From Deltaproteobacteria bacterium (GTDB lineage Bacteria > Myxococcota > XYA12-FULL-58-9 > JABJBS01): a stretch of DNA of 54,355 nucleotides. Position 1 is the first letter of the stretch; every line of letters begins with the position of its first letter. Under the pieces are notes generated by a model. It saw only the letters and a list, made by a program, of their open reading frames with translations, ran no database searches and was not told the origin of the DNA. The position numbers and the translations under genes were made by a program. The stretch is from contig JABJBS010000364.1 of NCBI GenBank assembly GCA_018668695.1, positions 1 through 54,355 on the forward strand, in the 5' to 3' direction. Shown here one piece after another: positions 1 through 54,355 of the stretch.

Positions 1-28
1 CCAACCGGTGAATTTCAGACTTTTAGCG

Positions 29-652
29 TTAAGCGATAACTGCTCGCATTACAGAATCTGTAAGTTGACGGCCTACTTCCAAGAGGTCATCGCGGCTGCG
101 GTTGGGGTTGGATACCCACAGGCCGATAACGTGATCGATTGAACCAAACATAATAAATTTAAAAATGTTGGTAGAAAAATCTGCTCGAAAGTCCCCACTT
201 TTTTGGCCAGCCTCGAGGACGGTATTCCATTGGTCAAGGTATTCGGCGAGTTGTTCTTTCGCATACTCTTTCATAAATTTTTGACTGCGGCGAAGCTCAA
301 TGGTCACCAAAGCTGCCAGCTCAACGCTATTGAGGGCCAGGCCTAAGTGAAAGTCGATGATTGCCTTAAGTTGAGCTTTTGGCTCACTGATACCAACGAG
401 TGCATCACGAAGCCCTGCATTGATTTCTTCAAGTTTGGATTCAAAGAGAGAGATTAGGAGATCGTCTTTATTTTTAAAGTAAAGGTAAATTGTTCCATCA
501 CCGACGCCTGCAACTTGAGCAATTTCACTGATCTTGGACTCAGCAAATCCTTTACGGGCAAAGACTTCCATCGAAGCCGAGAGTATCCGCTGATATTTCT
601 CTTCGTGGCGTCTTCTACCTTCTGCAGTATCTATATCTTTTGGCCGTGGCAT
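29..652 (-). CDS. TetR/AcrR-family transcriptional regulator
   Basis: 207 residues, the normal TetR length. The N-terminal half carries the family helix-turn-helix: helix motif ISEIAQVAGVGDGTIYLYF at about residues 42-60, followed by KNKDDLL. The C-terminal ligand-binding half resembles the FadR/QacR-type fold in size but gives no ligand. It lies 43 bp downstream of the NAD-glutamate dehydrogenase gene on the same strand, so it may be co-transcribed with it; regulation of that gene is only inference. The start ATG has a weak ribosome-binding site. An acyl-CoA or amphiphile-responsive repressor is typical of the family, but the effector cannot be read from sequence. Confidence 0.9.
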   Translation of the reverse strand: MPRPKDIDTAEGRRRHEEKYQRILSASMEVFARKGFAESKISEIAQVAGVGDGTIYLYFKNKDDLLISLFESKLEEINAGLRDALVGISEPKAQLKAIIDFHLGLALNSVELAALVTIELRRSQKFMKEYAKEQLAEYLDQWNTVLEAGQKSGDFRADFSTNIFKFIMFGSIDHVIGLWVSNPNRSRDDLLEVGRQLTDSVMRAVIA

Positions 653-695
653 CTAGTTCGCTCTATGGTTCATCTTAAAATCTGTCAATCGCCGT

Positions 696-3600
696 TTATG
701 AATGAGTGTAACGTCCAACTCGGTCGGCGGCTATGACCAAAGTACTTAAATCAAGTCGGCCGCGCGTAACCGCAATGAGGTCGTCGCGGATTGCTTCCAG
801 AATACGCTCGGTGCCTCCGGTAGCACCGTGCCCATTGTTGCCCTTGAGTATCTGGCTCGCCAAATTCACGTGATGCATTCTGAGCTGGTCACGAAGTGCG
901 GTACGGGCCGGCTTCTCAAGCTTAGACGTATTGTAACTTTGCTCCGAGTTGCGCACGAGCTTCAAGAGCCCGGTAGAGTTACCCACATGGTAGAATACTT
1001 CAGCGGCTCGGTCGGCATGCTCACCGCTTAAGAGAATGAGCTGGCTTAAGTCTAAAATTTCATCAAGATGTTCAAACTTAGACAGTCCGTTGGCTTCATG
1101 CTCGGGCAGACCGACGCCCATCAAATCGATTGCGGCTGCAGCGCGGGTATCTTCATCTTCTGAAGGAATCAAACTGCCCATATTAGCGAAGACTGCGTTA
1201 AAGGTGGTATTGAATAATTTTTCGTCTTGCACATGACGGCGTAACAACCAGCCCGTTGAGCGCTCAAGCGCCTGTTCGATTTGCAAGCGGATTAAATATT
1301 CGATGGTGCTTTCAAGCTCGAACTCAACATCCTGGATAGCTTGCTTAAGGTCAGTGCTCTTGAGTAGTGTTGCCGCTCTTAAATAGGAATCAATAATGCT
1401 TCGGCAGGAATGACCGGTCTGTGTCATCATCTCAGTGATAAAGGTACAACCAGCATCGCCAAGAACCAGGTTCGTAAACATGGCTTGTGCAATATCGAGC
1501 GCAAGCGGGTGCTGCTTAATGGCGTCCTCGAAGCGAGAGACAAGCTCCTCCGGAAAATAACTAAGCAGGTAGTGCTCCAACCGCTCGATATCAAACTCGG
1601 AGGCGTCTGCTAATCGAGTTCTCATAAAGAGTTTTGAATTGGAGGCAAGAACCGCAAGCTCTGGACGGTAGAGACCATCGCCGCGCTTAATCCGAACCTC
1701 AAGGTCAGCGTTGCTTGGGAGCTGCATGCTTTGCCGAGTAAACCCAAGCTCTTCACTTAAGTGCTCGATTGCACGCTGGAAGCGAGGAAGGTCCCGCTGT
1801 GAGCGGAGTTGATCCAAGCTGATCATACGACTCTGGACCCAGTTGTTGTGTAGAACTGTTTTGTTTACCCCGGGACGAACTTCGTGGAGTAAACGGTCTC
1901 GTTCTTCCTGGGTAATATCCCCTTGCTCAAGTGGAATGCCCATCAGAATCTTGATGTTTACTTCGTGGTCGGAAAGGTCAACGCCACCGGAGTTATCAAC
2001 CGCATCCGTGTTCAGGCGAACACCTTGACTGGCAAGTTGGCAACGGCCTTGAGCTGTGATTCCCAGGTTACCACCTTCGCCGATGACTTTGACGCGAACC
2101 TGACCTGCATTGACGCGAACCGAATCGTTGTTGGGATCGCTGGCCTCTAGATCGGATTCCTTATCCGACTTGATATAGGTACCGATGCCGCCGTTCCATA
2201 ACAGGTCTACGGGAGCACAGAGAAGACGCTGAATCAATGCAGGGCCACTGAGTTCGTCGTCCTCGATACCGAGTATCTTTTTCGCTTCGGGCGGCAAGGT
2301 AATGCTCTTAGCGCCGCGCGGCCATACACCACCACCCTCACTGATGAGTTCACTGGGGTAATCCATCCAGTTGGTTCGTGTTTTCTCAAAGAGATCTTGT
2401 CTTGCAGCGTAGCTTTTCGCGGGGTCAGGGTTGGGATCGATAAATATGTGACGGTGGTCAAAGGCTGCGACGAGCTGCATGCTACTTGAACGAAGCATAC
2501 CGTTGCCAAAGACATCCCCGGTCATATCACCAATGCCGATGACTTTAATGGCGTCCTTTTCTGGATGCATTCCCATTTCGCGAAAGTGTCTTTTCACACA
2601 TTCCCAGGCGCCCTTGGCGGTAACGCCGTCGATTTTGTGGTCGTAGCCATTTGAGCCACCAGACGCGAAAGCATCTCCCAGCCAAAAGTCACTCTCAGTC
2701 CCGATGCCATTGGCGGTATCCGATAAGTGGGCTGTCCCTTTATCCGCGGCAACAACCAGATAGTGATCGTCTTGATCGTAGCGCAGTGTGTTTATCGGCG
2801 CGACAATTTCATCTGCGATGAGGTTATCGGTTACTTGGAGCAGGCCATTGATAAATATTTTGTAACCGGCATCTGCCGCCGCACGCTGCTCAGCCTGCGT
2901 TTCGAATGTTTCGCGAATGATAAATGCACCTTTTGCTCCACGAGGAACAATGACAACGTTCTTCAGGTTCTGGGTGTTCATCAAGCCGAGTACTTCTGTT
3001 CGGTAGTCGAGCCGGCGGTCCGACCATCGAATTCCCCCTCGAGCCACAGGGCCACCACGTAGGTGCAAACCCGCTACTTTGGGGTGGTGTACATAGATTT
3101 CGCGGTAAGGTCGTGGTTCCGGGATTCTCTCAATTTGACTTGGGTCAAACTTCAACACGACCTCAGGTATTTGGTAGGGGTCACGGTTGTAGAAGTTTGT
3201 CCGGAGGGTGGCTTGGATTAAATTATAGAATGTTCGGATAATGCTGTCACTCTTAAGATCTGCAACTCTTGCAATCTGAGCAAGCAAAGTTCTCTCGGCG
3301 CGCTCAATGAGCTGAGTGCGTTTTTCACATACGTTACTGGTATCCAAGCCTTCTATGCTTGGGTCGAACTTGATTCGAAAGTATTCAGTAAGTGAGCGAA
3401 CAACATCGGAATTACTTTCAAGTGCTTCGCGAACTGTTTCACGACCGTAAGGTGAGCCAAGTTGACGACCATAGGAGTGTAGGGCTTGAAGCAATGAAAC
3501 ATAGTTCCACGGCACGTCTGCACGAAGCAGAAGCCGGTTGAACGTGTCGTTGTCAAAGACGCCGAGAATGGATGCGCGAATTGCGGAGGAGAGTCTATTG

Positions 3601-5444
3601 CGGCGACTCATTAAGTCCACTTGCATCTGCTTGGTGCCGCGAATTCGGTAGGTTGAAATGACGGCTTCAGGGCGTCCTGAAACATGGATGGTGGTGGGGT
3701 ATTGATCGATGATGACCAGCCCTAAATTATCGAGTACAGGTAAAATGTCCGAGAGGATAATGCTCTTACTGTGTACCAAGCGAAGCCGAGTAATCCCTCG
3801 GTGCTTGTCGCTCTTTTCTCGGAATATTTCGCATGTGAACCAACTCTCGTCGGTAAGTTCTTCGAGAAGCTCTATATCGGTGACAGCTCGGCTTATTGAT
3901 GTTTCCTCACGGTATCTGCTTGGAAACGCATCACGGTACCTTGAGTAGAGTGGCCGCGCGGTTTCTTCACTCATGCGTGTGAATAGTTCATTTTTAAGGC
4001 GAGAGGTCCAAGGCTGTGCCATCTGCGAGATTTCTTCACGCAGGGCTTCTGAGTCTGCCTCTGAAAGCTTTTTGATACCCGTGATGAAGTAGTGCACGGC
4101 AACGGTGTCTTCATTGCCGGAATAGACACCGTCGTCTACGGAGCGGCCTTCCATTCTTTTGCGCAGTAGGTTGCGTATGTCGGCGCGAAGGTCATCGCTA
4201 AAGAATGAGCGTGGCAATACAATGAAAGCGAACGCAAAATCTTGTTCCTCGACCGTTGAGATATGAACCTGAACTCCTGCGTCTGCATCCGCATCGAGTA
4301 GCTGTTCGACGAGGGCTCGGATATCTTGGAGTGAAAGAGCGAAGAGGTATTCGAGCGGCAGCGAGTTGAATGCTTTGCGAATTGAACGATGGCGATGGGT
4401 CCCTTCTTGAGCATTGAGCTCCTGGAGTAGCTGCCGATTAATTTCGCTTAGCATCGGGATCGAAGTGCGGGGCTCGACCAAAGCCTGAAAGCTAAATAGA
4501 CCTTGGACTAATAAAATACCGGTAGGCTTCAAGTTTTTATCGAAGCACTGAATAAAGATGTGGTCTAGATGACCTGGGCGATACACCCACGACTCGAGTT
4601 TACTTTTTCTTACCCAGAGATAAGGCACTTGATTGTCGCCGGCTAAGATTGTCTCTTCATTTTCAGATAAGGCAATGCCATTGTTGGTTGGGGCCTTGGC
4701 TGTTCCTAAATTCACGGCAGCGCCATCTTTGGAATCAAAAAACTTAGTTCCCAAAATGACAAAGTGCTCGTTTAGGAGCCAATGGATAAACTCCGAGTTG
4801 GTTGAGTGGAGTTCTTGGTTCTCTGAATCTTTTTTACTAAGTGATTCAAAATTGAGAGCGCATTCACTCATGGCGCTTCGCATTTCAGAATAGTCTTGTA
4901 CCGAAACAATGATCGATTTTAAGCGCTGACTAATCTGGGTCTCAATTTCTTCTCGGCGCGCAGTGAGGTTTTCCGATTCTACTTCGAGCCACATCATGGC
5001 CTCTGGAGGGGAGCCTTCGGTTTCAACAGCAGACATACGTCCAGTGGCTTCTCGGCGAACTCTGCAGACAGTGTTAAAAGAGCGTAGTTGGCGGACCGAG
5101 TGAAAAAGTAAGGCTTGCTTGATCACCGAGACAATAAACGGTTGATCCGGTAAGCATGTGATCAGAGTTCCGCGCCGGTCGCTGCCATCATCGATGACCT
5201 GAAGTGAGACTTTAATTTCGTCGGGTTCTCGAAATAGAGATGTGCTTAAAAGCTCTTCGATTGCAGGTATCAGCTCTTTGGGTGGATGCCGGTCGAGATA
5301 GCGACCGTCAAGTGACCGCGATAGATGCCTGGCGAAAATGCGAAAGAGGTCTTCATTTTGTTCAAGCAATGTTGGTTCATGAATATCAATTGCGGCTAAG
5401 AAAGCTTGTACTCTATCGGTGCTGCGTACTGTATTCGACGTCAT
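696..5444 (-). CDS. gdhB: NAD-specific glutamate dehydrogenase, large (180-kDa) type
   Basis: 1582 residues, the size of the large bacterial NAD-GDH class, which deaminates glutamate to 2-oxoglutarate and ammonia and feeds carbon into the TCA cycle. The N-terminal ~700 residues form the long regulatory extension. The catalytic core shows ARGGIRWSDRR near residue 800, then VIVPRGAKGAF with the conserved lysine region, and VIGIGDMTGDVFGNGML in the nucleotide-binding part, with EGGNLG and NSGGVDLSDHEVNIKIL further on. The start ATG is preceded by GGGAGTAGGATCA, a good ribosome-binding site. The TetR gene follows on the same strand. No frameshift is visible. The identification is firm; the symbol follows usage for this class. 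Confidence 0.95.
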   Translation of the reverse strand: MTSNTVRSTDRVQAFLAAIDIHEPTLLEQNEDLFRIFARHLSRSLDGRYLDRHPPKELIPAIEELLSTSLFREPDEIKVSLQVIDDGSDRRGTLITCLPDQPFIVSVIKQALLFHSVRQLRSFNTVCRVRREATGRMSAVETEGSPPEAMMWLEVESENLTARREEIETQISQRLKSIIVSVQDYSEMRSAMSECALNFESLSKKDSENQELHSTNSEFIHWLLNEHFVILGTKFFDSKDGAAVNLGTAKAPTNNGIALSENEETILAGDNQVPYLWVRKSKLESWVYRPGHLDHIFIQCFDKNLKPTGILLVQGLFSFQALVEPRTSIPMLSEINRQLLQELNAQEGTHRHRSIRKAFNSLPLEYLFALSLQDIRALVEQLLDADADAGVQVHISTVEEQDFAFAFIVLPRSFFSDDLRADIRNLLRKRMEGRSVDDGVYSGNEDTVAVHYFITGIKKLSEADSEALREEISQMAQPWTSRLKNELFTRMSEETARPLYSRYRDAFPSRYREETSISRAVTDIELLEELTDESWFTCEIFREKSDKHRGITRLRLVHSKSIILSDILPVLDNLGLVIIDQYPTTIHVSGRPEAVISTYRIRGTKQMQVDLMSRRNRLSSAIRASILGVFDNDTFNRLLLRADVPWNYVSLLQALHSYGRQLGSPYGRETVREALESNSDVVRSLTEYFRIKFDPSIEGLDTSNVCEKRTQLIERAERTLLAQIARVADLKSDSIIRTFYNLIQATLRTNFYNRDPYQIPEVVLKFDPSQIERIPEPRPYREIYVHHPKVAGLHLRGGPVARGGIRWSDRRLDYRTEVLGLMNTQNLKNVVIVPRGAKGAFIIRETFETQAEQRAAADAGYKIFINGLLQVTDNLIADEIVAPINTLRYDQDDHYLVVAADKGTAHLSDTANGIGTESDFWLGDAFASGGSNGYDHKIDGVTAKGAWECVKRHFREMGMHPEKDAIKVIGIGDMTGDVFGNGMLRSSSMQLVAAFDHRHIFIDPNPDPAKSYAARQDLFEKTRTNWMDYPSELISEGGGVWPRGAKSITLPPEAKKILGIEDDELSGPALIQRLLCAPVDLLWNGGIGTYIKSDKESDLEASDPNNDSVRVNAGQVRVKVIGEGGNLGITAQGRCQLASQGVRLNTDAVDNSGGVDLSDHEVNIKILMGIPLEQGDITQEERDRLLHEVRPGVNKTVLHNNWVQSRMISLDQLRSQRDLPRFQRAIEHLSEELGFTRQSMQLPSNADLEVRIKRGDGLYRPELAVLASNSKLFMRTRLADASEFDIERLEHYLLSYFPEELVSRFEDAIKQHPLALDIAQAMFTNLVLGDAGCTFITEMMTQTGHSCRSIIDSYLRAATLLKSTDLKQAIQDVEFELESTIEYLIRLQIEQALERSTGWLLRRHVQDEKLFNTTFNAVFANMGSLIPSEDEDTRAAAAIDLMGVGLPEHEANGLSKFEHLDEILDLSQLILLSGEHADRAAEVFYHVGNSTGLLKLVRNSEQSYNTSKLEKPARTALRDQLRMHHVNLASQILKGNNGHGATGGTERILEAIRDDLIAVTRGRLDLSTLVIAADRVGRYTHS

Positions 5445-5534
5445 TGATCCTACTCCCTTAGACCCACATTGAGGTCTCTCGTAAGCATTGTTGCGGCTTT
5501 CTACTTTTCTGTCGAGTGAATAGCCAGCATGGAA

Positions 5535-7082
5535 CTACTCTTGTTGTGATTTGAGTTTGATGCATTGCGGCGTCAATCCTAATTCATTTATGACGCGGGG
5601 TATCAGACCAGGCCACGCGGGTGTTTCTTCGACGATTAAAAAGTCCAAACTAGACGGGTCGGTTAACTCAGAAAGAAACGGTTTGATAAGATCAAAGAGT
5701 GTTTCAGTGTGCATAATGGCAACCTCTGAGAGTTCGCTTTGCGTTAAGCAAAGATCTACATCTGCCGATTTTACATTTAAGTCAGAATCGCCATCAAGAG
5801 ACTCGAGCTCTTCGCGAATAAACTCGAGGAGCATGGGGTCTTCGTTGCTATCGATGCAGTGCTCTTCACGAAGGAGAGTTTCAATAGCCGGCATCAGGGC
5901 ATCGATGATTTGAACTCTTCCGAGAAGTTCAAGAGTTTGGGACTGGGAGGAACCGTCGGCACGAACCCAACCTAAGCGAGACTCAAGAATGCCTAAGTGA
6001 AGGACCATTATCTGGTCCGGGTGATCCAGTTCGGCGCGGTAGTATTCGAGCTCTGACGTAAACCGGAGATTTTCAAGCCGTGACTCAGTGAGGACGGATT
6101 TAAGTCCAGCTTTTGCCTGGTCCAGATACCCCATTGGGCAGAGAATCTCTATCCCAAGTTCCGGTGGCCGGTGGGCGAGGTGTGCTGCAACTTCCTCAAA
6201 GAATGCGCGGGTAAGGGCGAGAGGGTCATCTCCCAGGCTGAGCAGCTCACTGAATTGCCCAAGCGCATGTAAGCGGCGCATCAGGGCTTCGGGCTCTTGG
6301 CTCATCGCTAAGCTTAGTGGCAATCGCGTCCCTTGTGGATCCGGATGAACGCCGCTGCTGTCTTGTTTAATTCGGGGCGTGAACGAGATATTTTCGGTGG
6401 TGCCTTCTTGGCTGATGCTTAATAGAGCAGCGTGCGAGTACCGTAGATCAGCTATGAGGGTGGCAGCCTCGATTGGGACCTCTTGCTCTACGGGTTCCGG
6501 CTCTGGCTCCGGCTCCGGCTCTGGTTCCGGCTCTGGTTCCGGCTCTGGTTCCGGCTCTGGTTCTGGTTCTGGTTCTGGTTCCGGTTCCGGTTCCGGTTCC
6601 GGTTCTGGTTCTGGCTCCGGTTCTGTCTCCTCGACTTTTGTGAAGCTTAGGGAGTCGTAGAGTGCATCTACTGCAAACTGTTCCTCGGCCGCTAGATTCA
6701 GCGCACCGTCTAAAAGAAGAGCTTGGCGAGGCACCATGCCACGTGCCATCTGGTCGCTTTGAATGGCTTCTTGAATCCAGATTTGTGCATCTGGGCTTAA
6801 TGCTAAAAACTCGATACCCATGCCAAAGGTTGCCCGGTTACCGGGTATCACTGCAAGAGGCTTTACCCAGCGAACAACGGCTTCACCTGAGAATGGCCTT
6901 TCTGCGTTTTCAACTTTTAAGCAGTATTCAAGCCGAGTGCCTTCGGCGGCGGGTTCGCGGGTGTGAATGTACATTCCGGTATCGGACAGATTGCGGCAGA
7001 CGCAAATCAGTCTAAAGCCCCGGTCGGGGTAGTACAGTTCAACGTTGAGCTCAATATTGAGCCGATAGGGAACCACTGACAT
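5535..7082 (-). CDS. PilZ-domain protein with long Glu-Pro repeat
   Basis: 515 residues. I chose the ATG at 7082 rather than the upstream one at 7106 because GGAG sits 5 nt before it. Residues ~1-110 are a PilZ-like domain of the myxobacterial style (NLSDTGMYI box, GMGIEFL strand); a clear RxxxR c-di-GMP motif is not visible, so nucleotide binding is uncertain. Residues ~160-205 contain 22 consecutive Glu-Pro dipeptides, probably a stiff extended spacer. The C-terminal ~300 residues look like a soluble domain rich in Leu and Glu with no family I recognise. There is no signal peptide, so it is probably cytoplasmic. It lies between alaS and the glutamate dehydrogenase gene, all on one strand. 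Confidence 0.8.
6493..6624 (-). repeat. 22-copy hexanucleotide repeat coding (Glu-Pro)22
   Basis: Twenty-two head-to-tail 6-bp units (GGTTCC, GGCTCT, GGCTCC or GGTTCT on the plus strand) with no interruption, read on the minus strand as Glu-Pro. Runs of identical unit types (for example four GGTTCC in a row, three GGTTCT in a row) suggest expansion by slippage. Because the unit is 6 bp, changes in copy number keep the frame. Confidence 0.97.
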
Positions 7083-7151
7083 GGGCACTCCGATTGGCCC
7101 AATCATACAATGATCTGAAGGGTAAACGCTCGGATCTTGCCGAATTTTAGG

Positions 7152-7170
7152 TCCTAGGATGAGCCTAGGA
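7152..7170 (-). terminator. Inverted repeat after alaS, weak terminator-like
   Basis: TCCTAGG at 7152-7158 pairs with CCTAGGA at 7164-7170 around a 5-nt loop. It sits between the alaS stop and the start of the PilZ gene. There is no good T-run on the minus strand, so it may be an mRNA-processing or pausing hairpin rather than a true intrinsic terminator. Confidence 0.35.
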
Positions 7171-7175
7171 AGATT

Positions 7176-10136
7176 TTAACTGTTGAGTTTTGTCTTTAGA
7201 GCATTGAAGAGCTCTGGAAACCCTTGAGCGTTGGCACCGCCGCCTTGAGCAAGTTCGGGTTTGCCGCCGCCTTTACCGTCGATAAGAGGGGCCAATTCTC
7301 GCATCAAATCTCCCGCTTTAAAACGGCTGGTAAGGTCTTTGGTGACTGAAATGAGTAGGCTAGCTCGCCCCTTATCTTCAGCACCGAGGCAAAGAATACC
7401 TGAACCCATTTTAGGGCGAAGCTGGTCGGCAAGTTCACGAAGGCCTTTTCCGCTTACGCCGTCTACCGTGGTAGCCAAAACTTTGATGCCGCCAAGTTCT
7501 TCGGCTTGGTCGAGCATATCACCGGCTTGAGCACCCATTTGGGCTTGGCGCAGTTTCTGGAGCTCTTTGTCGTTTGCCTTATTGGCTTCCTGAATAGCTT
7601 TGAGCGTCTTAAGAATATTGCCGCTGTCGATGGTGGCGGTATGAGCCTCATCGAATCCACGTCCATTCACGCTTGCCAATAGAGCTTGCCATAAGTCTCG
7701 GCCAGCTTGTGCGGCTTGATAGCCAAAGTCTTGTTCCAACACGGGGGCGCGGGTCGAACTTTGGACACTCGCTGATTCCCCGCCAAGTTCTTGAATCTGA
7801 GCTTTGGATTGTGCGTGGGTGGTGAGTGTTTTGTTCAAAGCCAGTAGCGCTGGCTCATCATCCTTGGTGAGTTCACCTTGAAATGTACCGTTGAGCATAG
7901 CCGCGGCGGACTCAAGATTTGCGTAAGTTTGCTGTGTGCGCTTGCGAGCGGCTTGGCCTACTTCGGCTTCGATACGGCGAACACCACTTGCGATGGCTTC
8001 TTCTCTAGCAACCAAAACTAAATCCAAATCCTTGGTGTTTTTAGCGTGGGTACCGCCGCAGAATTCTACAGACTCTCCCATGCTTACGACGCGAACAACG
8101 TCGCCATATTTTTCACCAAAGAGTGCGATGGCACCTTTTTCACGAGCTTCATCGTAAGGAAGAACTTCTGTGACAACTTCCGCACCTTCAAGAACACGCT
8201 TGTTGGCATCGTTTTCAATCGAACGAATGTTTTCGTCAGTGAGTGATTCAAAGTGCGAGTAATCAAAACGTAGCCGCTGTGCTTGAACGTATGAACCAGC
8301 CTGATTCACATGATCTCCGAGCACTTCACGCAAAGATGAATGTAATAAGTGCGTGGCGGAGTGATGCGCCCGAATTTCTTTACGGTGCGTGGGTTGATAA
8401 CCCGCCCAGACCGATTCACCTGCCTGAATACTTCCTTTAACGATTCGGCCACGACAAACTGTGAGCTTATCGACTGGCTTCTGGCACGTATCGATTTCAA
8501 CCAATGCGCCGCCTTCGGTAACAACAACGCCGCGGTCACCTACTTGGCCACCGGACTCACCATAAAAGGGTGTCGGGTTGAGGATCACTTCAACCTTGCC
8601 GGCTTCGGCTTGCTCAACGGAGTTTCCGTCAACGAGGAGTGCGCTGATTTTCGTAGAGACTTCGAGGAATTTCTGACCATCGTCTTCACGCAGCCGCCAT
8701 TGACCTTCACGAGATTCGGCAGGAACGTCTTCATGCTCGTAACCAATAAACTCAATTTCGCCAATCTTCTGTGAGAGTTCCTTGTAAACCGTGTCTACAG
8801 CTTGGTCTCCAATAGCACTGCCTTGGCTGAGTTCTTTCTGAGCTTTCATCGCTGCATCAAAGCCCGCCTGATCAACTTCCAACTCGTTTTCCGAAGCAAT
8901 CAGTTCGGTGAGGTCTTTGGGGAAGCCGTAGGTGTCGTAGAGTTTAAAGACGGTTTCACCAGCAAGGATTTTCTTGCCCTTGAGACCCGTGATTTCTTTG
9001 GAGAGAATTTTTAGTCCCGAATCTAACGTACGTCTAAATGTCGTTTCTTCAAGTTCTGCGACCTTCTCAATCAAGGATGCTGCTTCTTTGAGCTCGGGAT
9101 ATGCACCGCCCATTTCATTAACAACTTCAGAGCAGACTTTATGAAAGAATAGATCCTTGAACCCAAGTCGGTGACCGTGGCGAATCGCACGTCGCATAAT
9201 ACGACGCATTACATATCCTCGGCCCGCGTTCAGTGGCTGGATGCCGTCGGCTACCAAAAAGGCGGCTGCTCGTGCATGGTCGGCGATAACGCGCATGGAG
9301 ACATCGTCTTCTTTGTCGGAGCGAGTATAGTCTTTGCCAACCAACGAGCTTGTGAGGTTGATAAGCGGCATGAACGTATCGTTATGATAGTTCGAGTTTT
9401 CGTTTTGCATGAGCGTCGCGAGACGCTCCAAACCCATACCGGTATCGACAGATGGCTTCGGCAGATTGATAAGCTCGCCGCCAGGCTTGCGTTCGAATTG
9501 CATGAAAACGTTGTTCCATATTTCAACGATGCGACCGTTTTCAAAATCTTCTAGCGTGGGGTTAGAACCATCGCCGGTGTCGTAATGGATTTCGGTACAC
9601 GGGCCACAAGGTCCAGTGTCTCCCATGGCCCAGAAGTTATCTTTCATTCCCATATCGAGAATACGTTCTTCTGGAAGGCCAGAGATTTTCTTCCACAAAG
9701 CGCGAGCTTCATTATCGGCTTCTAGACCTTCGCCCCCTCCGAAAACAGTAACCCAGAGTTTGGAGGCGTCGATGTTGAGTTCTTTGGTCAAAAACTGCCA
9801 AGCGAGGGTGATGGCTTCTTCCTTGAAGTAGTCACCGAATGAGAAGTTACCAAGCATCTCAAAGAGTGTGTGGTGCCGCGCGGTTCGACCAACTTCTTCT
9901 AAGTCGTTGTGTTTACCGCTAACACGCATACATTTTTGTGCGGATGTGGCGCGCTTGTAGTCGCGTGTTTCTGCCCCAACGAAGAGATCCTTAAATTGAA
10001 CCATGCCGGCATTGACGAACATGAGCGTCGGGTCATTGGCGGGAATAAGCGGCGCGGACTTAACCACTGTGTGCCCATTTTCACCATAGAAATCGAGGAA
10101 GTGTGAACGTAATTCAGATGTTTTAATACCGGTCAT
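7176..10136 (-). CDS. alaS: Alanyl-tRNA synthetase
   Basis: 986 residues from the ATG at 10136 (MTGIKTSELRSHFLDFY); an upstream ATG at 10157 adds seven atypical residues. It charges tRNA-Ala. Class II synthetase motifs are visible: MRVSGKHNDLEEVGRT, the FWAMGDTGPCGPCTEIHYD signature and GMGLERLATLMQ. The editing domain shows HHSATHLLH and FCGGTHAKNT (zinc ligands), and the C-terminal DHHA1-like part has LCLGAEDKGRASLL. The protein is about 100 residues longer than the common ~876-residue form. The extra length lies between the editing domain and the C-terminal domain (EVGQAARKR to about KLRQAQMG) and looks partly coiled-coil. The 60-residue gene upstream may share its transcript. Confidence 0.97.
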   Translation of the reverse strand: MTGIKTSELRSHFLDFYGENGHTVVKSAPLIPANDPTLMFVNAGMVQFKDLFVGAETRDYKRATSAQKCMRVSGKHNDLEEVGRTARHHTLFEMLGNFSFGDYFKEEAITLAWQFLTKELNIDASKLWVTVFGGGEGLEADNEARALWKKISGLPEERILDMGMKDNFWAMGDTGPCGPCTEIHYDTGDGSNPTLEDFENGRIVEIWNNVFMQFERKPGGELINLPKPSVDTGMGLERLATLMQNENSNYHNDTFMPLINLTSSLVGKDYTRSDKEDDVSMRVIADHARAAAFLVADGIQPLNAGRGYVMRRIMRRAIRHGHRLGFKDLFFHKVCSEVVNEMGGAYPELKEAASLIEKVAELEETTFRRTLDSGLKILSKEITGLKGKKILAGETVFKLYDTYGFPKDLTELIASENELEVDQAGFDAAMKAQKELSQGSAIGDQAVDTVYKELSQKIGEIEFIGYEHEDVPAESREGQWRLREDDGQKFLEVSTKISALLVDGNSVEQAEAGKVEVILNPTPFYGESGGQVGDRGVVVTEGGALVEIDTCQKPVDKLTVCRGRIVKGSIQAGESVWAGYQPTHRKEIRAHHSATHLLHSSLREVLGDHVNQAGSYVQAQRLRFDYSHFESLTDENIRSIENDANKRVLEGAEVVTEVLPYDEAREKGAIALFGEKYGDVVRVVSMGESVEFCGGTHAKNTKDLDLVLVAREEAIASGVRRIEAEVGQAARKRTQQTYANLESAAAMLNGTFQGELTKDDEPALLALNKTLTTHAQSKAQIQELGGESASVQSSTRAPVLEQDFGYQAAQAGRDLWQALLASVNGRGFDEAHTATIDSGNILKTLKAIQEANKANDKELQKLRQAQMGAQAGDMLDQAEELGGIKVLATTVDGVSGKGLRELADQLRPKMGSGILCLGAEDKGRASLLISVTKDLTSRFKAGDLMRELAPLIDGKGGGKPELAQGGGANAQGFPELFNALKTKLNS

Positions 10137-10214
10137 GCGCGGTAGGTAGCACAGCACTTTGAGTCCGGCAACAGCATGGAAATCGAAGAGGAAAGGAATG
10201 AAGCGAAGAGGGCG

Positions 10215-10397
10215 CTACTGGTCCAATTTGTCCTTGGGGATATTGTAGTGATGGCCTTCATCATCCTTGATCAGAAAATGATTTTCCCATTCTTCGAGTA
10301 CTTCGACTTCATCGCCCTCTGAGAAATTGGTCTCTTCAATATCGCCATCGGTGGTCGTCATGAATTTGAGCACGATATCTTCTTTGATGTTGGCCAT
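10215..10397 (-). CDS. Small acidic conserved-looking protein, SH3-like
   Basis: 60 residues, strongly acidic, with a beta-rich pattern: VLKFMTTTDGDIEE, then EGDEVEVLEEWENHFLIKDD and HHYNIPKDKLDQ. The spacing resembles a small SH3-like barrel, but I cannot name a family. It is real by its ribosome-binding site: AGGAG followed by 7 nt and ATG. It begins the minus-strand run that continues into alaS 78 bp downstream and is divergent from the phasin-like gene. Function unknown. Confidence 0.75.
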   Translation of the reverse strand: MANIKEDIVLKFMTTTDGDIEETNFSEGDEVEVLEEWENHFLIKDDEGHHYNIPKDKLDQ

Positions 10398-10526
10398 TTG
10401 GCTACTCCTAAGTGAGGTTGGGACGGTCAGCGTCGCTTATTTAGGGCAAATTAGTTCAACCAGAGACCAACATCAACCGTCACGCGGCTATCCGGGTATT
10501 TGTACGTAAATAATTTATGACGCACC

Positions 10527-10554
10527 TTGACAAAGTAACGCGCCGTGTTAAATT
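10527..10554 (+). promoter_or_regulatory. Candidate sigma-70 promoter for the phasin-like gene
   Basis: TTGACA at 10527-10532, a 16-bp spacer and TAAATT at 10549-10554. Transcription would start near 10561, about 100 nt before the chosen start codon. The -35 is perfect and the -10 moderate; the call rests on sequence only. Confidence 0.5.
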
Positions 10555-10657
10555 GTGGTTATGACGCGCAGCGGCAAAACGCTGGAGGGGCGCAGGCCAA
10601 CGGCTCAGCAGCGCGTTTATAGAAATTTTAACCAGCGTTTTCATGGAGTTAATAAAA

Positions 10658-11152
10658 ATGACCGCTACAAAAGCAAAAAAAGTTACGAAGAAAAGAACTA
10701 AAAAAACAACAACCAAGGCTGCTCGGGCAAAGAGCAACCCTAAATTAACGACGGTTGAGGGTGCACGTGAACGTGCGGAGGAGCTCTTGAGCTCTTTGCA
10801 GGTTAGAGCCCGTGATCTCTCTGAGGCGCGACAGGGTTTACTCACGACTGTGACTGATTTGGTAGACGAAAAAGGTCTCAAGCCAGCTGATGTAAAAGAG
10901 ACTCTTGATGATCTCTTAGGCCGCATTAAGTCCAATGAACTTTGGGACGAATTGACAGCGAGCAACACCGTAGCGACTTTAACCGACTACCGAGAAGAGC
11001 TGGAGCGTCAAATCGAGGCAGTTGTGACCCGAATTATGTCGACTTTAAACATTGCGACTCGAGCAGACATCGATGCAATGGACAAAAAACTTAAGAGCAT
11101 GAACCGTAAGGTTAATGAGCTAAATCGCAAGGTTAAGACACTCACCGCCTGA
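10658..11152 (+). CDS. Phasin-like / PHA-granule-type protein with Lys-rich N-terminus
   Basis: 164 residues from the ATG at 10658. An ATG 15 nt upstream overlaps the likely ribosome-binding site GGAG, so the internal start is preferred. The first ~30 residues are Lys/Ala/Thr-rich (KAKKVTKKRTKKTTTKAA), like the histone-H1-like basic arm of PhaF-type proteins but at the opposite end. The rest is helical, with the phasin-like ending RADIDAMDKKLKSMNRKVNE. The basic arm could bind nucleic acid and the helical part could coat polymer granules or self-associate; both are inference. The stop codon lies inside the terminator hairpin. No PHA synthase is in the window, so granule function is unproven. 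Confidence 0.75.
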   Translation: MTATKAKKVTKKRTKKTTTKAARAKSNPKLTTVEGARERAEELLSSLQVRARDLSEARQGLLTTVTDLVDEKGLKPADVKETLDDLLGRIKSNELWDELTASNTVATLTDYREELERQIEAVVTRIMSTLNIATRADIDAMDKKLKSMNRKVNELNRKVKTLTA

Positions 11153-11160
11153 GTGTCTTT
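11136..11160 (+). terminator. Intrinsic terminator overlapping the phasin-like stop codon
   Basis: AGACACTCA (11136-11144) and TGAGTGTCT (11150-11158) form a perfect 9-bp stem around a CCGCC loop and are followed by TT. The TGA stop at 11150-11152 is the start of the 3' arm. The T-run is short, so some read-through into the structured RNA behind it is plausible. Confidence 0.6.
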
Positions 11161-11218
11161 GGGCGCCTTGTTGAGTCCGACGGGCCTAGTCGTAAATGTG
11201 GCCCTTCGGAGGGTATGC

Positions 11219-11267
11219 GCGCGAGCAGTGGAACTTCCCTTCCCCCAACAAATTCCGCTGTTCGTGC
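11219..11267 (+). repeat. C-loop hairpin 1
   Basis: A 15-bp stem (11219-11233 with 11253-11267, including three G-T pairs) holds the 19-nt loop CTTCCCTTCCCCCAACAAA. The loop is a near copy of the one at 11389-11405, although the stems differ in sequence. Confidence 0.8.
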
Positions 11268-11328
11268 CGCTTACCTAGACTACGAATAGTAGGCTGATGC
11301 CCCCTTCGGGGATTGTGAGTCTGCTCAG

Positions 11329-11365
11329 TCCGATAAATTGTACCCCCCAAGGCAGATTTATCGGG
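11329..11365 (+). repeat. C-loop hairpin 3
   Basis: A perfect 9-bp stem CCGATAAAT / ATTTATCGG (11330-11338 with 11356-11364), extended by one T-G pair. It holds a 17-nt loop, TGTACCCCCCAAGGCAG, with six C in a row. Confidence 0.75.
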
Positions 11366-11370
11366 AAATA

Positions 11371-11423
11371 TGTGCGTCGGTGGCAGGTCTCCCTTCCCCC
11401 AACAAACCTGCCGCCGGCGTACG
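11371..11423 (+). repeat. C-loop hairpin 4
   Basis: A 17-18-bp stem (11371-11388 with 11406-11423) holds the loop CTCCCTTCCCCCAACAA. The loop matches that of hairpin 1 almost exactly, while the stem sequence is unrelated. This pattern is expected if the loop is the functional, conserved part. Confidence 0.8.
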
Positions 11424-11479
11424 CTTGGGCCCTTAGGGACCCACTTTCGATCTTTGAAGCTGCTCATAAGGCAGCACGA

Positions 11480-11911
11480 ATGGCTTTGGCTTTGACCGGC
11501 CCAGCTGCTATGGACGCTTCGATGACAAAGGTTCAAGCGACAACTCAAGCAATTACGGTGAAAGCAGAGGCATTTTATGTGCCTGAGCGTTCTAGTGCGC
11601 TGAAGAATCACTATTTTTTCGCCTACCGGATTGAAATTGAAAATGAGGGCGAAGTGCCTGTTCGTTTAATGAACCGGCACTGGGTCATCACTGACGGTCA
11701 CGGTGAAGTTCAGGAAGTTCAAGGAGCCGGCGTGATTGGCTCTCAGCCCCTGATTGCTCCTGGCGATAAGTTTGCCTACACCAGCGCTTGTCCTCTGACG
11801 ACCCCAGTTGGGACCATGTCAGGCAGTTATGAGATGGAGGTTGAGGGTGGTGAGCCTTTTGAGGCTGAAATCCCCGCATTTACCTTGGCGATGCCTTATT
11901 CGCTCAATTAA
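11480..11911 (+). CDS. apaG: ApaG-family protein
   Basis: 143 residues from the ATG at 11480, which has AAGG 8 nt upstream; ATGs at 11510 and 11522 would give 133 or 129 residues, nearer the usual ~125. An open frame extends back to 11297, but that part coincides with the RNA hairpins and is not protein-like. The ApaG domain (fibronectin-III-like fold) is clear: FFAYRIEIENEGEVPVRLMN, RHWVITDGHGEVQEVQGAGV, then GDKFAYTSACPLTTPVGTM. ApaG proteins are linked to Co2+/Mg2+ handling in enterobacteria, but their biochemical role is not settled. It follows the structured RNA directly, so the RNA could be its leader. Confidence 0.88.
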   Translation: MALALTGPAAMDASMTKVQATTQAITVKAEAFYVPERSSALKNHYFFAYRIEIENEGEVPVRLMNRHWVITDGHGEVQEVQGAGVIGSQPLIAPGDKFAYTSACPLTTPVGTMSGSYEMEVEGGEPFEAEIPAFTLAMPYSLN

Positions 11912-12076
11912 CGACCGCCGAGATCTGAAAGCTACCTGGAGTAGCTAAATCGTATGCAGAGCGAAGCGAAATGAACTGACAAAACAGTGACTTTGCGCTA
12001 TCTGTCCCTTTTAAAATACTGATATCTTTTCGGTGGGTCCAACAACGGTCCCAACGAAGCTCATTGAGGTTATCAA

Positions 12077-13828
12077 GTGGTCCGATTGCGGCGCCAATAT
12101 ACAGCTTCCCATATCATTTTCCTGGCAGCTTTGGGTTTGTCTGGATGGATTGGTTTGTTGACCACTGAGTATTGGTCCAACGGTAGGCTGGTCGCCCCTG
12201 ATTTTTCAGTGCAGTGGTGGTCTTGCTTGGGATTGATTGCTTGCGCACGTCTGCTTGCCTTTAAAGTTTTTCGCTCTGTCCAAATCGCTATTGATTCAGC
12301 TTTTTACATCGCCGCTGTTTTTGTCTGCGGCACAGTTTCTGGAGCAATCCTTGCGGCCATTGCGCTGACAACCGATGGAGTTGTGCGCGAGCTTTTTGTG
12401 ATGGGCGGTTCGGGACGCCGCAAAGATGACTCTTGGTGGTACATTGTGGCTTGGCTGGTTTACAAAGGCGGGCTGGCTTCTTTGGTATTGCTACTGGTGG
12501 GTACGATTTTTGGCGATGTTTGGATGCTCGGAATCAACGATGCCACTCTGACTTGGGCGCTGCCGATTTTTTATATTACGTTTTTGTTCGTTCATTATTT
12601 GTTTGCGGGCAGCGGGCACTGGCTCGAGGGCGAAGCTCAGTCGAGCATGCTTGGCTCGTATATGGTTCGCGTCATTGGTGCAGAGCTGGTCCTTCTACCA
12701 ATGTCACTTGCTATGGTGATGGCTTTTCGCCACCAAGGCTTGGGCCTGTTTTGGCTTTTGGGTGCAACGGGTCTCATGACCAATGCCATTTTTCGGCGCG
12801 TCGTAACCGTAACGGAAAAGAGTCAGCGACGAGCTGAGGAGTTGTCCACTCTCAACGACGTAGGTCGCATTATTGCTGCGAGTTTAGAGCGCGACCTCTT
12901 GATCAAAAACCTAGCAACGGTGACCGTCCAACTCGTTGGTCGAACCTCTCGCTTTATGATTGGCTTGGTCAAGGAAGGCACTGACCAAATCGACTGTGAG
13001 TTTTTCGATGAGTCTGGCAGCCAGTTTCTAGAGTTGCAGTATCCAGTGGGAGCCGGGTTGCCTGGTTACGTGATGACCAACCGCAAGCCACTGCTCATTG
13101 ACGATCTCCAATCAGAGTATAGCCAGTACTCCTCAGATGGGGATTACTATGACTCCCGGTTTAGCTCGTGGCTGGGCATTCCTCTGATGGTTTATGATGA
13201 AGTGGTTGGGGTGCTTTCGGTACAAACCACGGAGCAAGAAGCCTACACACAAGACGACCTCGAAGTGTTAACAACCATTTCCGATCAGGCGGCGGTGGCC
13301 CTTGAGAATACGCGGCTTTATGAGCTGGCCACTGTAGATGGCTTAACGGGCCTTTTTGTGCGGCGCTATTTTGACCAGCGCCTGGTTGAAGAGTGGGAAC
13401 GCTCATCTCGATACGACAATCACATGGCGGTTGCGCTATTTGATTTGGATAATTTCAAGAGGCTTAACGACACCTATGGCCACCAGACGGGCGACGAGGT
13501 CCTCCGCTACGCTGCCGCGATTGTTCGAGACAATATGCGCAGTTTTGATATTGCCGCGAGGTATGGCGGCGAAGAATTCGCATTTATTTTTCCAAGAACG
13601 GATGAAGCTGACGCCCAAGCAGTTGCTGAGCGGATCCGTTTTGACTTGGAATCCAAACCCATTCAAACGCCTGGAGGCTCCATCCACGTAACCGCATCTA
13701 TTGGTTTAGCGGTTGCGAATGAAGCCGATGAAGGTAACCCCCTACACCTTGTGGCGCGAGCAGATGCTGCACTCTACAAGGCTAAAGAACTGGGTCGAAA
13801 TCAGGTGGTTTTAGCGAGCACGCTTTAA
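12077..13828 (+). CDS. Membrane diguanylate cyclase with GAF domain
   Basis: 583 residues from a GTG with GAGG 7 nt upstream. Residues ~10-245 hold about six to eight membrane segments of a MASE-like sensor region. Residues ~265-400 are a GAF domain (VGRIIAASLERDLLIKNL ... WLGIPLMVYDEVVGVLSVQT). Residues ~415-583 are a GGDEF domain with active-site ARYGGEEF near residue 497 and an intact inhibitory RxxD site (RSFD) five residues before it, so it should make c-di-GMP and be product-inhibited. It lies 19 bp before lon and probably starts the operon that runs to 18771. Confidence 0.93.
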   Translation: MVRLRRQYTASHIIFLAALGLSGWIGLLTTEYWSNGRLVAPDFSVQWWSCLGLIACARLLAFKVFRSVQIAIDSAFYIAAVFVCGTVSGAILAAIALTTDGVVRELFVMGGSGRRKDDSWWYIVAWLVYKGGLASLVLLLVGTIFGDVWMLGINDATLTWALPIFYITFLFVHYLFAGSGHWLEGEAQSSMLGSYMVRVIGAELVLLPMSLAMVMAFRHQGLGLFWLLGATGLMTNAIFRRVVTVTEKSQRRAEELSTLNDVGRIIAASLERDLLIKNLATVTVQLVGRTSRFMIGLVKEGTDQIDCEFFDESGSQFLELQYPVGAGLPGYVMTNRKPLLIDDLQSEYSQYSSDGDYYDSRFSSWLGIPLMVYDEVVGVLSVQTTEQEAYTQDDLEVLTTISDQAAVALENTRLYELATVDGLTGLFVRRYFDQRLVEEWERSSRYDNHMAVALFDLDNFKRLNDTYGHQTGDEVLRYAAAIVRDNMRSFDIAARYGGEEFAFIFPRTDEADAQAVAERIRFDLESKPIQTPGGSIHVTASIGLAVANEADEGNPLHLVARADAALYKAKELGRNQVVLASTL

Positions 13829-13847
13829 CCGAAAGACGATAAAAAAT

Positions 13848-16592
13848 ATGACTGACGTAGAAACAACAATCATCGATAGTGAGAGCCCTTTGGAGAGCAA
13901 GGCGCTTGTACCCATTTTGGACCAGCCTCCAACTGTATTACCGGCGATTGTTCAAGATGAGTTGGTGCCTTTCCCGGGGCCCATGGTTCCATTGCTGCTC
14001 GACACCAAAAGTCGTCAAGAAGCAGTTTTGCATGCCAAGAGCAATGCGGGATTTTTCTTACTCCTGAACCGAGTTGCACCCGTTGATGATCCCGAAAATG
14101 GGTCGACGGGTATGCCAATTGTGGATGAGTTCGGTGCAGCCACTGCGATGCCGGGTTTTGACCTTGGCCAGAGTGGCTCCGGGTTCGGTCAGTTTGAGGA
14201 AACACTCGAGTATGGTTCCGTAGTCTCCGATGAAGAATTAGCGGGTCGAGATGGCGTGGCCGACGAGGCTGAACTCGAGGAGGATGTTGACGATTTAGCG
14301 GATCTAAGCCGCGTGGGAATCCTGACCCGTGTGATGAAAGTCTTTCGGCTACCCGATGGCCGGATGAGTGCTTTGGTCCATCTTTTGCGTAGAACCCAGC
14401 CGGTTGAGCTGGTGCGCCGTAAGCCATTTCCCGTGGTTCGCGTAGCTTATCCAACTGAGATTGTAAGTGATCAAGAGAGTTTTGAGGCCACTTATCGGCA
14501 AGTTCGCTTAACACTCCAGCAATTTTTCGAACGCCATCCCGGTGTACCGGAAGAGCTTAAGATTACAGCTTTGGCCATCGAGGCTCCTGGTATTTTAGCA
14601 GACTTTGTTGCTCAGCATTTATCGCGAGATTTTCAAGAACGCCTTGCCTTCTTAACTGAACTCGATCTTGCTAAACGGGCCCGCTTGGCCTTGGAAGTTG
14701 CGATTCGCGAATTGGATATGCTGACTGTGGGCAATCGCATCAGCCAGGAAATTCGTGAGAAGGTCGAACGGCACCAGCGCGATTATCTGCTTCGTGAACA
14801 ACTTCGAGCTATCCGAGTAGAGCTTGGAGAAGAGCGCGACCCAACGGCTTTGGCCATTGAAGAGTTGCAGAAGAAGCTTGAGGCCGCAGGGCTTCCAGAA
14901 GAAGCTCAGCTTAGAGCCGATGATGAGATGAAACGTTTACAGCTCTTGCCGGCTGAGAGTCCCGAACACAATGTTGTTCGTTCGTACCTAGAATGGATTG
15001 CCAGCTTGCCCTGGTCTCATGTGCAGGAGGACATTGCTGATATTAAGCATGCCCGCGAAGTACTTGATGAGGATCATTATGGGCTTGATGAAGTCAAAGA
15101 CCGCATCATTGAATACTTGGCAGTCCGTCAACTCAATCCGGATAACCGCGGTACGCTTCTTTGTTTTGCAGGGCCTCCGGGTGTTGGGAAGACTTCACTC
15201 GGTCAATCGGTGGCACGGGCTTTGGGGCGCGAGTTCTATCGGTTTTCAGTAGGTGGCATGCGTGACGAGGCCGAAATCAAAGGGCACCGGAGAACCTATA
15301 TAGGTGCCATGCCGGGCCGTATTCTCCAGGCATTACGACAGGTAAAAACCGCCAATCCGGTTTTGATGCTCGACGAACTCGATAAAATGGGTTCCGATTG
15401 GCGTGGGGATCCATCAAGCGCGATGCTTGAAGTTTTGGACCCTGCTCAAAATCATGCGTTCCAAGACCACTATCTCGATTTACCTTTTGATTTGTCACGG
15501 GTGATGTTTATCGCCACGGCGAACGTTAAAAGCCAAATTCCTGGGCCGCTTCTAGACCGCCTCGAGGTCATCGACTTGCCAGGTTATATCCCTGAAGAAA
15601 AGCTTGAGATTGCACAGCGCTACCTGCTCAAGCGCCAGCGTGAAGATCATGGGCTCACCACACGTCAAGTAAGTGTGAGCCGAACCATCATGCGAAGTAT
15701 GATTACCGATTACACCCGGGAAGCCGGGGTACGAGAACTTCACCGGGTAATTGGTAAGGTTTGCCGAAAGCGGGCCACTGAAGTGGTAGCCGGTCAGAAG
15801 GTGAAAGCAGCCGTGTCCAAGGAACTCTTGGTCGATTATCTTGGGCCGCCGAAACTTCGGGATGACCGTTTGAAGCAGGCAGGTAAATCGGGTGTTGCAA
15901 CGGGTCTTGCCTGGACACCGGTGGGCGGCGTGGTGTTGTTTATTGAAGCAGCAATGATGCGCGGCAAAGGCATGATGCGTATCACGGGTCAGCTCGGTGA
16001 GGTTATGACGGAGTCGACGACGATTGCACTTTCGTTCGTGAAGCGCCGCTCCCAAGATCTGGGCATACCATTTGAAGTATTCCAAAAGAGAGACTTACAC
16101 CTGCACTTTCCTGCAGGGGCAGTTCCGAAAGATGGTCCTTCTGCTGGTGTTACGATTACCACGGCTCTCTTATCACTGCTTACGAATACACCGGTGCGGG
16201 CACGGCTTGCGATGACTGGAGAAATCACGTTGGGCGGCGAAGTATTGCCGGTGGGTGGTATTCGGGAAAAAGTCGTTGCGGCAAGAGCAGCCGGCGTCAA
16301 TACGGTCATTTTACCAGAAGCGAACCGCGCGGATGTTGAAGAGATCCCAGATGTTGTTCGTGAGAAGATGAATTTTGTCTTCGCAGCTCATTATGATGAC
16401 GTTTTCGCTGTAGCTTTTCCAAAAGGCTTGAAAAAGGTTCGCTGGACCAAGAGCGGTGACAAGGAACCGGTTGCTCATGTGAAACCACTGCGTAAACCAG
16501 ATACTGTCGATACTAAAAAAACAGGTACTAAAAGCAGCCCGGCGAAGAATCGCAGAGCAGCCAAAAGCCGAAAGCCAAAGAGGAAGTCGTGA
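13848..16592 (+). CDS. lon: ATP-dependent Lon protease with acidic insertion and basic tail
   Basis: 914 residues against the usual ~780-820. It degrades misfolded and regulatory proteins in the cytoplasm. The N-terminal substrate domain (LVPFPGPMVPLLL) is interrupted at about residues 80-150 by an acidic, Gly-rich insertion (contains DEAELEEDVDDLADLS) before GILTRVMKVFRLPDGRM. The AAA+ part has Walker A GPPGVGKTSLGQ near residue 442 and Walker B VLMLDELDKMG. The protease part has the catalytic serine in PKDGPSAGVT (~765) and lysine in GGIREKVVAARAAG (~808), so it should be active. The last ~35 residues are Lys/Arg-rich. The stop overlaps the GTG start of the next gene (GTGA), indicating translational coupling. 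Confidence 0.97.
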   Translation: MTDVETTIIDSESPLESKALVPILDQPPTVLPAIVQDELVPFPGPMVPLLLDTKSRQEAVLHAKSNAGFFLLLNRVAPVDDPENGSTGMPIVDEFGAATAMPGFDLGQSGSGFGQFEETLEYGSVVSDEELAGRDGVADEAELEEDVDDLADLSRVGILTRVMKVFRLPDGRMSALVHLLRRTQPVELVRRKPFPVVRVAYPTEIVSDQESFEATYRQVRLTLQQFFERHPGVPEELKITALAIEAPGILADFVAQHLSRDFQERLAFLTELDLAKRARLALEVAIRELDMLTVGNRISQEIREKVERHQRDYLLREQLRAIRVELGEERDPTALAIEELQKKLEAAGLPEEAQLRADDEMKRLQLLPAESPEHNVVRSYLEWIASLPWSHVQEDIADIKHAREVLDEDHYGLDEVKDRIIEYLAVRQLNPDNRGTLLCFAGPPGVGKTSLGQSVARALGREFYRFSVGGMRDEAEIKGHRRTYIGAMPGRILQALRQVKTANPVLMLDELDKMGSDWRGDPSSAMLEVLDPAQNHAFQDHYLDLPFDLSRVMFIATANVKSQIPGPLLDRLEVIDLPGYIPEEKLEIAQRYLLKRQREDHGLTTRQVSVSRTIMRSMITDYTREAGVRELHRVIGKVCRKRATEVVAGQKVKAAVSKELLVDYLGPPKLRDDRLKQAGKSGVATGLAWTPVGGVVLFIEAAMMRGKGMMRITGQLGEVMTESTTIALSFVKRRSQDLGIPFEVFQKRDLHLHFPAGAVPKDGPSAGVTITTALLSLLTNTPVRARLAMTGEITLGGEVLPVGGIREKVVAARAAGVNTVILPEANRADVEEIPDVVREKMNFVFAAHYDDVFAVAFPKGLKKVRWTKSGDKEPVAHVKPLRKPDTVDTKKTGTKSSPAKNRRAAKSRKPKRKS

Positions 16593-17308
16593 TTAAACGT
16601 TGGGGGAAACAGTTTGTATATGGACTATGTTTGGGGTGTCTCTTTCTTGCGGCTCCCAGCCACGGTGGGCAATTAGGCATCGGTGATTCTGCGCCGTTAT
16701 TTACTTTAAAAACCGTCAACGAGGGCGTGAGTGACAAGCGTTATGTAAATCTTTCTGATTACACCAAGGCGCTGGATGCGGGTGGTAAGAAAGCAACATT
16801 CCTTTCCTTTTTTGCAACAACGTGTGAGCCCTGTAAGCGTGAACTCCCCTATCTGGTTGAGCTCCACAAGTCCTACGTGGATCAAGGTTTTCAAGTCATC
16901 GTTGTTACCATTGATAAAGATCCTGCGGAGGTTGCAGTCGTCAAAAAGATGGTCACCGACTTTGGGGCAGCCTTTCCGCTTCTGAACGACAGGTTTGGAA
17001 TTGTGGCGCGTCGCTACGGAGTAGAAGCACTGCCTATGAGCTTTCTGATCGATCAGGCTGGAACCGTGAAAATGACCAACGAAGGTTATGGCGAGGATGG
17101 ACCTCTAAAGCTTTTGGCGCAGACACGGATGGCGCTTGGGTTGCCTCTTGGGAGTACAGCTCCTGAAAGACTTTGGCCATTTGTGGGTGTACCAGAGGAT
17201 GTTCAATCGGCCCGTGATGCGAAGGCTAAAAAGCAAAAAGCGGCGGAAAAGAAGGCTCGTAAAAAGCGCAAGAAGCGCCGAAAGAATGTGGCGGGTACGA
17301 AGCGTTGA
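16589..17308 (+). CDS. TlpA/ResA-like thioredoxin-fold protein with basic tail
   Basis: 239 residues, GTG start overlapping the lon stop. An N-terminal signal sequence (FVYGLCLGCLFLAAPSHG) puts it in the periplasm; C17 of GLCLGC could be lipidated, but a clean lipobox is not certain. The redoxin domain shows the active site TTCEPCKRELP (CxxC) near residue 73 and the cis-Pro region VEALPMSFLID, typical of thiol-disulfide reductases. The last ~35 residues are an extreme Lys/Arg tail (KKARKKRKKRRKN), unusual for an exported redoxin. The stop overlaps the next gene's TTG. Substrate unknown. Confidence 0.85.
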   Translation: MIKRWGKQFVYGLCLGCLFLAAPSHGGQLGIGDSAPLFTLKTVNEGVSDKRYVNLSDYTKALDAGGKKATFLSFFATTCEPCKRELPYLVELHKSYVDQGFQVIVVTIDKDPAEVAVVKKMVTDFGAAFPLLNDRFGIVARRYGVEALPMSFLIDQAGTVKMTNEGYGEDGPLKLLAQTRMALGLPLGSTAPERLWPFVGVPEDVQSARDAKAKKQKAAEKKARKKRKKRRKNVAGTKR

Positions 17309-17760
17309 GTCAGCCGGTTAAGCATCTACTCTTGTTTGTTTTTCTGTTCGGTTTCGCAACTGCTTGTTTCAAGACTGATCCCGCCACTTCTCAAGGAGTT
17401 TGGCAAACGAGTCTTAAGGGAGCGTTACAGCTCGCTGAGGATAAGTCCAAACCCGTCCTCATCGATTTTGGAGCAGATTGGTGCAAGCCTTGTAAGCGGA
17501 TGCATCAAGAAGTTTTTGTTGATCCCAGAATTCAAGAGCATTTACGGGAGAGCTTTGTCCCTGTCTTAATTGATGCAACTGAGATCACACCAGAGGTTTC
17601 ACGGCTCTTGCAGAGCTATCAGGTTGTCACACTGCCTTCGTTGGTTTTCTTAAGTCCGGCTGGTGATTTTTTAGAGGGGCAAACCTTGGTGGGCTTCAGT
17701 GATGTGGACCGCCTTGAGGAGCGTATCAAGCGCGTACTCAAAGAGCTGCGAGATCGGTGA
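17305..17760 (+). CDS. Thioredoxin-like lipoprotein
   Basis: 151 residues from a TTG overlapping the previous stop (TTGA). The signal peptide ends in a lipobox (FGFATAC), predicting a membrane-anchored periplasmic protein. The domain matches the C-terminal thioredoxin domain of DsbD-like proteins: DFGADWCKPCKRMHQEVF with the CxxC at about residues 56-59, then VVTLPSLVFLSPAG with the cis-Pro. It probably works as an electron relay or reductant for another extracytoplasmic thiol protein, perhaps its neighbour at 16589. The pairing is inferred from gene coupling. Confidence 0.85.
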   Translation: MSQPVKHLLLFVFLFGFATACFKTDPATSQGVWQTSLKGALQLAEDKSKPVLIDFGADWCKPCKRMHQEVFVDPRIQEHLRESFVPVLIDATEITPEVSRLLQSYQVVTLPSLVFLSPAGDFLEGQTLVGFSDVDRLEERIKRVLKELRDR

Positions 17761-17910
17761 AACAGTGCTCGACTTCCGCCTCAATTCACCGCTCACGACG
17801 CCTAAATACCAGTACAGAAGCCTTGGTCTGACGGCCGCAGTGGTTCCAGTTGGAAGCAAATTCGAATCTACCTATAGCTCGGTCTTCGGTTCGTGCTATG
17901 AAGATGACTC

Positions 17911-18771
17911 ATGATTACGGAAAGTACAGACTCAGTTGAGCAATGGCTCTACCGGCAGGATGAACAAATTTTCGGTCCGGTGTCGATGCATGTGTTGTCT
18001 GAGAGAATCTTATCGGGAACGATATCGCCCGAGATTCATGTGGCCTGTAACCAAGGTGAATTCCATCACATTACTCGTGTGAGTGCCTTTCGAGAGACTC
18101 TCGAAAAACGTAATACAACACTTGTTGCTCGGCGAAAGAGTGTGGCGAAAACGCGATTGGTTTTATCAGTCGTTCTGCTCGCGGTCGGTGCAGGCGCAGC
18201 GTTTATGATTGTGGAGCGAGAAGCAGGAGCGCTAGCACTCGAACAACAAGCCCAACACGACGATATCCTTGAGCAACGGCGTAAGGCTGTTCAGATCAGT
18301 GAAGCGTTGCCATTGCCGGCGATAGAACCACTGGTCACAGCTCAGATGCTCGAGGGTGCGCAGCTAGAGTTTGATGAAAAACAAGCTGATAAGCTGAAAG
18401 AGAAATCTCTGGCGCCTCGCAAAAAAAGAACCCGGGCCAAGCGAACCGTAACCACTGAAATCTCAGATTCGTGCCAGCTTAAGCAGCAGGACGTGATGCG
18501 TGTGATAAAAAGGCATATCAAGTCGATTACGAATTGTGTCTCTCAAGAGCAGGAAAGAGCTTCGGCCGCCGGAGCAGTTATGCCTGATAAGTTGGACCTC
18601 GCATTTATTGTGCGAGCCCGCGGCCAGGTTATTCAGTTTGAGATAGAGCACCCTAAGTATCGCCGTGGATTGCTTCATAAGTGTTTGAAAAAAGCGTTTA
18701 AGAAGGTTGTTTTTCCAAAGCGTGGCGGATCGGATTGTCCAACTAAATTACCGATTCGCATTCCGAAATAG
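17911..18771 (+). CDS. GYF-like domain plus AgmX/PglI-like C-terminal protein
   Basis: 286 residues. Residues ~10-60 resemble the GYF_2 / DUF4339 module (WLYRQDEQIFGPVSMHVL). A single membrane segment (LVLSVVLLAVGAGAAFMIV) lies at ~83-102, followed by a charged linker. Residues ~190-286 fit the AgmX/PglI C-terminal, TonB-like domain found in myxobacteria: four Cys at CQL, NCV, HKC and DCP, and LDLAFIVRARGQVIQFEI. The GYF-like part would face the cytoplasm and the TonB-like part the periplasm, suggesting a role in linking inner-membrane events to the envelope (inference). It ends 10 bp from the convergent kinase gene. A 150-bp gap separates it from the thioredoxin gene, with no gene I can support in it. 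Confidence 0.75.
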   Translation: MITESTDSVEQWLYRQDEQIFGPVSMHVLSERILSGTISPEIHVACNQGEFHHITRVSAFRETLEKRNTTLVARRKSVAKTRLVLSVVLLAVGAGAAFMIVEREAGALALEQQAQHDDILEQRRKAVQISEALPLPAIEPLVTAQMLEGAQLEFDEKQADKLKEKSLAPRKKRTRAKRTVTTEISDSCQLKQQDVMRVIKRHIKSITNCVSQEQERASAAGAVMPDKLDLAFIVRARGQVIQFEIEHPKYRRGLLHKCLKKAFKKVVFPKRGGSDCPTKLPIRIPK

Positions 18772-18781
18772 CGGGTTGGCT

Positions 18782-20242
18782 TTAGGGCCGAAGGTCTACG
18801 GACTTCTTCTTCCAATTTAATAGTATGCGCGTGGTGACCTGATCTTTGATGGTGAGTTTTGCCTTCAAACTGCCATGCTTCTCATGCTGGAATTCGAGAG
18901 TCGCATCTCCAACGGGAACTGGAAATTGCCCCTTGGTACGAATGCTGCCTTGGGCTGAGCCGTTGATAAACACATAGGTCACGCCGGTTGTTTCGACATC
19001 GAGGAGCCCTTGCAAAATAACCCGAGCGGATTCAGGCTCAGGAGGCGCCGGTGCCACCCAGTCTTTTGCGAGCCAAATCCCAGCAACCATTCCCAAGGCG
19101 ATTAAAATCGATAAGCCCAAGCCTTGTTTGAATTGGCCATGGCGTTCAAATGATTCTTCGGGAGAAGCTTGAAGCTCGGTTTGCCGCATCAAAGCTTCCA
19201 TGCCCGTGATAGCTTGGCCTTGCGGGTTTCCCGGATCGAGTATGTTTAAGCGACCTCGCAGTGAGTCTGCGCGAATGCCGTCGCCTTCTCGGACTGCTTG
19301 CCTGATTTGTAAGAGAATCTGGCCGATGCGTCTTTCTCTATCGTCTTGCCTAAAGGCTGTGGGATTATTGGCATATTGGATAAAGATATCAGCAATATCA
19401 TTCGCCCCACTGTCGTAGAGAATATCACGTAGCTGCTCGTGCACGGCGTCCATGGAGACAGGTCGCATATTGGCGGCAAATGATAAACAGAGCTGAATGA
19501 GCTTGGTGAATCTTTCGGATAGTTCCGGTCGCAAGTCGGAGAGAGGGGTGGGCCGGGTTTCGCGCATATTCTTGATCAGCATGTAGGGGCTGTTGCCCTC
19601 GTAGGGAACTTTTCCGCATGCGAGAAAATATAAGAGCGCGCCACAGGCAAAAATGTCAGTTTGCGGGTAAAGCGTTTTTTGTTCCAGCTGCTCCGGTGCC
19701 ATGAAACCAGGCGTACCAATGACCTCTGTGATTCGACTAACGTCTTCACCTAAAGCTGAGTTTTCAGCGATGGCTTTGGCGATACCGAAATCGGCCAACA
19801 CCAAACGACCGCTGTCTAAAAATACATTTTCCGGCTTTAAGTCGCGGTGAATGATCCCTTGGTTATGTGCGTGGGAGAGAGCGGCCGCCAGCTCCAAACC
19901 AATGGCAGCGAGGAGCGTCTCGGGCATGTCACCCCATTCGCGGGCCAGCTGCCCAAGGTGCGGACCATCGATGACTTCCATAACTAGAAAAAGCTGAGAC
20001 TCTACCGAGCCGCCGTGATCGAGTAGTTTGACGATGTTGGGATGCTCAAGGCTGGCCATAGCCTTGGTCTCACGCTCGAAACGATTCCGATGTTGGGGAT
20101 CTCGGGCGTATTCCTCATCGAGAACTTTGATGGCCACTTGTCGATTGAATTTTGGGTCATCTGCGAGATAGACGCGCCCACTGGCGCCTCTTCCGAGACC
20201 GCTTTTGATAATGTATCGGCTGATGGTTGGGTGTTGACTCAC
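18782..20242 (-). CDS. Membrane Ser/Thr protein kinase with PEGA-like C-terminus
   Basis: 486 residues from a GTG start. The eukaryotic-type kinase domain spans ~10-270: glycine loop LGRGASGRVY, VAIKVLDEEY (ATP-binding Lys), catalytic loop IHRDLKPENV near residue 135, DFGIAK and GTPGFMAPEQ, all intact. A linker with a regular helical region follows, then a membrane segment at ~378-398 (GLSILIALGMVAGIWLA) and an extracytoplasmic PEGA-like domain (VTYVFINGSAQGSIRTKG). It starts 16 bp after ftsB and is probably in its operon, suggesting a link between cell division or envelope state and phosphorylation, although this is inference from position. Confidence 0.93.
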   Translation of the reverse strand: MSQHPTISRYIIKSGLGRGASGRVYLADDPKFNRQVAIKVLDEEYARDPQHRNRFERETKAMASLEHPNIVKLLDHGGSVESQLFLVMEVIDGPHLGQLAREWGDMPETLLAAIGLELAAALSHAHNQGIIHRDLKPENVFLDSGRLVLADFGIAKAIAENSALGEDVSRITEVIGTPGFMAPEQLEQKTLYPQTDIFACGALLYFLACGKVPYEGNSPYMLIKNMRETRPTPLSDLRPELSERFTKLIQLCLSFAANMRPVSMDAVHEQLRDILYDSGANDIADIFIQYANNPTAFRQDDRERRIGQILLQIRQAVREGDGIRADSLRGRLNILDPGNPQGQAITGMEALMRQTELQASPEESFERHGQFKQGLGLSILIALGMVAGIWLAKDWVAPAPPEPESARVILQGLLDVETTGVTYVFINGSAQGSIRTKGQFPVPVGDATLEFQHEKHGSLKAKLTIKDQVTTRILLNWKKKSVDLRP

Positions 20243-20258
20243 GATGGTTCAGCCAGAT

Positions 20259-20549
20259 TCAGGGGTTCATCTCGAGGATGACTTCATTGGGCCGGACGAA
20301 ACCAGCTTTGTCTCGAACCAGGCGTTCTTGCACATCGGGTCTTTCTCGGATGGCTTGAATGCGCTCGCGCAATTTCTCGACTTCTTTTTGAGCTGCGTCA
20401 TTTTCAAAATTTCGGGTAGCAACTTCTTGTTTGAGAGATTCTCTCTTTTCCCAGCCTTCAGAAATGAAAACGGTGTACACGACCGCACTGAAACTTAAGA
20501 CAACAAGGAGGCCTAAGCCTATTAGATGACGACGCTGCATGAAGGGCAT
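20259..20549 (-). CDS. ftsB: FtsB/DivIC-like septum formation protein
   Basis: 96 residues from the ATG at 20549, chosen because GGAG lies 7 nt upstream; an ATG at 20576 adds nine residues without a site. One membrane segment (LIGLGLLVVLSFSAVVYTV) precedes a coiled coil (residues ~35-70, with REKLR-like heptads) and the family ending RDKAGFVRPNEVIL. FtsB joins FtsL and FtsQ in activating septal wall synthesis. It usually sits beside eno; here it lies between exbD and a kinase gene. Confidence 0.88.
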   Translation of the reverse strand: MPFMQRRHLIGLGLLVVLSFSAVVYTVFISEGWEKRESLKQEVATRNFENDAAQKEVEKLRERIQAIRERPDVQERLVRDKAGFVRPNEVILEMNP

Positions 20550-20594
20550 CGTAAAGCTCCGATCTGTGAAATGCAAGTTTGCCCGGTGATTGGC

Positions 20595-21005
20595 TTAAGG
20601 TGCTGCTTGAGTGGCGATTCCAAGCTTTAGAAACCCTGCGGCTCGAGCAGCATCCATGGCTTCCACCACGGCCCCATGGTCGGTTTCTTCGTCAGCTTGA
20701 ATAACGATTTGCCGGTTGGGGGTTTCATTAAATATTGTTTCGAGCGCCGCTTGGAGTGCTCCCACATCCATCTCTTCACCGCCGTAAACCAGTTGCCCTG
20801 TTTCAGTAACAGTCACAACAACGCTTTGTGCTTCGGTGGTGTCCGCTGAGCTTTTGGCCTTGGGAAGAGTCACATCAATTCCCGGGCTTTGGACAAAGGT
20901 AGAGGTAATGAGAAAGAAAATGAGCAATATAAATACGATATCAACCAAGGGTGTAAGGTTGATGTCCGTAAGCCCACGTCTTTTACTTCGGGTTGAGAAA
21001 TTCAT
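20595..21005 (-). CDS. exbD: ExbD/TolR biopolymer transport protein
   Basis: 136 residues. A short cytoplasmic N-terminus (RSKRRGLTDINLTPLVDIVF) leads into the single membrane helix, with the essential Asp in LVDIVFILLIFFLIT, followed by the periplasmic domain ending with ADEETDHGAVVEAMDAARAAG. With ExbB it forms the proton-driven motor that energises TonB-dependent outer-membrane uptake, or the related Tol system. Its start overlaps the exbB stop by 4 bp. A TonB-system role is favoured over Tol because of the Fur box upstream; no tonB gene is in the window. Confidence 0.93.
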   Translation of the reverse strand: MNFSTRSKRRGLTDINLTPLVDIVFILLIFFLITSTFVQSPGIDVTLPKAKSSADTTEAQSVVVTVTETGQLVYGGEEMDVGALQAALETIFNETPNRQIVIQADEETDHGAVVEAMDAARAAGFLKLGIATQAAP

Positions 21006-21607
21006 TCTCGAGAAGCCACCATATCGATGAGATTCAGTGAGCGTTCTTCCATTTCAAGCAATAGGCCATCCACGCGTCCAAGTAGGTATTTGTAAAAAAT
21101 AAAGGAAGGGATGGCTACGGTCAGCCCGATGGCTGTGGTGATAAGAGCTTGCCAGATGCCGCTGGCAAATACCGACGGGTCACCAAGGCCCGCAGCTTCG
21201 ACTTCTCGAAACACGCCCATCATACCGGTAACAGTTCCAAGCAATCCCATGAGAGGAGAGATGGCCGCACAGGTGCCGAGTACCTCAACAAATTTTTCGA
21301 GTTGGGCACCTTCGTGTTTACCGACCTCTTCGACGGCTTCTTTAACCACGGGCCGTTGGCGTCGGGCATTTCGAAGCGCGGCGGCCATGATGTTGGCCAT
21401 GGGGCTTTGGCTTTCCTCGCACAAAAGCAGTGCATCGGAGATCCGGTCTTCCCGGATCATGGTTTGAATGCGATCAATGAATTGGTCTGGGATCACCCTT
21501 GAGCGTTTCAGAGTCCAGAGACGTTCTAAAAAAACGCTCAGTGCTACCAATGAACAAATCCCAATTGGGATGACGATGGGGCCACCTTTTAAGAGGATGT
21601 CGTACAT
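21002..21607 (-). CDS. exbB: ExbB/TolQ/MotA-family proton channel protein
   Basis: 201 residues from the ATG at 21607 (MYDILLKGGPIVIPIGICSL), which has AGGA 6 nt upstream; the longer frame to 21676 overlaps the upstream gene and lacks a site. Three membrane segments are visible: the N-terminal one, ISPLMGLLGTVTGMMGVF and ALITTAIGLTVAIPSFIFY, the last two carrying the MotA/TolQ/ExbB signature. It pairs with ExbD and is placed after a Fur-box promoter, consistent with iron uptake. Confidence 0.93.
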   Translation of the reverse strand: MYDILLKGGPIVIPIGICSLVALSVFLERLWTLKRSRVIPDQFIDRIQTMIREDRISDALLLCEESQSPMANIMAAALRNARRQRPVVKEAVEEVGKHEGAQLEKFVEVLGTCAAISPLMGLLGTVTGMMGVFREVEAAGLGDPSVFASGIWQALITTAIGLTVAIPSFIFYKYLLGRVDGLLLEMEERSLNLIDMVASRE

Positions 21608-21620
21608 AATTTTTCCTGAG

Positions 21621-21839
21621 TTACTCTTTCTTGCGAGCTCGGATTTGTGTGAGGTCTGGGTTCGCATCACTAACACGTTCGCAGGAGCCTGGGCCAGTGG
21701 CGTTACTTGAGCCGCTTGGACAAGTGGCGCAGGTACCCGTGCAAGCTGCCTGACGGCGCTTTATCAAATTTCGCACGATGACCACAGTGGATCCGATAAG
21801 GATAGCTGTAGCCAATGTGAGCTGAAGGACTTCGTTCAT
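21621..21839 (-). CDS. Small Cys-rich membrane protein, FeoB-associated type
   Basis: 72 residues from the ATG at 21839 (a GTG at 21842 is directly before it). One N-terminal membrane segment (LTLATAILIGSTVVIVRNLI) is followed by KRRQAACTGTCATCPSG and a later Cys, the layout of the FeoB-associated Cys-rich membrane proteins. There is no strong ribosome-binding site, and FeoB itself is not in the window. Position between the Fur box and exbB supports an iron-related role. It could bind Fe or another metal through the Cys cluster. Confidence 0.65.
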   Translation of the reverse strand: MNEVLQLTLATAILIGSTVVIVRNLIKRRQAACTGTCATCPSGSSNATGPGSCERVSDANPDLTQIRARKKE

Positions 21840-21895
21840 CACATGACTGATTGAAGGTTAAGATCGAGTTCGTCAACTACATAGATAAAAAACTG

Positions 21896-21924
21896 TTGAC
21901 AATGAGAATGATTCTCATTATTAA
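21896..21924 (+). promoter_or_regulatory. Fur box forming the spacer of a sigma-70 promoter
   Basis: AATGAGAATGATTCTCATT at 21901-21919 is a perfect 9-1-9 palindrome and fits the 7-1-7 Fur core TGAnAATnATTnTCA. On the plus strand it fills a textbook promoter: TTGACA (21896-21901), 17 bp, TATTAA (21919-21924), with a start expected near 21931. Bound Fur would block RNA polymerase when iron is plentiful. The same box lies 60-80 bp before the minus-strand Cys-rich protein/exbBD genes and could control both directions. Confidence 0.85.
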
Positions 21925-21930
21925 CTTCTT

Positions 21931-22105
21931 GTGTCGTCAAACACATTTGTTTCTCCTAGATGAGCCACATTTTAAGAAACACTGGACGACTAGACGAATT
22001 TTGGACTCCCAGGAGTGAAGTGAGCCCCACTCTTGGAATTTGACCATTTATTTCGTTTGCACCGTTTCTGCTGAGTGAGCCCGGCGGAAACGGTGCTTTT
22101 TTTTT
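21931..22105 (+). ncRNA. Candidate Fur-regulated small RNA (RyhB/PrrF-like in logic)
   Basis: About 175 nt between a consensus promoter with an embedded Fur box and a strong intrinsic terminator, with no credible gene between them. The only ATG frame (from 21960, 27 codons) lacks a ribosome-binding site. The arrangement matches iron-responsive small RNAs such as RyhB in enterobacteria or PrrF in pseudomonads, which are made when iron is scarce and repress iron-using proteins. No sequence likeness to these is claimed. The transcript end is set by the T-run at 22097-22105; the start is predicted from promoter spacing. Confidence 0.7.
22059..22105 (+). terminator. Strong intrinsic terminator of the candidate small RNA
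   Basis: GCACCGTTTC (22059-22068) pairs perfectly with GAAACGGTGC (22087-22096). The stem extends inward by five more pairs (TGCTG with CGGCG, including G-T), and nine T follow at once (22097-22105). It works only on the plus strand. Confidence 0.93.
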
Positions 22106-22242
22106 GTTATCATTTAGATGTCCTGGCCCTGCAATCGTCTCTGATTCTAAGTTCCTAATATCGGACAATTATCTCGAGCCCTAGCGAATTGACATCTTCC
22201 TAATTTGTGAAAAAGAGGGAGTTCTCTTACATGTGGGTATTT

Positions 22243-22259
22243 GTCAGATTCCCTCTGAC
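22243..22259. repeat. Small inverted repeat
   Basis: GTCAGA and TCTGAC flank a TTCCC loop. It lies in the gene-poor stretch 22106-22788 and has no clear role. Confidence 0.4.
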
Positions 22260-22292
22260 CCCCCATTTAAAAGCCTCTGCGCGTACTTTTGA

Positions 22293-22658
22293 AAGTTATT
22301 TACTGTTGACACTTTTTGTCCGGGAGGTTTAGAATTTTTAGGTGAGCAACGAGTCGCAACCGCATGCGACGCAACCGAGGAAGAGAAGAAGCTCCAAAAA
22401 CAAAGAAGTCGTGTCGGTAGCGGTCCTTGGTGGAGGGCGATTGGTTACGACGACAAGTTCTTGAACGAAGAGAGTTTCAATTGGATATGGAAGCACTGGC
22501 AGGCGTGGCGCTCAGAGTTATTCGCAACCGACCTTGTTAAGATGGAGAAGAGTGAGAGGTCGGAGAAGGTGATGGGGATCACCGGATTTTATTGGGGGGT
22601 GAGCATAAGCTGCACCTACGATTCACGGTTTCTAGAGGTATTGTACCGAGGAGTTTGA
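22293..22658 (+). pseudogene. Start-less open frame, possible gene remnant
   Basis: A 121-codon frame open from 22293 to the TGA at 22656-22658, with no ATG, GTG or TTG before the TTG at 22461. It has protein-like composition: FCPGGLEFLGEQRVATACD, then VGSGPWWRAIGYDDKFLNEE and FNWIWKHWQAWRSEL. I recognise no family. A second frame (22592-22825) continues with protein-like text (AGKVSEESGYLVRDFLLGER), as if a frameshift separates them. The region has no neighbours' support and sits between the small RNA and trmL. A truncated, frameshifted gene is my reading; chance open frames remain possible. Confidence 0.35.
22306..22335 (+). promoter_or_regulatory. Candidate sigma-70 promoter in gene-poor region
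   Basis: TTGACA at 22306-22311, an 18-bp spacer and TAGAAT at 22330-22335. Transcription would begin near 22342, exactly at a GTG that opens a 40-codon frame ending at 22464 (SNESQPHATQPRKRRSSKNK...). The role is unknown. Confidence 0.45.
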
Positions 22659-22788
22659 ACAAGCAGGCACACTTCAGAACGCTGAAAGCAGGTAAGGTAT
22701 CCGAGGAATCGGGCTATCTCGTTAGAGATTTTCTCCTAGGTGAAAGATGGGAGATGGCATTAGGCCCAACGAATTCCTTTGCAGATAT

Positions 22789-23274
22789 TCAGGCCGGATT
22801 CGGACCCTGCACCACTGTGCCTTGAAGCTGACGCAGCGCCTCGTAAGTCGCAATTCCAGCTGATGTCGCTAAGTTGAGCGACCGGAGGAAAGATTGATAC
22901 CGAGGTATGGTGACGCGCTGTTCGTCACCTACCTCATCGTGAAGCCATTGCGGCGCTCCTGCCGTTTCCTTACCAAACAACAATCCGTCACCATCTTCAT
23001 ACTCAATGTCCCAGTGCGCCTTTTCGGCGTGCGTCGTAAAGAGCCAGAGCCGCTTAGGTCCAGCATCACTTGCTTTAAACGCTTCCCAACTCTCATGTTC
23101 ATGCACATCGAGATGCTGCCAATAATCCATTCCTGCACGGCGTAATCGCTTTTCGGTGATCTCAAAACCTAAAGGGTGAATGAGATGCAGCCGCGTATCG
23201 GTAAATGCACATAACCTACCAATATTGCCGGTGTTTTGAGGAATGTCGGGTTGGAATAAAACAATATGAAGCAT
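22789..23274 (-). CDS. trmL: tRNA (cytidine(34)-2'-O)-methyltransferase
   Basis: 161 residues from the ATG at 23274 (MLHIVLFQPDIPQNTGNIGR), the usual TrmL opening; the frame runs nine residues further up without family likeness. It methylates the wobble ribose of tRNA-Leu isoacceptors using S-adenosylmethionine. SPOUT-family motifs are visible: the N-terminal NTGNIGR, FGKETAGAPQWL and the C-terminal RSLNLATSAGIATYEALRQ that makes the trefoil knot. Length is normal. It is divergent from the cytochrome gene. Confidence 0.93.
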   Translation of the reverse strand: MLHIVLFQPDIPQNTGNIGRLCAFTDTRLHLIHPLGFEITEKRLRRAGMDYWQHLDVHEHESWEAFKASDAGPKRLWLFTTHAEKAHWDIEYEDGDGLLFGKETAGAPQWLHDEVGDEQRVTIPRYQSFLRSLNLATSAGIATYEALRQLQGTVVQGPNPA

Positions 23275-23379
23275 GGGGCGCCTAGTTTGATCGATTTTCA
23301 AGTTTGCCAGTTCTCCTATGATTCAAGTAGGAGTAACTCGCAATACAATAGCGACGCTGGGCGTCTGAAACTCAATGGG

Positions 23380-23396
23380 AATGAAATGATTTCATT
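23380..23396. promoter_or_regulatory. Palindromic operator candidate
   Basis: AATGAAATGATTTCATT is a perfect 8-1-8 palindrome in the 230-bp divergent region between trmL and the cytochrome c gene. It resembles a Fur-family site but its half-site spacing differs from the Fur box at 21901, so the regulator is unknown. A second inverted repeat, CTCCTA/TAGGAG, lies at 23313-23333. Confidence 0.4.
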
Positions 23397-23504
23397 ATTT
23401 ATGAACAATCGCAGCTCTAGGTGTTGCCTAACGATGGGATTGTTTGGAAATAAGTGTCCTAGATACACTTCCCAACGCGTGCGGTGTTTAACGAAGGGCT
23501 CTTG

Positions 23505-24128
23505 ATGAAAACCGTTTGGACCACAGTGTTTTTGGCGCTTTGGATATGCGCCTGTGAACCAGCCGAAGTAACCCGAGGCCGAGAGCATTACGAGAACTTG
23601 TGTGCCCTGTGTCATGGAGACGAAGGGGAAGGTTATGTTTCACCCAAAGCCAATGCTTTGACCAATCAAGACTTTATCGCCACAGCCTCGGATGAGTTCT
23701 TGAAAGTAGCCATTGAGCAGGGTCGTCCCGAAACGAAGATGGGAGCCTACGGCGTTGATTGGCTAGGACCCCTAGATGCTGAAGGCGTTTCAGACCTCAT
23801 AGCTTTTCTGCGTTCGTACCAAGAAGTGGATATCGAGATCGACGCGGACTGGACGGCAAGCGATGACGGAGCAGAACTTGCGCCTGGTTTAGAGCTTTAT
23901 GCAAGTCAGTGCGCATTTTGTCATGGCGCAACGGGCGAGGGTGATGTGGCACTGAGTTTGAATAATCGAACTTTTCTCAGCAGTGTAAGCGATGACTTCT
24001 TACGGTATGCTATCGCACGAGGGCGCCGAGGCACAGCGATGGGCGCCTATGACGGCTCATTGAGTGCCAAAGAGATTGCAGATCTAGTACTTGCTATTCG
24101 GTCCTTTGCTGAGACAACTGGAGAATAA
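23505..24128 (+). CDS. Di-heme cytochrome c lipoprotein
   Basis: 207 residues from the ATG at 23505, with AAGGG upstream; the frame start at 23484 is less good. The signal peptide ends at ICAC, a lipobox. Two class I cytochrome c domains follow: CALCHGDEGEG (heme 1, ~residue 33) with a Met-bearing KMGAYG region, and CAFCHGATGEG (heme 2, ~residue 139) with AMGAYDG. It should be membrane-anchored in the periplasm and carry electrons; partners are unknown. It starts a three-lipoprotein operon with the rhodanese (2 bp gap) and the DUF4382-like gene. Confidence 0.9.
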   Translation: MKTVWTTVFLALWICACEPAEVTRGREHYENLCALCHGDEGEGYVSPKANALTNQDFIATASDEFLKVAIEQGRPETKMGAYGVDWLGPLDAEGVSDLIAFLRSYQEVDIEIDADWTASDDGAELAPGLELYASQCAFCHGATGEGDVALSLNNRTFLSSVSDDFLRYAIARGRRGTAMGAYDGSLSAKEIADLVLAIRSFAETTGE

Positions 24129-24130
24129 TA

Positions 24131-24661
24131 ATGAAGCAGTTTTTAAGTTATGCGGTCGCCATTTCAGTTCTAAGCCTTGTGGGTTGTGGTGAAGAAACCT
24201 CGGAAGCATCGGCCGATTGCCCCGAGGTGGTTTATGTGGGTGATGGAGACGAACCAAGTTCTTTCCACACCGGCGGTCAGCTCTTGGGAATCGATGTGAT
24301 TTACCCGGCATACGCATCGGGCGATAAATTTATCATCATCGATGCGCGTCCTCCATTGGATCACAATCTGCACAGCATCAAGAACTCGATTTCGCTGCCT
24401 TATTATGATGTTGAAAAATGCGTCGATGCTCTCCCGAAAGATGTCTGGTACATTACCTACTGCGCTTGTCCCCACAATGAATCTCAATATGCTGCAGATG
24501 TGCTTGAAGAAAACGGTTTTAGCAAAGTTAAAGTACTCGACGAAGGCTACATAGAATGGCGTAACCGCGGTTACCCAACGACGGATAACCCTGATGGTAT
24601 CCTGGAAGAAGAGACTCCTGGGCCAGCCGACGACCCAAGCGACGACTCGTCTGAGGACTGA
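24131..24661 (+). CDS. Rhodanese-like lipoprotein
   Basis: 176 residues. Signal peptide with lipobox SLVGCG, so it should be a membrane-anchored periplasmic protein. The rhodanese domain shows FIIIDARPPLDHNLHSIKNS (substrate-side motif) and the active-site Cys in YITYCACPHNESQYAADVL. The loop is CACPHNES rather than the usual C-x-x-G-x-R, so the substrate may differ from thiosulfate. The C-terminus is a 30-residue acidic, Pro-rich tail. It lies 2 bp after the cytochrome gene, and its TGA overlaps the next ATG. Sulfur or redox handling with the cytochrome is inferred. Confidence 0.85.
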   Translation: MKQFLSYAVAISVLSLVGCGEETSEASADCPEVVYVGDGDEPSSFHTGGQLLGIDVIYPAYASGDKFIIIDARPPLDHNLHSIKNSISLPYYDVEKCVDALPKDVWYITYCACPHNESQYAADVLEENGFSKVKVLDEGYIEWRNRGYPTTDNPDGILEEETPGPADDPSDDSSED

Positions 24662-25179
24662 TGAGTTTCATCCGTTTACGCCTCATTGTCATCAGCTCTT
24701 TATTGTCCTTGTGCAGCTGTGCATCCCCGGAGCCGGGTCTGGAAGTTGAGATTTCGTGTGACCTAAGAGACGCCGGGCGCTTGGCTGCATTGCAATTTGA
24801 AATCGAAGATATCCAGGTTCAGCCAGCCGGTTACGAAGTCACGGCTGACCATCAAGTTACGCCAGAATGGATTGGTCTCGGCCTTGTGGTGGAGTCCTTT
24901 GATGCAGTGATGGTACAAAATGAGCCTTTGATGATAGCCCGGGCAAGTTTACCCGCTGGGCAATACGACAGGATCTTTTTAAGACCCCGTCAGCTTATGG
25001 GTACCGGTCCCGATGGCGACGAGATTCCAATCCAAAACGTGATGGAACCCACGGTTATCTCTTTTGATATGGAGGAAGGTGACTACCGTCGTCTGCGGTT
25101 AGAATTAATCGTTTTGGAGAGTCTGGATGGAGAGGCGCAGCTCTCGATTTTTGCAAAGACTGTTTCGTTATTGAACTAG
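24661..25179 (+). CDS. DUF4382-like lipoprotein
   Basis: 172 residues. Signal peptide with lipobox LCSCA. The mature part resembles the DUF4382 pattern: FEIEDIQVQ, a Leu-rich strand, LPAGQYDRIFLRP and a late ISFDMEEGDYRRLRLELIVLE. Such domains are beta-sandwich surface or periplasmic modules of unknown role. Translationally coupled to the rhodanese gene (overlap of one base). It ends 10 bp before the convergent redoxin gene. Confidence 0.6.
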   Translation: MSFIRLRLIVISSLLSLCSCASPEPGLEVEISCDLRDAGRLAALQFEIEDIQVQPAGYEVTADHQVTPEWIGLGLVVESFDAVMVQNEPLMIARASLPAGQYDRIFLRPRQLMGTGPDGDEIPIQNVMEPTVISFDMEEGDYRRLRLELIVLESLDGEAQLSIFAKTVSLLN

Positions 25180-25189
25180 TCGTGGCTCT

Positions 25190-25996
25190 TTACTCGCCGG
25201 CCTCGTCTGCAGGATTCACTCCGGTAAGAACCCAGAGCAGGGCGCTTTTAAGATTGCTGTAACCATTCGTGGTGGAGAGCCGAGTGCTGATATCGCCGCC
25301 CGCAGGTAAGTAGAGTGCTAAAGCGCCGTCTTCATCGTAGATATAAAAATCGTCTTTATTACCACCATGCATTGCCCAAACCGCATCCTCTGGGGTGTCT
25401 TGAAACAATGGATAAGTGCAGCGAAAAATAGCGTTACCAAGTTCATCGAAAATTTGGTTTCCTTCATCATCGTGTTCGAAGAGCATCCAATTTCGATATT
25501 CTTGGTCGGCTGCGTTGTCTTTGTTCACCGTTACAAATTGAACTTCGAAACCCGCGGCCTGGAGCTCTTTCCACATGGTATTCATATGCAGGGCTTGGTT
25601 TCGGCAGTATGCGCACCAGGCTGCATGAAGGCTTACCAGGGTGACGGTTCCGGAAAACATTTCTAAACCGTAAAAATTACCAAACTCAGGACTCATCGGT
25701 TGAAAATCCAAAAGGCTCCATTCGGGTACCGTGGCCCCTGGGCATGTTGGGCCCGGCTCGCATGGTACACCTATTTTTGTAAAGTCGATGGGCTCGGCGG
25801 GAACACTTTCCTCGTCTTCTAAATCAACCGCTGGATCGACGGGTTGAAGGTCGCTCGGTTCATCTCCCGAATCCTCTTGGGGAGTCGATTCCGATGTGTC
25901 ACCGGGCGCTTTAACTTGGTCGGTATCGTTGCCGGCTGAGAGACACCCGCTCAGGCATAAATGGGCGATGACAAGAATCGAGAGCAGGTTCTTCAT
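25190..25996 (-). CDS. Thioredoxin-like (TlpA/AhpC-type) lipoprotein
   Basis: 268 residues. Signal peptide with lipobox LCLSGC, then an acidic, Pro/Ser/Thr-rich linker of ~60 residues. The domain carries LVSLHAAWCAYCRNQALHMN (CxxC with Tyr-Cys), QFVTVNKDNAADQEYRNWML, and a later AVWAMHGGNKDDFYIYDEDG with the expected strand pair. It resembles extracytoplasmic thioredoxin-fold proteins that read or repair thiols in other lipoproteins. It converges on the rhodanese operon, suggesting a shared redox niche. Confidence 0.8.
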   Translation of the reverse strand: MKNLLSILVIAHLCLSGCLSAGNDTDQVKAPGDTSESTPQEDSGDEPSDLQPVDPAVDLEDEESVPAEPIDFTKIGVPCEPGPTCPGATVPEWSLLDFQPMSPEFGNFYGLEMFSGTVTLVSLHAAWCAYCRNQALHMNTMWKELQAAGFEVQFVTVNKDNAADQEYRNWMLFEHDDEGNQIFDELGNAIFRCTYPLFQDTPEDAVWAMHGGNKDDFYIYDEDGALALYLPAGGDISTRLSTTNGYSNLKSALLWVLTGVNPADEAGE

Positions 25997-26312
25997 GGGT
26001 TTCTCCGAAAGCTTTGCGCAACATAATCTTTTGCGCGGTCTTCGGCCAGGGCGAGTAGATTTTCTCTCGTGTTAAGTTGCAGTGGTGACGCGGTGCAGCA
26101 AGTTTGCTTGATTCGAGGGAGGAAGTACGCGTTTGGGGATCATTGGAGCCCTCGGCGTCTACTTTGACAAAACCGTGATATTGCTGACTTGACCTCAGGG
26201 TACCCACCGCCGAGATACTATGAGAGGAGCTGTTCAATCATTTTGGGCACTTGCACTCGAGTTAGAGTGACCATTGGTAACGGTGGTACGCAATATTACG
26301 TAAGGTCAGCTG
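25997..26312. other. Divergent intergenic region, no gene seen
   Basis: 316 bp between the redoxin lipoprotein (minus) and the acyltransferase (plus). Frames here are short and not protein-like. A TTGACC at about 26190 followed by GATACT/TACTAT at 19-21 bp resembles the long-spacer promoters used by MerR-type activators, with an internal GGGTACCC palindrome, but the match is weak. Confidence 0.4.
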
Positions 26313-26927
26313 ATGTTAGGTTTGATGAAAAAGGGCGTTGCCCATTTGGTATTCGGGGCGGCCGGTTGGTCCTTTAAGGGCGAAGCGCCGACGGCTCCAA
26401 AAACCGTGTTCATTGCAGCTCCCCACACAAGTAACTGGGATTTCGTTTTACTCGTTCTTTGTGCGTGGCACTTCGACCTTCATCTTCAGTGGCTTGGTAA
26501 AGATACGATATTCAAGAAGCCGTTTGGTGGTTTTATGAGAGCTCTGGGTGGCGTGCCGGTTGACCGCAGCAGCAGCCACAACTTGGTTGACCAGCTCAAA
26601 GCTGAGTATGCCAACTCCGAGCATATGCACCTTGCGATTCCACCAGCGGGAACACGCGGTTACCGGGACTATTGGAAAAGCGGTTTTTACCATGTTGCGG
26701 TTGGAGCAGATGTTCCTTTGGTCTTTGGTTTTCTTGATTACACGCGCAAAGAAGGTGGTATCGGCGGAGTCATCGATCTTACCGGCGATGTTAAAGTCGA
26801 TATGGACGAAGTTCGAAAATTCTACGAACAGACCGGCGCCCGTTTCCCGAAAAGAAAGTCACGTATTCGTCTGCGAGCTGAAGATGAAGTGACCGAAGAA
26901 GTTCAGCAGCGCGCCGCAGGTATGTAA
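26313..26927 (+). CDS. PlsC-like lysophospholipid / glycerol acyltransferase
   Basis: 204 residues from an ATG with AAGG upstream. The PlsC-type motif I is clear in IAAPHTSNWDFVLL (H-x4-D), with GGVPVDRSSSHN as the second motif. The third motif is PPAGTRGYRDYWKSGFY, where the usual glutamate of P-E-G-T-R is Ala, as in some distant members of this family. It probably acylates a lysophospholipid at the membrane surface. No clear membrane helix is visible. Length is shorter than PlsC (~240). The gene stands alone before the ALDH. Confidence 0.8.
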   Translation: MLGLMKKGVAHLVFGAAGWSFKGEAPTAPKTVFIAAPHTSNWDFVLLVLCAWHFDLHLQWLGKDTIFKKPFGGFMRALGGVPVDRSSSHNLVDQLKAEYANSEHMHLAIPPAGTRGYRDYWKSGFYHVAVGADVPLVFGFLDYTRKEGGIGGVIDLTGDVKVDMDEVRKFYEQTGARFPKRKSRIRLRAEDEVTEEVQQRAAGM

Positions 26928-27130
26928 CTTGATGCACTGACTCAGTGCGATATCCACTCTAAAGCAATTCATCGTTTAGATCGGCCCATCCATTGAGGCT
27001 GCTCCTTGACGCATAGCGTCCTTTTTTCCCGTCCACACATGCTTGACCTTAAGAGTTTGTAAGTGCATGAACGCACCGATTTGAGGATGGAAGTAGCACC
27101 ACCTATTTGAACGCGGATGGAGATAAAATC

Positions 27131-28651
27131 ATGCGGGATTTTTTGACTGAACTTGGAATCGAAGAAAACAACAGCGGTGTCATTTGTGGCGATTTGGTTA
27201 GCGCAAATGGAGCAATCATTGAAAGCCGTACACCGGTTGATGGCAGCCTGATCGCTAAGGTTCAAATGGCGACTGTAGAAGACTACGACCAAGTCGTTGG
27301 TAAAACGACGAAGGCATTCGAAAGCTGGCGTATGGTGCCTGCTCCAAAGCGTGGCGAAGTTATTCGCCAAATGGGAATGCTCCTACGCGACAAGAAAGCA
27401 GCTCTCGGTAAATTGGTAGCGCTTGAGTCGAGCAAGATTGTCGCTGAAGGTGAAGGCGAAGTTCAAGAAATGATCGATATCGCCGATTATGCCGTGGGCT
27501 TGTCTCGTCAGCTTTACGGACTCGACATCAAGAGCGAGCGTCCTTTGCACCGACTCGTTGAGCAGTGGCATCCACTTGGTTCCATGGGCATCATCAGCGC
27601 CTTCAACTTCCCGGTAGCAGTCTGGGCTTGGAATGCATACCTCGCAGCGGTTTGCGGAGATACGATGGTATGGAAACCATCTGAGAAGACTCCGCTTTGC
27701 GCAATTGCTTGCCAGAAGATTGCAGAGCAGGTTCTCGGCGACAACGGTTTCGAAGGTGTCATGGGACTTACAGTTGCAACGGCCGATCCGGTCGGTGAGC
27801 GTATGATTCAGGACAAGCGTCTTCCACTGATTTCAGCAACCGGTTCTACCCGAATGGGACGACGCGTGGGCGCCGTGGTTGCAGAGCGTTTTGGAAAGTC
27901 TATTCTGGAGCTGGGCGGCAACAATGCATTGGTTGTTATGGACGATGCGAATATGGACCTAGCTTTGGGTGGTGTTCTATTTGGCGCCGTGGGAACCGCA
28001 GGTCAGCGTTGTACGACGACCCGCCGTCTGCTTTTACAAAAAGATATTGCTGATAGCTTCATGGAGCGTTTGCTCAAGGCATATAAGCAAGTTCGTATTG
28101 GTAGCCCACTGGACTCAAACACGATGATGGGACCCCTTATCGATACAGATGCTGTGGACCAAATGATGACCTCACTCAAGCATGCTACGGAGCAGGGCGG
28201 TGAGATTTTACTCGGCGGCGAGAAGCTTGAAGGTGAAGCGTACCCTGGTGGCTGCTATGTAACCCCGGCGGTTGTTAAAGCGCACCCAGGTATGGACGTT
28301 GTGAAGAATGAGACCTTTGCTCCGATTCTTTACGTGATGACATTTGATACGCTTCAAGATGCGATCGACATTCAAAACGGTGTTGAGCAAGGTCTTTCAA
28401 GCGCTATTTTCACCGAGTCTATGCGAAATGCTGAAACCTTTGTTTCAGCAATGGGATCTGACTGCGGGATTGCAAATGTGAACGTTGGTACCAGTGGCGC
28501 TGAAATTGGCGGAGCATTTGGTGGCGAAAAAGAAACAGGGGGCGGGCGTGAGTCGGGCTCTGATTCTTGGAAAGCCTATATGCGCCGACAAACCCAAACC
28601 ATTAATTACTCCACAGAGCTGCCGTTGGCGCAGGGAATTGAGTTCGGATAA
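27131..28651 (+). CDS. ALDH7-family aldehyde dehydrogenase (aminoadipate-semialdehyde type)
   Basis: 506 residues from the ATG at 27131, with GGAG 8 nt upstream; a TTG 24 nt further up has no site. The N-terminus (FLTELGIEENNSG) and NFPVAVWAWNAYLAAVCGD place it in the ALDH7 / antiquitin group, whose best-known member oxidises alpha-aminoadipate semialdehyde in lysine breakdown. Catalytic residues are present: Glu in SILELGGNNALVV (~260) and Cys in AGQRCTTTRRLL (~293). Its TAA overlaps the pgk ATG (TAATG), an unusual coupling of an aldehyde oxidase to glycolysis. The substrate assignment is by family only. Confidence 0.9.
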   Translation: MRDFLTELGIEENNSGVICGDLVSANGAIIESRTPVDGSLIAKVQMATVEDYDQVVGKTTKAFESWRMVPAPKRGEVIRQMGMLLRDKKAALGKLVALESSKIVAEGEGEVQEMIDIADYAVGLSRQLYGLDIKSERPLHRLVEQWHPLGSMGIISAFNFPVAVWAWNAYLAAVCGDTMVWKPSEKTPLCAIACQKIAEQVLGDNGFEGVMGLTVATADPVGERMIQDKRLPLISATGSTRMGRRVGAVVAERFGKSILELGGNNALVVMDDANMDLALGGVLFGAVGTAGQRCTTTRRLLLQKDIADSFMERLLKAYKQVRIGSPLDSNTMMGPLIDTDAVDQMMTSLKHATEQGGEILLGGEKLEGEAYPGGCYVTPAVVKAHPGMDVVKNETFAPILYVMTFDTLQDAIDIQNGVEQGLSSAIFTESMRNAETFVSAMGSDCGIANVNVGTSGAEIGGAFGGEKETGGGRESGSDSWKAYMRRQTQTINYSTELPLAQGIEFG

Positions 28652-29838
28652 TGCAACTTCAAAAAATGACAGATCTGGATTTGGGTGGACGCACGGTTTT
28701 TATGCGTCTGGACCTAAATGCGCCGGTTAGGGATGGGGTCGTCACCAGCGATGCTCGTTTACGAGCAGCACTCCCGAGCATCGAGCATGCGCTTGAGCAA
28801 GGGGCACAGCTGGCGTTGGCATCCCATTTTGGCCGTCCTAAGGGTAAGCCGAACCCGGATTTTAGCCTCTTACCTGTAGGTTCTCGTTTGAGTGAACTCT
28901 TAGGTGTGGATGTCATTTTAGCCGATGATTGCACGGGTGAAGGAGTGCAGGGGTTACTTAAAGAGAAGCGCGCCAAAGGTGTGTTGCTTTTAGAGAACCT
29001 GCGCTTCAACCCAGGTGAGACCAAGAACGATGCAAACTTTGCTCGCGATTTAGCGCGACCCTTTGATATTTATATCAATGATGCGTTTGGTGCCTCGCAC
29101 CGTTCACATGCGTCGATTGTGGGCATGGCACGCCATGTTGAAAAAGCAGCTGCAGGTCTACTTCTAGAAAAAGAAGTGAGCGCACTCTCCAAGCTGGTCA
29201 ACGGTGCTGCAAAACCATTTGTGGCGGTTGTAGGCGGCGCGAAGGTCAGCGACAAGCTTGGCGTTCTCAATGCACTGCTGAAGAAAGCCGATGTTTTATG
29301 CATCGGTGGTGCGATGGCTTACACGTTCTTGAAAGCGCGCGACATCAAAGTAGGTGCTTCGCGAGTTGAAGAAGATAAGATACGGGTAGCTACCGAAGTG
29401 ATGGAGCGTGCTCGTCACCATGGTGTTGAAGTTCTCTTACCGGTTGATCATATTGCTGCATCAGATTTTTCTGAAGCTGCAAAGCCGCGTATTTTGGCCG
29501 ATGACCACATCGCCGATGACTTGATGGGGTTGGATATCGGCCCGATGACACGAGAGCGTTACGCGGAGAAAGTTCGCAACGCAGGCTCTCTCTTTTGGAA
29601 TGGTCCAATGGGCGTTTTCGAGTGGGATGCTTACGCAAAGGGCACAATGGCCATCGCTGACGCCGCTGCAAAATGCGCGGGTTACACGGTTGTTGGCGGG
29701 GGTGATTCCGTTGCTGCCGTTGAAAAGAGCGGCAAAGCCGACAAAATGAGTCATATCTCTACCGGTGGCGGTGCCAGTTTAGAGTTTCTTGAGAATGGAA
29801 CATTACCCGGTCTTGATGTACTCTCAACCAATTCTTAA
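28651..29838 (+). CDS. pgk: Phosphoglycerate kinase
   Basis: 395 residues, normal length. It transfers phosphate between 1,3-bisphosphoglycerate and ADP in glycolysis. Visible motifs: FMRLDLNAPVRDGVV (substrate binding), SHFGRPKG, ENLRFNPGE, the basic INDAFGASHRSHAS region, GGAKVSDKLGVL, and GGGDSVAAVEK near the C-terminus. Its start overlaps the aldehyde dehydrogenase stop, and tpiA follows after 23 bp. No gap gene is here. Confidence 0.97.
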   Translation: MQLQKMTDLDLGGRTVFMRLDLNAPVRDGVVTSDARLRAALPSIEHALEQGAQLALASHFGRPKGKPNPDFSLLPVGSRLSELLGVDVILADDCTGEGVQGLLKEKRAKGVLLLENLRFNPGETKNDANFARDLARPFDIYINDAFGASHRSHASIVGMARHVEKAAAGLLLEKEVSALSKLVNGAAKPFVAVVGGAKVSDKLGVLNALLKKADVLCIGGAMAYTFLKARDIKVGASRVEEDKIRVATEVMERARHHGVEVLLPVDHIAASDFSEAAKPRILADDHIADDLMGLDIGPMTRERYAEKVRNAGSLFWNGPMGVFEWDAYAKGTMAIADAAAKCAGYTVVGGGDSVAAVEKSGKADKMSHISTGGGASLEFLENGTLPGLDVLSTNS

Positions 29839-29861
29839 ACTTGGTTGATGGGAGCATACCT

Positions 29862-30614
29862 ATGCGTCGCTATGTGATTGCCGGTAACTGGAAAATGAAT
29901 AAAACGGTTGCCGAGGCAACTGAAACCGCGGCTGAACTTCGTAGACTTGTCGCTCAATTTCGGGACTGCGATATTATTATCGCTCCCACGTACACGGCCA
30001 TCTGGCCAGTTGCTCAAAAGCTGTCTGAATCCAATGTCTCGGTTTGTGCCCAAGAGGTATATTTTGAGAAGTCCGGTGCGTTTACCGGAGCCATCAGTGC
30101 AGAGATGGTTCAAGAAGCAGGATGCAAGTACGCATTGATTGGACACTCGGAGCGCCGACAAATTTTCGGTGAGACTTTAGAGACTTCTCGAAAAAGAATG
30201 CAGGCAGCTTTCGACGCAGGCTTAACGCCGATTCTGTGTATTGGTGAAACGTTGGAAGAGCGTGAAGCTGGACGTACGCTACAGGTTGTCGGAGAGCAGC
30301 TTGATGCCGCGATCGAGGGATTCGAACTCACAACGCTTGAAAATATGATTATTGCTTATGAGCCTGTTTGGGCTATCGGCACAGGCAAGGTGGCAACTCC
30401 TCAAGAGGCACAGGATGTTCACGCAGGAATTCGTGAAAGACTTCGCTACGTGGGTCAGGATTTAGCAACCGGTATGCGCCTGCTCTATGGCGGGAGCGTT
30501 AAGCCGGGCAATGCTAAAGAGCTAATGTCTCAAGAAGATATTGATGGTGTTCTCGTTGGAGGAGCCAGTCTTCAGGCTGAGTCATTTGCTGGAATCGTTA
30601 AGGCTCGGTCTTAA
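29862..30614 (+). CDS. tpiA: Triose-phosphate isomerase
   Basis: 250 residues from the ATG at 29862, preceded by GGAG; the frame's TTG at 29841 is unlikely. It interconverts dihydroxyacetone phosphate and glyceraldehyde 3-phosphate. Catalytic features: AGNWKMNK (Lys), IGHSERRQIFGE (His) and AYEPVWAIGTGKVATPQEAQ (Glu), then the phosphate loop LYGGSVKPGN. Follows pgk in the same direction. Confidence 0.97.
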   Translation: MRRYVIAGNWKMNKTVAEATETAAELRRLVAQFRDCDIIIAPTYTAIWPVAQKLSESNVSVCAQEVYFEKSGAFTGAISAEMVQEAGCKYALIGHSERRQIFGETLETSRKRMQAAFDAGLTPILCIGETLEEREAGRTLQVVGEQLDAAIEGFELTTLENMIIAYEPVWAIGTGKVATPQEAQDVHAGIRERLRYVGQDLATGMRLLYGGSVKPGNAKELMSQEDIDGVLVGGASLQAESFAGIVKARS

Positions 30615-30624
30615 ATAAAGCGCA

Positions 30625-30662
30625 AAAAAAAAGCTTCCTGTATTTCTACAGGAAGCCTTTAA
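30625..30662. terminator. Bidirectional terminator between tpiA and secG
   Basis: GCTTCCTGT (30634-30642) and ACAGGAAGC (30649-30657) form a perfect 9-bp stem with a 6-nt loop. A nine-A run at 30625-30633 gives T9 for minus-strand transcripts (secG), and CTTTAATTCTT serves the plus strand (tpiA) more weakly. Confidence 0.9.
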
Positions 30663-30692
30663 TTCTTCGAGTTGTAACCTAAGCTACTTCGT

Positions 30693-31115
30693 TTATTCGG
30701 CAGGCGCTTCCGCTGGTTTAGCCGGTGCTGCATCTACTGGAACTGCTTCAGCTGCCGGAGCTGCTGCCGCTGTATCTGCCTCAGCTGGTGCTGCCTCAGT
30801 TGGAGCTGCATCTGCTGGCGCTGCTTCAGCTGCCGGAGCTGCTGCTGCAGGTGCTTCTTTCTGAAGGGCATCTTTGACGACTGATCGGTTATCAGAGCCC
30901 ATCATGGATAACGTCAAAGACGTACACATGAAAACAATCGCTGCAAACGTTGTAAACTTGCTCAAGAATGTTCCTGCACCACGTCCACCAAAGACCTGAG
31001 CACTTGCTCCGCCTAGGGCTGCTCCCATACCGCCGCCTTTACCAGACTGCAGAAGAATAGAGAGAATGAGAACAATGGATACAAAAATATGAATGACTGT
31101 AAGAAAGATTTCCAT
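30693..31115 (-). CDS. secG: SecG preprotein translocase subunit with long Ala/Pro tail
   Basis: 140 residues. The first ~70 are a standard SecG: membrane helix (ILSILLQSGKGGGMGAALGG with the conserved GKGGGMG), FGGRGAGTFLSKFT, second helix AAIVFMCTSLTLSMM. The last ~55 residues are a low-complexity Ala/Pro/Glu tail. SecG assists SecYE in protein export. The Ala-rich tail is common in some deltaproteobacteria and is probably disordered. It lies downstream of the tRNA-Leu on the minus strand. Confidence 0.93.
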   Translation of the reverse strand: MEIFLTVIHIFVSIVLILSILLQSGKGGGMGAALGGASAQVFGGRGAGTFLSKFTTFAAIVFMCTSLTLSMMGSDNRSVVKDALQKEAPAAAAPAAEAAPADAAPTEAAPAEADTAAAAPAAEAVPVDAAPAKPAEAPAE

Positions 31116-31211
31116 AGCGTCCGCCGTTTAGCGCTTGAGTTAAAGCCAAGCGCGGGCTGGGTCTTTTCGTTAAGCTTGGAGGCTTTGTGAAATGACCTTA
31201 GAAGTCTGAAG

Positions 31212-31298
31212 TGGTGCGGCGGAGAGGACTCGAACCTCCACGGTATTGCTACCGCCAGCCCCTCAAGCTGGTGCGTCTACCAATTCCGCCACCGCCGC
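31212..31298 (-). tRNA. tRNA-Leu (anticodon GAG)
   Basis: 87 nt including the encoded CCA (31212-31214 on the plus strand reads TGG). The acceptor stem GCGGCGG / CCGCCGC is perfect. The anticodon loop TTGAGGG gives GAG, with stems CCAGC/GCTGG. The long variable arm typical of class II leucine tRNAs is present, followed by the T-arm GGAGGTTCGAGTCCTC. It lies before secG, the arrangement seen in enterobacteria (secG-leuU). Confidence 0.97.
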
Positions 31299-31465
31299 AC
31301 GAGGAAGCGTGGATTACCAGCCCTAGATATTTCTGTCAACGTACTGGCGCACGGCTTGATACAAAGATGATCTGTGAAAGCTCCCTACGGGGGCTAGAAT
31401 TGGTTATGATGGAGCAGTAGCATCTATGTATTCGCTAAGATCCTGTTTTTTATAAGGGAATTTCC

Positions 31466-32800
31466 TTGAAGCTTCGCGGTAAAATAGGTTTAGCCATCAC
31501 CGGTTTTATTCTTACGACTCTTTTGGTCGGCGGTTTTTTTCGATTTGAGGCCGAAAGAGAGATTTATCGCTCCCAAATGGTTCAGCGTGGCATCGCTCTT
31601 TTGAGATCTTTGGCGATCCCATGCAGCATTGCGATGGCCAATCATGACAGTTCTCGGCTCGACGATTATCTCGCAGGGTTTGTCGAAAGCGGTCGCGAGA
31701 TGGATATCGTTTATCTCACGATTCTCGATCCACAGCGCAGGGTTCTTTCTGATACGCGAGCTGGGTTTTTCCAGAAGGTTCTAGACGACGAATTTATGAA
31801 AAAGGCAGCTTCAACAACGGGAGCAAGTTTTAGAACGACGGTCCTGGATAATCAGGAGGCGATTGAGGTGGCGGTGCCGGTTGTCAGCGGCTTGCGTTGG
31901 GGGACACTGGTGGCCGGCTTTCGCCTGGATCGATTGGAACAGGAACTTGCTCAGAGGAAAGTGCGGTTTACTTTAGCGGCCAGTGTTATCGCGCTTTTGG
32001 CGGGGTTGGTTGGTTTTTGGGTTTTGTCGAAGCTGGTCGTCACGCCGGTGGTGCGGATGCGCAATATGGCAGAGCGCTTTGGGCTTGGAGACCACGACGC
32101 CCGGGTGAACCACAATGAGCGCTGGGATGAGCTTGGTGAGCTTGGCCGTCAGCTCAACCATATGGCCGATGAGATCCAGAATTATACCCACGGTCTGGAG
32201 ACTTTGGTTGAAGAGCGTACTCAGGAGCTTGCCGAGTCCAATCTCATGCTTCGACAAGCGAATACTGCGCTCGAATCGTTGGCTCGCACCGATGAACTCA
32301 CAGGTTTATGCAACCGTCGCCATTTCATGAGCCAGCTTGAACTTGAAGTAGCAAGAGGCCGCAGAACCGTGCATCGCTTCACTTTGATCATGTTAGATTT
32401 GGACCATTTTAAGCACTATAACGATTCCAATGGGCACCCGATGGGGGATTCGTTGCTTAAAGTTTTCTCTCAGCTCCTGCAGCAAACGCTGCGGCAAACG
32501 GACTTGATTGGTCGTTATGGCGGGGAAGAGTTTATCATCATGCTCCTCGATACGTCGCCTGATGAAGGCTTGCGCGCTGCCGAAAAGCTTCGATTGGCGA
32601 TTAACGATGCTTCTTTTCCAGCGGGTAAAAATCAGCCAGGTGGTCAGGTTACGGCGAGCTTTGGGGTTTCATTTTTCCCGTCCCATGCTCAAACCGAGCA
32701 CGAGCTTATCGAGTGCGCTGATAGGGCCCTCTATTTATCCAAGGAAAAGGGTCGCAACTGTGTTTCAACTTGGAGTGATTTAGCGCAGACGCGCTCCTAG
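31466..32800 (+). CDS. HAMP-GGDEF diguanylate cyclase with periplasmic sensor
   Basis: 444 residues from a TTG with AAGGGA upstream. An N-terminal membrane helix (IGLAITGFILTTLLVGGFF) leads to a periplasmic sensor of ~120 residues, PAS/dCache-like (VYLTILDPQRRVLSDTRA), then a second helix (~173-190) and a HAMP domain. The GGDEF domain has GRYGGEEF near residue 352 and an RQTD inhibitory site. It should make c-di-GMP in response to a periplasmic signal. The gene 56 bp downstream encodes a PhnD-like binding lipoprotein, a plausible sensor partner. Confidence 0.92.
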   Translation: MKLRGKIGLAITGFILTTLLVGGFFRFEAEREIYRSQMVQRGIALLRSLAIPCSIAMANHDSSRLDDYLAGFVESGREMDIVYLTILDPQRRVLSDTRAGFFQKVLDDEFMKKAASTTGASFRTTVLDNQEAIEVAVPVVSGLRWGTLVAGFRLDRLEQELAQRKVRFTLAASVIALLAGLVGFWVLSKLVVTPVVRMRNMAERFGLGDHDARVNHNERWDELGELGRQLNHMADEIQNYTHGLETLVEERTQELAESNLMLRQANTALESLARTDELTGLCNRRHFMSQLELEVARGRRTVHRFTLIMLDLDHFKHYNDSNGHPMGDSLLKVFSQLLQQTLRQTDLIGRYGGEEFIIMLLDTSPDEGLRAAEKLRLAINDASFPAGKNQPGGQVTASFGVSFFPSHAQTEHELIECADRALYLSKEKGRNCVSTWSDLAQTRS

Positions 32801-32856
32801 TGACTTAAAGTACAGCAATGTTGAAATAATTAGTTCATCTGGTTGGTTCCCTACCC

Positions 32857-34160
<1,304 letters not shown>

Positions 34161-34222
34161 GACTCAGTTTTAAACACTGATTGAAGATAACGCCCAGAAT
34201 TGGCGCCCCGCTGGAAACTTTT

Positions 34223-34849
34223 TCAGTAGGGAATCCCATAGCTCCAAAACAAACTGCCCGTCGTTTTTTGATTATCCAGAAGGTCGTTAAGAACTTTTCC
34301 GCCGGGACGTGTTCGCTCTTTGTGACGAACCGTATCGAAGGTGATTCTTCGCGGCCCCCCTGAGAAGCGACCGAGAGCGTGAACAGTTCCATCTGAGTCG
34401 ACCGACTCCACCAATGCTACCTGAGTAGGAAATGGGTTCGACTCACTCGGTTCCGGGCCCAGGAAGACCAAATCGCCCGGTTTGGGGGCTTGCTTGAAAA
34501 GTGATCCTCGAGACAACGCGGATTGGTAGAGCATCGCCATTCCATGCATTTCTTCGTCCTCAAAGCTGTGTGGGTTGATTAAGTCGAGTCCCGCTTCCCA
34601 CCAAGCTGCCCTTACAAAGCCTACAGGATCGGGTTCGAAGATAAGGCCACGGGCTTGAGGTTTCCGAGTCAAAAGCGTTTGAGCTGCTTTGACGGCGATA
34701 GAACGCTGCGCTTCTCGGGACACGTTCGAGCCGGTTACTCGCAAGGGCGCATCTTTGGGTATCACCCGGTGAAGCAAGGGCGGCATAAAAGGCGTGTTAC
34801 AGCCCTGGCTCAGGAGGCTTAAGAGTATCAGTGGAAGAAGGCGACGCAT
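34223..34849 (-). CDS. NlpC/P60-like lipoprotein, catalytic residues lost
   Basis: 208 residues from the ATG at 34849 (MRRLLPLILLSLLSQGC), which gives a clear lipobox; the frame extends upstream to 34945 into the neighbour. The domain follows the NlpC/P60/CHAP-type pattern: PDPVGFVRAAWWEAGLDLIN where D-C-S-G-F-V is expected, and PTQVALVESVDSDGTVHALG where T-H-V is expected. The Cys is replaced (region reads DPVG) and the His by Gln, so it is probably not an active peptidase. It overlaps the YkgJ-like gene by 53 bp. It may bind peptidoglycan or be a structural remnant. Confidence 0.65.
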   Translation of the reverse strand: MRRLLPLILLSLLSQGCNTPFMPPLLHRVIPKDAPLRVTGSNVSREAQRSIAVKAAQTLLTRKPQARGLIFEPDPVGFVRAAWWEAGLDLINPHSFEDEEMHGMAMLYQSALSRGSLFKQAPKPGDLVFLGPEPSESNPFPTQVALVESVDSDGTVHALGRFSGGPRRITFDTVRHKERTRPGGKVLNDLLDNQKTTGSLFWSYGIPY

Positions 34850-35519
34850 GATTATTGTTGTAGCCATCTGGATCGACATCGCAAGATTTTGGCTCGACCG
34901 ATGTCCCACCCATGGGGTCAACCAAATGAAAATCGTCGTGCGCACTCGGTCCGGGCTCCATACGCGTGGGGTGATGAACCATCACGTTTGCATTGAGAAT
35001 AGGAAGACTTTTTCTCTTCTGCATGTTGGCCACGATTCTTGGCGCTACAGTATAGGTGCAGTCAGGGAGAAGTCCGGGAACGCTGTAATATGGGACGACG
35101 GGGTAGTTTCGACAGATCAAGGGCCGAAACCGATAGATGCCGCAACGGCCATCGTCTTGAAGGTGTCCGCAGGTAAAAATAACTTCATCGTTGGGCCCGC
35201 GGTGGGTCGGGGTAAATCGGTGAGCAAATCGGTGGTAGGCCAAGTAAATCGAGAGCAACCGGGTTTGTTTGATGAACTTGGGAGGATCTCCGACGATATG
35301 TTCACAGCAGGCACCGCAGCGCATGCAGTCCCCTTGTAAAACGAACTCAGGTTGGACGATGGCATGAATGATTTTCAGAGCAAGTAATTCAAGATTTATA
35401 AATAGCCAGGCCATACATCGATAAAGGCGAAGCGTTACTGGAAAGCCCATGACGGTATCCAGGACGAAGAGCCCTAAGCTGGCCCAGAGAATAGTCTCTA
35501 CCGTGGTGACTAGGTTCAT
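34797..35519 (-). CDS. YkgJ-family Cys-cluster protein
   Basis: 240 residues. An N-terminal hydrophobic stretch of about 60 residues precedes the Zn/Fe-chelating cluster: GDCMRCGACCEHIVGDPPK, IFTCGHLQDDGRCGIYRFRP and PLICRNYPVV, the family arrangement. The C-terminal ~55 residues are Pro/Ser/Asp-rich and of low complexity. Such proteins bind a metal ion; function is otherwise unknown. Its start overlaps the Smr stop by 4 bp, and its end overlaps the next gene. Confidence 0.88.
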   Translation of the reverse strand: MNLVTTVETILWASLGLFVLDTVMGFPVTLRLYRCMAWLFINLELLALKIIHAIVQPEFVLQGDCMRCGACCEHIVGDPPKFIKQTRLLSIYLAYHRFAHRFTPTHRGPNDEVIFTCGHLQDDGRCGIYRFRPLICRNYPVVPYYSVPGLLPDCTYTVAPRIVANMQKRKSLPILNANVMVHHPTRMEPGPSAHDDFHLVDPMGGTSVEPKSCDVDPDGYNNNHASPSSTDTLKPPEPGL

Positions 35520-36253
35520 GTTTGGGCGGGTCGACGCAATAGAATCAGGTAGGCACCTTGGCCACCAAGTCTGCCTGGGGCAGTGACCAGAGCTAGAACG
35601 TGTGCATTCAATGGCGCGGTGGTGAGCCAGGTAGGCAATGCTTCTTTGAGCACGCCATGTCCGTCAGGAGTATTATGTCCTCGACCAGTTACAACTTTAA
35701 GGCAACGATGCCCATCGCGTCTTACCGCAAGGAGTGTACGCCGAACGTGTTGGTGGGCCTCTTGGCGAGTCATGCCATGTAAATCGATGCTCTTATTGGG
35801 CGGTATTTCACCTTTTTGGAGGCGTTTGGTCATTTCCTTTGAAACCCCGGGCGCACGTGCGGTGTAAACCTGGTCTTCATCCACCTCAATGGCCCAGGAC
35901 TGGTCCTGACCGATCAAAGATGCAAGTTCAGCCATCGCGAGGTTATCTTCGAGCTGGGCAACTTCCAATGGAGTGGGTCCTGCCACTTTGGGTTTATCGT
36001 GCTTTACTTTACGCACTTGCCCCATACTTTTTAGAAAGAAAGCAGCTTCCATGGGATCGATGCCTGGAGGGGCTGAGGATGTATCCACTGATTCAAGGTC
36101 GGGCAGCGGTGCGGCAACGGCTTTCTTGGCAGGCTTCTCTTTTACTTTTGTTTTCTCTGGCAGCTTCAGTGCGCCGAATGGGTTGTTAAAGCTGTCCTGT
36201 TTTTGAGCAGGCGCTGATTGCTTTTGATTCTTTTTTTTCTTTTTCCGAGCCAT
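35516..36253 (-). CDS. Smr-domain protein
   Basis: 245 residues from the ATG at 36253 (MARKKKKKNQKQSA), which begins with a basic stretch; the longer frame to 36418 overlaps the histidine kinase gene. Residues ~150-245 are an Smr domain: SIDLHGMTRQEAHQHVRRTL, TGRGHNTPDGHGVLKEALP and TAPGRLGGQGAYLILLRR. Smr domains of the MutS2 type are nucleases or nucleic-acid binders, sometimes acting on stalled ribosomes. The N-terminal half is charged and probably disordered. Co-transcribed with the histidine kinase gene, 7 bp upstream. Confidence 0.9.
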   Translation of the reverse strand: MARKKKKKNQKQSAPAQKQDSFNNPFGALKLPEKTKVKEKPAKKAVAAPLPDLESVDTSSAPPGIDPMEAAFFLKSMGQVRKVKHDKPKVAGPTPLEVAQLEDNLAMAELASLIGQDQSWAIEVDEDQVYTARAPGVSKEMTKRLQKGEIPPNKSIDLHGMTRQEAHQHVRRTLLAVRRDGHRCLKVVTGRGHNTPDGHGVLKEALPTWLTTAPLNAHVLALVTAPGRLGGQGAYLILLRRPAQT

Positions 36254-36260
36254 TGAACAC

Positions 36261-38036
36261 TTATGGCCCGATGCCGCCGGGGGCGTCAACGGTTTCCGCT
36301 CTCGGAAGGTCGATCTTAAAGACAGTACCGTCCGACGATGTTTCGACTTGAATATCTCCGTAGTGGTCGTCAACGAATCGTTTAACGATAGAGAGTCCAA
36401 GCCCTGTCCCGTCGCCATCTTTGCGGTTGTTGACGGGTTGGAAGAGATTTTCTTTAACCTCGGTGGGCAGGCCTGGCCCTGTATCTGTTACGCAAGCATT
36501 GAACGCGCCATCGATGCTTTGAAGGTCAATGACAACGGATCCACCACGCCTTTGTGCATCTACGGCATTCTTCCCAAGGTTGAGTAGGATACGTTTTACT
36601 TTTGCGATATCGGCGGAAATAACGTCTCGGCTTGAATTGATGGTGAGACTAATCTGACGTTGGCTACACAAGGGCTCAAGGAACTCTCGTATTTGAGTCG
36701 CCAAGTTTTCAAGTTCCACCAATGAAGTCTTCAGAGTGAAGTCACCACGTGAGTAGGAGAGTACGTCATTGACCATGGCGGTCATCTCTTTGATATTCCG
36801 GACTATATTCTCACTGAAGAAAAGACGTTCTTCCTCTTCTTCTTCGCTGACGAGAATCTGAGCGTAACCACTTACCGCGGTCATTGGATTACGAAGGTCG
36901 TGGGCCACTCCGGCAAGCATACGCCCTACAGAAGCCAATCGGTCAGTTTCGGCTCGTTCGGTACGGCCTCTTAAGGTAGCGATGGACCGAGAGACTTGGC
37001 TTGCAATCAGCGTGAGCAATTTATCGGTTGATTCGCTGTTTTCATCGTCATCACCACCGGCGTTGATGACAACCAGGTTGCCGATGGGCGTTGAGTCGTG
37101 AGTAAGCCCTGCGATACCGACATTCTTAACTTCATCCGGTACGTACTTCTCAAGAAATTCGATTTCAGTAAGCTCGGATTTTAAGTAAAGCTGATACGGC
37201 TTATCTCGCGCAATCTCTTTGAACTTTTCATTCTTGATTTGGAGTGTGTTTTTCTGAGCCTGTTCCTGCCCACCCTCATCGTTTTGTAAATAATACAATG
37301 TCTGAAAATGAGAACCATGCAGAATGAGCATCGCGGATTGGCAGCTCACACGTTTACTGCTCCAATGCAGGACACTTTTCATCAATGAGTCGAGGTTGGT
37401 AGCTTGAGCTGCATCTTGTTCGAGTTCATAAAGAAGGTCGAGTTCTGCGCTTCTGCGTTCAGCTTTAGACTGTGCAATGGCGAGTTCTTCGTTTTTATCC
37501 AAGATTTGCTGGGCCAATGTAGCATTCTCGACCGCGTGCCCAACTTGCCCAGCAATGGTATCCAGCAGCGCCATATCGTCGCTATCGAATGAGCCGCCTC
37601 TCTTGTTGTTAAGAACTTGCAGCACGCCCAGCAGTTTACCGCTGCGGCTGGTCAGCGGAACGCAGGCCACTTCGCGAGTGCGGTAACCACTTTCTCGGTC
37701 GAAGGCTTGATTAAACCGCTCATCTTCGTATGCGTCGGGAATGTTGACCCGTTCGCCGGTTTGAGCAACCCACCCGGCAATGCCTTGTCCCAGTGGGAGG
37801 CGGATAACCAGCGTGTCGGCTCCTTGCAATACTTGTGACCACAGCTCTTGAGCGGAAGAATCGAATAGCAGAAGACTGGACCGGTCTGCTTCCATGAGAA
37901 TAGAAACTTGGGGAATGATGCTTTTAAAAACGGAGTCTAAACCAATACTACTGGCGAGCAGTTCACCCACTCTTCGCACGGCAGATAGCTGTCGCTCAAG
38001 AACATGAATTTGAGCTTCGAATCTGTCGTTTTGCAT
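36261..38036 (-). CDS. GAF-domain sensor histidine kinase
   Basis: 591 residues from the ATG at 38036, with GGGGAG 5 nt upstream; the frame to 38105 overlaps polA. Residues ~15-170 are a GAF domain (LGVLQVLNNKRGGSFDSDDM), with a second GAF-like stretch at ~200-350. HisKA follows with the phospho-His in GVAHDLRNPMTAVSGYA near residue 379, then HATPase with NLGKNAVDAQRRGG, VTDTGPGLP and DGTGLGLSIVKRFV. No membrane segment, so soluble. No response regulator is adjacent. Gap of 13 bp to polA. Confidence 0.95.
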   Translation of the reverse strand: MQNDRFEAQIHVLERQLSAVRRVGELLASSIGLDSVFKSIIPQVSILMEADRSSLLLFDSSAQELWSQVLQGADTLVIRLPLGQGIAGWVAQTGERVNIPDAYEDERFNQAFDRESGYRTREVACVPLTSRSGKLLGVLQVLNNKRGGSFDSDDMALLDTIAGQVGHAVENATLAQQILDKNEELAIAQSKAERRSAELDLLYELEQDAAQATNLDSLMKSVLHWSSKRVSCQSAMLILHGSHFQTLYYLQNDEGGQEQAQKNTLQIKNEKFKEIARDKPYQLYLKSELTEIEFLEKYVPDEVKNVGIAGLTHDSTPIGNLVVINAGGDDDENSESTDKLLTLIASQVSRSIATLRGRTERAETDRLASVGRMLAGVAHDLRNPMTAVSGYAQILVSEEEEEERLFFSENIVRNIKEMTAMVNDVLSYSRGDFTLKTSLVELENLATQIREFLEPLCSQRQISLTINSSRDVISADIAKVKRILLNLGKNAVDAQRRGGSVVIDLQSIDGAFNACVTDTGPGLPTEVKENLFQPVNNRKDGDGTGLGLSIVKRFVDDHYGDIQVETSSDGTVFKIDLPRAETVDAPGGIGP

Positions 38037-38049
38037 CCAATCTCCCCGA

Positions 38050-40794
38050 TTAGTGAGCCTCGGCCCATGATTGTCCGAAGCCAACATCAACGACCAGGGG
38101 AACACTGAGTTCCATGACGCTCGACATTTCCTCTCGGACCAAGTTTACCAAAGCATCCCGTTCTTCGAGGGGAGATTCAAGTACAAGTTCATCATGTACC
38201 TGGAGTAATAGTCGTGAGCGCATATTTTCTTTTTCCAGGCGTTCTGCGACCTTGAGCATTGCCATTTTTATAAGGTCTGCGGCGCTGCCCTGGATGGGAG
38301 TGTTCATTGCAATGCGTTCTGCACCCTTGCGGATATTACCATTTTTACTCTTAAGTTCTGGTAAGGCACGCTGGCGGCCGGAGAGCGTGGAAACATAACC
38401 ATTTTCACGGCCTTCCTCGATGCATCGGTCCAGAAAATGACGAATTTTCGGGTAGCGACCAAAGTAGGCCGAAATATAATCTTTGGCTTCACTTCGACTG
38501 ATGCCCAGTTGTTTAGCCAGTCCAAATTCGCTCAGTCCGTAGAGGATACCAAAGTTAATCGCCTTGGCGCGTCTTCTGGATTCGCTGTCTACTTCCGCGC
38601 CTCCTGTGAGGATTTCTCGGGCGGTTCGGCTGTGAATATCTTCGCCTTGTCTAAAGGCTTCAACGAAGGCTTCATCCTGGCAGAGGTGGGCCATGACACG
38701 CAGCTCAATTTGAGAATAGTCGGCTGCGACCAAACACCAGCCTTCGTCGGCAACAAATGCCTTACGAATACGTTTTCCATCTTCGCTGCGAATCGGAATG
38801 TTTTGTAAATTTGGGTCGGTGCTAGAGAGTCGGCCCGTGGCTGTCCCGGTTTGATTGTAGCTTGTGTGCACCCGCCCTGAACCGCTGTCGGCAAGTTTGG
38901 GTAGAGCATCAACATAAGTTGATTTTAGTTTGGCGAGCATTCGATATTCCAGAACCACGCCAGGAAGCTCATAATCCTTGGCGAGTGTTTCTAAAACTTC
39001 TTGGTCTGTTGAGTAGCCTGTTTTCGTTTTTTTGATCACGGGATAACCGAGCTTTTCAAAAAATACGTGAGAGAGTTGTTTCGGTGATGCAAGGTTAATG
39101 GTTTCACCAATAAGGGCATGTGCCTTGGCCTCAATTTCGCGAAGCCGTGTAGCAAACTCTGTGCTCAGCGCCTGAAGGTGAGGCACGTCGATTTTGATTC
39201 CGGTTTGTTCCATCTTAGCGAGGACTGGCACCAATGGAAGTTCGAGGTCCCGATAGACATGTGCCATGGAGGAAGAGCTCATTCTTTTCGCCAAAATCTC
39301 GCAGAGTTTATAAGCGATGTCGGCATCCTCAGAGGCATAGCGACTGGCATCTTCAACGGCTACTTCATCAAAGCCTATCTGTTTCTTACCCGTCCCGGTG
39401 AGGGATTTATAAGAAATGGTTTCGTGCTGGAGTTCCTCGCGCGCAAGGGCGTCAAGGGAGTAGGATGAAAGTGTTGCATTGAGAATATAGGCAGCGAGCA
39501 TACTGTCTTCGCGAATACCCTCAAGGCGCACGCCAATTCGGGCAAGCACGTTCATATCGTACTTCAGGTTTTGTCCGACTTTGCCAACCGATGAGCTTTC
39601 AAGAATCGGCTTCAATTTATCGATGACCAAGTCATGACTGAGCTGCTTGGGCATCCCGAGGTAGCGGTGTGCAACTGGAACATACACGGCGGATTGACCT
39701 TCGACGGCCATGGCGAACCCAACAATCTCGGCGCGGTGAGCGTTGAGGGAAGTTGTCTCAAGGTCAAAGCTGAAAAGCTTCTGCGATTCGATGGCCTGGA
39801 TGAATTCGTCTAGAGCCGTCTCATCGAGAATTGTGCGGTAGTCATCTCGGTTGATGACAGGCAGGCTTTGCGCAGCCTCTTGAGCTGGCTTTGCTTTGGG
39901 TGTTGCCGCTTTGGTAGAGGTGGCCGAGTCATCGAGTTTAAAGTCGCGCAAGAGGGCGCGAGCTTCAATGAGATCGAAAAAGTCGGTAAGCTTCTCTTTG
40001 TTGGGCGTCCGAAAGGTGTAACTTTCCAGCTCCCATTCAACAGGCGCATCCTTATCCAGGAGAGTGAGCTCTTTGGAAAGTCGAGCACTTGCTTGATTCT
40101 CAGTGACTGAGCGCTCTGCTGCTTTGGGTTTTTCGATGGTTTCAACACCAGCGATAACCGCTTCCACATCGCCAAAACGATTGATGAGTTTAGCAGCTGT
40201 CTTCAGGCCAACCTTGGGAACACCGGGAATGTTGTCACTGGTATCGCCCGCAAGAGCTAAGGCATCGGCTACAAATTCGGGGCCGACCCCAAACTTTTCA
40301 GTAACGGCCTCACGGTCATAAACTTTTTCGCGCATCGGGTCGTACATGGTGACCGAGTCATTCACGAGCTGCATTAAGTCTTTATCGGATGAGACGATGA
40401 CGGTATCGATCTTAGAAGCGGTGGCCCGCCGAGAAAGTGTACCGATGATATCGTCTGCTTCGTAGCCAGGCATCGAGAGATCGACCAAGTCCATGGCATC
40501 CACGAGCTGGTGAATCAGGGCGAACTGAGGAATCAGGTCTTCTGGCGGAGCGTCTCGGTTGGCTTTGTAGTCAGGGAAGAGTTCATGGCGAAAGTTTGGC
40601 TCTTTGGTATCAAAAACCATCACGATGTAGTCTGGAGCCTGCTCTTTGATGAGCCGTGCAACCATGCGCGCGAAGCCGACAACGGCGTTAGTAGGGACCC
40701 CTGCACTCGTGGAGAGTGGGCGAATCCCGTAGTATGCGCGAAAAATGTACGCGCTGCCGTCAATTAGAAACAATTTACCGCTATTCGACATCAC
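38050..40794 (-). CDS. polA: DNA polymerase I
   Basis: 914 residues, three intact domains. The 5'-3' exonuclease (1-~290) shows FLIDGSAYIFRAYYGIRPL, the conserved Asp residues (VMVFDTKEPNFRH, SMPGYEADDIIGTLS, DKDLMQLV) and GDTSDNIPGVPKVG. The 3'-5' domain keeps the active DLET (FSFDLETTSLNAH) and VGQNLKYDMNVL. Polymerase motifs: DYSQIELRVMAHL (A), RRRAKAINFGILYGLS (B) and QVHDELVLE (C). It repairs gaps and removes primers. First gene of a minus-strand run of five; divergent from moxR. Confidence 0.97.
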   Translation of the reverse strand: MMSNSGKLFLIDGSAYIFRAYYGIRPLSTSAGVPTNAVVGFARMVARLIKEQAPDYIVMVFDTKEPNFRHELFPDYKANRDAPPEDLIPQFALIHQLVDAMDLVDLSMPGYEADDIIGTLSRRATASKIDTVIVSSDKDLMQLVNDSVTMYDPMREKVYDREAVTEKFGVGPEFVADALALAGDTSDNIPGVPKVGLKTAAKLINRFGDVEAVIAGVETIEKPKAAERSVTENQASARLSKELTLLDKDAPVEWELESYTFRTPNKEKLTDFFDLIEARALLRDFKLDDSATSTKAATPKAKPAQEAAQSLPVINRDDYRTILDETALDEFIQAIESQKLFSFDLETTSLNAHRAEIVGFAMAVEGQSAVYVPVAHRYLGMPKQLSHDLVIDKLKPILESSSVGKVGQNLKYDMNVLARIGVRLEGIREDSMLAAYILNATLSSYSLDALAREELQHETISYKSLTGTGKKQIGFDEVAVEDASRYASEDADIAYKLCEILAKRMSSSSMAHVYRDLELPLVPVLAKMEQTGIKIDVPHLQALSTEFATRLREIEAKAHALIGETINLASPKQLSHVFFEKLGYPVIKKTKTGYSTDQEVLETLAKDYELPGVVLEYRMLAKLKSTYVDALPKLADSGSGRVHTSYNQTGTATGRLSSTDPNLQNIPIRSEDGKRIRKAFVADEGWCLVAADYSQIELRVMAHLCQDEAFVEAFRQGEDIHSRTAREILTGGAEVDSESRRRAKAINFGILYGLSEFGLAKQLGISRSEAKDYISAYFGRYPKIRHFLDRCIEEGRENGYVSTLSGRQRALPELKSKNGNIRKGAERIAMNTPIQGSAADLIKMAMLKVAERLEKENMRSRLLLQVHDELVLESPLEERDALVNLVREEMSSVMELSVPLVVDVGFGQSWAEAH

Positions 40795-40880
40795 TAAGCC
40801 TTATGATCTTGAAATTTTGTGGTCTGCAAGTTGGGTTCCTGGGTAGCATAGAAGTGACCAAGTCAAAATAGGTGGTGGGC

Positions 40881-41861
40881 ATGCAGCATCAAGCTCCGTT
40901 AAAAAAATCGACCGGCAAGAACGCCGCGCAGCTTCGTGAATCCATAAAAGGCGCTATGGAGTCGGTAGGTTCCGTCGTTCGAGGGCAATCCACAGCCATC
41001 GAACTGGTTTTCGCCGCGATCCTCGCCAGAGGTCATGTTTTACTTGAAGACGTTCCCGGTGTGGGAAAAACAACTCTGGCCCGCGCGATTGCCAAGGTTC
41101 TGGGGCACTCGTTCGCCCGGATTCAGTTCACTTCGGATATGTTGCCAGGGGATGTGTTGGGGATGCAGGTTTTAGACCCCACTACGGGGCAGCTTCATTT
41201 TAGACCCGGCCCCATTATGCGGCAGATTGTGTTGGCTGATGAGATCAACCGCGCGTCTCCAAGGACTCAATCCGCGATGCTTGAAGCGATGGCGGAGAGG
41301 GCCGTTACACTTGATGATACCCGGCATGCTCTCGAAGAACTCTTCACAGTCATCGCCACACAAAACCCTGTTGAACATCACGGTGCATACCCGCTTCCAG
41401 AGAGTCAGCTCGACAGATTCATGGTGAGTCTGCATTTAGGGTACCCCGGGCGTGAGGCTGAACGTGAGTTGCTTTTTAACCCGAGTGAACCTGCGTCGCG
41501 GCTTGAAGAGCTTTCAACCTGCTTGGAGACCGAAGAGTTGGTGGCGGTTCAAAAGCTTGCAGACGCAGTGATTTTATCTGCGGAGGTTGCTGATTATACG
41601 CTCGAAATCATCGAGGCCACCCGTCGTCATGCAGACATTCTGTTGGGTGCCTCACCTCGAAGCGCCATAGCATTGGTGGCGATTGCAAGGACGAGAGCTT
41701 GGCTGCAAGGGCGTGATTACGTCTTGCCTGACGATATTAAAACGTTAATCGCTCCAGTCTTGGGTCATCGTTTGGTACTTGCGGGCTCAGCTTCCGGCAG
41801 ACGCCAAGCGGTCACGGCATTAATTGATGAGCTGCTGGGACAAATCGCGGTCCCTCGCTAA
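40881..41861 (+). CDS. MoxR-family AAA+ ATPase
   Basis: 326 residues from the ATG at 40881 (GGTGG upstream); the GTG at 40872 adds three residues. Walker A VPGVGKTTLARAIAKVLG, then TSDMLPGDVLGM, Walker B IVLADEINRASPRTQSAML, ATQNPVEHHGAYPLPESQLD (sensor 1) and the C-terminal ASPRSAIALVAIARTRAWLQ. MoxR ATPases act as chaperones for maturing membrane-associated or metalloprotein complexes. It heads a conserved trio with DUF58 and a transglutaminase protein, and each stop overlaps the next start. Confidence 0.95.
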   Translation: MQHQAPLKKSTGKNAAQLRESIKGAMESVGSVVRGQSTAIELVFAAILARGHVLLEDVPGVGKTTLARAIAKVLGHSFARIQFTSDMLPGDVLGMQVLDPTTGQLHFRPGPIMRQIVLADEINRASPRTQSAMLEAMAERAVTLDDTRHALEELFTVIATQNPVEHHGAYPLPESQLDRFMVSLHLGYPGREAERELLFNPSEPASRLEELSTCLETEELVAVQKLADAVILSAEVADYTLEIIEATRRHADILLGASPRSAIALVAIARTRAWLQGRDYVLPDDIKTLIAPVLGHRLVLAGSASGRRQAVTALIDELLGQIAVPR

Positions 41862-42940
41862 TGAGCGCAGTTCGAAAGCGTTGGCGGATCTTTTGGGATA
41901 GAGCACCTCGCCAACTTAAGGTTCAGCGTGACGGCCGCGTCATTTTGATGATTGCTTTAGCATCGGGCTTCGCTGCTATTAACACTGGCAACAACTTATT
42001 GTTTCTTGGCTGGGGAATGGTCCTCGCGTCCATCGTCATTTCTGGTGTTTTAAGTGAGGCCACTTTACGTATTTTAAAGCTTGAAGTGACGCCGCCTCTA
42101 TTGGGGCGTGTGAACGAATCCTCATCCATTGCTTTAAAGCTTAGTAATGAGGCCACGAAGTCACCGGCTTTTGCCACACGCTATACGATTCGGCTGCGCC
42201 ATCACCAAAAGCAGATTCTCGTACCAGGACCTTTCCGGCTTCGTGTTGAGGCCTCTTCGAAAATGGATTTACACGCCCGCTTTGTACCCAGCACACGAGG
42301 CTTCTACGCCGTAGATTACGCCGAAGCGCGAACGGCGTACCCATTTGGGTTTTTCGAAAAAATTCGGCGATTTTCAAAAAATAATAGCGATTCATTCTGG
42401 GTGGCTCCAGAGCGGCTAAGTGTCTCTGATTTGGCGACTTCAGTTTATACCCGCTTGGGTTATTCTCCAGCCAGGGTACCTGGAATGGGTGAAGAGTTTT
42501 TCTCTCTTCGAGATTTTAGAGAAGGAGAAGATGCCCGCGGTATTCACTGGCGCACGTCATTAAGAGTTGGCAAGCCCTTGGTCCGCGAGCATGAAGCGAT
42601 GGCCGGTAATAAAGTTATCTTGCAGCTCTCGGTTGGCAGAGCACAGAGCCGCGATACTGAGCGTGATCTTGCTCTTTTTTGCAGTGTTGCCGAAAGTTTG
42701 TTGGAGCAAGGCTTAAGTGTTGGAATTTTGGCCCCAGGTTTTTTCATCGCGCCGGATACAGGCAGGCGCCAGATCACTCAGGTTTTGTTGGGATGTGCTG
42801 CTTTGGATCTAACCGGTGATTTACCGTTATATCGCGTGCGCGCTGACACGGCTCATCTCATTCTGGGTGATGATGCAGGGCAGGCAGGAGCCGGTCAGGA
42901 ATTCATCGCCCTTGATTTTGTAGAGGCTGCTTCTTCATGA
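41861..42940 (+). CDS. DUF58 membrane protein
   Basis: 359 residues, start overlapping the MoxR stop. Two membrane helices near the N-terminus (VILMIALASGFAAINTG and LLFLGWGMVLASIVIS). The C-terminal half carries the DUF58 signature SLRDFREGEDARGIHWRTSL. These proteins almost always accompany MoxR and are thought to form its partner domain with a von Willebrand-like fold. Function within the trio is not known. Confidence 0.93.
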   Translation: MSAVRKRWRIFWDRAPRQLKVQRDGRVILMIALASGFAAINTGNNLLFLGWGMVLASIVISGVLSEATLRILKLEVTPPLLGRVNESSSIALKLSNEATKSPAFATRYTIRLRHHQKQILVPGPFRLRVEASSKMDLHARFVPSTRGFYAVDYAEARTAYPFGFFEKIRRFSKNNSDSFWVAPERLSVSDLATSVYTRLGYSPARVPGMGEEFFSLRDFREGEDARGIHWRTSLRVGKPLVREHEAMAGNKVILQLSVGRAQSRDTERDLALFCSVAESLLEQGLSVGILAPGFFIAPDTGRRQITQVLLGCAALDLTGDLPLYRVRADTAHLILGDDAGQAGAGQEFIALDFVEAASS

Positions 42941-44952
42941 GTTTATGGGCCTGGTATCAAGCAGGGTTCTGCACGTCTTTGGTGATGGCAATGCTCAGCG
43001 TTTTACTCGGAGGCACGCTTCCCGTGCAGCTATGGGGGGCTTTGCTCGTCGTGGCAGTGATGATGCCCCTGCGGCTCGAGAGGAAGTATTTACCAGGCTG
43101 GCTTGGTACCTTGCTGGGTTTAGGTGGCCTCCTTTGGGCTGGTCTGATTCTGCGCAATATGGGAATGGAAGCTGCGGTGCTCGCCGCGGGTGTGGCGCTG
43201 ATGGTGATTACTTTGGCGCGGCTTATTACTGCGGCCACTCTAAAACACGATGGTCAGCTTTTACTCTTAACTTTATTACTTATGTTCTCAGGCTCTGTTC
43301 TGCACACTGAGGTGACCTATGGCCTTGTGAGCCTTGGCTATGCGGTTGCGATGGTTTGGGCTTTGGTAACGCGTCAACTGGTCGTTGGCGCGGGTATGGA
43401 GTCGAAGCGACTCGGTGGTATTCGAGAGGAAGTAACACTCAATCGCCGAGATATCATAACCGGAAGATTTCTTGCCGTGGTGGCAGCTCTTTCGATTTTT
43501 ATAGTTTTCTCAACTGGAGTTTTGTTCGTAACCTTTCCAAGAATGGGCCTGAAAAATTTAGGACTCTTTGCCCGAGGGGCAAGCTCTGTTCCGGGGAGCG
43601 TCTCTTTACAAGATAGGCCTCGTGGTGAGACGGGAAGCGGCACTGCTGTGGCTAGAATCTACGGCCTTAGTTTATCACAGTTTGAGGGAGGCCTTTACCT
43701 TCGGGGGCCGGTCTACGATGAACTCTTAGCATCTGGGTTTAAACGAGGTCAGCTCCCTGTCCAAAAGCTAGATGCGGGTATCGCACAAAAGCCAAATTCG
43801 GGTGAGTTTGTTTACGAAGTTTTCTCTCATCCTCTTGGGTTACCGATTCTGCCTTCTCTAGGCCCCGTGCAGGAAGCGCGGGTTATTTATGGTGGTCAAT
43901 CGAACCCATCTTTGAGGTTAAAGGTAACGGGCGTTGACCTCTCGAGCACATTGGTCGCAAACCGAACGCCCACTGGGCCGATACGATATAGGGTACGCGG
44001 TGGCCTTGAACGGATAGGGCAATATGTTTCATCGGGTAAGCCAGATGTAACCGAGTACCCGGCAGGAATCGATTACTTCCTGAAACTCCCAGACCGTATT
44101 GATTCTCGTCTGGTGACAACTGCGAGTGAGCTTGTTGAAGGTAAGCAAACTTCGATTGCCAGGGTTGAAGCCATTCGCCGATTTTTACAAAATGGATTCA
44201 CTTATACCCTCGAGCAACCCAACCGGGATAAGCCAGATCCTTTGGCAGCTTTTCTTTTCGAGGATAGACGTGGCCATTGTGAGTATTTTGCAACTGCATT
44301 TGCAGCGCTTCTGCGTGGCGCCGGTATTCCAAGCCGTGTGGTGGGCGGTTACCAGGGAGGGCTTTGGGATGATGAATCTGAGGTCGCGGTGTTTACCGGC
44401 AAGCACGCGCACGTTTGGGTTGAGTGGTTTGAGCCCGGCCGGGGTTGGTGGGCGGTAGACGCTACACCTCTTGCCTTAGAGACCCCTGGCTATCTTTCAG
44501 GCGTGGCCCGTTTTTATGAAAAGATGAGTCGTGCCTGGGACGAGTATGTTGTGGAGTTTGGATTGCGCGAACAGTTTAATCTCTTTACGGGAGTTTTTAT
44601 TACCGTACGAGATACCTCACGAAAACTTTCGGGTTGGCCACTTCGTTTGATGGTTGCTTTTTCGCTTCTGGCTTTCGGTGTCCTATTTTTATGGCGCTAT
44701 CAGGACAAGCTATTTAAGAGGGGAGTTGCACGGGATAAATTAGGTTATGCGCTTGAACTTGCCATTGTTCGGCTATCTGGGAGCCCGGTGGATTTTTCGA
44801 TGAGCTTACGAGAGGCCATGCAAAGGCTTGAGGATTCAGAACCTGTTCTGGAAGGCGCTTTGGAGGTGTATGAGTCGAGGCGATTTGGTCAACGTTCGAT
44901 CTCAAAAAAGGAATTGAGTGAGATGCTTAAGGCTTTAAAAGCTGTTCGCTGA
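42937..44952 (+). CDS. Transglutaminase-like membrane protein (TgpA type)
   Basis: 671 residues. The N-terminus holds five to seven membrane helices (residues ~1-200) of the TgpA/DUF3488 region. The periplasmic transglutaminase-like core has the catalytic Cys in RRGHCEYFATAFAALLRGAG, then His in GKHAHVWVEWFEPG and the Asp in GWWAVDATPL, so the triad is intact. A late membrane helix (RLMVAFSLLAFGVLFLWRY) precedes a short cytoplasmic tail. TgpA is periplasmic and its activity is essential in Pseudomonas aeruginosa; the substrate is unknown. Coupled to DUF58 by a 4-bp overlap. Confidence 0.93.
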   Translation: MSLWAWYQAGFCTSLVMAMLSVLLGGTLPVQLWGALLVVAVMMPLRLERKYLPGWLGTLLGLGGLLWAGLILRNMGMEAAVLAAGVALMVITLARLITAATLKHDGQLLLLTLLLMFSGSVLHTEVTYGLVSLGYAVAMVWALVTRQLVVGAGMESKRLGGIREEVTLNRRDIITGRFLAVVAALSIFIVFSTGVLFVTFPRMGLKNLGLFARGASSVPGSVSLQDRPRGETGSGTAVARIYGLSLSQFEGGLYLRGPVYDELLASGFKRGQLPVQKLDAGIAQKPNSGEFVYEVFSHPLGLPILPSLGPVQEARVIYGGQSNPSLRLKVTGVDLSSTLVANRTPTGPIRYRVRGGLERIGQYVSSGKPDVTEYPAGIDYFLKLPDRIDSRLVTTASELVEGKQTSIARVEAIRRFLQNGFTYTLEQPNRDKPDPLAAFLFEDRRGHCEYFATAFAALLRGAGIPSRVVGGYQGGLWDDESEVAVFTGKHAHVWVEWFEPGRGWWAVDATPLALETPGYLSGVARFYEKMSRAWDEYVVEFGLREQFNLFTGVFITVRDTSRKLSGWPLRLMVAFSLLAFGVLFLWRYQDKLFKRGVARDKLGYALELAIVRLSGSPVDFSMSLREAMQRLEDSEPVLEGALEVYESRRFGQRSISKKELSEMLKALKAVR

Positions 44953-44954
44953 GC

Positions 44955-46070
44955 TTAGGGCGCGCGTGTTTCATCAAATACTTTCAATCCGCGGATGGTC
45001 CGCGAAAAATAAGCAATGATGGCTTTACCGGACTTGGTGGTTACCAACGATAGGTGCTCTCCGCCGGGGCCTTCATGATCTACAGTTTCTTGTTTCCATA
45101 CCGTACCGCGGCCTCGGGCGATTTTAACCGTGCCACCTGCCTCACTCATTGGGCCGGTCATGTCCTCGAAGGCTACAGCAAAGGTTTGTTGCTCCGTTAG
45201 GCTCGCAGAGAACGTAAGCGTCTCCTGTAAGATTTGGCTGTGCTTCCAGCCCTCAGGCCCAGGTTCTGCAATCCAGAGTTGTCGGCGCTTGTTTTGTGAA
45301 TAAAGAATTTGCGGCTCACCCTTGGCGTTGAACGAAAGGTGGCTACGCCATCCTGGACCATCGCGGTCTTCAATGACTTCGGTTGTGTAGGTCTGGGCCT
45401 CAGCATTGACAGGTTTCGCGAGAATGAGCTCCGTGTCTTTGAAGTTCCAGTTTACGAAAGATATCCAAAAGCCATCTTTACGAAGAACCGGGCTGATTTT
45501 AATTGAGAACGCGCCGGTTACGACCATGATGATTTTTTTGGACCAAGTGCCATCTTTATTTCGGCGGCCATGCACAAACTTGCCACTGGGTAGGTAATAA
45601 AAAAGGTTGGGTCTTCCTTCTGCGTCGAAGCGAAGTTCACTTCCCATGCCTGCCTCTAAGCCCCATGCTACGTTCTCGTGATTCCAAACGCCGTCAGCTC
45701 CCTCGAAGGAGAACTTTAGGAATTTCATAGTTTGGTCGTAATAGGAGATGGCAGGTTTATCATCCGGTCCAACTGCAAGGCTGGTGTATTTGCCAACCGC
45801 ACCTTCTCTGGCCACGGTAATGGGGGTCCAAGAGCCATCTTTTGCTCGCGTCGCATATTTGAGATCGCCATTCCAAACATCACACCAGGCTAAGTGAGGT
45901 TGCTCTTTACTGTCGAGTGCCAGTGTTGGCCACCAGCCCGTATTACCGGCAGGACCGATTTGGTCGACCACGGTGATATGCCCAGATGCAGGCGTCGCTG
46001 GGGGAATTTCCAAGGGCTCTTCGCAAGCACTCATGAAAAGAAGGAGCGATAATATTAGAAGTATTCTCAT
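44955..46070 (-). CDS. Beta-propeller-like lipoprotein
   Basis: 371 residues. Lipobox FMSAC. The mature part repeats a blade-like pattern every ~45-50 residues: PHLAWCDVWNGDLKYATRA, PAISYYDQTMKFLKFSF, PNLFYYLPSGKFVHGRR, and later PQILYSQNKRRQLWIAEPG and KAIIAYFSRTIRGLKVF. This fits a six- to seven-bladed sialidase/propeller-like fold of the outer or inner surface. No enzymatic motif is visible. It overlaps the holA stop by 4 bp. Binding partner unknown. Confidence 0.7.
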   Translation of the reverse strand: MRILLILSLLLFMSACEEPLEIPPATPASGHITVVDQIGPAGNTGWWPTLALDSKEQPHLAWCDVWNGDLKYATRAKDGSWTPITVAREGAVGKYTSLAVGPDDKPAISYYDQTMKFLKFSFEGADGVWNHENVAWGLEAGMGSELRFDAEGRPNLFYYLPSGKFVHGRRNKDGTWSKKIIMVVTGAFSIKISPVLRKDGFWISFVNWNFKDTELILAKPVNAEAQTYTTEVIEDRDGPGWRSHLSFNAKGEPQILYSQNKRRQLWIAEPGPEGWKHSQILQETLTFSASLTEQQTFAVAFEDMTGPMSEAGGTVKIARGRGTVWKQETVDHEGPGGEHLSLVTTKSGKAIIAYFSRTIRGLKVFDETRAP

Positions 46071-47071
46071 CCTTGGAGAGCTCCATGGCTGTGGATATCT
46101 ACCAGGAGTCTATCGAGAATAACTCCTTGGCTTAGTGGTGTTGATTTGAGTCGGATGTCGGCCTGGGCCGCGCAGTGCAACGCGTGACTGAGTTCGTTGA
46201 CGGTATAGCGTTTAGCCCCATCAATTAAACGATCTGCATCCCGTCCCAATTTGATATTTTGCTTAACGTCTCGGGGTGAGGCACCGCGCTCGAGCATTTC
46301 CCTCGTTCTAAACATGAGCCTCAATCGGTAACAAATGGCGCCGAGAATAGGAAATGCGTCTTCCCCGCCGTCGATTAGATTACGAACCAAGGTGGAGGCA
46401 AGTGAAAGGTTGCGGTCGCCGATGGCATCGGTGAGGTCCCACACAATGCGTACACGCGAGGAGATTAAGCAGGTCTCAACATCGTCGCAGCTTACCACTG
46501 CATCTTCACCGGCATAGGCGGCAACTTGATGAAGAGCATTGTCGAGGATGCCAAGCTCGGTGCCAATAAAGTCGGCAATCAGAGCACAGGCATCGCGTTC
46601 AATTTTAATGCCGTGGTCTTTGGCGCGAGCATTCAACCAGCCGCCAATGTCTCTTTGTTGCGGAACGGCGAATTGAAAAACGCAATTAGCCTTTGAAAGT
46701 GCCTTACCAAGTTTGGTTCTTAGGTCTAGCTTCTCACCAGAGAGACACATCACAGTGGTGGGTGATGGGTTCTTGAGGTACTCCATAAAGGGTGGATGGT
46801 CTTTAGCTTTGAGTTTGTGGATATCACTTAGATGGACCCAGCGAAGTGGCGCCATCATGGGCATGCTCTCCGCGGCGGATATCACATCAATAGGTTTACA
46901 CTCGCCTGCGCGAAAATCATTCCGATTGAAATCGGGAGCAGCAGTCAGAGAAAGCGCTCTTAGTTTAGCGATGGCTTCAGTGAGGAGCAGCGTGTCTGGG
47001 CTCGTAAGAACGTAAATCGGCATACGTTCAGGTTTTCGAATGTCTTGTTCAAAGTCTCGTCTTATTGCCAT
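46067..47071 (-). CDS. holA: DNA polymerase III subunit delta
   Basis: 334 residues from the ATG at 47071; the frame start at 47095 lies inside lptE. It belongs to the clamp loader. Features: MPIYVLTSPDTLLLTEAIAK near the start, then LRWVHLSDIHKLKAKDH, VMCLSGEKLDLRTKLGKAL and LIADFIGTELGILDNALHQV, with the three-domain delta layout. The order lptE then holA is conserved in many proteobacteria and supports the call. A short gap to lptE (2 bp) suggests co-transcription. Confidence 0.88.
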   Translation of the reverse strand: MAIRRDFEQDIRKPERMPIYVLTSPDTLLLTEAIAKLRALSLTAAPDFNRNDFRAGECKPIDVISAAESMPMMAPLRWVHLSDIHKLKAKDHPPFMEYLKNPSPTTVMCLSGEKLDLRTKLGKALSKANCVFQFAVPQQRDIGGWLNARAKDHGIKIERDACALIADFIGTELGILDNALHQVAAYAGEDAVVSCDDVETCLISSRVRIVWDLTDAIGDRNLSLASTLVRNLIDGGEDAFPILGAICYRLRLMFRTREMLERGASPRDVKQNIKLGRDADRLIDGAKRYTVNELSHALHCAAQADIRLKSTPLSQGVILDRLLVDIHSHGALQG

Positions 47072-47072
47072 C

Positions 47073-47609
47073 TTACTCTGCCTCGTCTTTAGCAAGGCTG
47101 GCTACCAGCATCCGGTTGGAAAGCTCAAGGGCGAATCGACGTGCAATACGATCAAGTGAACGTTGGCGACCGGCCTCGGTAAGCAGTGCGGTGTCCCCGG
47201 CCTCATTTGTTTCTTGGCGAAAAAGGTCTTGTCCCCTGAGCCGTACCTGCCAACGGGTCTGGCCACTGGCCGTGTCCTTAAGTGAGGCTTGAAGCGTCAG
47301 CGATTCACGGTAGGTGGGTACACCGCGATCGATACTTGAAATGATGGTCGTCGAGGTTCGTGGATTTTTGAGAGAAATCTCAAGGATGAGGGGCGATGAG
47401 CCGTCATTTGAGACGATGGTTAGACCATTTTCGAGCAGGCGTTCCTCAAGGTGGCGTGTGAGCAGTGTGGTGATGCCGATGACCGAGGGCTCTTCGATGT
47501 TGGCGATGCTGATCTCGGAGTAGCCCAGGAGGGTATCTCCTCGTAGAACCTGGTAGCCGCAGCCAGCTTGGATACCGAGCAATCCAAGAATGAGTATGAA
47601 CTTGATCAT
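47073..47609 (-). CDS. lptE: LPS-assembly lipoprotein LptE-like
   Basis: 178 residues. Lipobox GIQAGCGYQVLRGD; the G-C-G-Y start is typical of LptE. The body has TLLTRHLEERLLENGLTI and the usual alternation of strands and helices. LptE plugs LptD in the outer membrane to place LPS on the cell surface. Sequence is weakly conserved, but position before holA supports the call. It overlaps the PilZ stop by 4 bp. Confidence 0.85.
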   Translation of the reverse strand: MIKFILILGLLGIQAGCGYQVLRGDTLLGYSEISIANIEEPSVIGITTLLTRHLEERLLENGLTIVSNDGSSPLILEISLKNPRTSTTIISSIDRGVPTYRESLTLQASLKDTASGQTRWQVRLRGQDLFRQETNEAGDTALLTEAGRQRSLDRIARRFALELSNRMLVASLAKDEAE

Positions 47610-48163
47610 CCCTGAGCCGCAGCGAGAAGTTTGCCTTCTTTAATCACGCGTTGGACGCGCTGCTCGATTTCTTTAAAGACAGTATCTTCAATCAGCGTTC
47701 GGTGGCCTGGTTGTAGGTCAACAAACTCAAAGCCGATGCGATTGGCTTCCGCGCTACGCCACCGAATCACGCTTTTGGTCTCCAGAGGTGGTCCTCTTAA
47801 GAGTCCAAAGAATCGGTAGGGTCTGATTTGAATGAACATTGCCACCTCAGCGGTTTCGGGTATCCGGTGGTTAAACTCCACGGCAATACCTTGGGTGCTG
47901 ATATCGTGGGACATACAGTAAAACTGTTCGCCACTGACGGTAAAATTGACCTTGGTGCGCAATGGCACTCGCATGGCTTTACGCTGCTCAAGGAGTTTTC
48001 CGTGACGGGCTCCAAAAAGGCGCAGGACGCTGGCGTAGAGTTGGATCCAGCGAGCTTCTTCCTCAGGAGTAAGGCTGCCGAGATTACGGCGGGTCTCGAG
48101 GTCTCTTAGAACCGGCAGCTCGCTGCGGATTTGGTAGAGAATTTCAAGGTTTTCTTCACTCAT
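47606..48163 (-). CDS. PilZ-domain protein
   Basis: 185 residues. An N-terminal helical region (EILYQIRSELPVLRDLETR) precedes a PilZ domain at ~65-180: KAMRVPLRTKVNF (RxxxR-like), SHDISTQGIAVEFNHRIPE (D-x-S-x-x-G) and ANRIGFEFVDLQ. It should bind c-di-GMP and could pass the signal to envelope assembly through the coupled lptE, although that is inference. A perfect inverted repeat lies 22 bp before its ATG. Confidence 0.88.
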   Translation of the reverse strand: MSEENLEILYQIRSELPVLRDLETRRNLGSLTPEEEARWIQLYASVLRLFGARHGKLLEQRKAMRVPLRTKVNFTVSGEQFYCMSHDISTQGIAVEFNHRIPETAEVAMFIQIRPYRFFGLLRGPPLETKSVIRWRSAEANRIGFEFVDLQPGHRTLIEDTVFKEIEQRVQRVIKEGKLLAAAQG

Positions 48164-48184
48164 CGCCTATCCCAGAGCCTTGCA

Positions 48185-48208
48185 GGTACATGTAAGGACA
48201 CATGTACC
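48185..48208. promoter_or_regulatory. Inverted repeat before the PilZ-lptE-holA operon
   Basis: GGTACATGT (48185-48193) and ACATGTACC (48200-48208) flank 6 bp, a perfect 9-bp repeat, 22 bp before the PilZ ATG. It could be an operator for a dimeric regulator or an mRNA hairpin. A second repeat, GTTGAG/CTCAAC, lies just downstream of argG. Confidence 0.45.
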
Positions 48209-48278
48209 AAACAGAACAAGGATACACTACACAGTGCCGACGGAGTGGGCAATGGTTGAGTGAAATTGCTCAACTTGA

Positions 48279-49514
48279 CTAATTTGACTCAGATTTTTTC
48301 ACAATGAGACGGTGAGCTTGGAGTCGCAGCGAGTTGATGCGGATAAAGCCGGCACTGTCTGTTTGGTCAAATCCACCAGCAATGTCCATGCTGGAGAGGT
48401 CCTGGTTGTAAAGTGAGCTTGAGCTGCTTCGCGCGATGGCCATGCAGTTGCCTTTGTAAAGGCTTAGGACAACGGTACCGTCGATGAGTTCAAGGCTCTT
48501 CTTGATGGCAGCCATTAAGAAGTCCATTTCAGGACTAAACCAGAAACCGTTGTAGATAATTTGAGCGAATTTTGGGGAAAGCATGTCGCGAAGTCTAAGA
48601 ACTTCTGCGTCCATGGCGATGCCTTCAATATCTCGGTGAGCATTGTGGAGAATCGTTCCTCCGGGTGTTTCGTAAATACCGCGACTCTTAATACCGACAA
48701 ATCGGTTTTCAACGATATCGATACGACCGATTCCGTGTTTACGACCTAGGTCATTAAGCATTCCGAAAAGCGCCATGGCTTCGGTTTCTTCTTGGCCGGT
48801 GAGTTGGCTTTTAACGCGAATAGGAACCCCGTCCTTGAATTCAATCTCAATGTTCTCGGTTTCGTCGGGTGCATCTTGTGGATTTTTGCAAACAGTAAAG
48901 ATGCTAGGGTCTGCAGGAGCCATAGGATCTTCGAGTTGTCCGGACTCATAGCTTTTGTGCATGAGGTTTTCATCGGTACTGTAAGGCTTCTTTAATGTGA
49001 CCGGAATATCGATGCCTTGCTCTTTGGCGAAGTTGATAAGATCTACTCGTCCTTGAAATTTCTCGAGGAACTCTTGGTCTTTCCAGGGAGCGTAGACTTT
49101 GATGTCGGGAGCAAGCGCGGCGTAGGCGAGTTCAAAGCGTACTTGATCGTTGCCTTTACCAGTCGCGCCGTGGCTTACGTAGCTGGCGTTGTATTTGCGG
49201 GCAATCTCGATTTGTCGCTTGGCGATAATGGGCCGAGCGAGTGAAGTCCCGAGGAGGTAGCGGTTTTCATAAACGGCGTTACCCGCAATGCTTGGGAAGA
49301 TGTAGTCTGTAACGAATTCTTCCTTACAATCGACAATCACAACTTCATCAGCGCCGGTCATTTCGGCGTTGCGGCGAACCTGTTCGAAGTCTTCTTCCTG
49401 ACCTACGTCGGCAATATATGCCACTACGCGAAAGTCTTTGAGCTTTAACCACTTGAGGATGCAACTGGTGTCCAAACCGCCTGAATAGGCAAGAACGACT
49501 GTTTCTTGGCTCAT
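48279..49514 (-). CDS. argG: Argininosuccinate synthase
   Basis: 411 residues, normal length. It joins citrulline and aspartate using ATP in arginine synthesis. Visible motifs: [18 protein letters not shown] (ATP pyrophosphatase loop), [18 protein letters not shown] and [15 protein letters not shown], and [20 protein letters not shown]. The start has AGGAG 8 nt upstream. It stands alone; other arg genes are not in the window. Confidence 0.97.
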
Positions 49515-49707
49515 GGATACTTCTCCTGGTTCAACCGCTTTACTGCTATGCCCTGTGGCTTATTGCGGTTTGGTTTATCTTCAAGTCCAGGCCCCTAGCA
49601 CATTGGCCAGATAATGAAACCCAGTAGATAACGCATTGTGACATACTCCCTTTGAGAGGTCGATCGGGGGCTTGCTCAACCAGCCGGCAATTAGTAATGA
49701 GGCCAGC

Positions 49708-50391
49708 ATGCGAAAAGCAGAAAAAGTTGAAAAAATTAGTAGTATTTTGGACGAGCACTTTGCCGAGCCGCCGATTCCGTTGGACCACAAGGATGCCTAC
49801 ACTCTTTTGGTGGCGGTATTACTCTCGGCCCAGTGCACGGACGAGCGAGTAAACTTAGTAACACCGGCTCTCTTTGAACTCGCCGACAATGCCAAAGATA
49901 TGGCTAAGGTTTCAGTTGAGGCGATTCTTGAAACCATTCGTTCGTGTGGCCTGGCACCGACCAAGGCCAAAAATATCTTAAAGCTCTCACAAATTTTGGC
50001 AGAAGAATACGACGGGGTGGTTCCGGATACCCTTGAGGGAATGGAAGCTTTACCAGGAGTTGGCCACAAGACAGCCTCTGTGGTGATGACCCAGGCCTTT
50101 GGAATGCCAGCCTTTCCGGTGGATACCCATATTTTCAGGCTTGCTCGGCGGTGGGGTCTTAGCCGGGGGAAAAACGTAGACGTTGTTGAAAAGGACCTGA
50201 AAAAGGTTTTTTTGGCTGAGCATTGGGGCAAAGTCCATCTTCAGTTCATTTATTTCGGGCGAAAATTCTGCCCAGCCCGTGGGCATGTCCCGGAGGATTG
50301 CCCGATATGTTCGTGGGGAGCGGTTAAAGCCATACTGGCTGAAGAGGCTGCGAAGAACTCCAAAAGTAAAGCAAAACGAAGAGCGCGCTGA
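49708..50391 (+). CDS. nth: Endonuclease III with three-Cys cluster region
   Basis: 227 residues from the ATG at 49708 (GAGG 5 nt upstream). It cuts damaged pyrimidines and abasic sites. The helix-hairpin-helix is LPGVGHKTASVVMTQAFGM, with the catalytic Lys in GHKTAS and Asp in VDTHIFRLARR. The C-terminal cluster region reads FCPARGHVPEDCPICSWGAV; it has three Cys instead of the four (C-x6-C-x2-C-x5-C) of E. coli Nth, so the [4Fe-4S] cluster may be absent or altered. Catalytic residues are intact. Confidence 0.93.
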   Translation: MRKAEKVEKISSILDEHFAEPPIPLDHKDAYTLLVAVLLSAQCTDERVNLVTPALFELADNAKDMAKVSVEAILETIRSCGLAPTKAKNILKLSQILAEEYDGVVPDTLEGMEALPGVGHKTASVVMTQAFGMPAFPVDTHIFRLARRWGLSRGKNVDVVEKDLKKVFLAEHWGKVHLQFIYFGRKFCPARGHVPEDCPICSWGAVKAILAEEAAKNSKSKAKRRAR

Positions 50392-50517
50392 GTTTGGCGG
50401 TTCTTGGTTGACGAAATGTGCACATGCCGCTAAGAGCATCGCGCCAGCAGCCCTTGAGTATCTCTGTTCTCTGGGGAGGGTAATAGAGCGATTAGCTCGG
50501 GCTGCACATGTGGCAAC

Positions 50518-50545
50518 GCGCCAGTGACCGCTAGGTCGCTGGCGC
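50518..50545. terminator. Hairpin between convergent nth and RluA-type genes
   Basis: GCGCCAGTGACC (50518-50529) pairs with GGTCGCTGGCGC (50534-50545) in 12 bp with one G-T pair around a GCTA loop. A pyrimidine-rich stretch (CACTTCTTTAATTC) follows. It is likely to stop the convergent transcripts. Confidence 0.6.
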
Positions 50546-50597
50546 CGTTCACTTCTTTAATTCAATAAAAACGGATACTTGATTTACTTTTTGGGTT

Positions 50598-51539
50598 TTA
50601 CTGCGCCCAGGTTGGACGAGGCGATTGCCATTGACGTCTTAAGCCGTCCTGCGGATGCTCGAAGCAGAGTTGCCAGCTGTGCAGGTGAAGGCGGTCATGG
50701 TTTGCGGGCTGAATCGCGGCATCTTCGACTTCAGAGCCGTAGGTCTCATCTCCAAGAATAGGCAGTCCGGCGTCTTTTAAATGCACTCTGATCTGATTGG
50801 TTCTACCACTTTTAGGTCTCGCACAGATCAACGACGTCCCGTCTGGATAATGCTCAAGCAGTTCAAAGCTTGTTTCAGCGCTGTCACCATCACCGGTCAC
50901 CATCCGAGCAGAACCGTTTTCATGACGTTTGATTGGCGCTCTGGATATAAAGTGGCTTTGTACCGGGCAGCCTTCAACCCTTGCTAAGTAGGCCTTTTCA
51001 ACGGTCCTTCTCTCAAATTGAGGCTGCACAAATCTGGCTGCCTCACGGCTTCGGCTCATGAGGAGCAGTCCGGTGGTTCCGGCGTCGATGCGGTGCGCGG
51101 GCCTTAGTTTCTCGTTCGGCCAAACTTGCTGAAGAAGCCACTGAAGGCTGTGTTTGTTGAAACGTCCGCATGGGTGAACCGGCAACGGGGCCGGCTTATT
51201 GATGGCGATGAGATGTTTGTCCAGGTAGAGCACTTCGATGGCGGATGCGATGGGCGGTTCTACCGTATCGGGCATGAAGAACTCGATACGCTCACCAGCC
51301 AGCATAATCGTCGTCAGATTGATGGGCTTGGTACTGCGTTGAAGCCGACCCTCAGCTATCGCATCTTCCCATCGTTTGGTGGGCACATGGGGACAAATCG
51401 TGCTCAAGCAAACCCCCGCGGTTTTGCCGTCGAGCTTACCGGGAATTCGAACGGGGCGGTTATTTGTATAGGGCGTTGAGCCAGGTTGGGATTGCGCAAG
51501 CCTTTGGAGCGCGTCTTGGAGTGCTTGCTTTTCGTCCAT
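50598..51539 (-). CDS. RluA-family pseudouridine synthase
   Basis: 313 residues from the ATG at 51539 (a GTG at 51578 is possible). An S4-like region at the N-terminus (CPHVPTKRWEDAIAEGRLQ) precedes the catalytic domain: VLYLDKHLIAINKPAPLPVH, then the active-site Asp in PAHRIDAGTTGLLLMSRS (normally H-R-L-D), and RPKSGRTNQIRVHLKDAGLP, GDETYGS. It isomerises uridine in rRNA or tRNA; which site is not clear from sequence. Confidence 0.92.
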   Translation of the reverse strand: MDEKQALQDALQRLAQSQPGSTPYTNNRPVRIPGKLDGKTAGVCLSTICPHVPTKRWEDAIAEGRLQRSTKPINLTTIMLAGERIEFFMPDTVEPPIASAIEVLYLDKHLIAINKPAPLPVHPCGRFNKHSLQWLLQQVWPNEKLRPAHRIDAGTTGLLLMSRSREAARFVQPQFERRTVEKAYLARVEGCPVQSHFISRAPIKRHENGSARMVTGDGDSAETSFELLEHYPDGTSLICARPKSGRTNQIRVHLKDAGLPILGDETYGSEVEDAAIQPANHDRLHLHSWQLCFEHPQDGLRRQWQSPRPTWAQ

Positions 51540-51666
51540 GGGTTTGGACCTAACGCTCCAAATGGCAGGTTGCAACACCCGCTGAGCGCTCTACGCTTTA
51601 TTTTTTATGCCCCAGAGCCCCTTTAGAGCCAGATTCCGGCTTGCTGCCGGGGTCGTGCGGTGTTAA

Positions 51667-53655
<1,989 letters not shown>

Positions 53656-53659
<4 letters not shown>

Positions 53660-54168
53660 AACACGTGGTTTGGTTGATATTTGGTTGGCTGGGAATCAGC
53701 ATGAGCACGGCTCTAGCTCCCAAGCTCTTACCGTATCATGTGGTACCCGAGGTGGGTTTGGTTGTGGCGGTATTTTTGGCCTTGCGACGCGAGCCTATAC
53801 CGATGGCACTGAGTGCTTTGGCCTTGGGTTATTTCACTGGAAGGTTAGCGCTTGCGCCGGTAGGACTTTGCGAAGTCAGTCTGATATTATGCTCGGTTTG
53901 GGCCTACCGTGGTTCAGGAAGTGTAGACGGCAGTGGCAGTGTTTTCTTTGGGCTGATGTGCGGCGCCATGGTTTGTGCTTATCACGCATTGATATTTGGT
54001 TTACTGCTTCTGGTTCGCGGTGAAGCGGCTTTTGCTAGCTGGGCTACGGCATCCTTAATTCCAACGGCAGTCTCTACTTTTCTCGTCGCAACATTGATGC
54101 ATCGGCCCATGGAGTGGCTGGACCGTCTGGTTGCGCCAGCTTCTCGTTCGGGGCTCTCATGGCGCTAG
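53656..54168 (+). CDS. mreD: MreD-like membrane protein
   Basis: 170 residues, overlapping the mreC stop by 4 bp. Five membrane helices can be seen, from VVWLIFGWLGISMSTALAP to ASLIPTAVSTFLVATLM. Sequence is poorly conserved, as usual for MreD, and the call rests on position and topology. It joins MreC and PBP2 in the elongation machine. Confidence 0.88.
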
Positions 54169-54355
54169 GCTCTGAGGTGCAAAGCCGCAACGCAGTGAAA
54201 TGGTTTCGCGGCCGATTGCTTATTGCGTCTGGGTTGATTGCCTTGGCTTTTATGGGCTTGATTGCACGGCTCTACGATTTACAGATCACGCGCGGAGACG
54301 ATTTTGCAACCCGGGGTCAGGCAAACTTTATTAAGCAGTTTGCTACACCCCATGA
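54159..54355 (+). CDS. mrdA: Penicillin-binding protein 2, N-terminal part (cut by window edge)
   Basis: 65 codons from the ATG at 54159, which overlaps the mreD stop by 10 bp, until the window ends. A short cytoplasmic segment (NAVKWFRGR) precedes the membrane helix LLIASGLIALAFMGLIARLY, then DLQITRGDDFATRGQANF, the opening of the class B PBP2 family that synthesises lateral wall. The mreB-C-D-mrdA order supports it. The active site lies outside the window. Confidence 0.85.
   Translation, partial: MALGSEVQSRNAVKWFRGRLLIASGLIALAFMGLIARLYDLQITRGDDFATRGQANFIKQFATPH

Follow-up and report, generated by a model that had tools for sequence, protein, structure and literature searches.

The segment at positions 21896-22105 of the window (the whole stretch of DNA that was analyzed, 54,355 nucleotides), extending from the first T of a -35 hexamer to the last T of a terminator tract, is a real, well-built regulatory unit. 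It is best explained, taken as a whole, by a Fur-repressed RNA of the + strand that would spare iron by acting upon cytochrome c mRNAs, a reading to which we assign a probability of about 0.62. The features of the unit and its surroundings are listed in Table 1.

Table 1. Coordinates, strand and properties of the features in and around the putative Fur-controlled RNA unit (positions within the window).
Feature	Position	Strand	Remarks
-35 hexamer TTGACA	21896-21901	+	sequence
Spacer, 17 bp	21902-21918	+	sequence
-10 hexamer TATTAA	21919-21924	+	sequence; 4/6 to TATAAT
Fur box AATGAGAATGATTCTCATT, predicted	21901-21919	.	perfect palindrome around free centre; fills promoter spacer
Small RNA, predicted, 173-175 nt	21931-22105	+	start placed at G21931 or G21933 from promoter and terminator
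Hairpin 1	21933-21990	+	UGAGCC 21961-21966 across apical loop
Hairpin 2	21992-22058	+	loop AAGUGAGCCC, UGAGCC 22021-22026; predicted main pairing seed
Terminator hairpin (third)	22059-22105	+	UGAGCC 22076-22081 in loop
The same hairpin as intrinsic terminator, with T9	22059-22105	+	15-bp stem 22059-22096, 9 G-C pairs, loop of 8 containing UGAGCC
Di-haem cytochrome c gene, predicted target	23505-24128	+	GGGCTC 23496-23501 in Shine-Dalgarno region would pair with loop GAGCCC 22022-22027
FeoB-associated Cys-rich membrane protein, first gene of divergent operon	21621-21839	-	PF12669, 26.5 bits (cut-off 27 bits)
ExbB/TolQ-type proton channel	21002-21607	-	PF01618
ExbD/TolR	20595-21005	-	PF02472
SpoU-type methylase, next gene on right	22789-23301	-	

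The first-pass annotation had described TTGACA and TATTAA hexamers 17 bp apart with a perfect Fur palindrome in the spacer, followed by a 15-bp terminator stem with T9; the promoter and box can be read directly at 21896-21924, and the stem and T tract were borne out as well. The two hexamers of the + strand promoter together match the consensus at 10 of 12 positions, and the promoter was missing from the list of a simple promoter scan because its -10 hexamer is without the final T. The box itself is one to which Fur would be expected to bind, judging by its sequence: the exact pattern TGAGAATNATTCTCA has a single occurrence in the 5.87-Mb genome, at this box. With up to two mismatches allowed, 49 sites were found in the 5.87-Mb assembly versus 10 for a reversed control pattern; sites with at least 16 of 18 matches numbered three within 1.76 Mb of the genome and zero in the Markov control. 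The second-best of these boxes (C138, G000:C138:1929; L002/L012) occupies the 17 bp between TTGACA and TATTAT of a promoter which precedes a flavodoxin operon in the same layout and orientation as the promoter at 21896; the third (C117) is at the start of a gene for a thioredoxin-like 2Fe-2S ferredoxin. Therefore, the Fur motif marks iron-related genes in the source genome, which has two Fur-family genes, and the layout at the flavodoxin operon indicates that transcription from such a promoter leaves the box in the direction that is assumed for the RNA. The same motif was found upstream of a short-chain dehydrogenase gene, which we presume resembles the siderophore gene entA, in two relatives from the phylum, and a Fur-box scan across the genomes of the order gave few good sites. 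Behind the flavodoxin promoter (L012 1564-2326, G000:C138) there is a 74-aa flavodoxin-like fragment in addition to a full flavodoxin gene.

Both neighbouring transcription units are on the minus strand, opposite to the terminator, which is therefore an orphan unless a + strand RNA begins at the Fur box. Comparably strong terminators numbered 36 in 1.76 Mb, most of them situated 9-61 nt behind a gene on the same strand; the terminator of the unit, with 3.3 kb to the nearest such gene, was the strongest orphan among the 36. The isolation of this terminator, whose upstream side is free of + strand genes for 3.3 kb, is our main ground for predicting a + strand RNA from the Fur promoter. Such a Fur-controlled RNA is likely, its transcription and its response to iron being predicted from the arrangement of these elements. 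A few other strong terminators, at L086 10372-10407, L140 2708-2685, L189 221-197 and L192 140-118, are 120 nt to 1 kb from a same-strand gene and may belong to additional small RNAs or to short genes that were missed. Separately, within 22306-22780 a near-consensus promoter, TTGACA-18-TAGAAT (11/12), faces a stretch in which the + strand has only short frames, possibly the remains of a decayed gene.

All RNA computations used 21933 as the start. The computed fold of 21933-22105 has three hairpins and an energy of -61.6 kcal/mol, a value equal to that for 21928-22107, the segment for which the fold was compared with shuffles (z = -5.1). The hexamer UGAGCC begins at 21961, at 22021 and at 22076, and all three copies are in hairpin-loop zones of the predicted fold; of 2000 shuffles, 7 contained some hexamer with three copies within zones of this kind.

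We examined if this RNA could pair with the start regions of genes by an accessibility-weighted scan, which considered helices of 6-16 bp that were perfect when G-U pairs were allowed, their stacking energies, and the opening costs on both sides. The scan covered 1404 start regions from about 30% of the source genome, and taken together these regions paired with the RNA no more than mid-gene controls did. The genes with CxxCH haem motifs were conspicuous in the first hit list (5/22 at E <= -6); this class was noticed post hoc, and a new set of genes, members of the cytochrome family PF13442 taken from other contigs, then gave the same picture, 7 of 13 reaching E <= -5 versus a background of 6.8%. 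With duplicates removed, 13 of 31 haem start regions reached E <= -5 versus 28 of 417 start regions from exported non-haem genes (Fisher 3e-7). Lipoprotein or export-signal composition was rejected as an explanation for the haem signal, the rate for exported non-haem genes being only 6-7%. The reverse complement, the reversed RNA and a loop-altered RNA gave no excess at the haem start regions, and 120 shuffled RNAs yielded at most 7 haem matches versus 14 for the real RNA, which was equalled by none of the 120. The signal was also confined in position: when 70-nt windows were tried, the haem rate was 37.5% at -40 to +29, 30% at -5 to +64 and 20% at +30 to +99, versus 3-13% in the other windows and 5-9% throughout for control genes (this run contained few duplicate genes and the result was unaffected by them). 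An unbiased hexamer count placed GGGCTC, which is complementary to the GAGCCC of loops 2 and 3, as the top-enriched hexamer of the haem start regions (5/31 versus 4/417), and its core GGCTC was present in 10 of 31 versus 25 of 417.

The predicted helices are short, 6-9 bp with one of 11 bp, and a plain duplex energy calculated without accessibility gave only a weak trend (p = 0.057). At several genes, among them the di-haem cytochrome c gene at 23505, the predicted site overlaps the Shine-Dalgarno region; a rubrerythrin gene (E = -9.6) has GGGCTCA at +14, within its early codons, which would pair with an RNA loop. A Fur-family gene is directly upstream of the rubrerythrin gene (L121 / L025). 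Of the four motif classes compared (haem, 4Fe-4S, 2Fe-2S and radical-SAM), haem alone was conspicuous, and one of six Fe-S genes drawn from a separate search had pairing, most of those tested showing none. The classical targets of RyhB are sdhCDAB, acn, sodB and bfr; in the scan the SdhB start and a bacterioferritin-like gene had no pairing with the RNA, and sdhC, acn and sodB were outside the sequence set scanned. Given that the RNA exists, cytochrome c mRNAs are probably its targets, as gauged by the complementarity.

It is conceivable that the Fur-regulated RNA is real and that its match to the cytochromes is accidental, the RNA using its UGAGCC loops instead to act upon a protein or upon different mRNAs. 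The triple loop motif would also fit a protein-binding or protein-titrating RNA, in keeping with start regions that have no overall excess of pairing and with the one duplex measure that yields just a trend; however, accident would have to account for an enrichment that was repeated in genes from other contigs and that stood out in the shuffled-RNA control, the position control and the unbiased hexamer ranking, and we regard it as unlikely.

The Fur box could alternatively serve only the divergent minus-strand operon, with the + strand promoter and terminator being incidental or belonging to an unrelated RNA. The box is 61 bp upstream of the first codon of this operon, and a promoter-like match of the minus strand, TTGACG-18-GAGAAT (9/12), overlaps it; in G003, which belongs to the order of the source genome, orthologous exbB and exbD genes are behind feoA-feoB with a Fur-like box upstream. 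Because of this distance and these orthologues, the box very probably controls the FeoB-associated/ExbB/ExbD operon as well, and a Fur site before such an operon needs no small RNA as its explanation. Yet the better promoter match faces the + strand and recurs with the same layout and orientation before the flavodoxin gene, a + transcript is needed to account for the strong terminator, around which there is no other + strand gene for 3.3 kb, and the loops of the RNA match cytochrome starts; moreover, control of the operon and control of the RNA are mutually compatible. Service to the operon alone is therefore quite improbable. The ExbB orthologues in three genomes of the order are 55-64% identical, and in none of these three is there a Fur box plus terminator at the same place. 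The FeoB-associated protein heads the exbB-exbD operon (20595-21839) although a clear FeoB was not found in the source genome, where the best FeoB_N match was at most 47 bits versus 192 for the FeoB of G003.

Some Fur-controlled transcripts encode small proteins, but that this one acts through a short iron-responsive peptide rather than as RNA is very improbable, in agreement with the earlier statement that no credible protein lies between promoter and terminator: the longest ATG frame starting within the RNA on its own strand (27 aa, 21960-22043) crosses two strong hairpins, has no Pfam match and, when read by eye, has CTCCT upstream instead of a Shine-Dalgarno sequence.

The earlier reading of the unit as an iron-responsive small RNA accordingly gains from the orphan terminator, the flavodoxin promoter layout, the strong fold and the complementarity between loops and cytochromes, and it stays the best reading; what it overlooked was the divergent iron-transport operon and the cytochromes as likely targets. 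The proposed mechanism, in which pairing in the cell and the direction of its effect are inferred, is as follows. When iron is sufficient, Fur on the spacer box would block the divergent FeoB-associated/ExbB/ExbD operon as well as the + strand promoter. At low iron, Fur would depart and a non-coding RNA of about 173 nt would be made, from 21931/21933 to 22105, and fold into three hairpins, each presenting UGAGCC(C) in its loop. The predicted partners of these loops are GGGCUC/GGCUCA-like sites, at the ribosome-binding region or within the first codons, in the mRNAs of exported c-type cytochromes (and of rubrerythrin). Such pairing may lower the translation of these mRNAs, so that scarce iron would be saved at the same time as flavodoxin and iron uptake are turned on.

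A DNA similarity search of 117 relatives and the source genome found no homologous RNA, the matches being Fur boxes only; the window's family contains no other genome, and so offers no comparison material for conservation or covariation of the RNA. At gathering scores, an Rfam cmscan of the window returned only a tRNA, with no match to RyhB, PrrF, NrrF, FsrA or other sRNA families. Hfq (PF17209) was not found in the source genome (98.6% complete) or in 38 relatives by a search that recovers Hfq in E. coli and other controls; the literature, too, describes myxobacteria as lacking hfq (PMC5684412).

Among known systems, the nearest analogue in the predicted mode of action is the Staphylococcus RNA IsrR, Fur-controlled, Hfq-independent and equipped with three single-stranded pairing regions (174-nt query; PMC9410917). 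The likeness comprises a Fur box at the promoter, a similar length, three pairing regions and, as predicted here, function without Hfq and a block on the translation of iron proteins; the pairing regions of IsrR, however, are C-rich and its shown targets are enzymes of nitrate respiration, whereas here a UGAGCC repeat and exported c-type cytochromes are predicted, and no sequence or synteny kinship with IsrR was seen. RyhB of enterobacteria likewise has a Fur box in its promoter, a terminator with a long U tract, and the iron-sparing role predicted here, but it works with Hfq (PMC9410917). NrrF of Neisseria, a Fur-controlled sRNA which represses cytochrome bc1 (petABC; PMC5586341), also has a cytochrome as target, whereas here the predicted targets are numerous separate genes for exported cytochromes c. 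FsrA of Bacillus subtilis, also Fur-controlled, pairs with Shine-Dalgarno sequences via a C-rich motif (PMC9410917) but has FbpA/B/C as its helper proteins. Pxr of Myxococcus xanthus, from a probably related phylum and a host without hfq, has three stem-loops too (PMC5684412), but controls development and not iron, and had no Rfam match in the window.

If expressed, the predicted RNA is best read as a functional analogue of RyhB and IsrR, belonging to the iron-sparing kind of sRNA by role and with no kinship in sequence. We would give about even odds that it is a new, unrelated iron-sparing sRNA of an Hfq-less lineage, probably within Myxococcota, with a regulon centred on exported c-type cytochromes and with one UGAGCC seed in three loops, that of the terminator included. 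The analysis yields specific target sites and a loop motif, both open to testing in a heterologous reporter system with no need to grow the source organism. Iron-sparing sRNAs have had several independent origins; this RNA, if the reading is true, would represent an additional one, in a lineage lacking Hfq, and its regulon would consist of extracytoplasmic cytochromes instead of enzymes of the TCA cycle.
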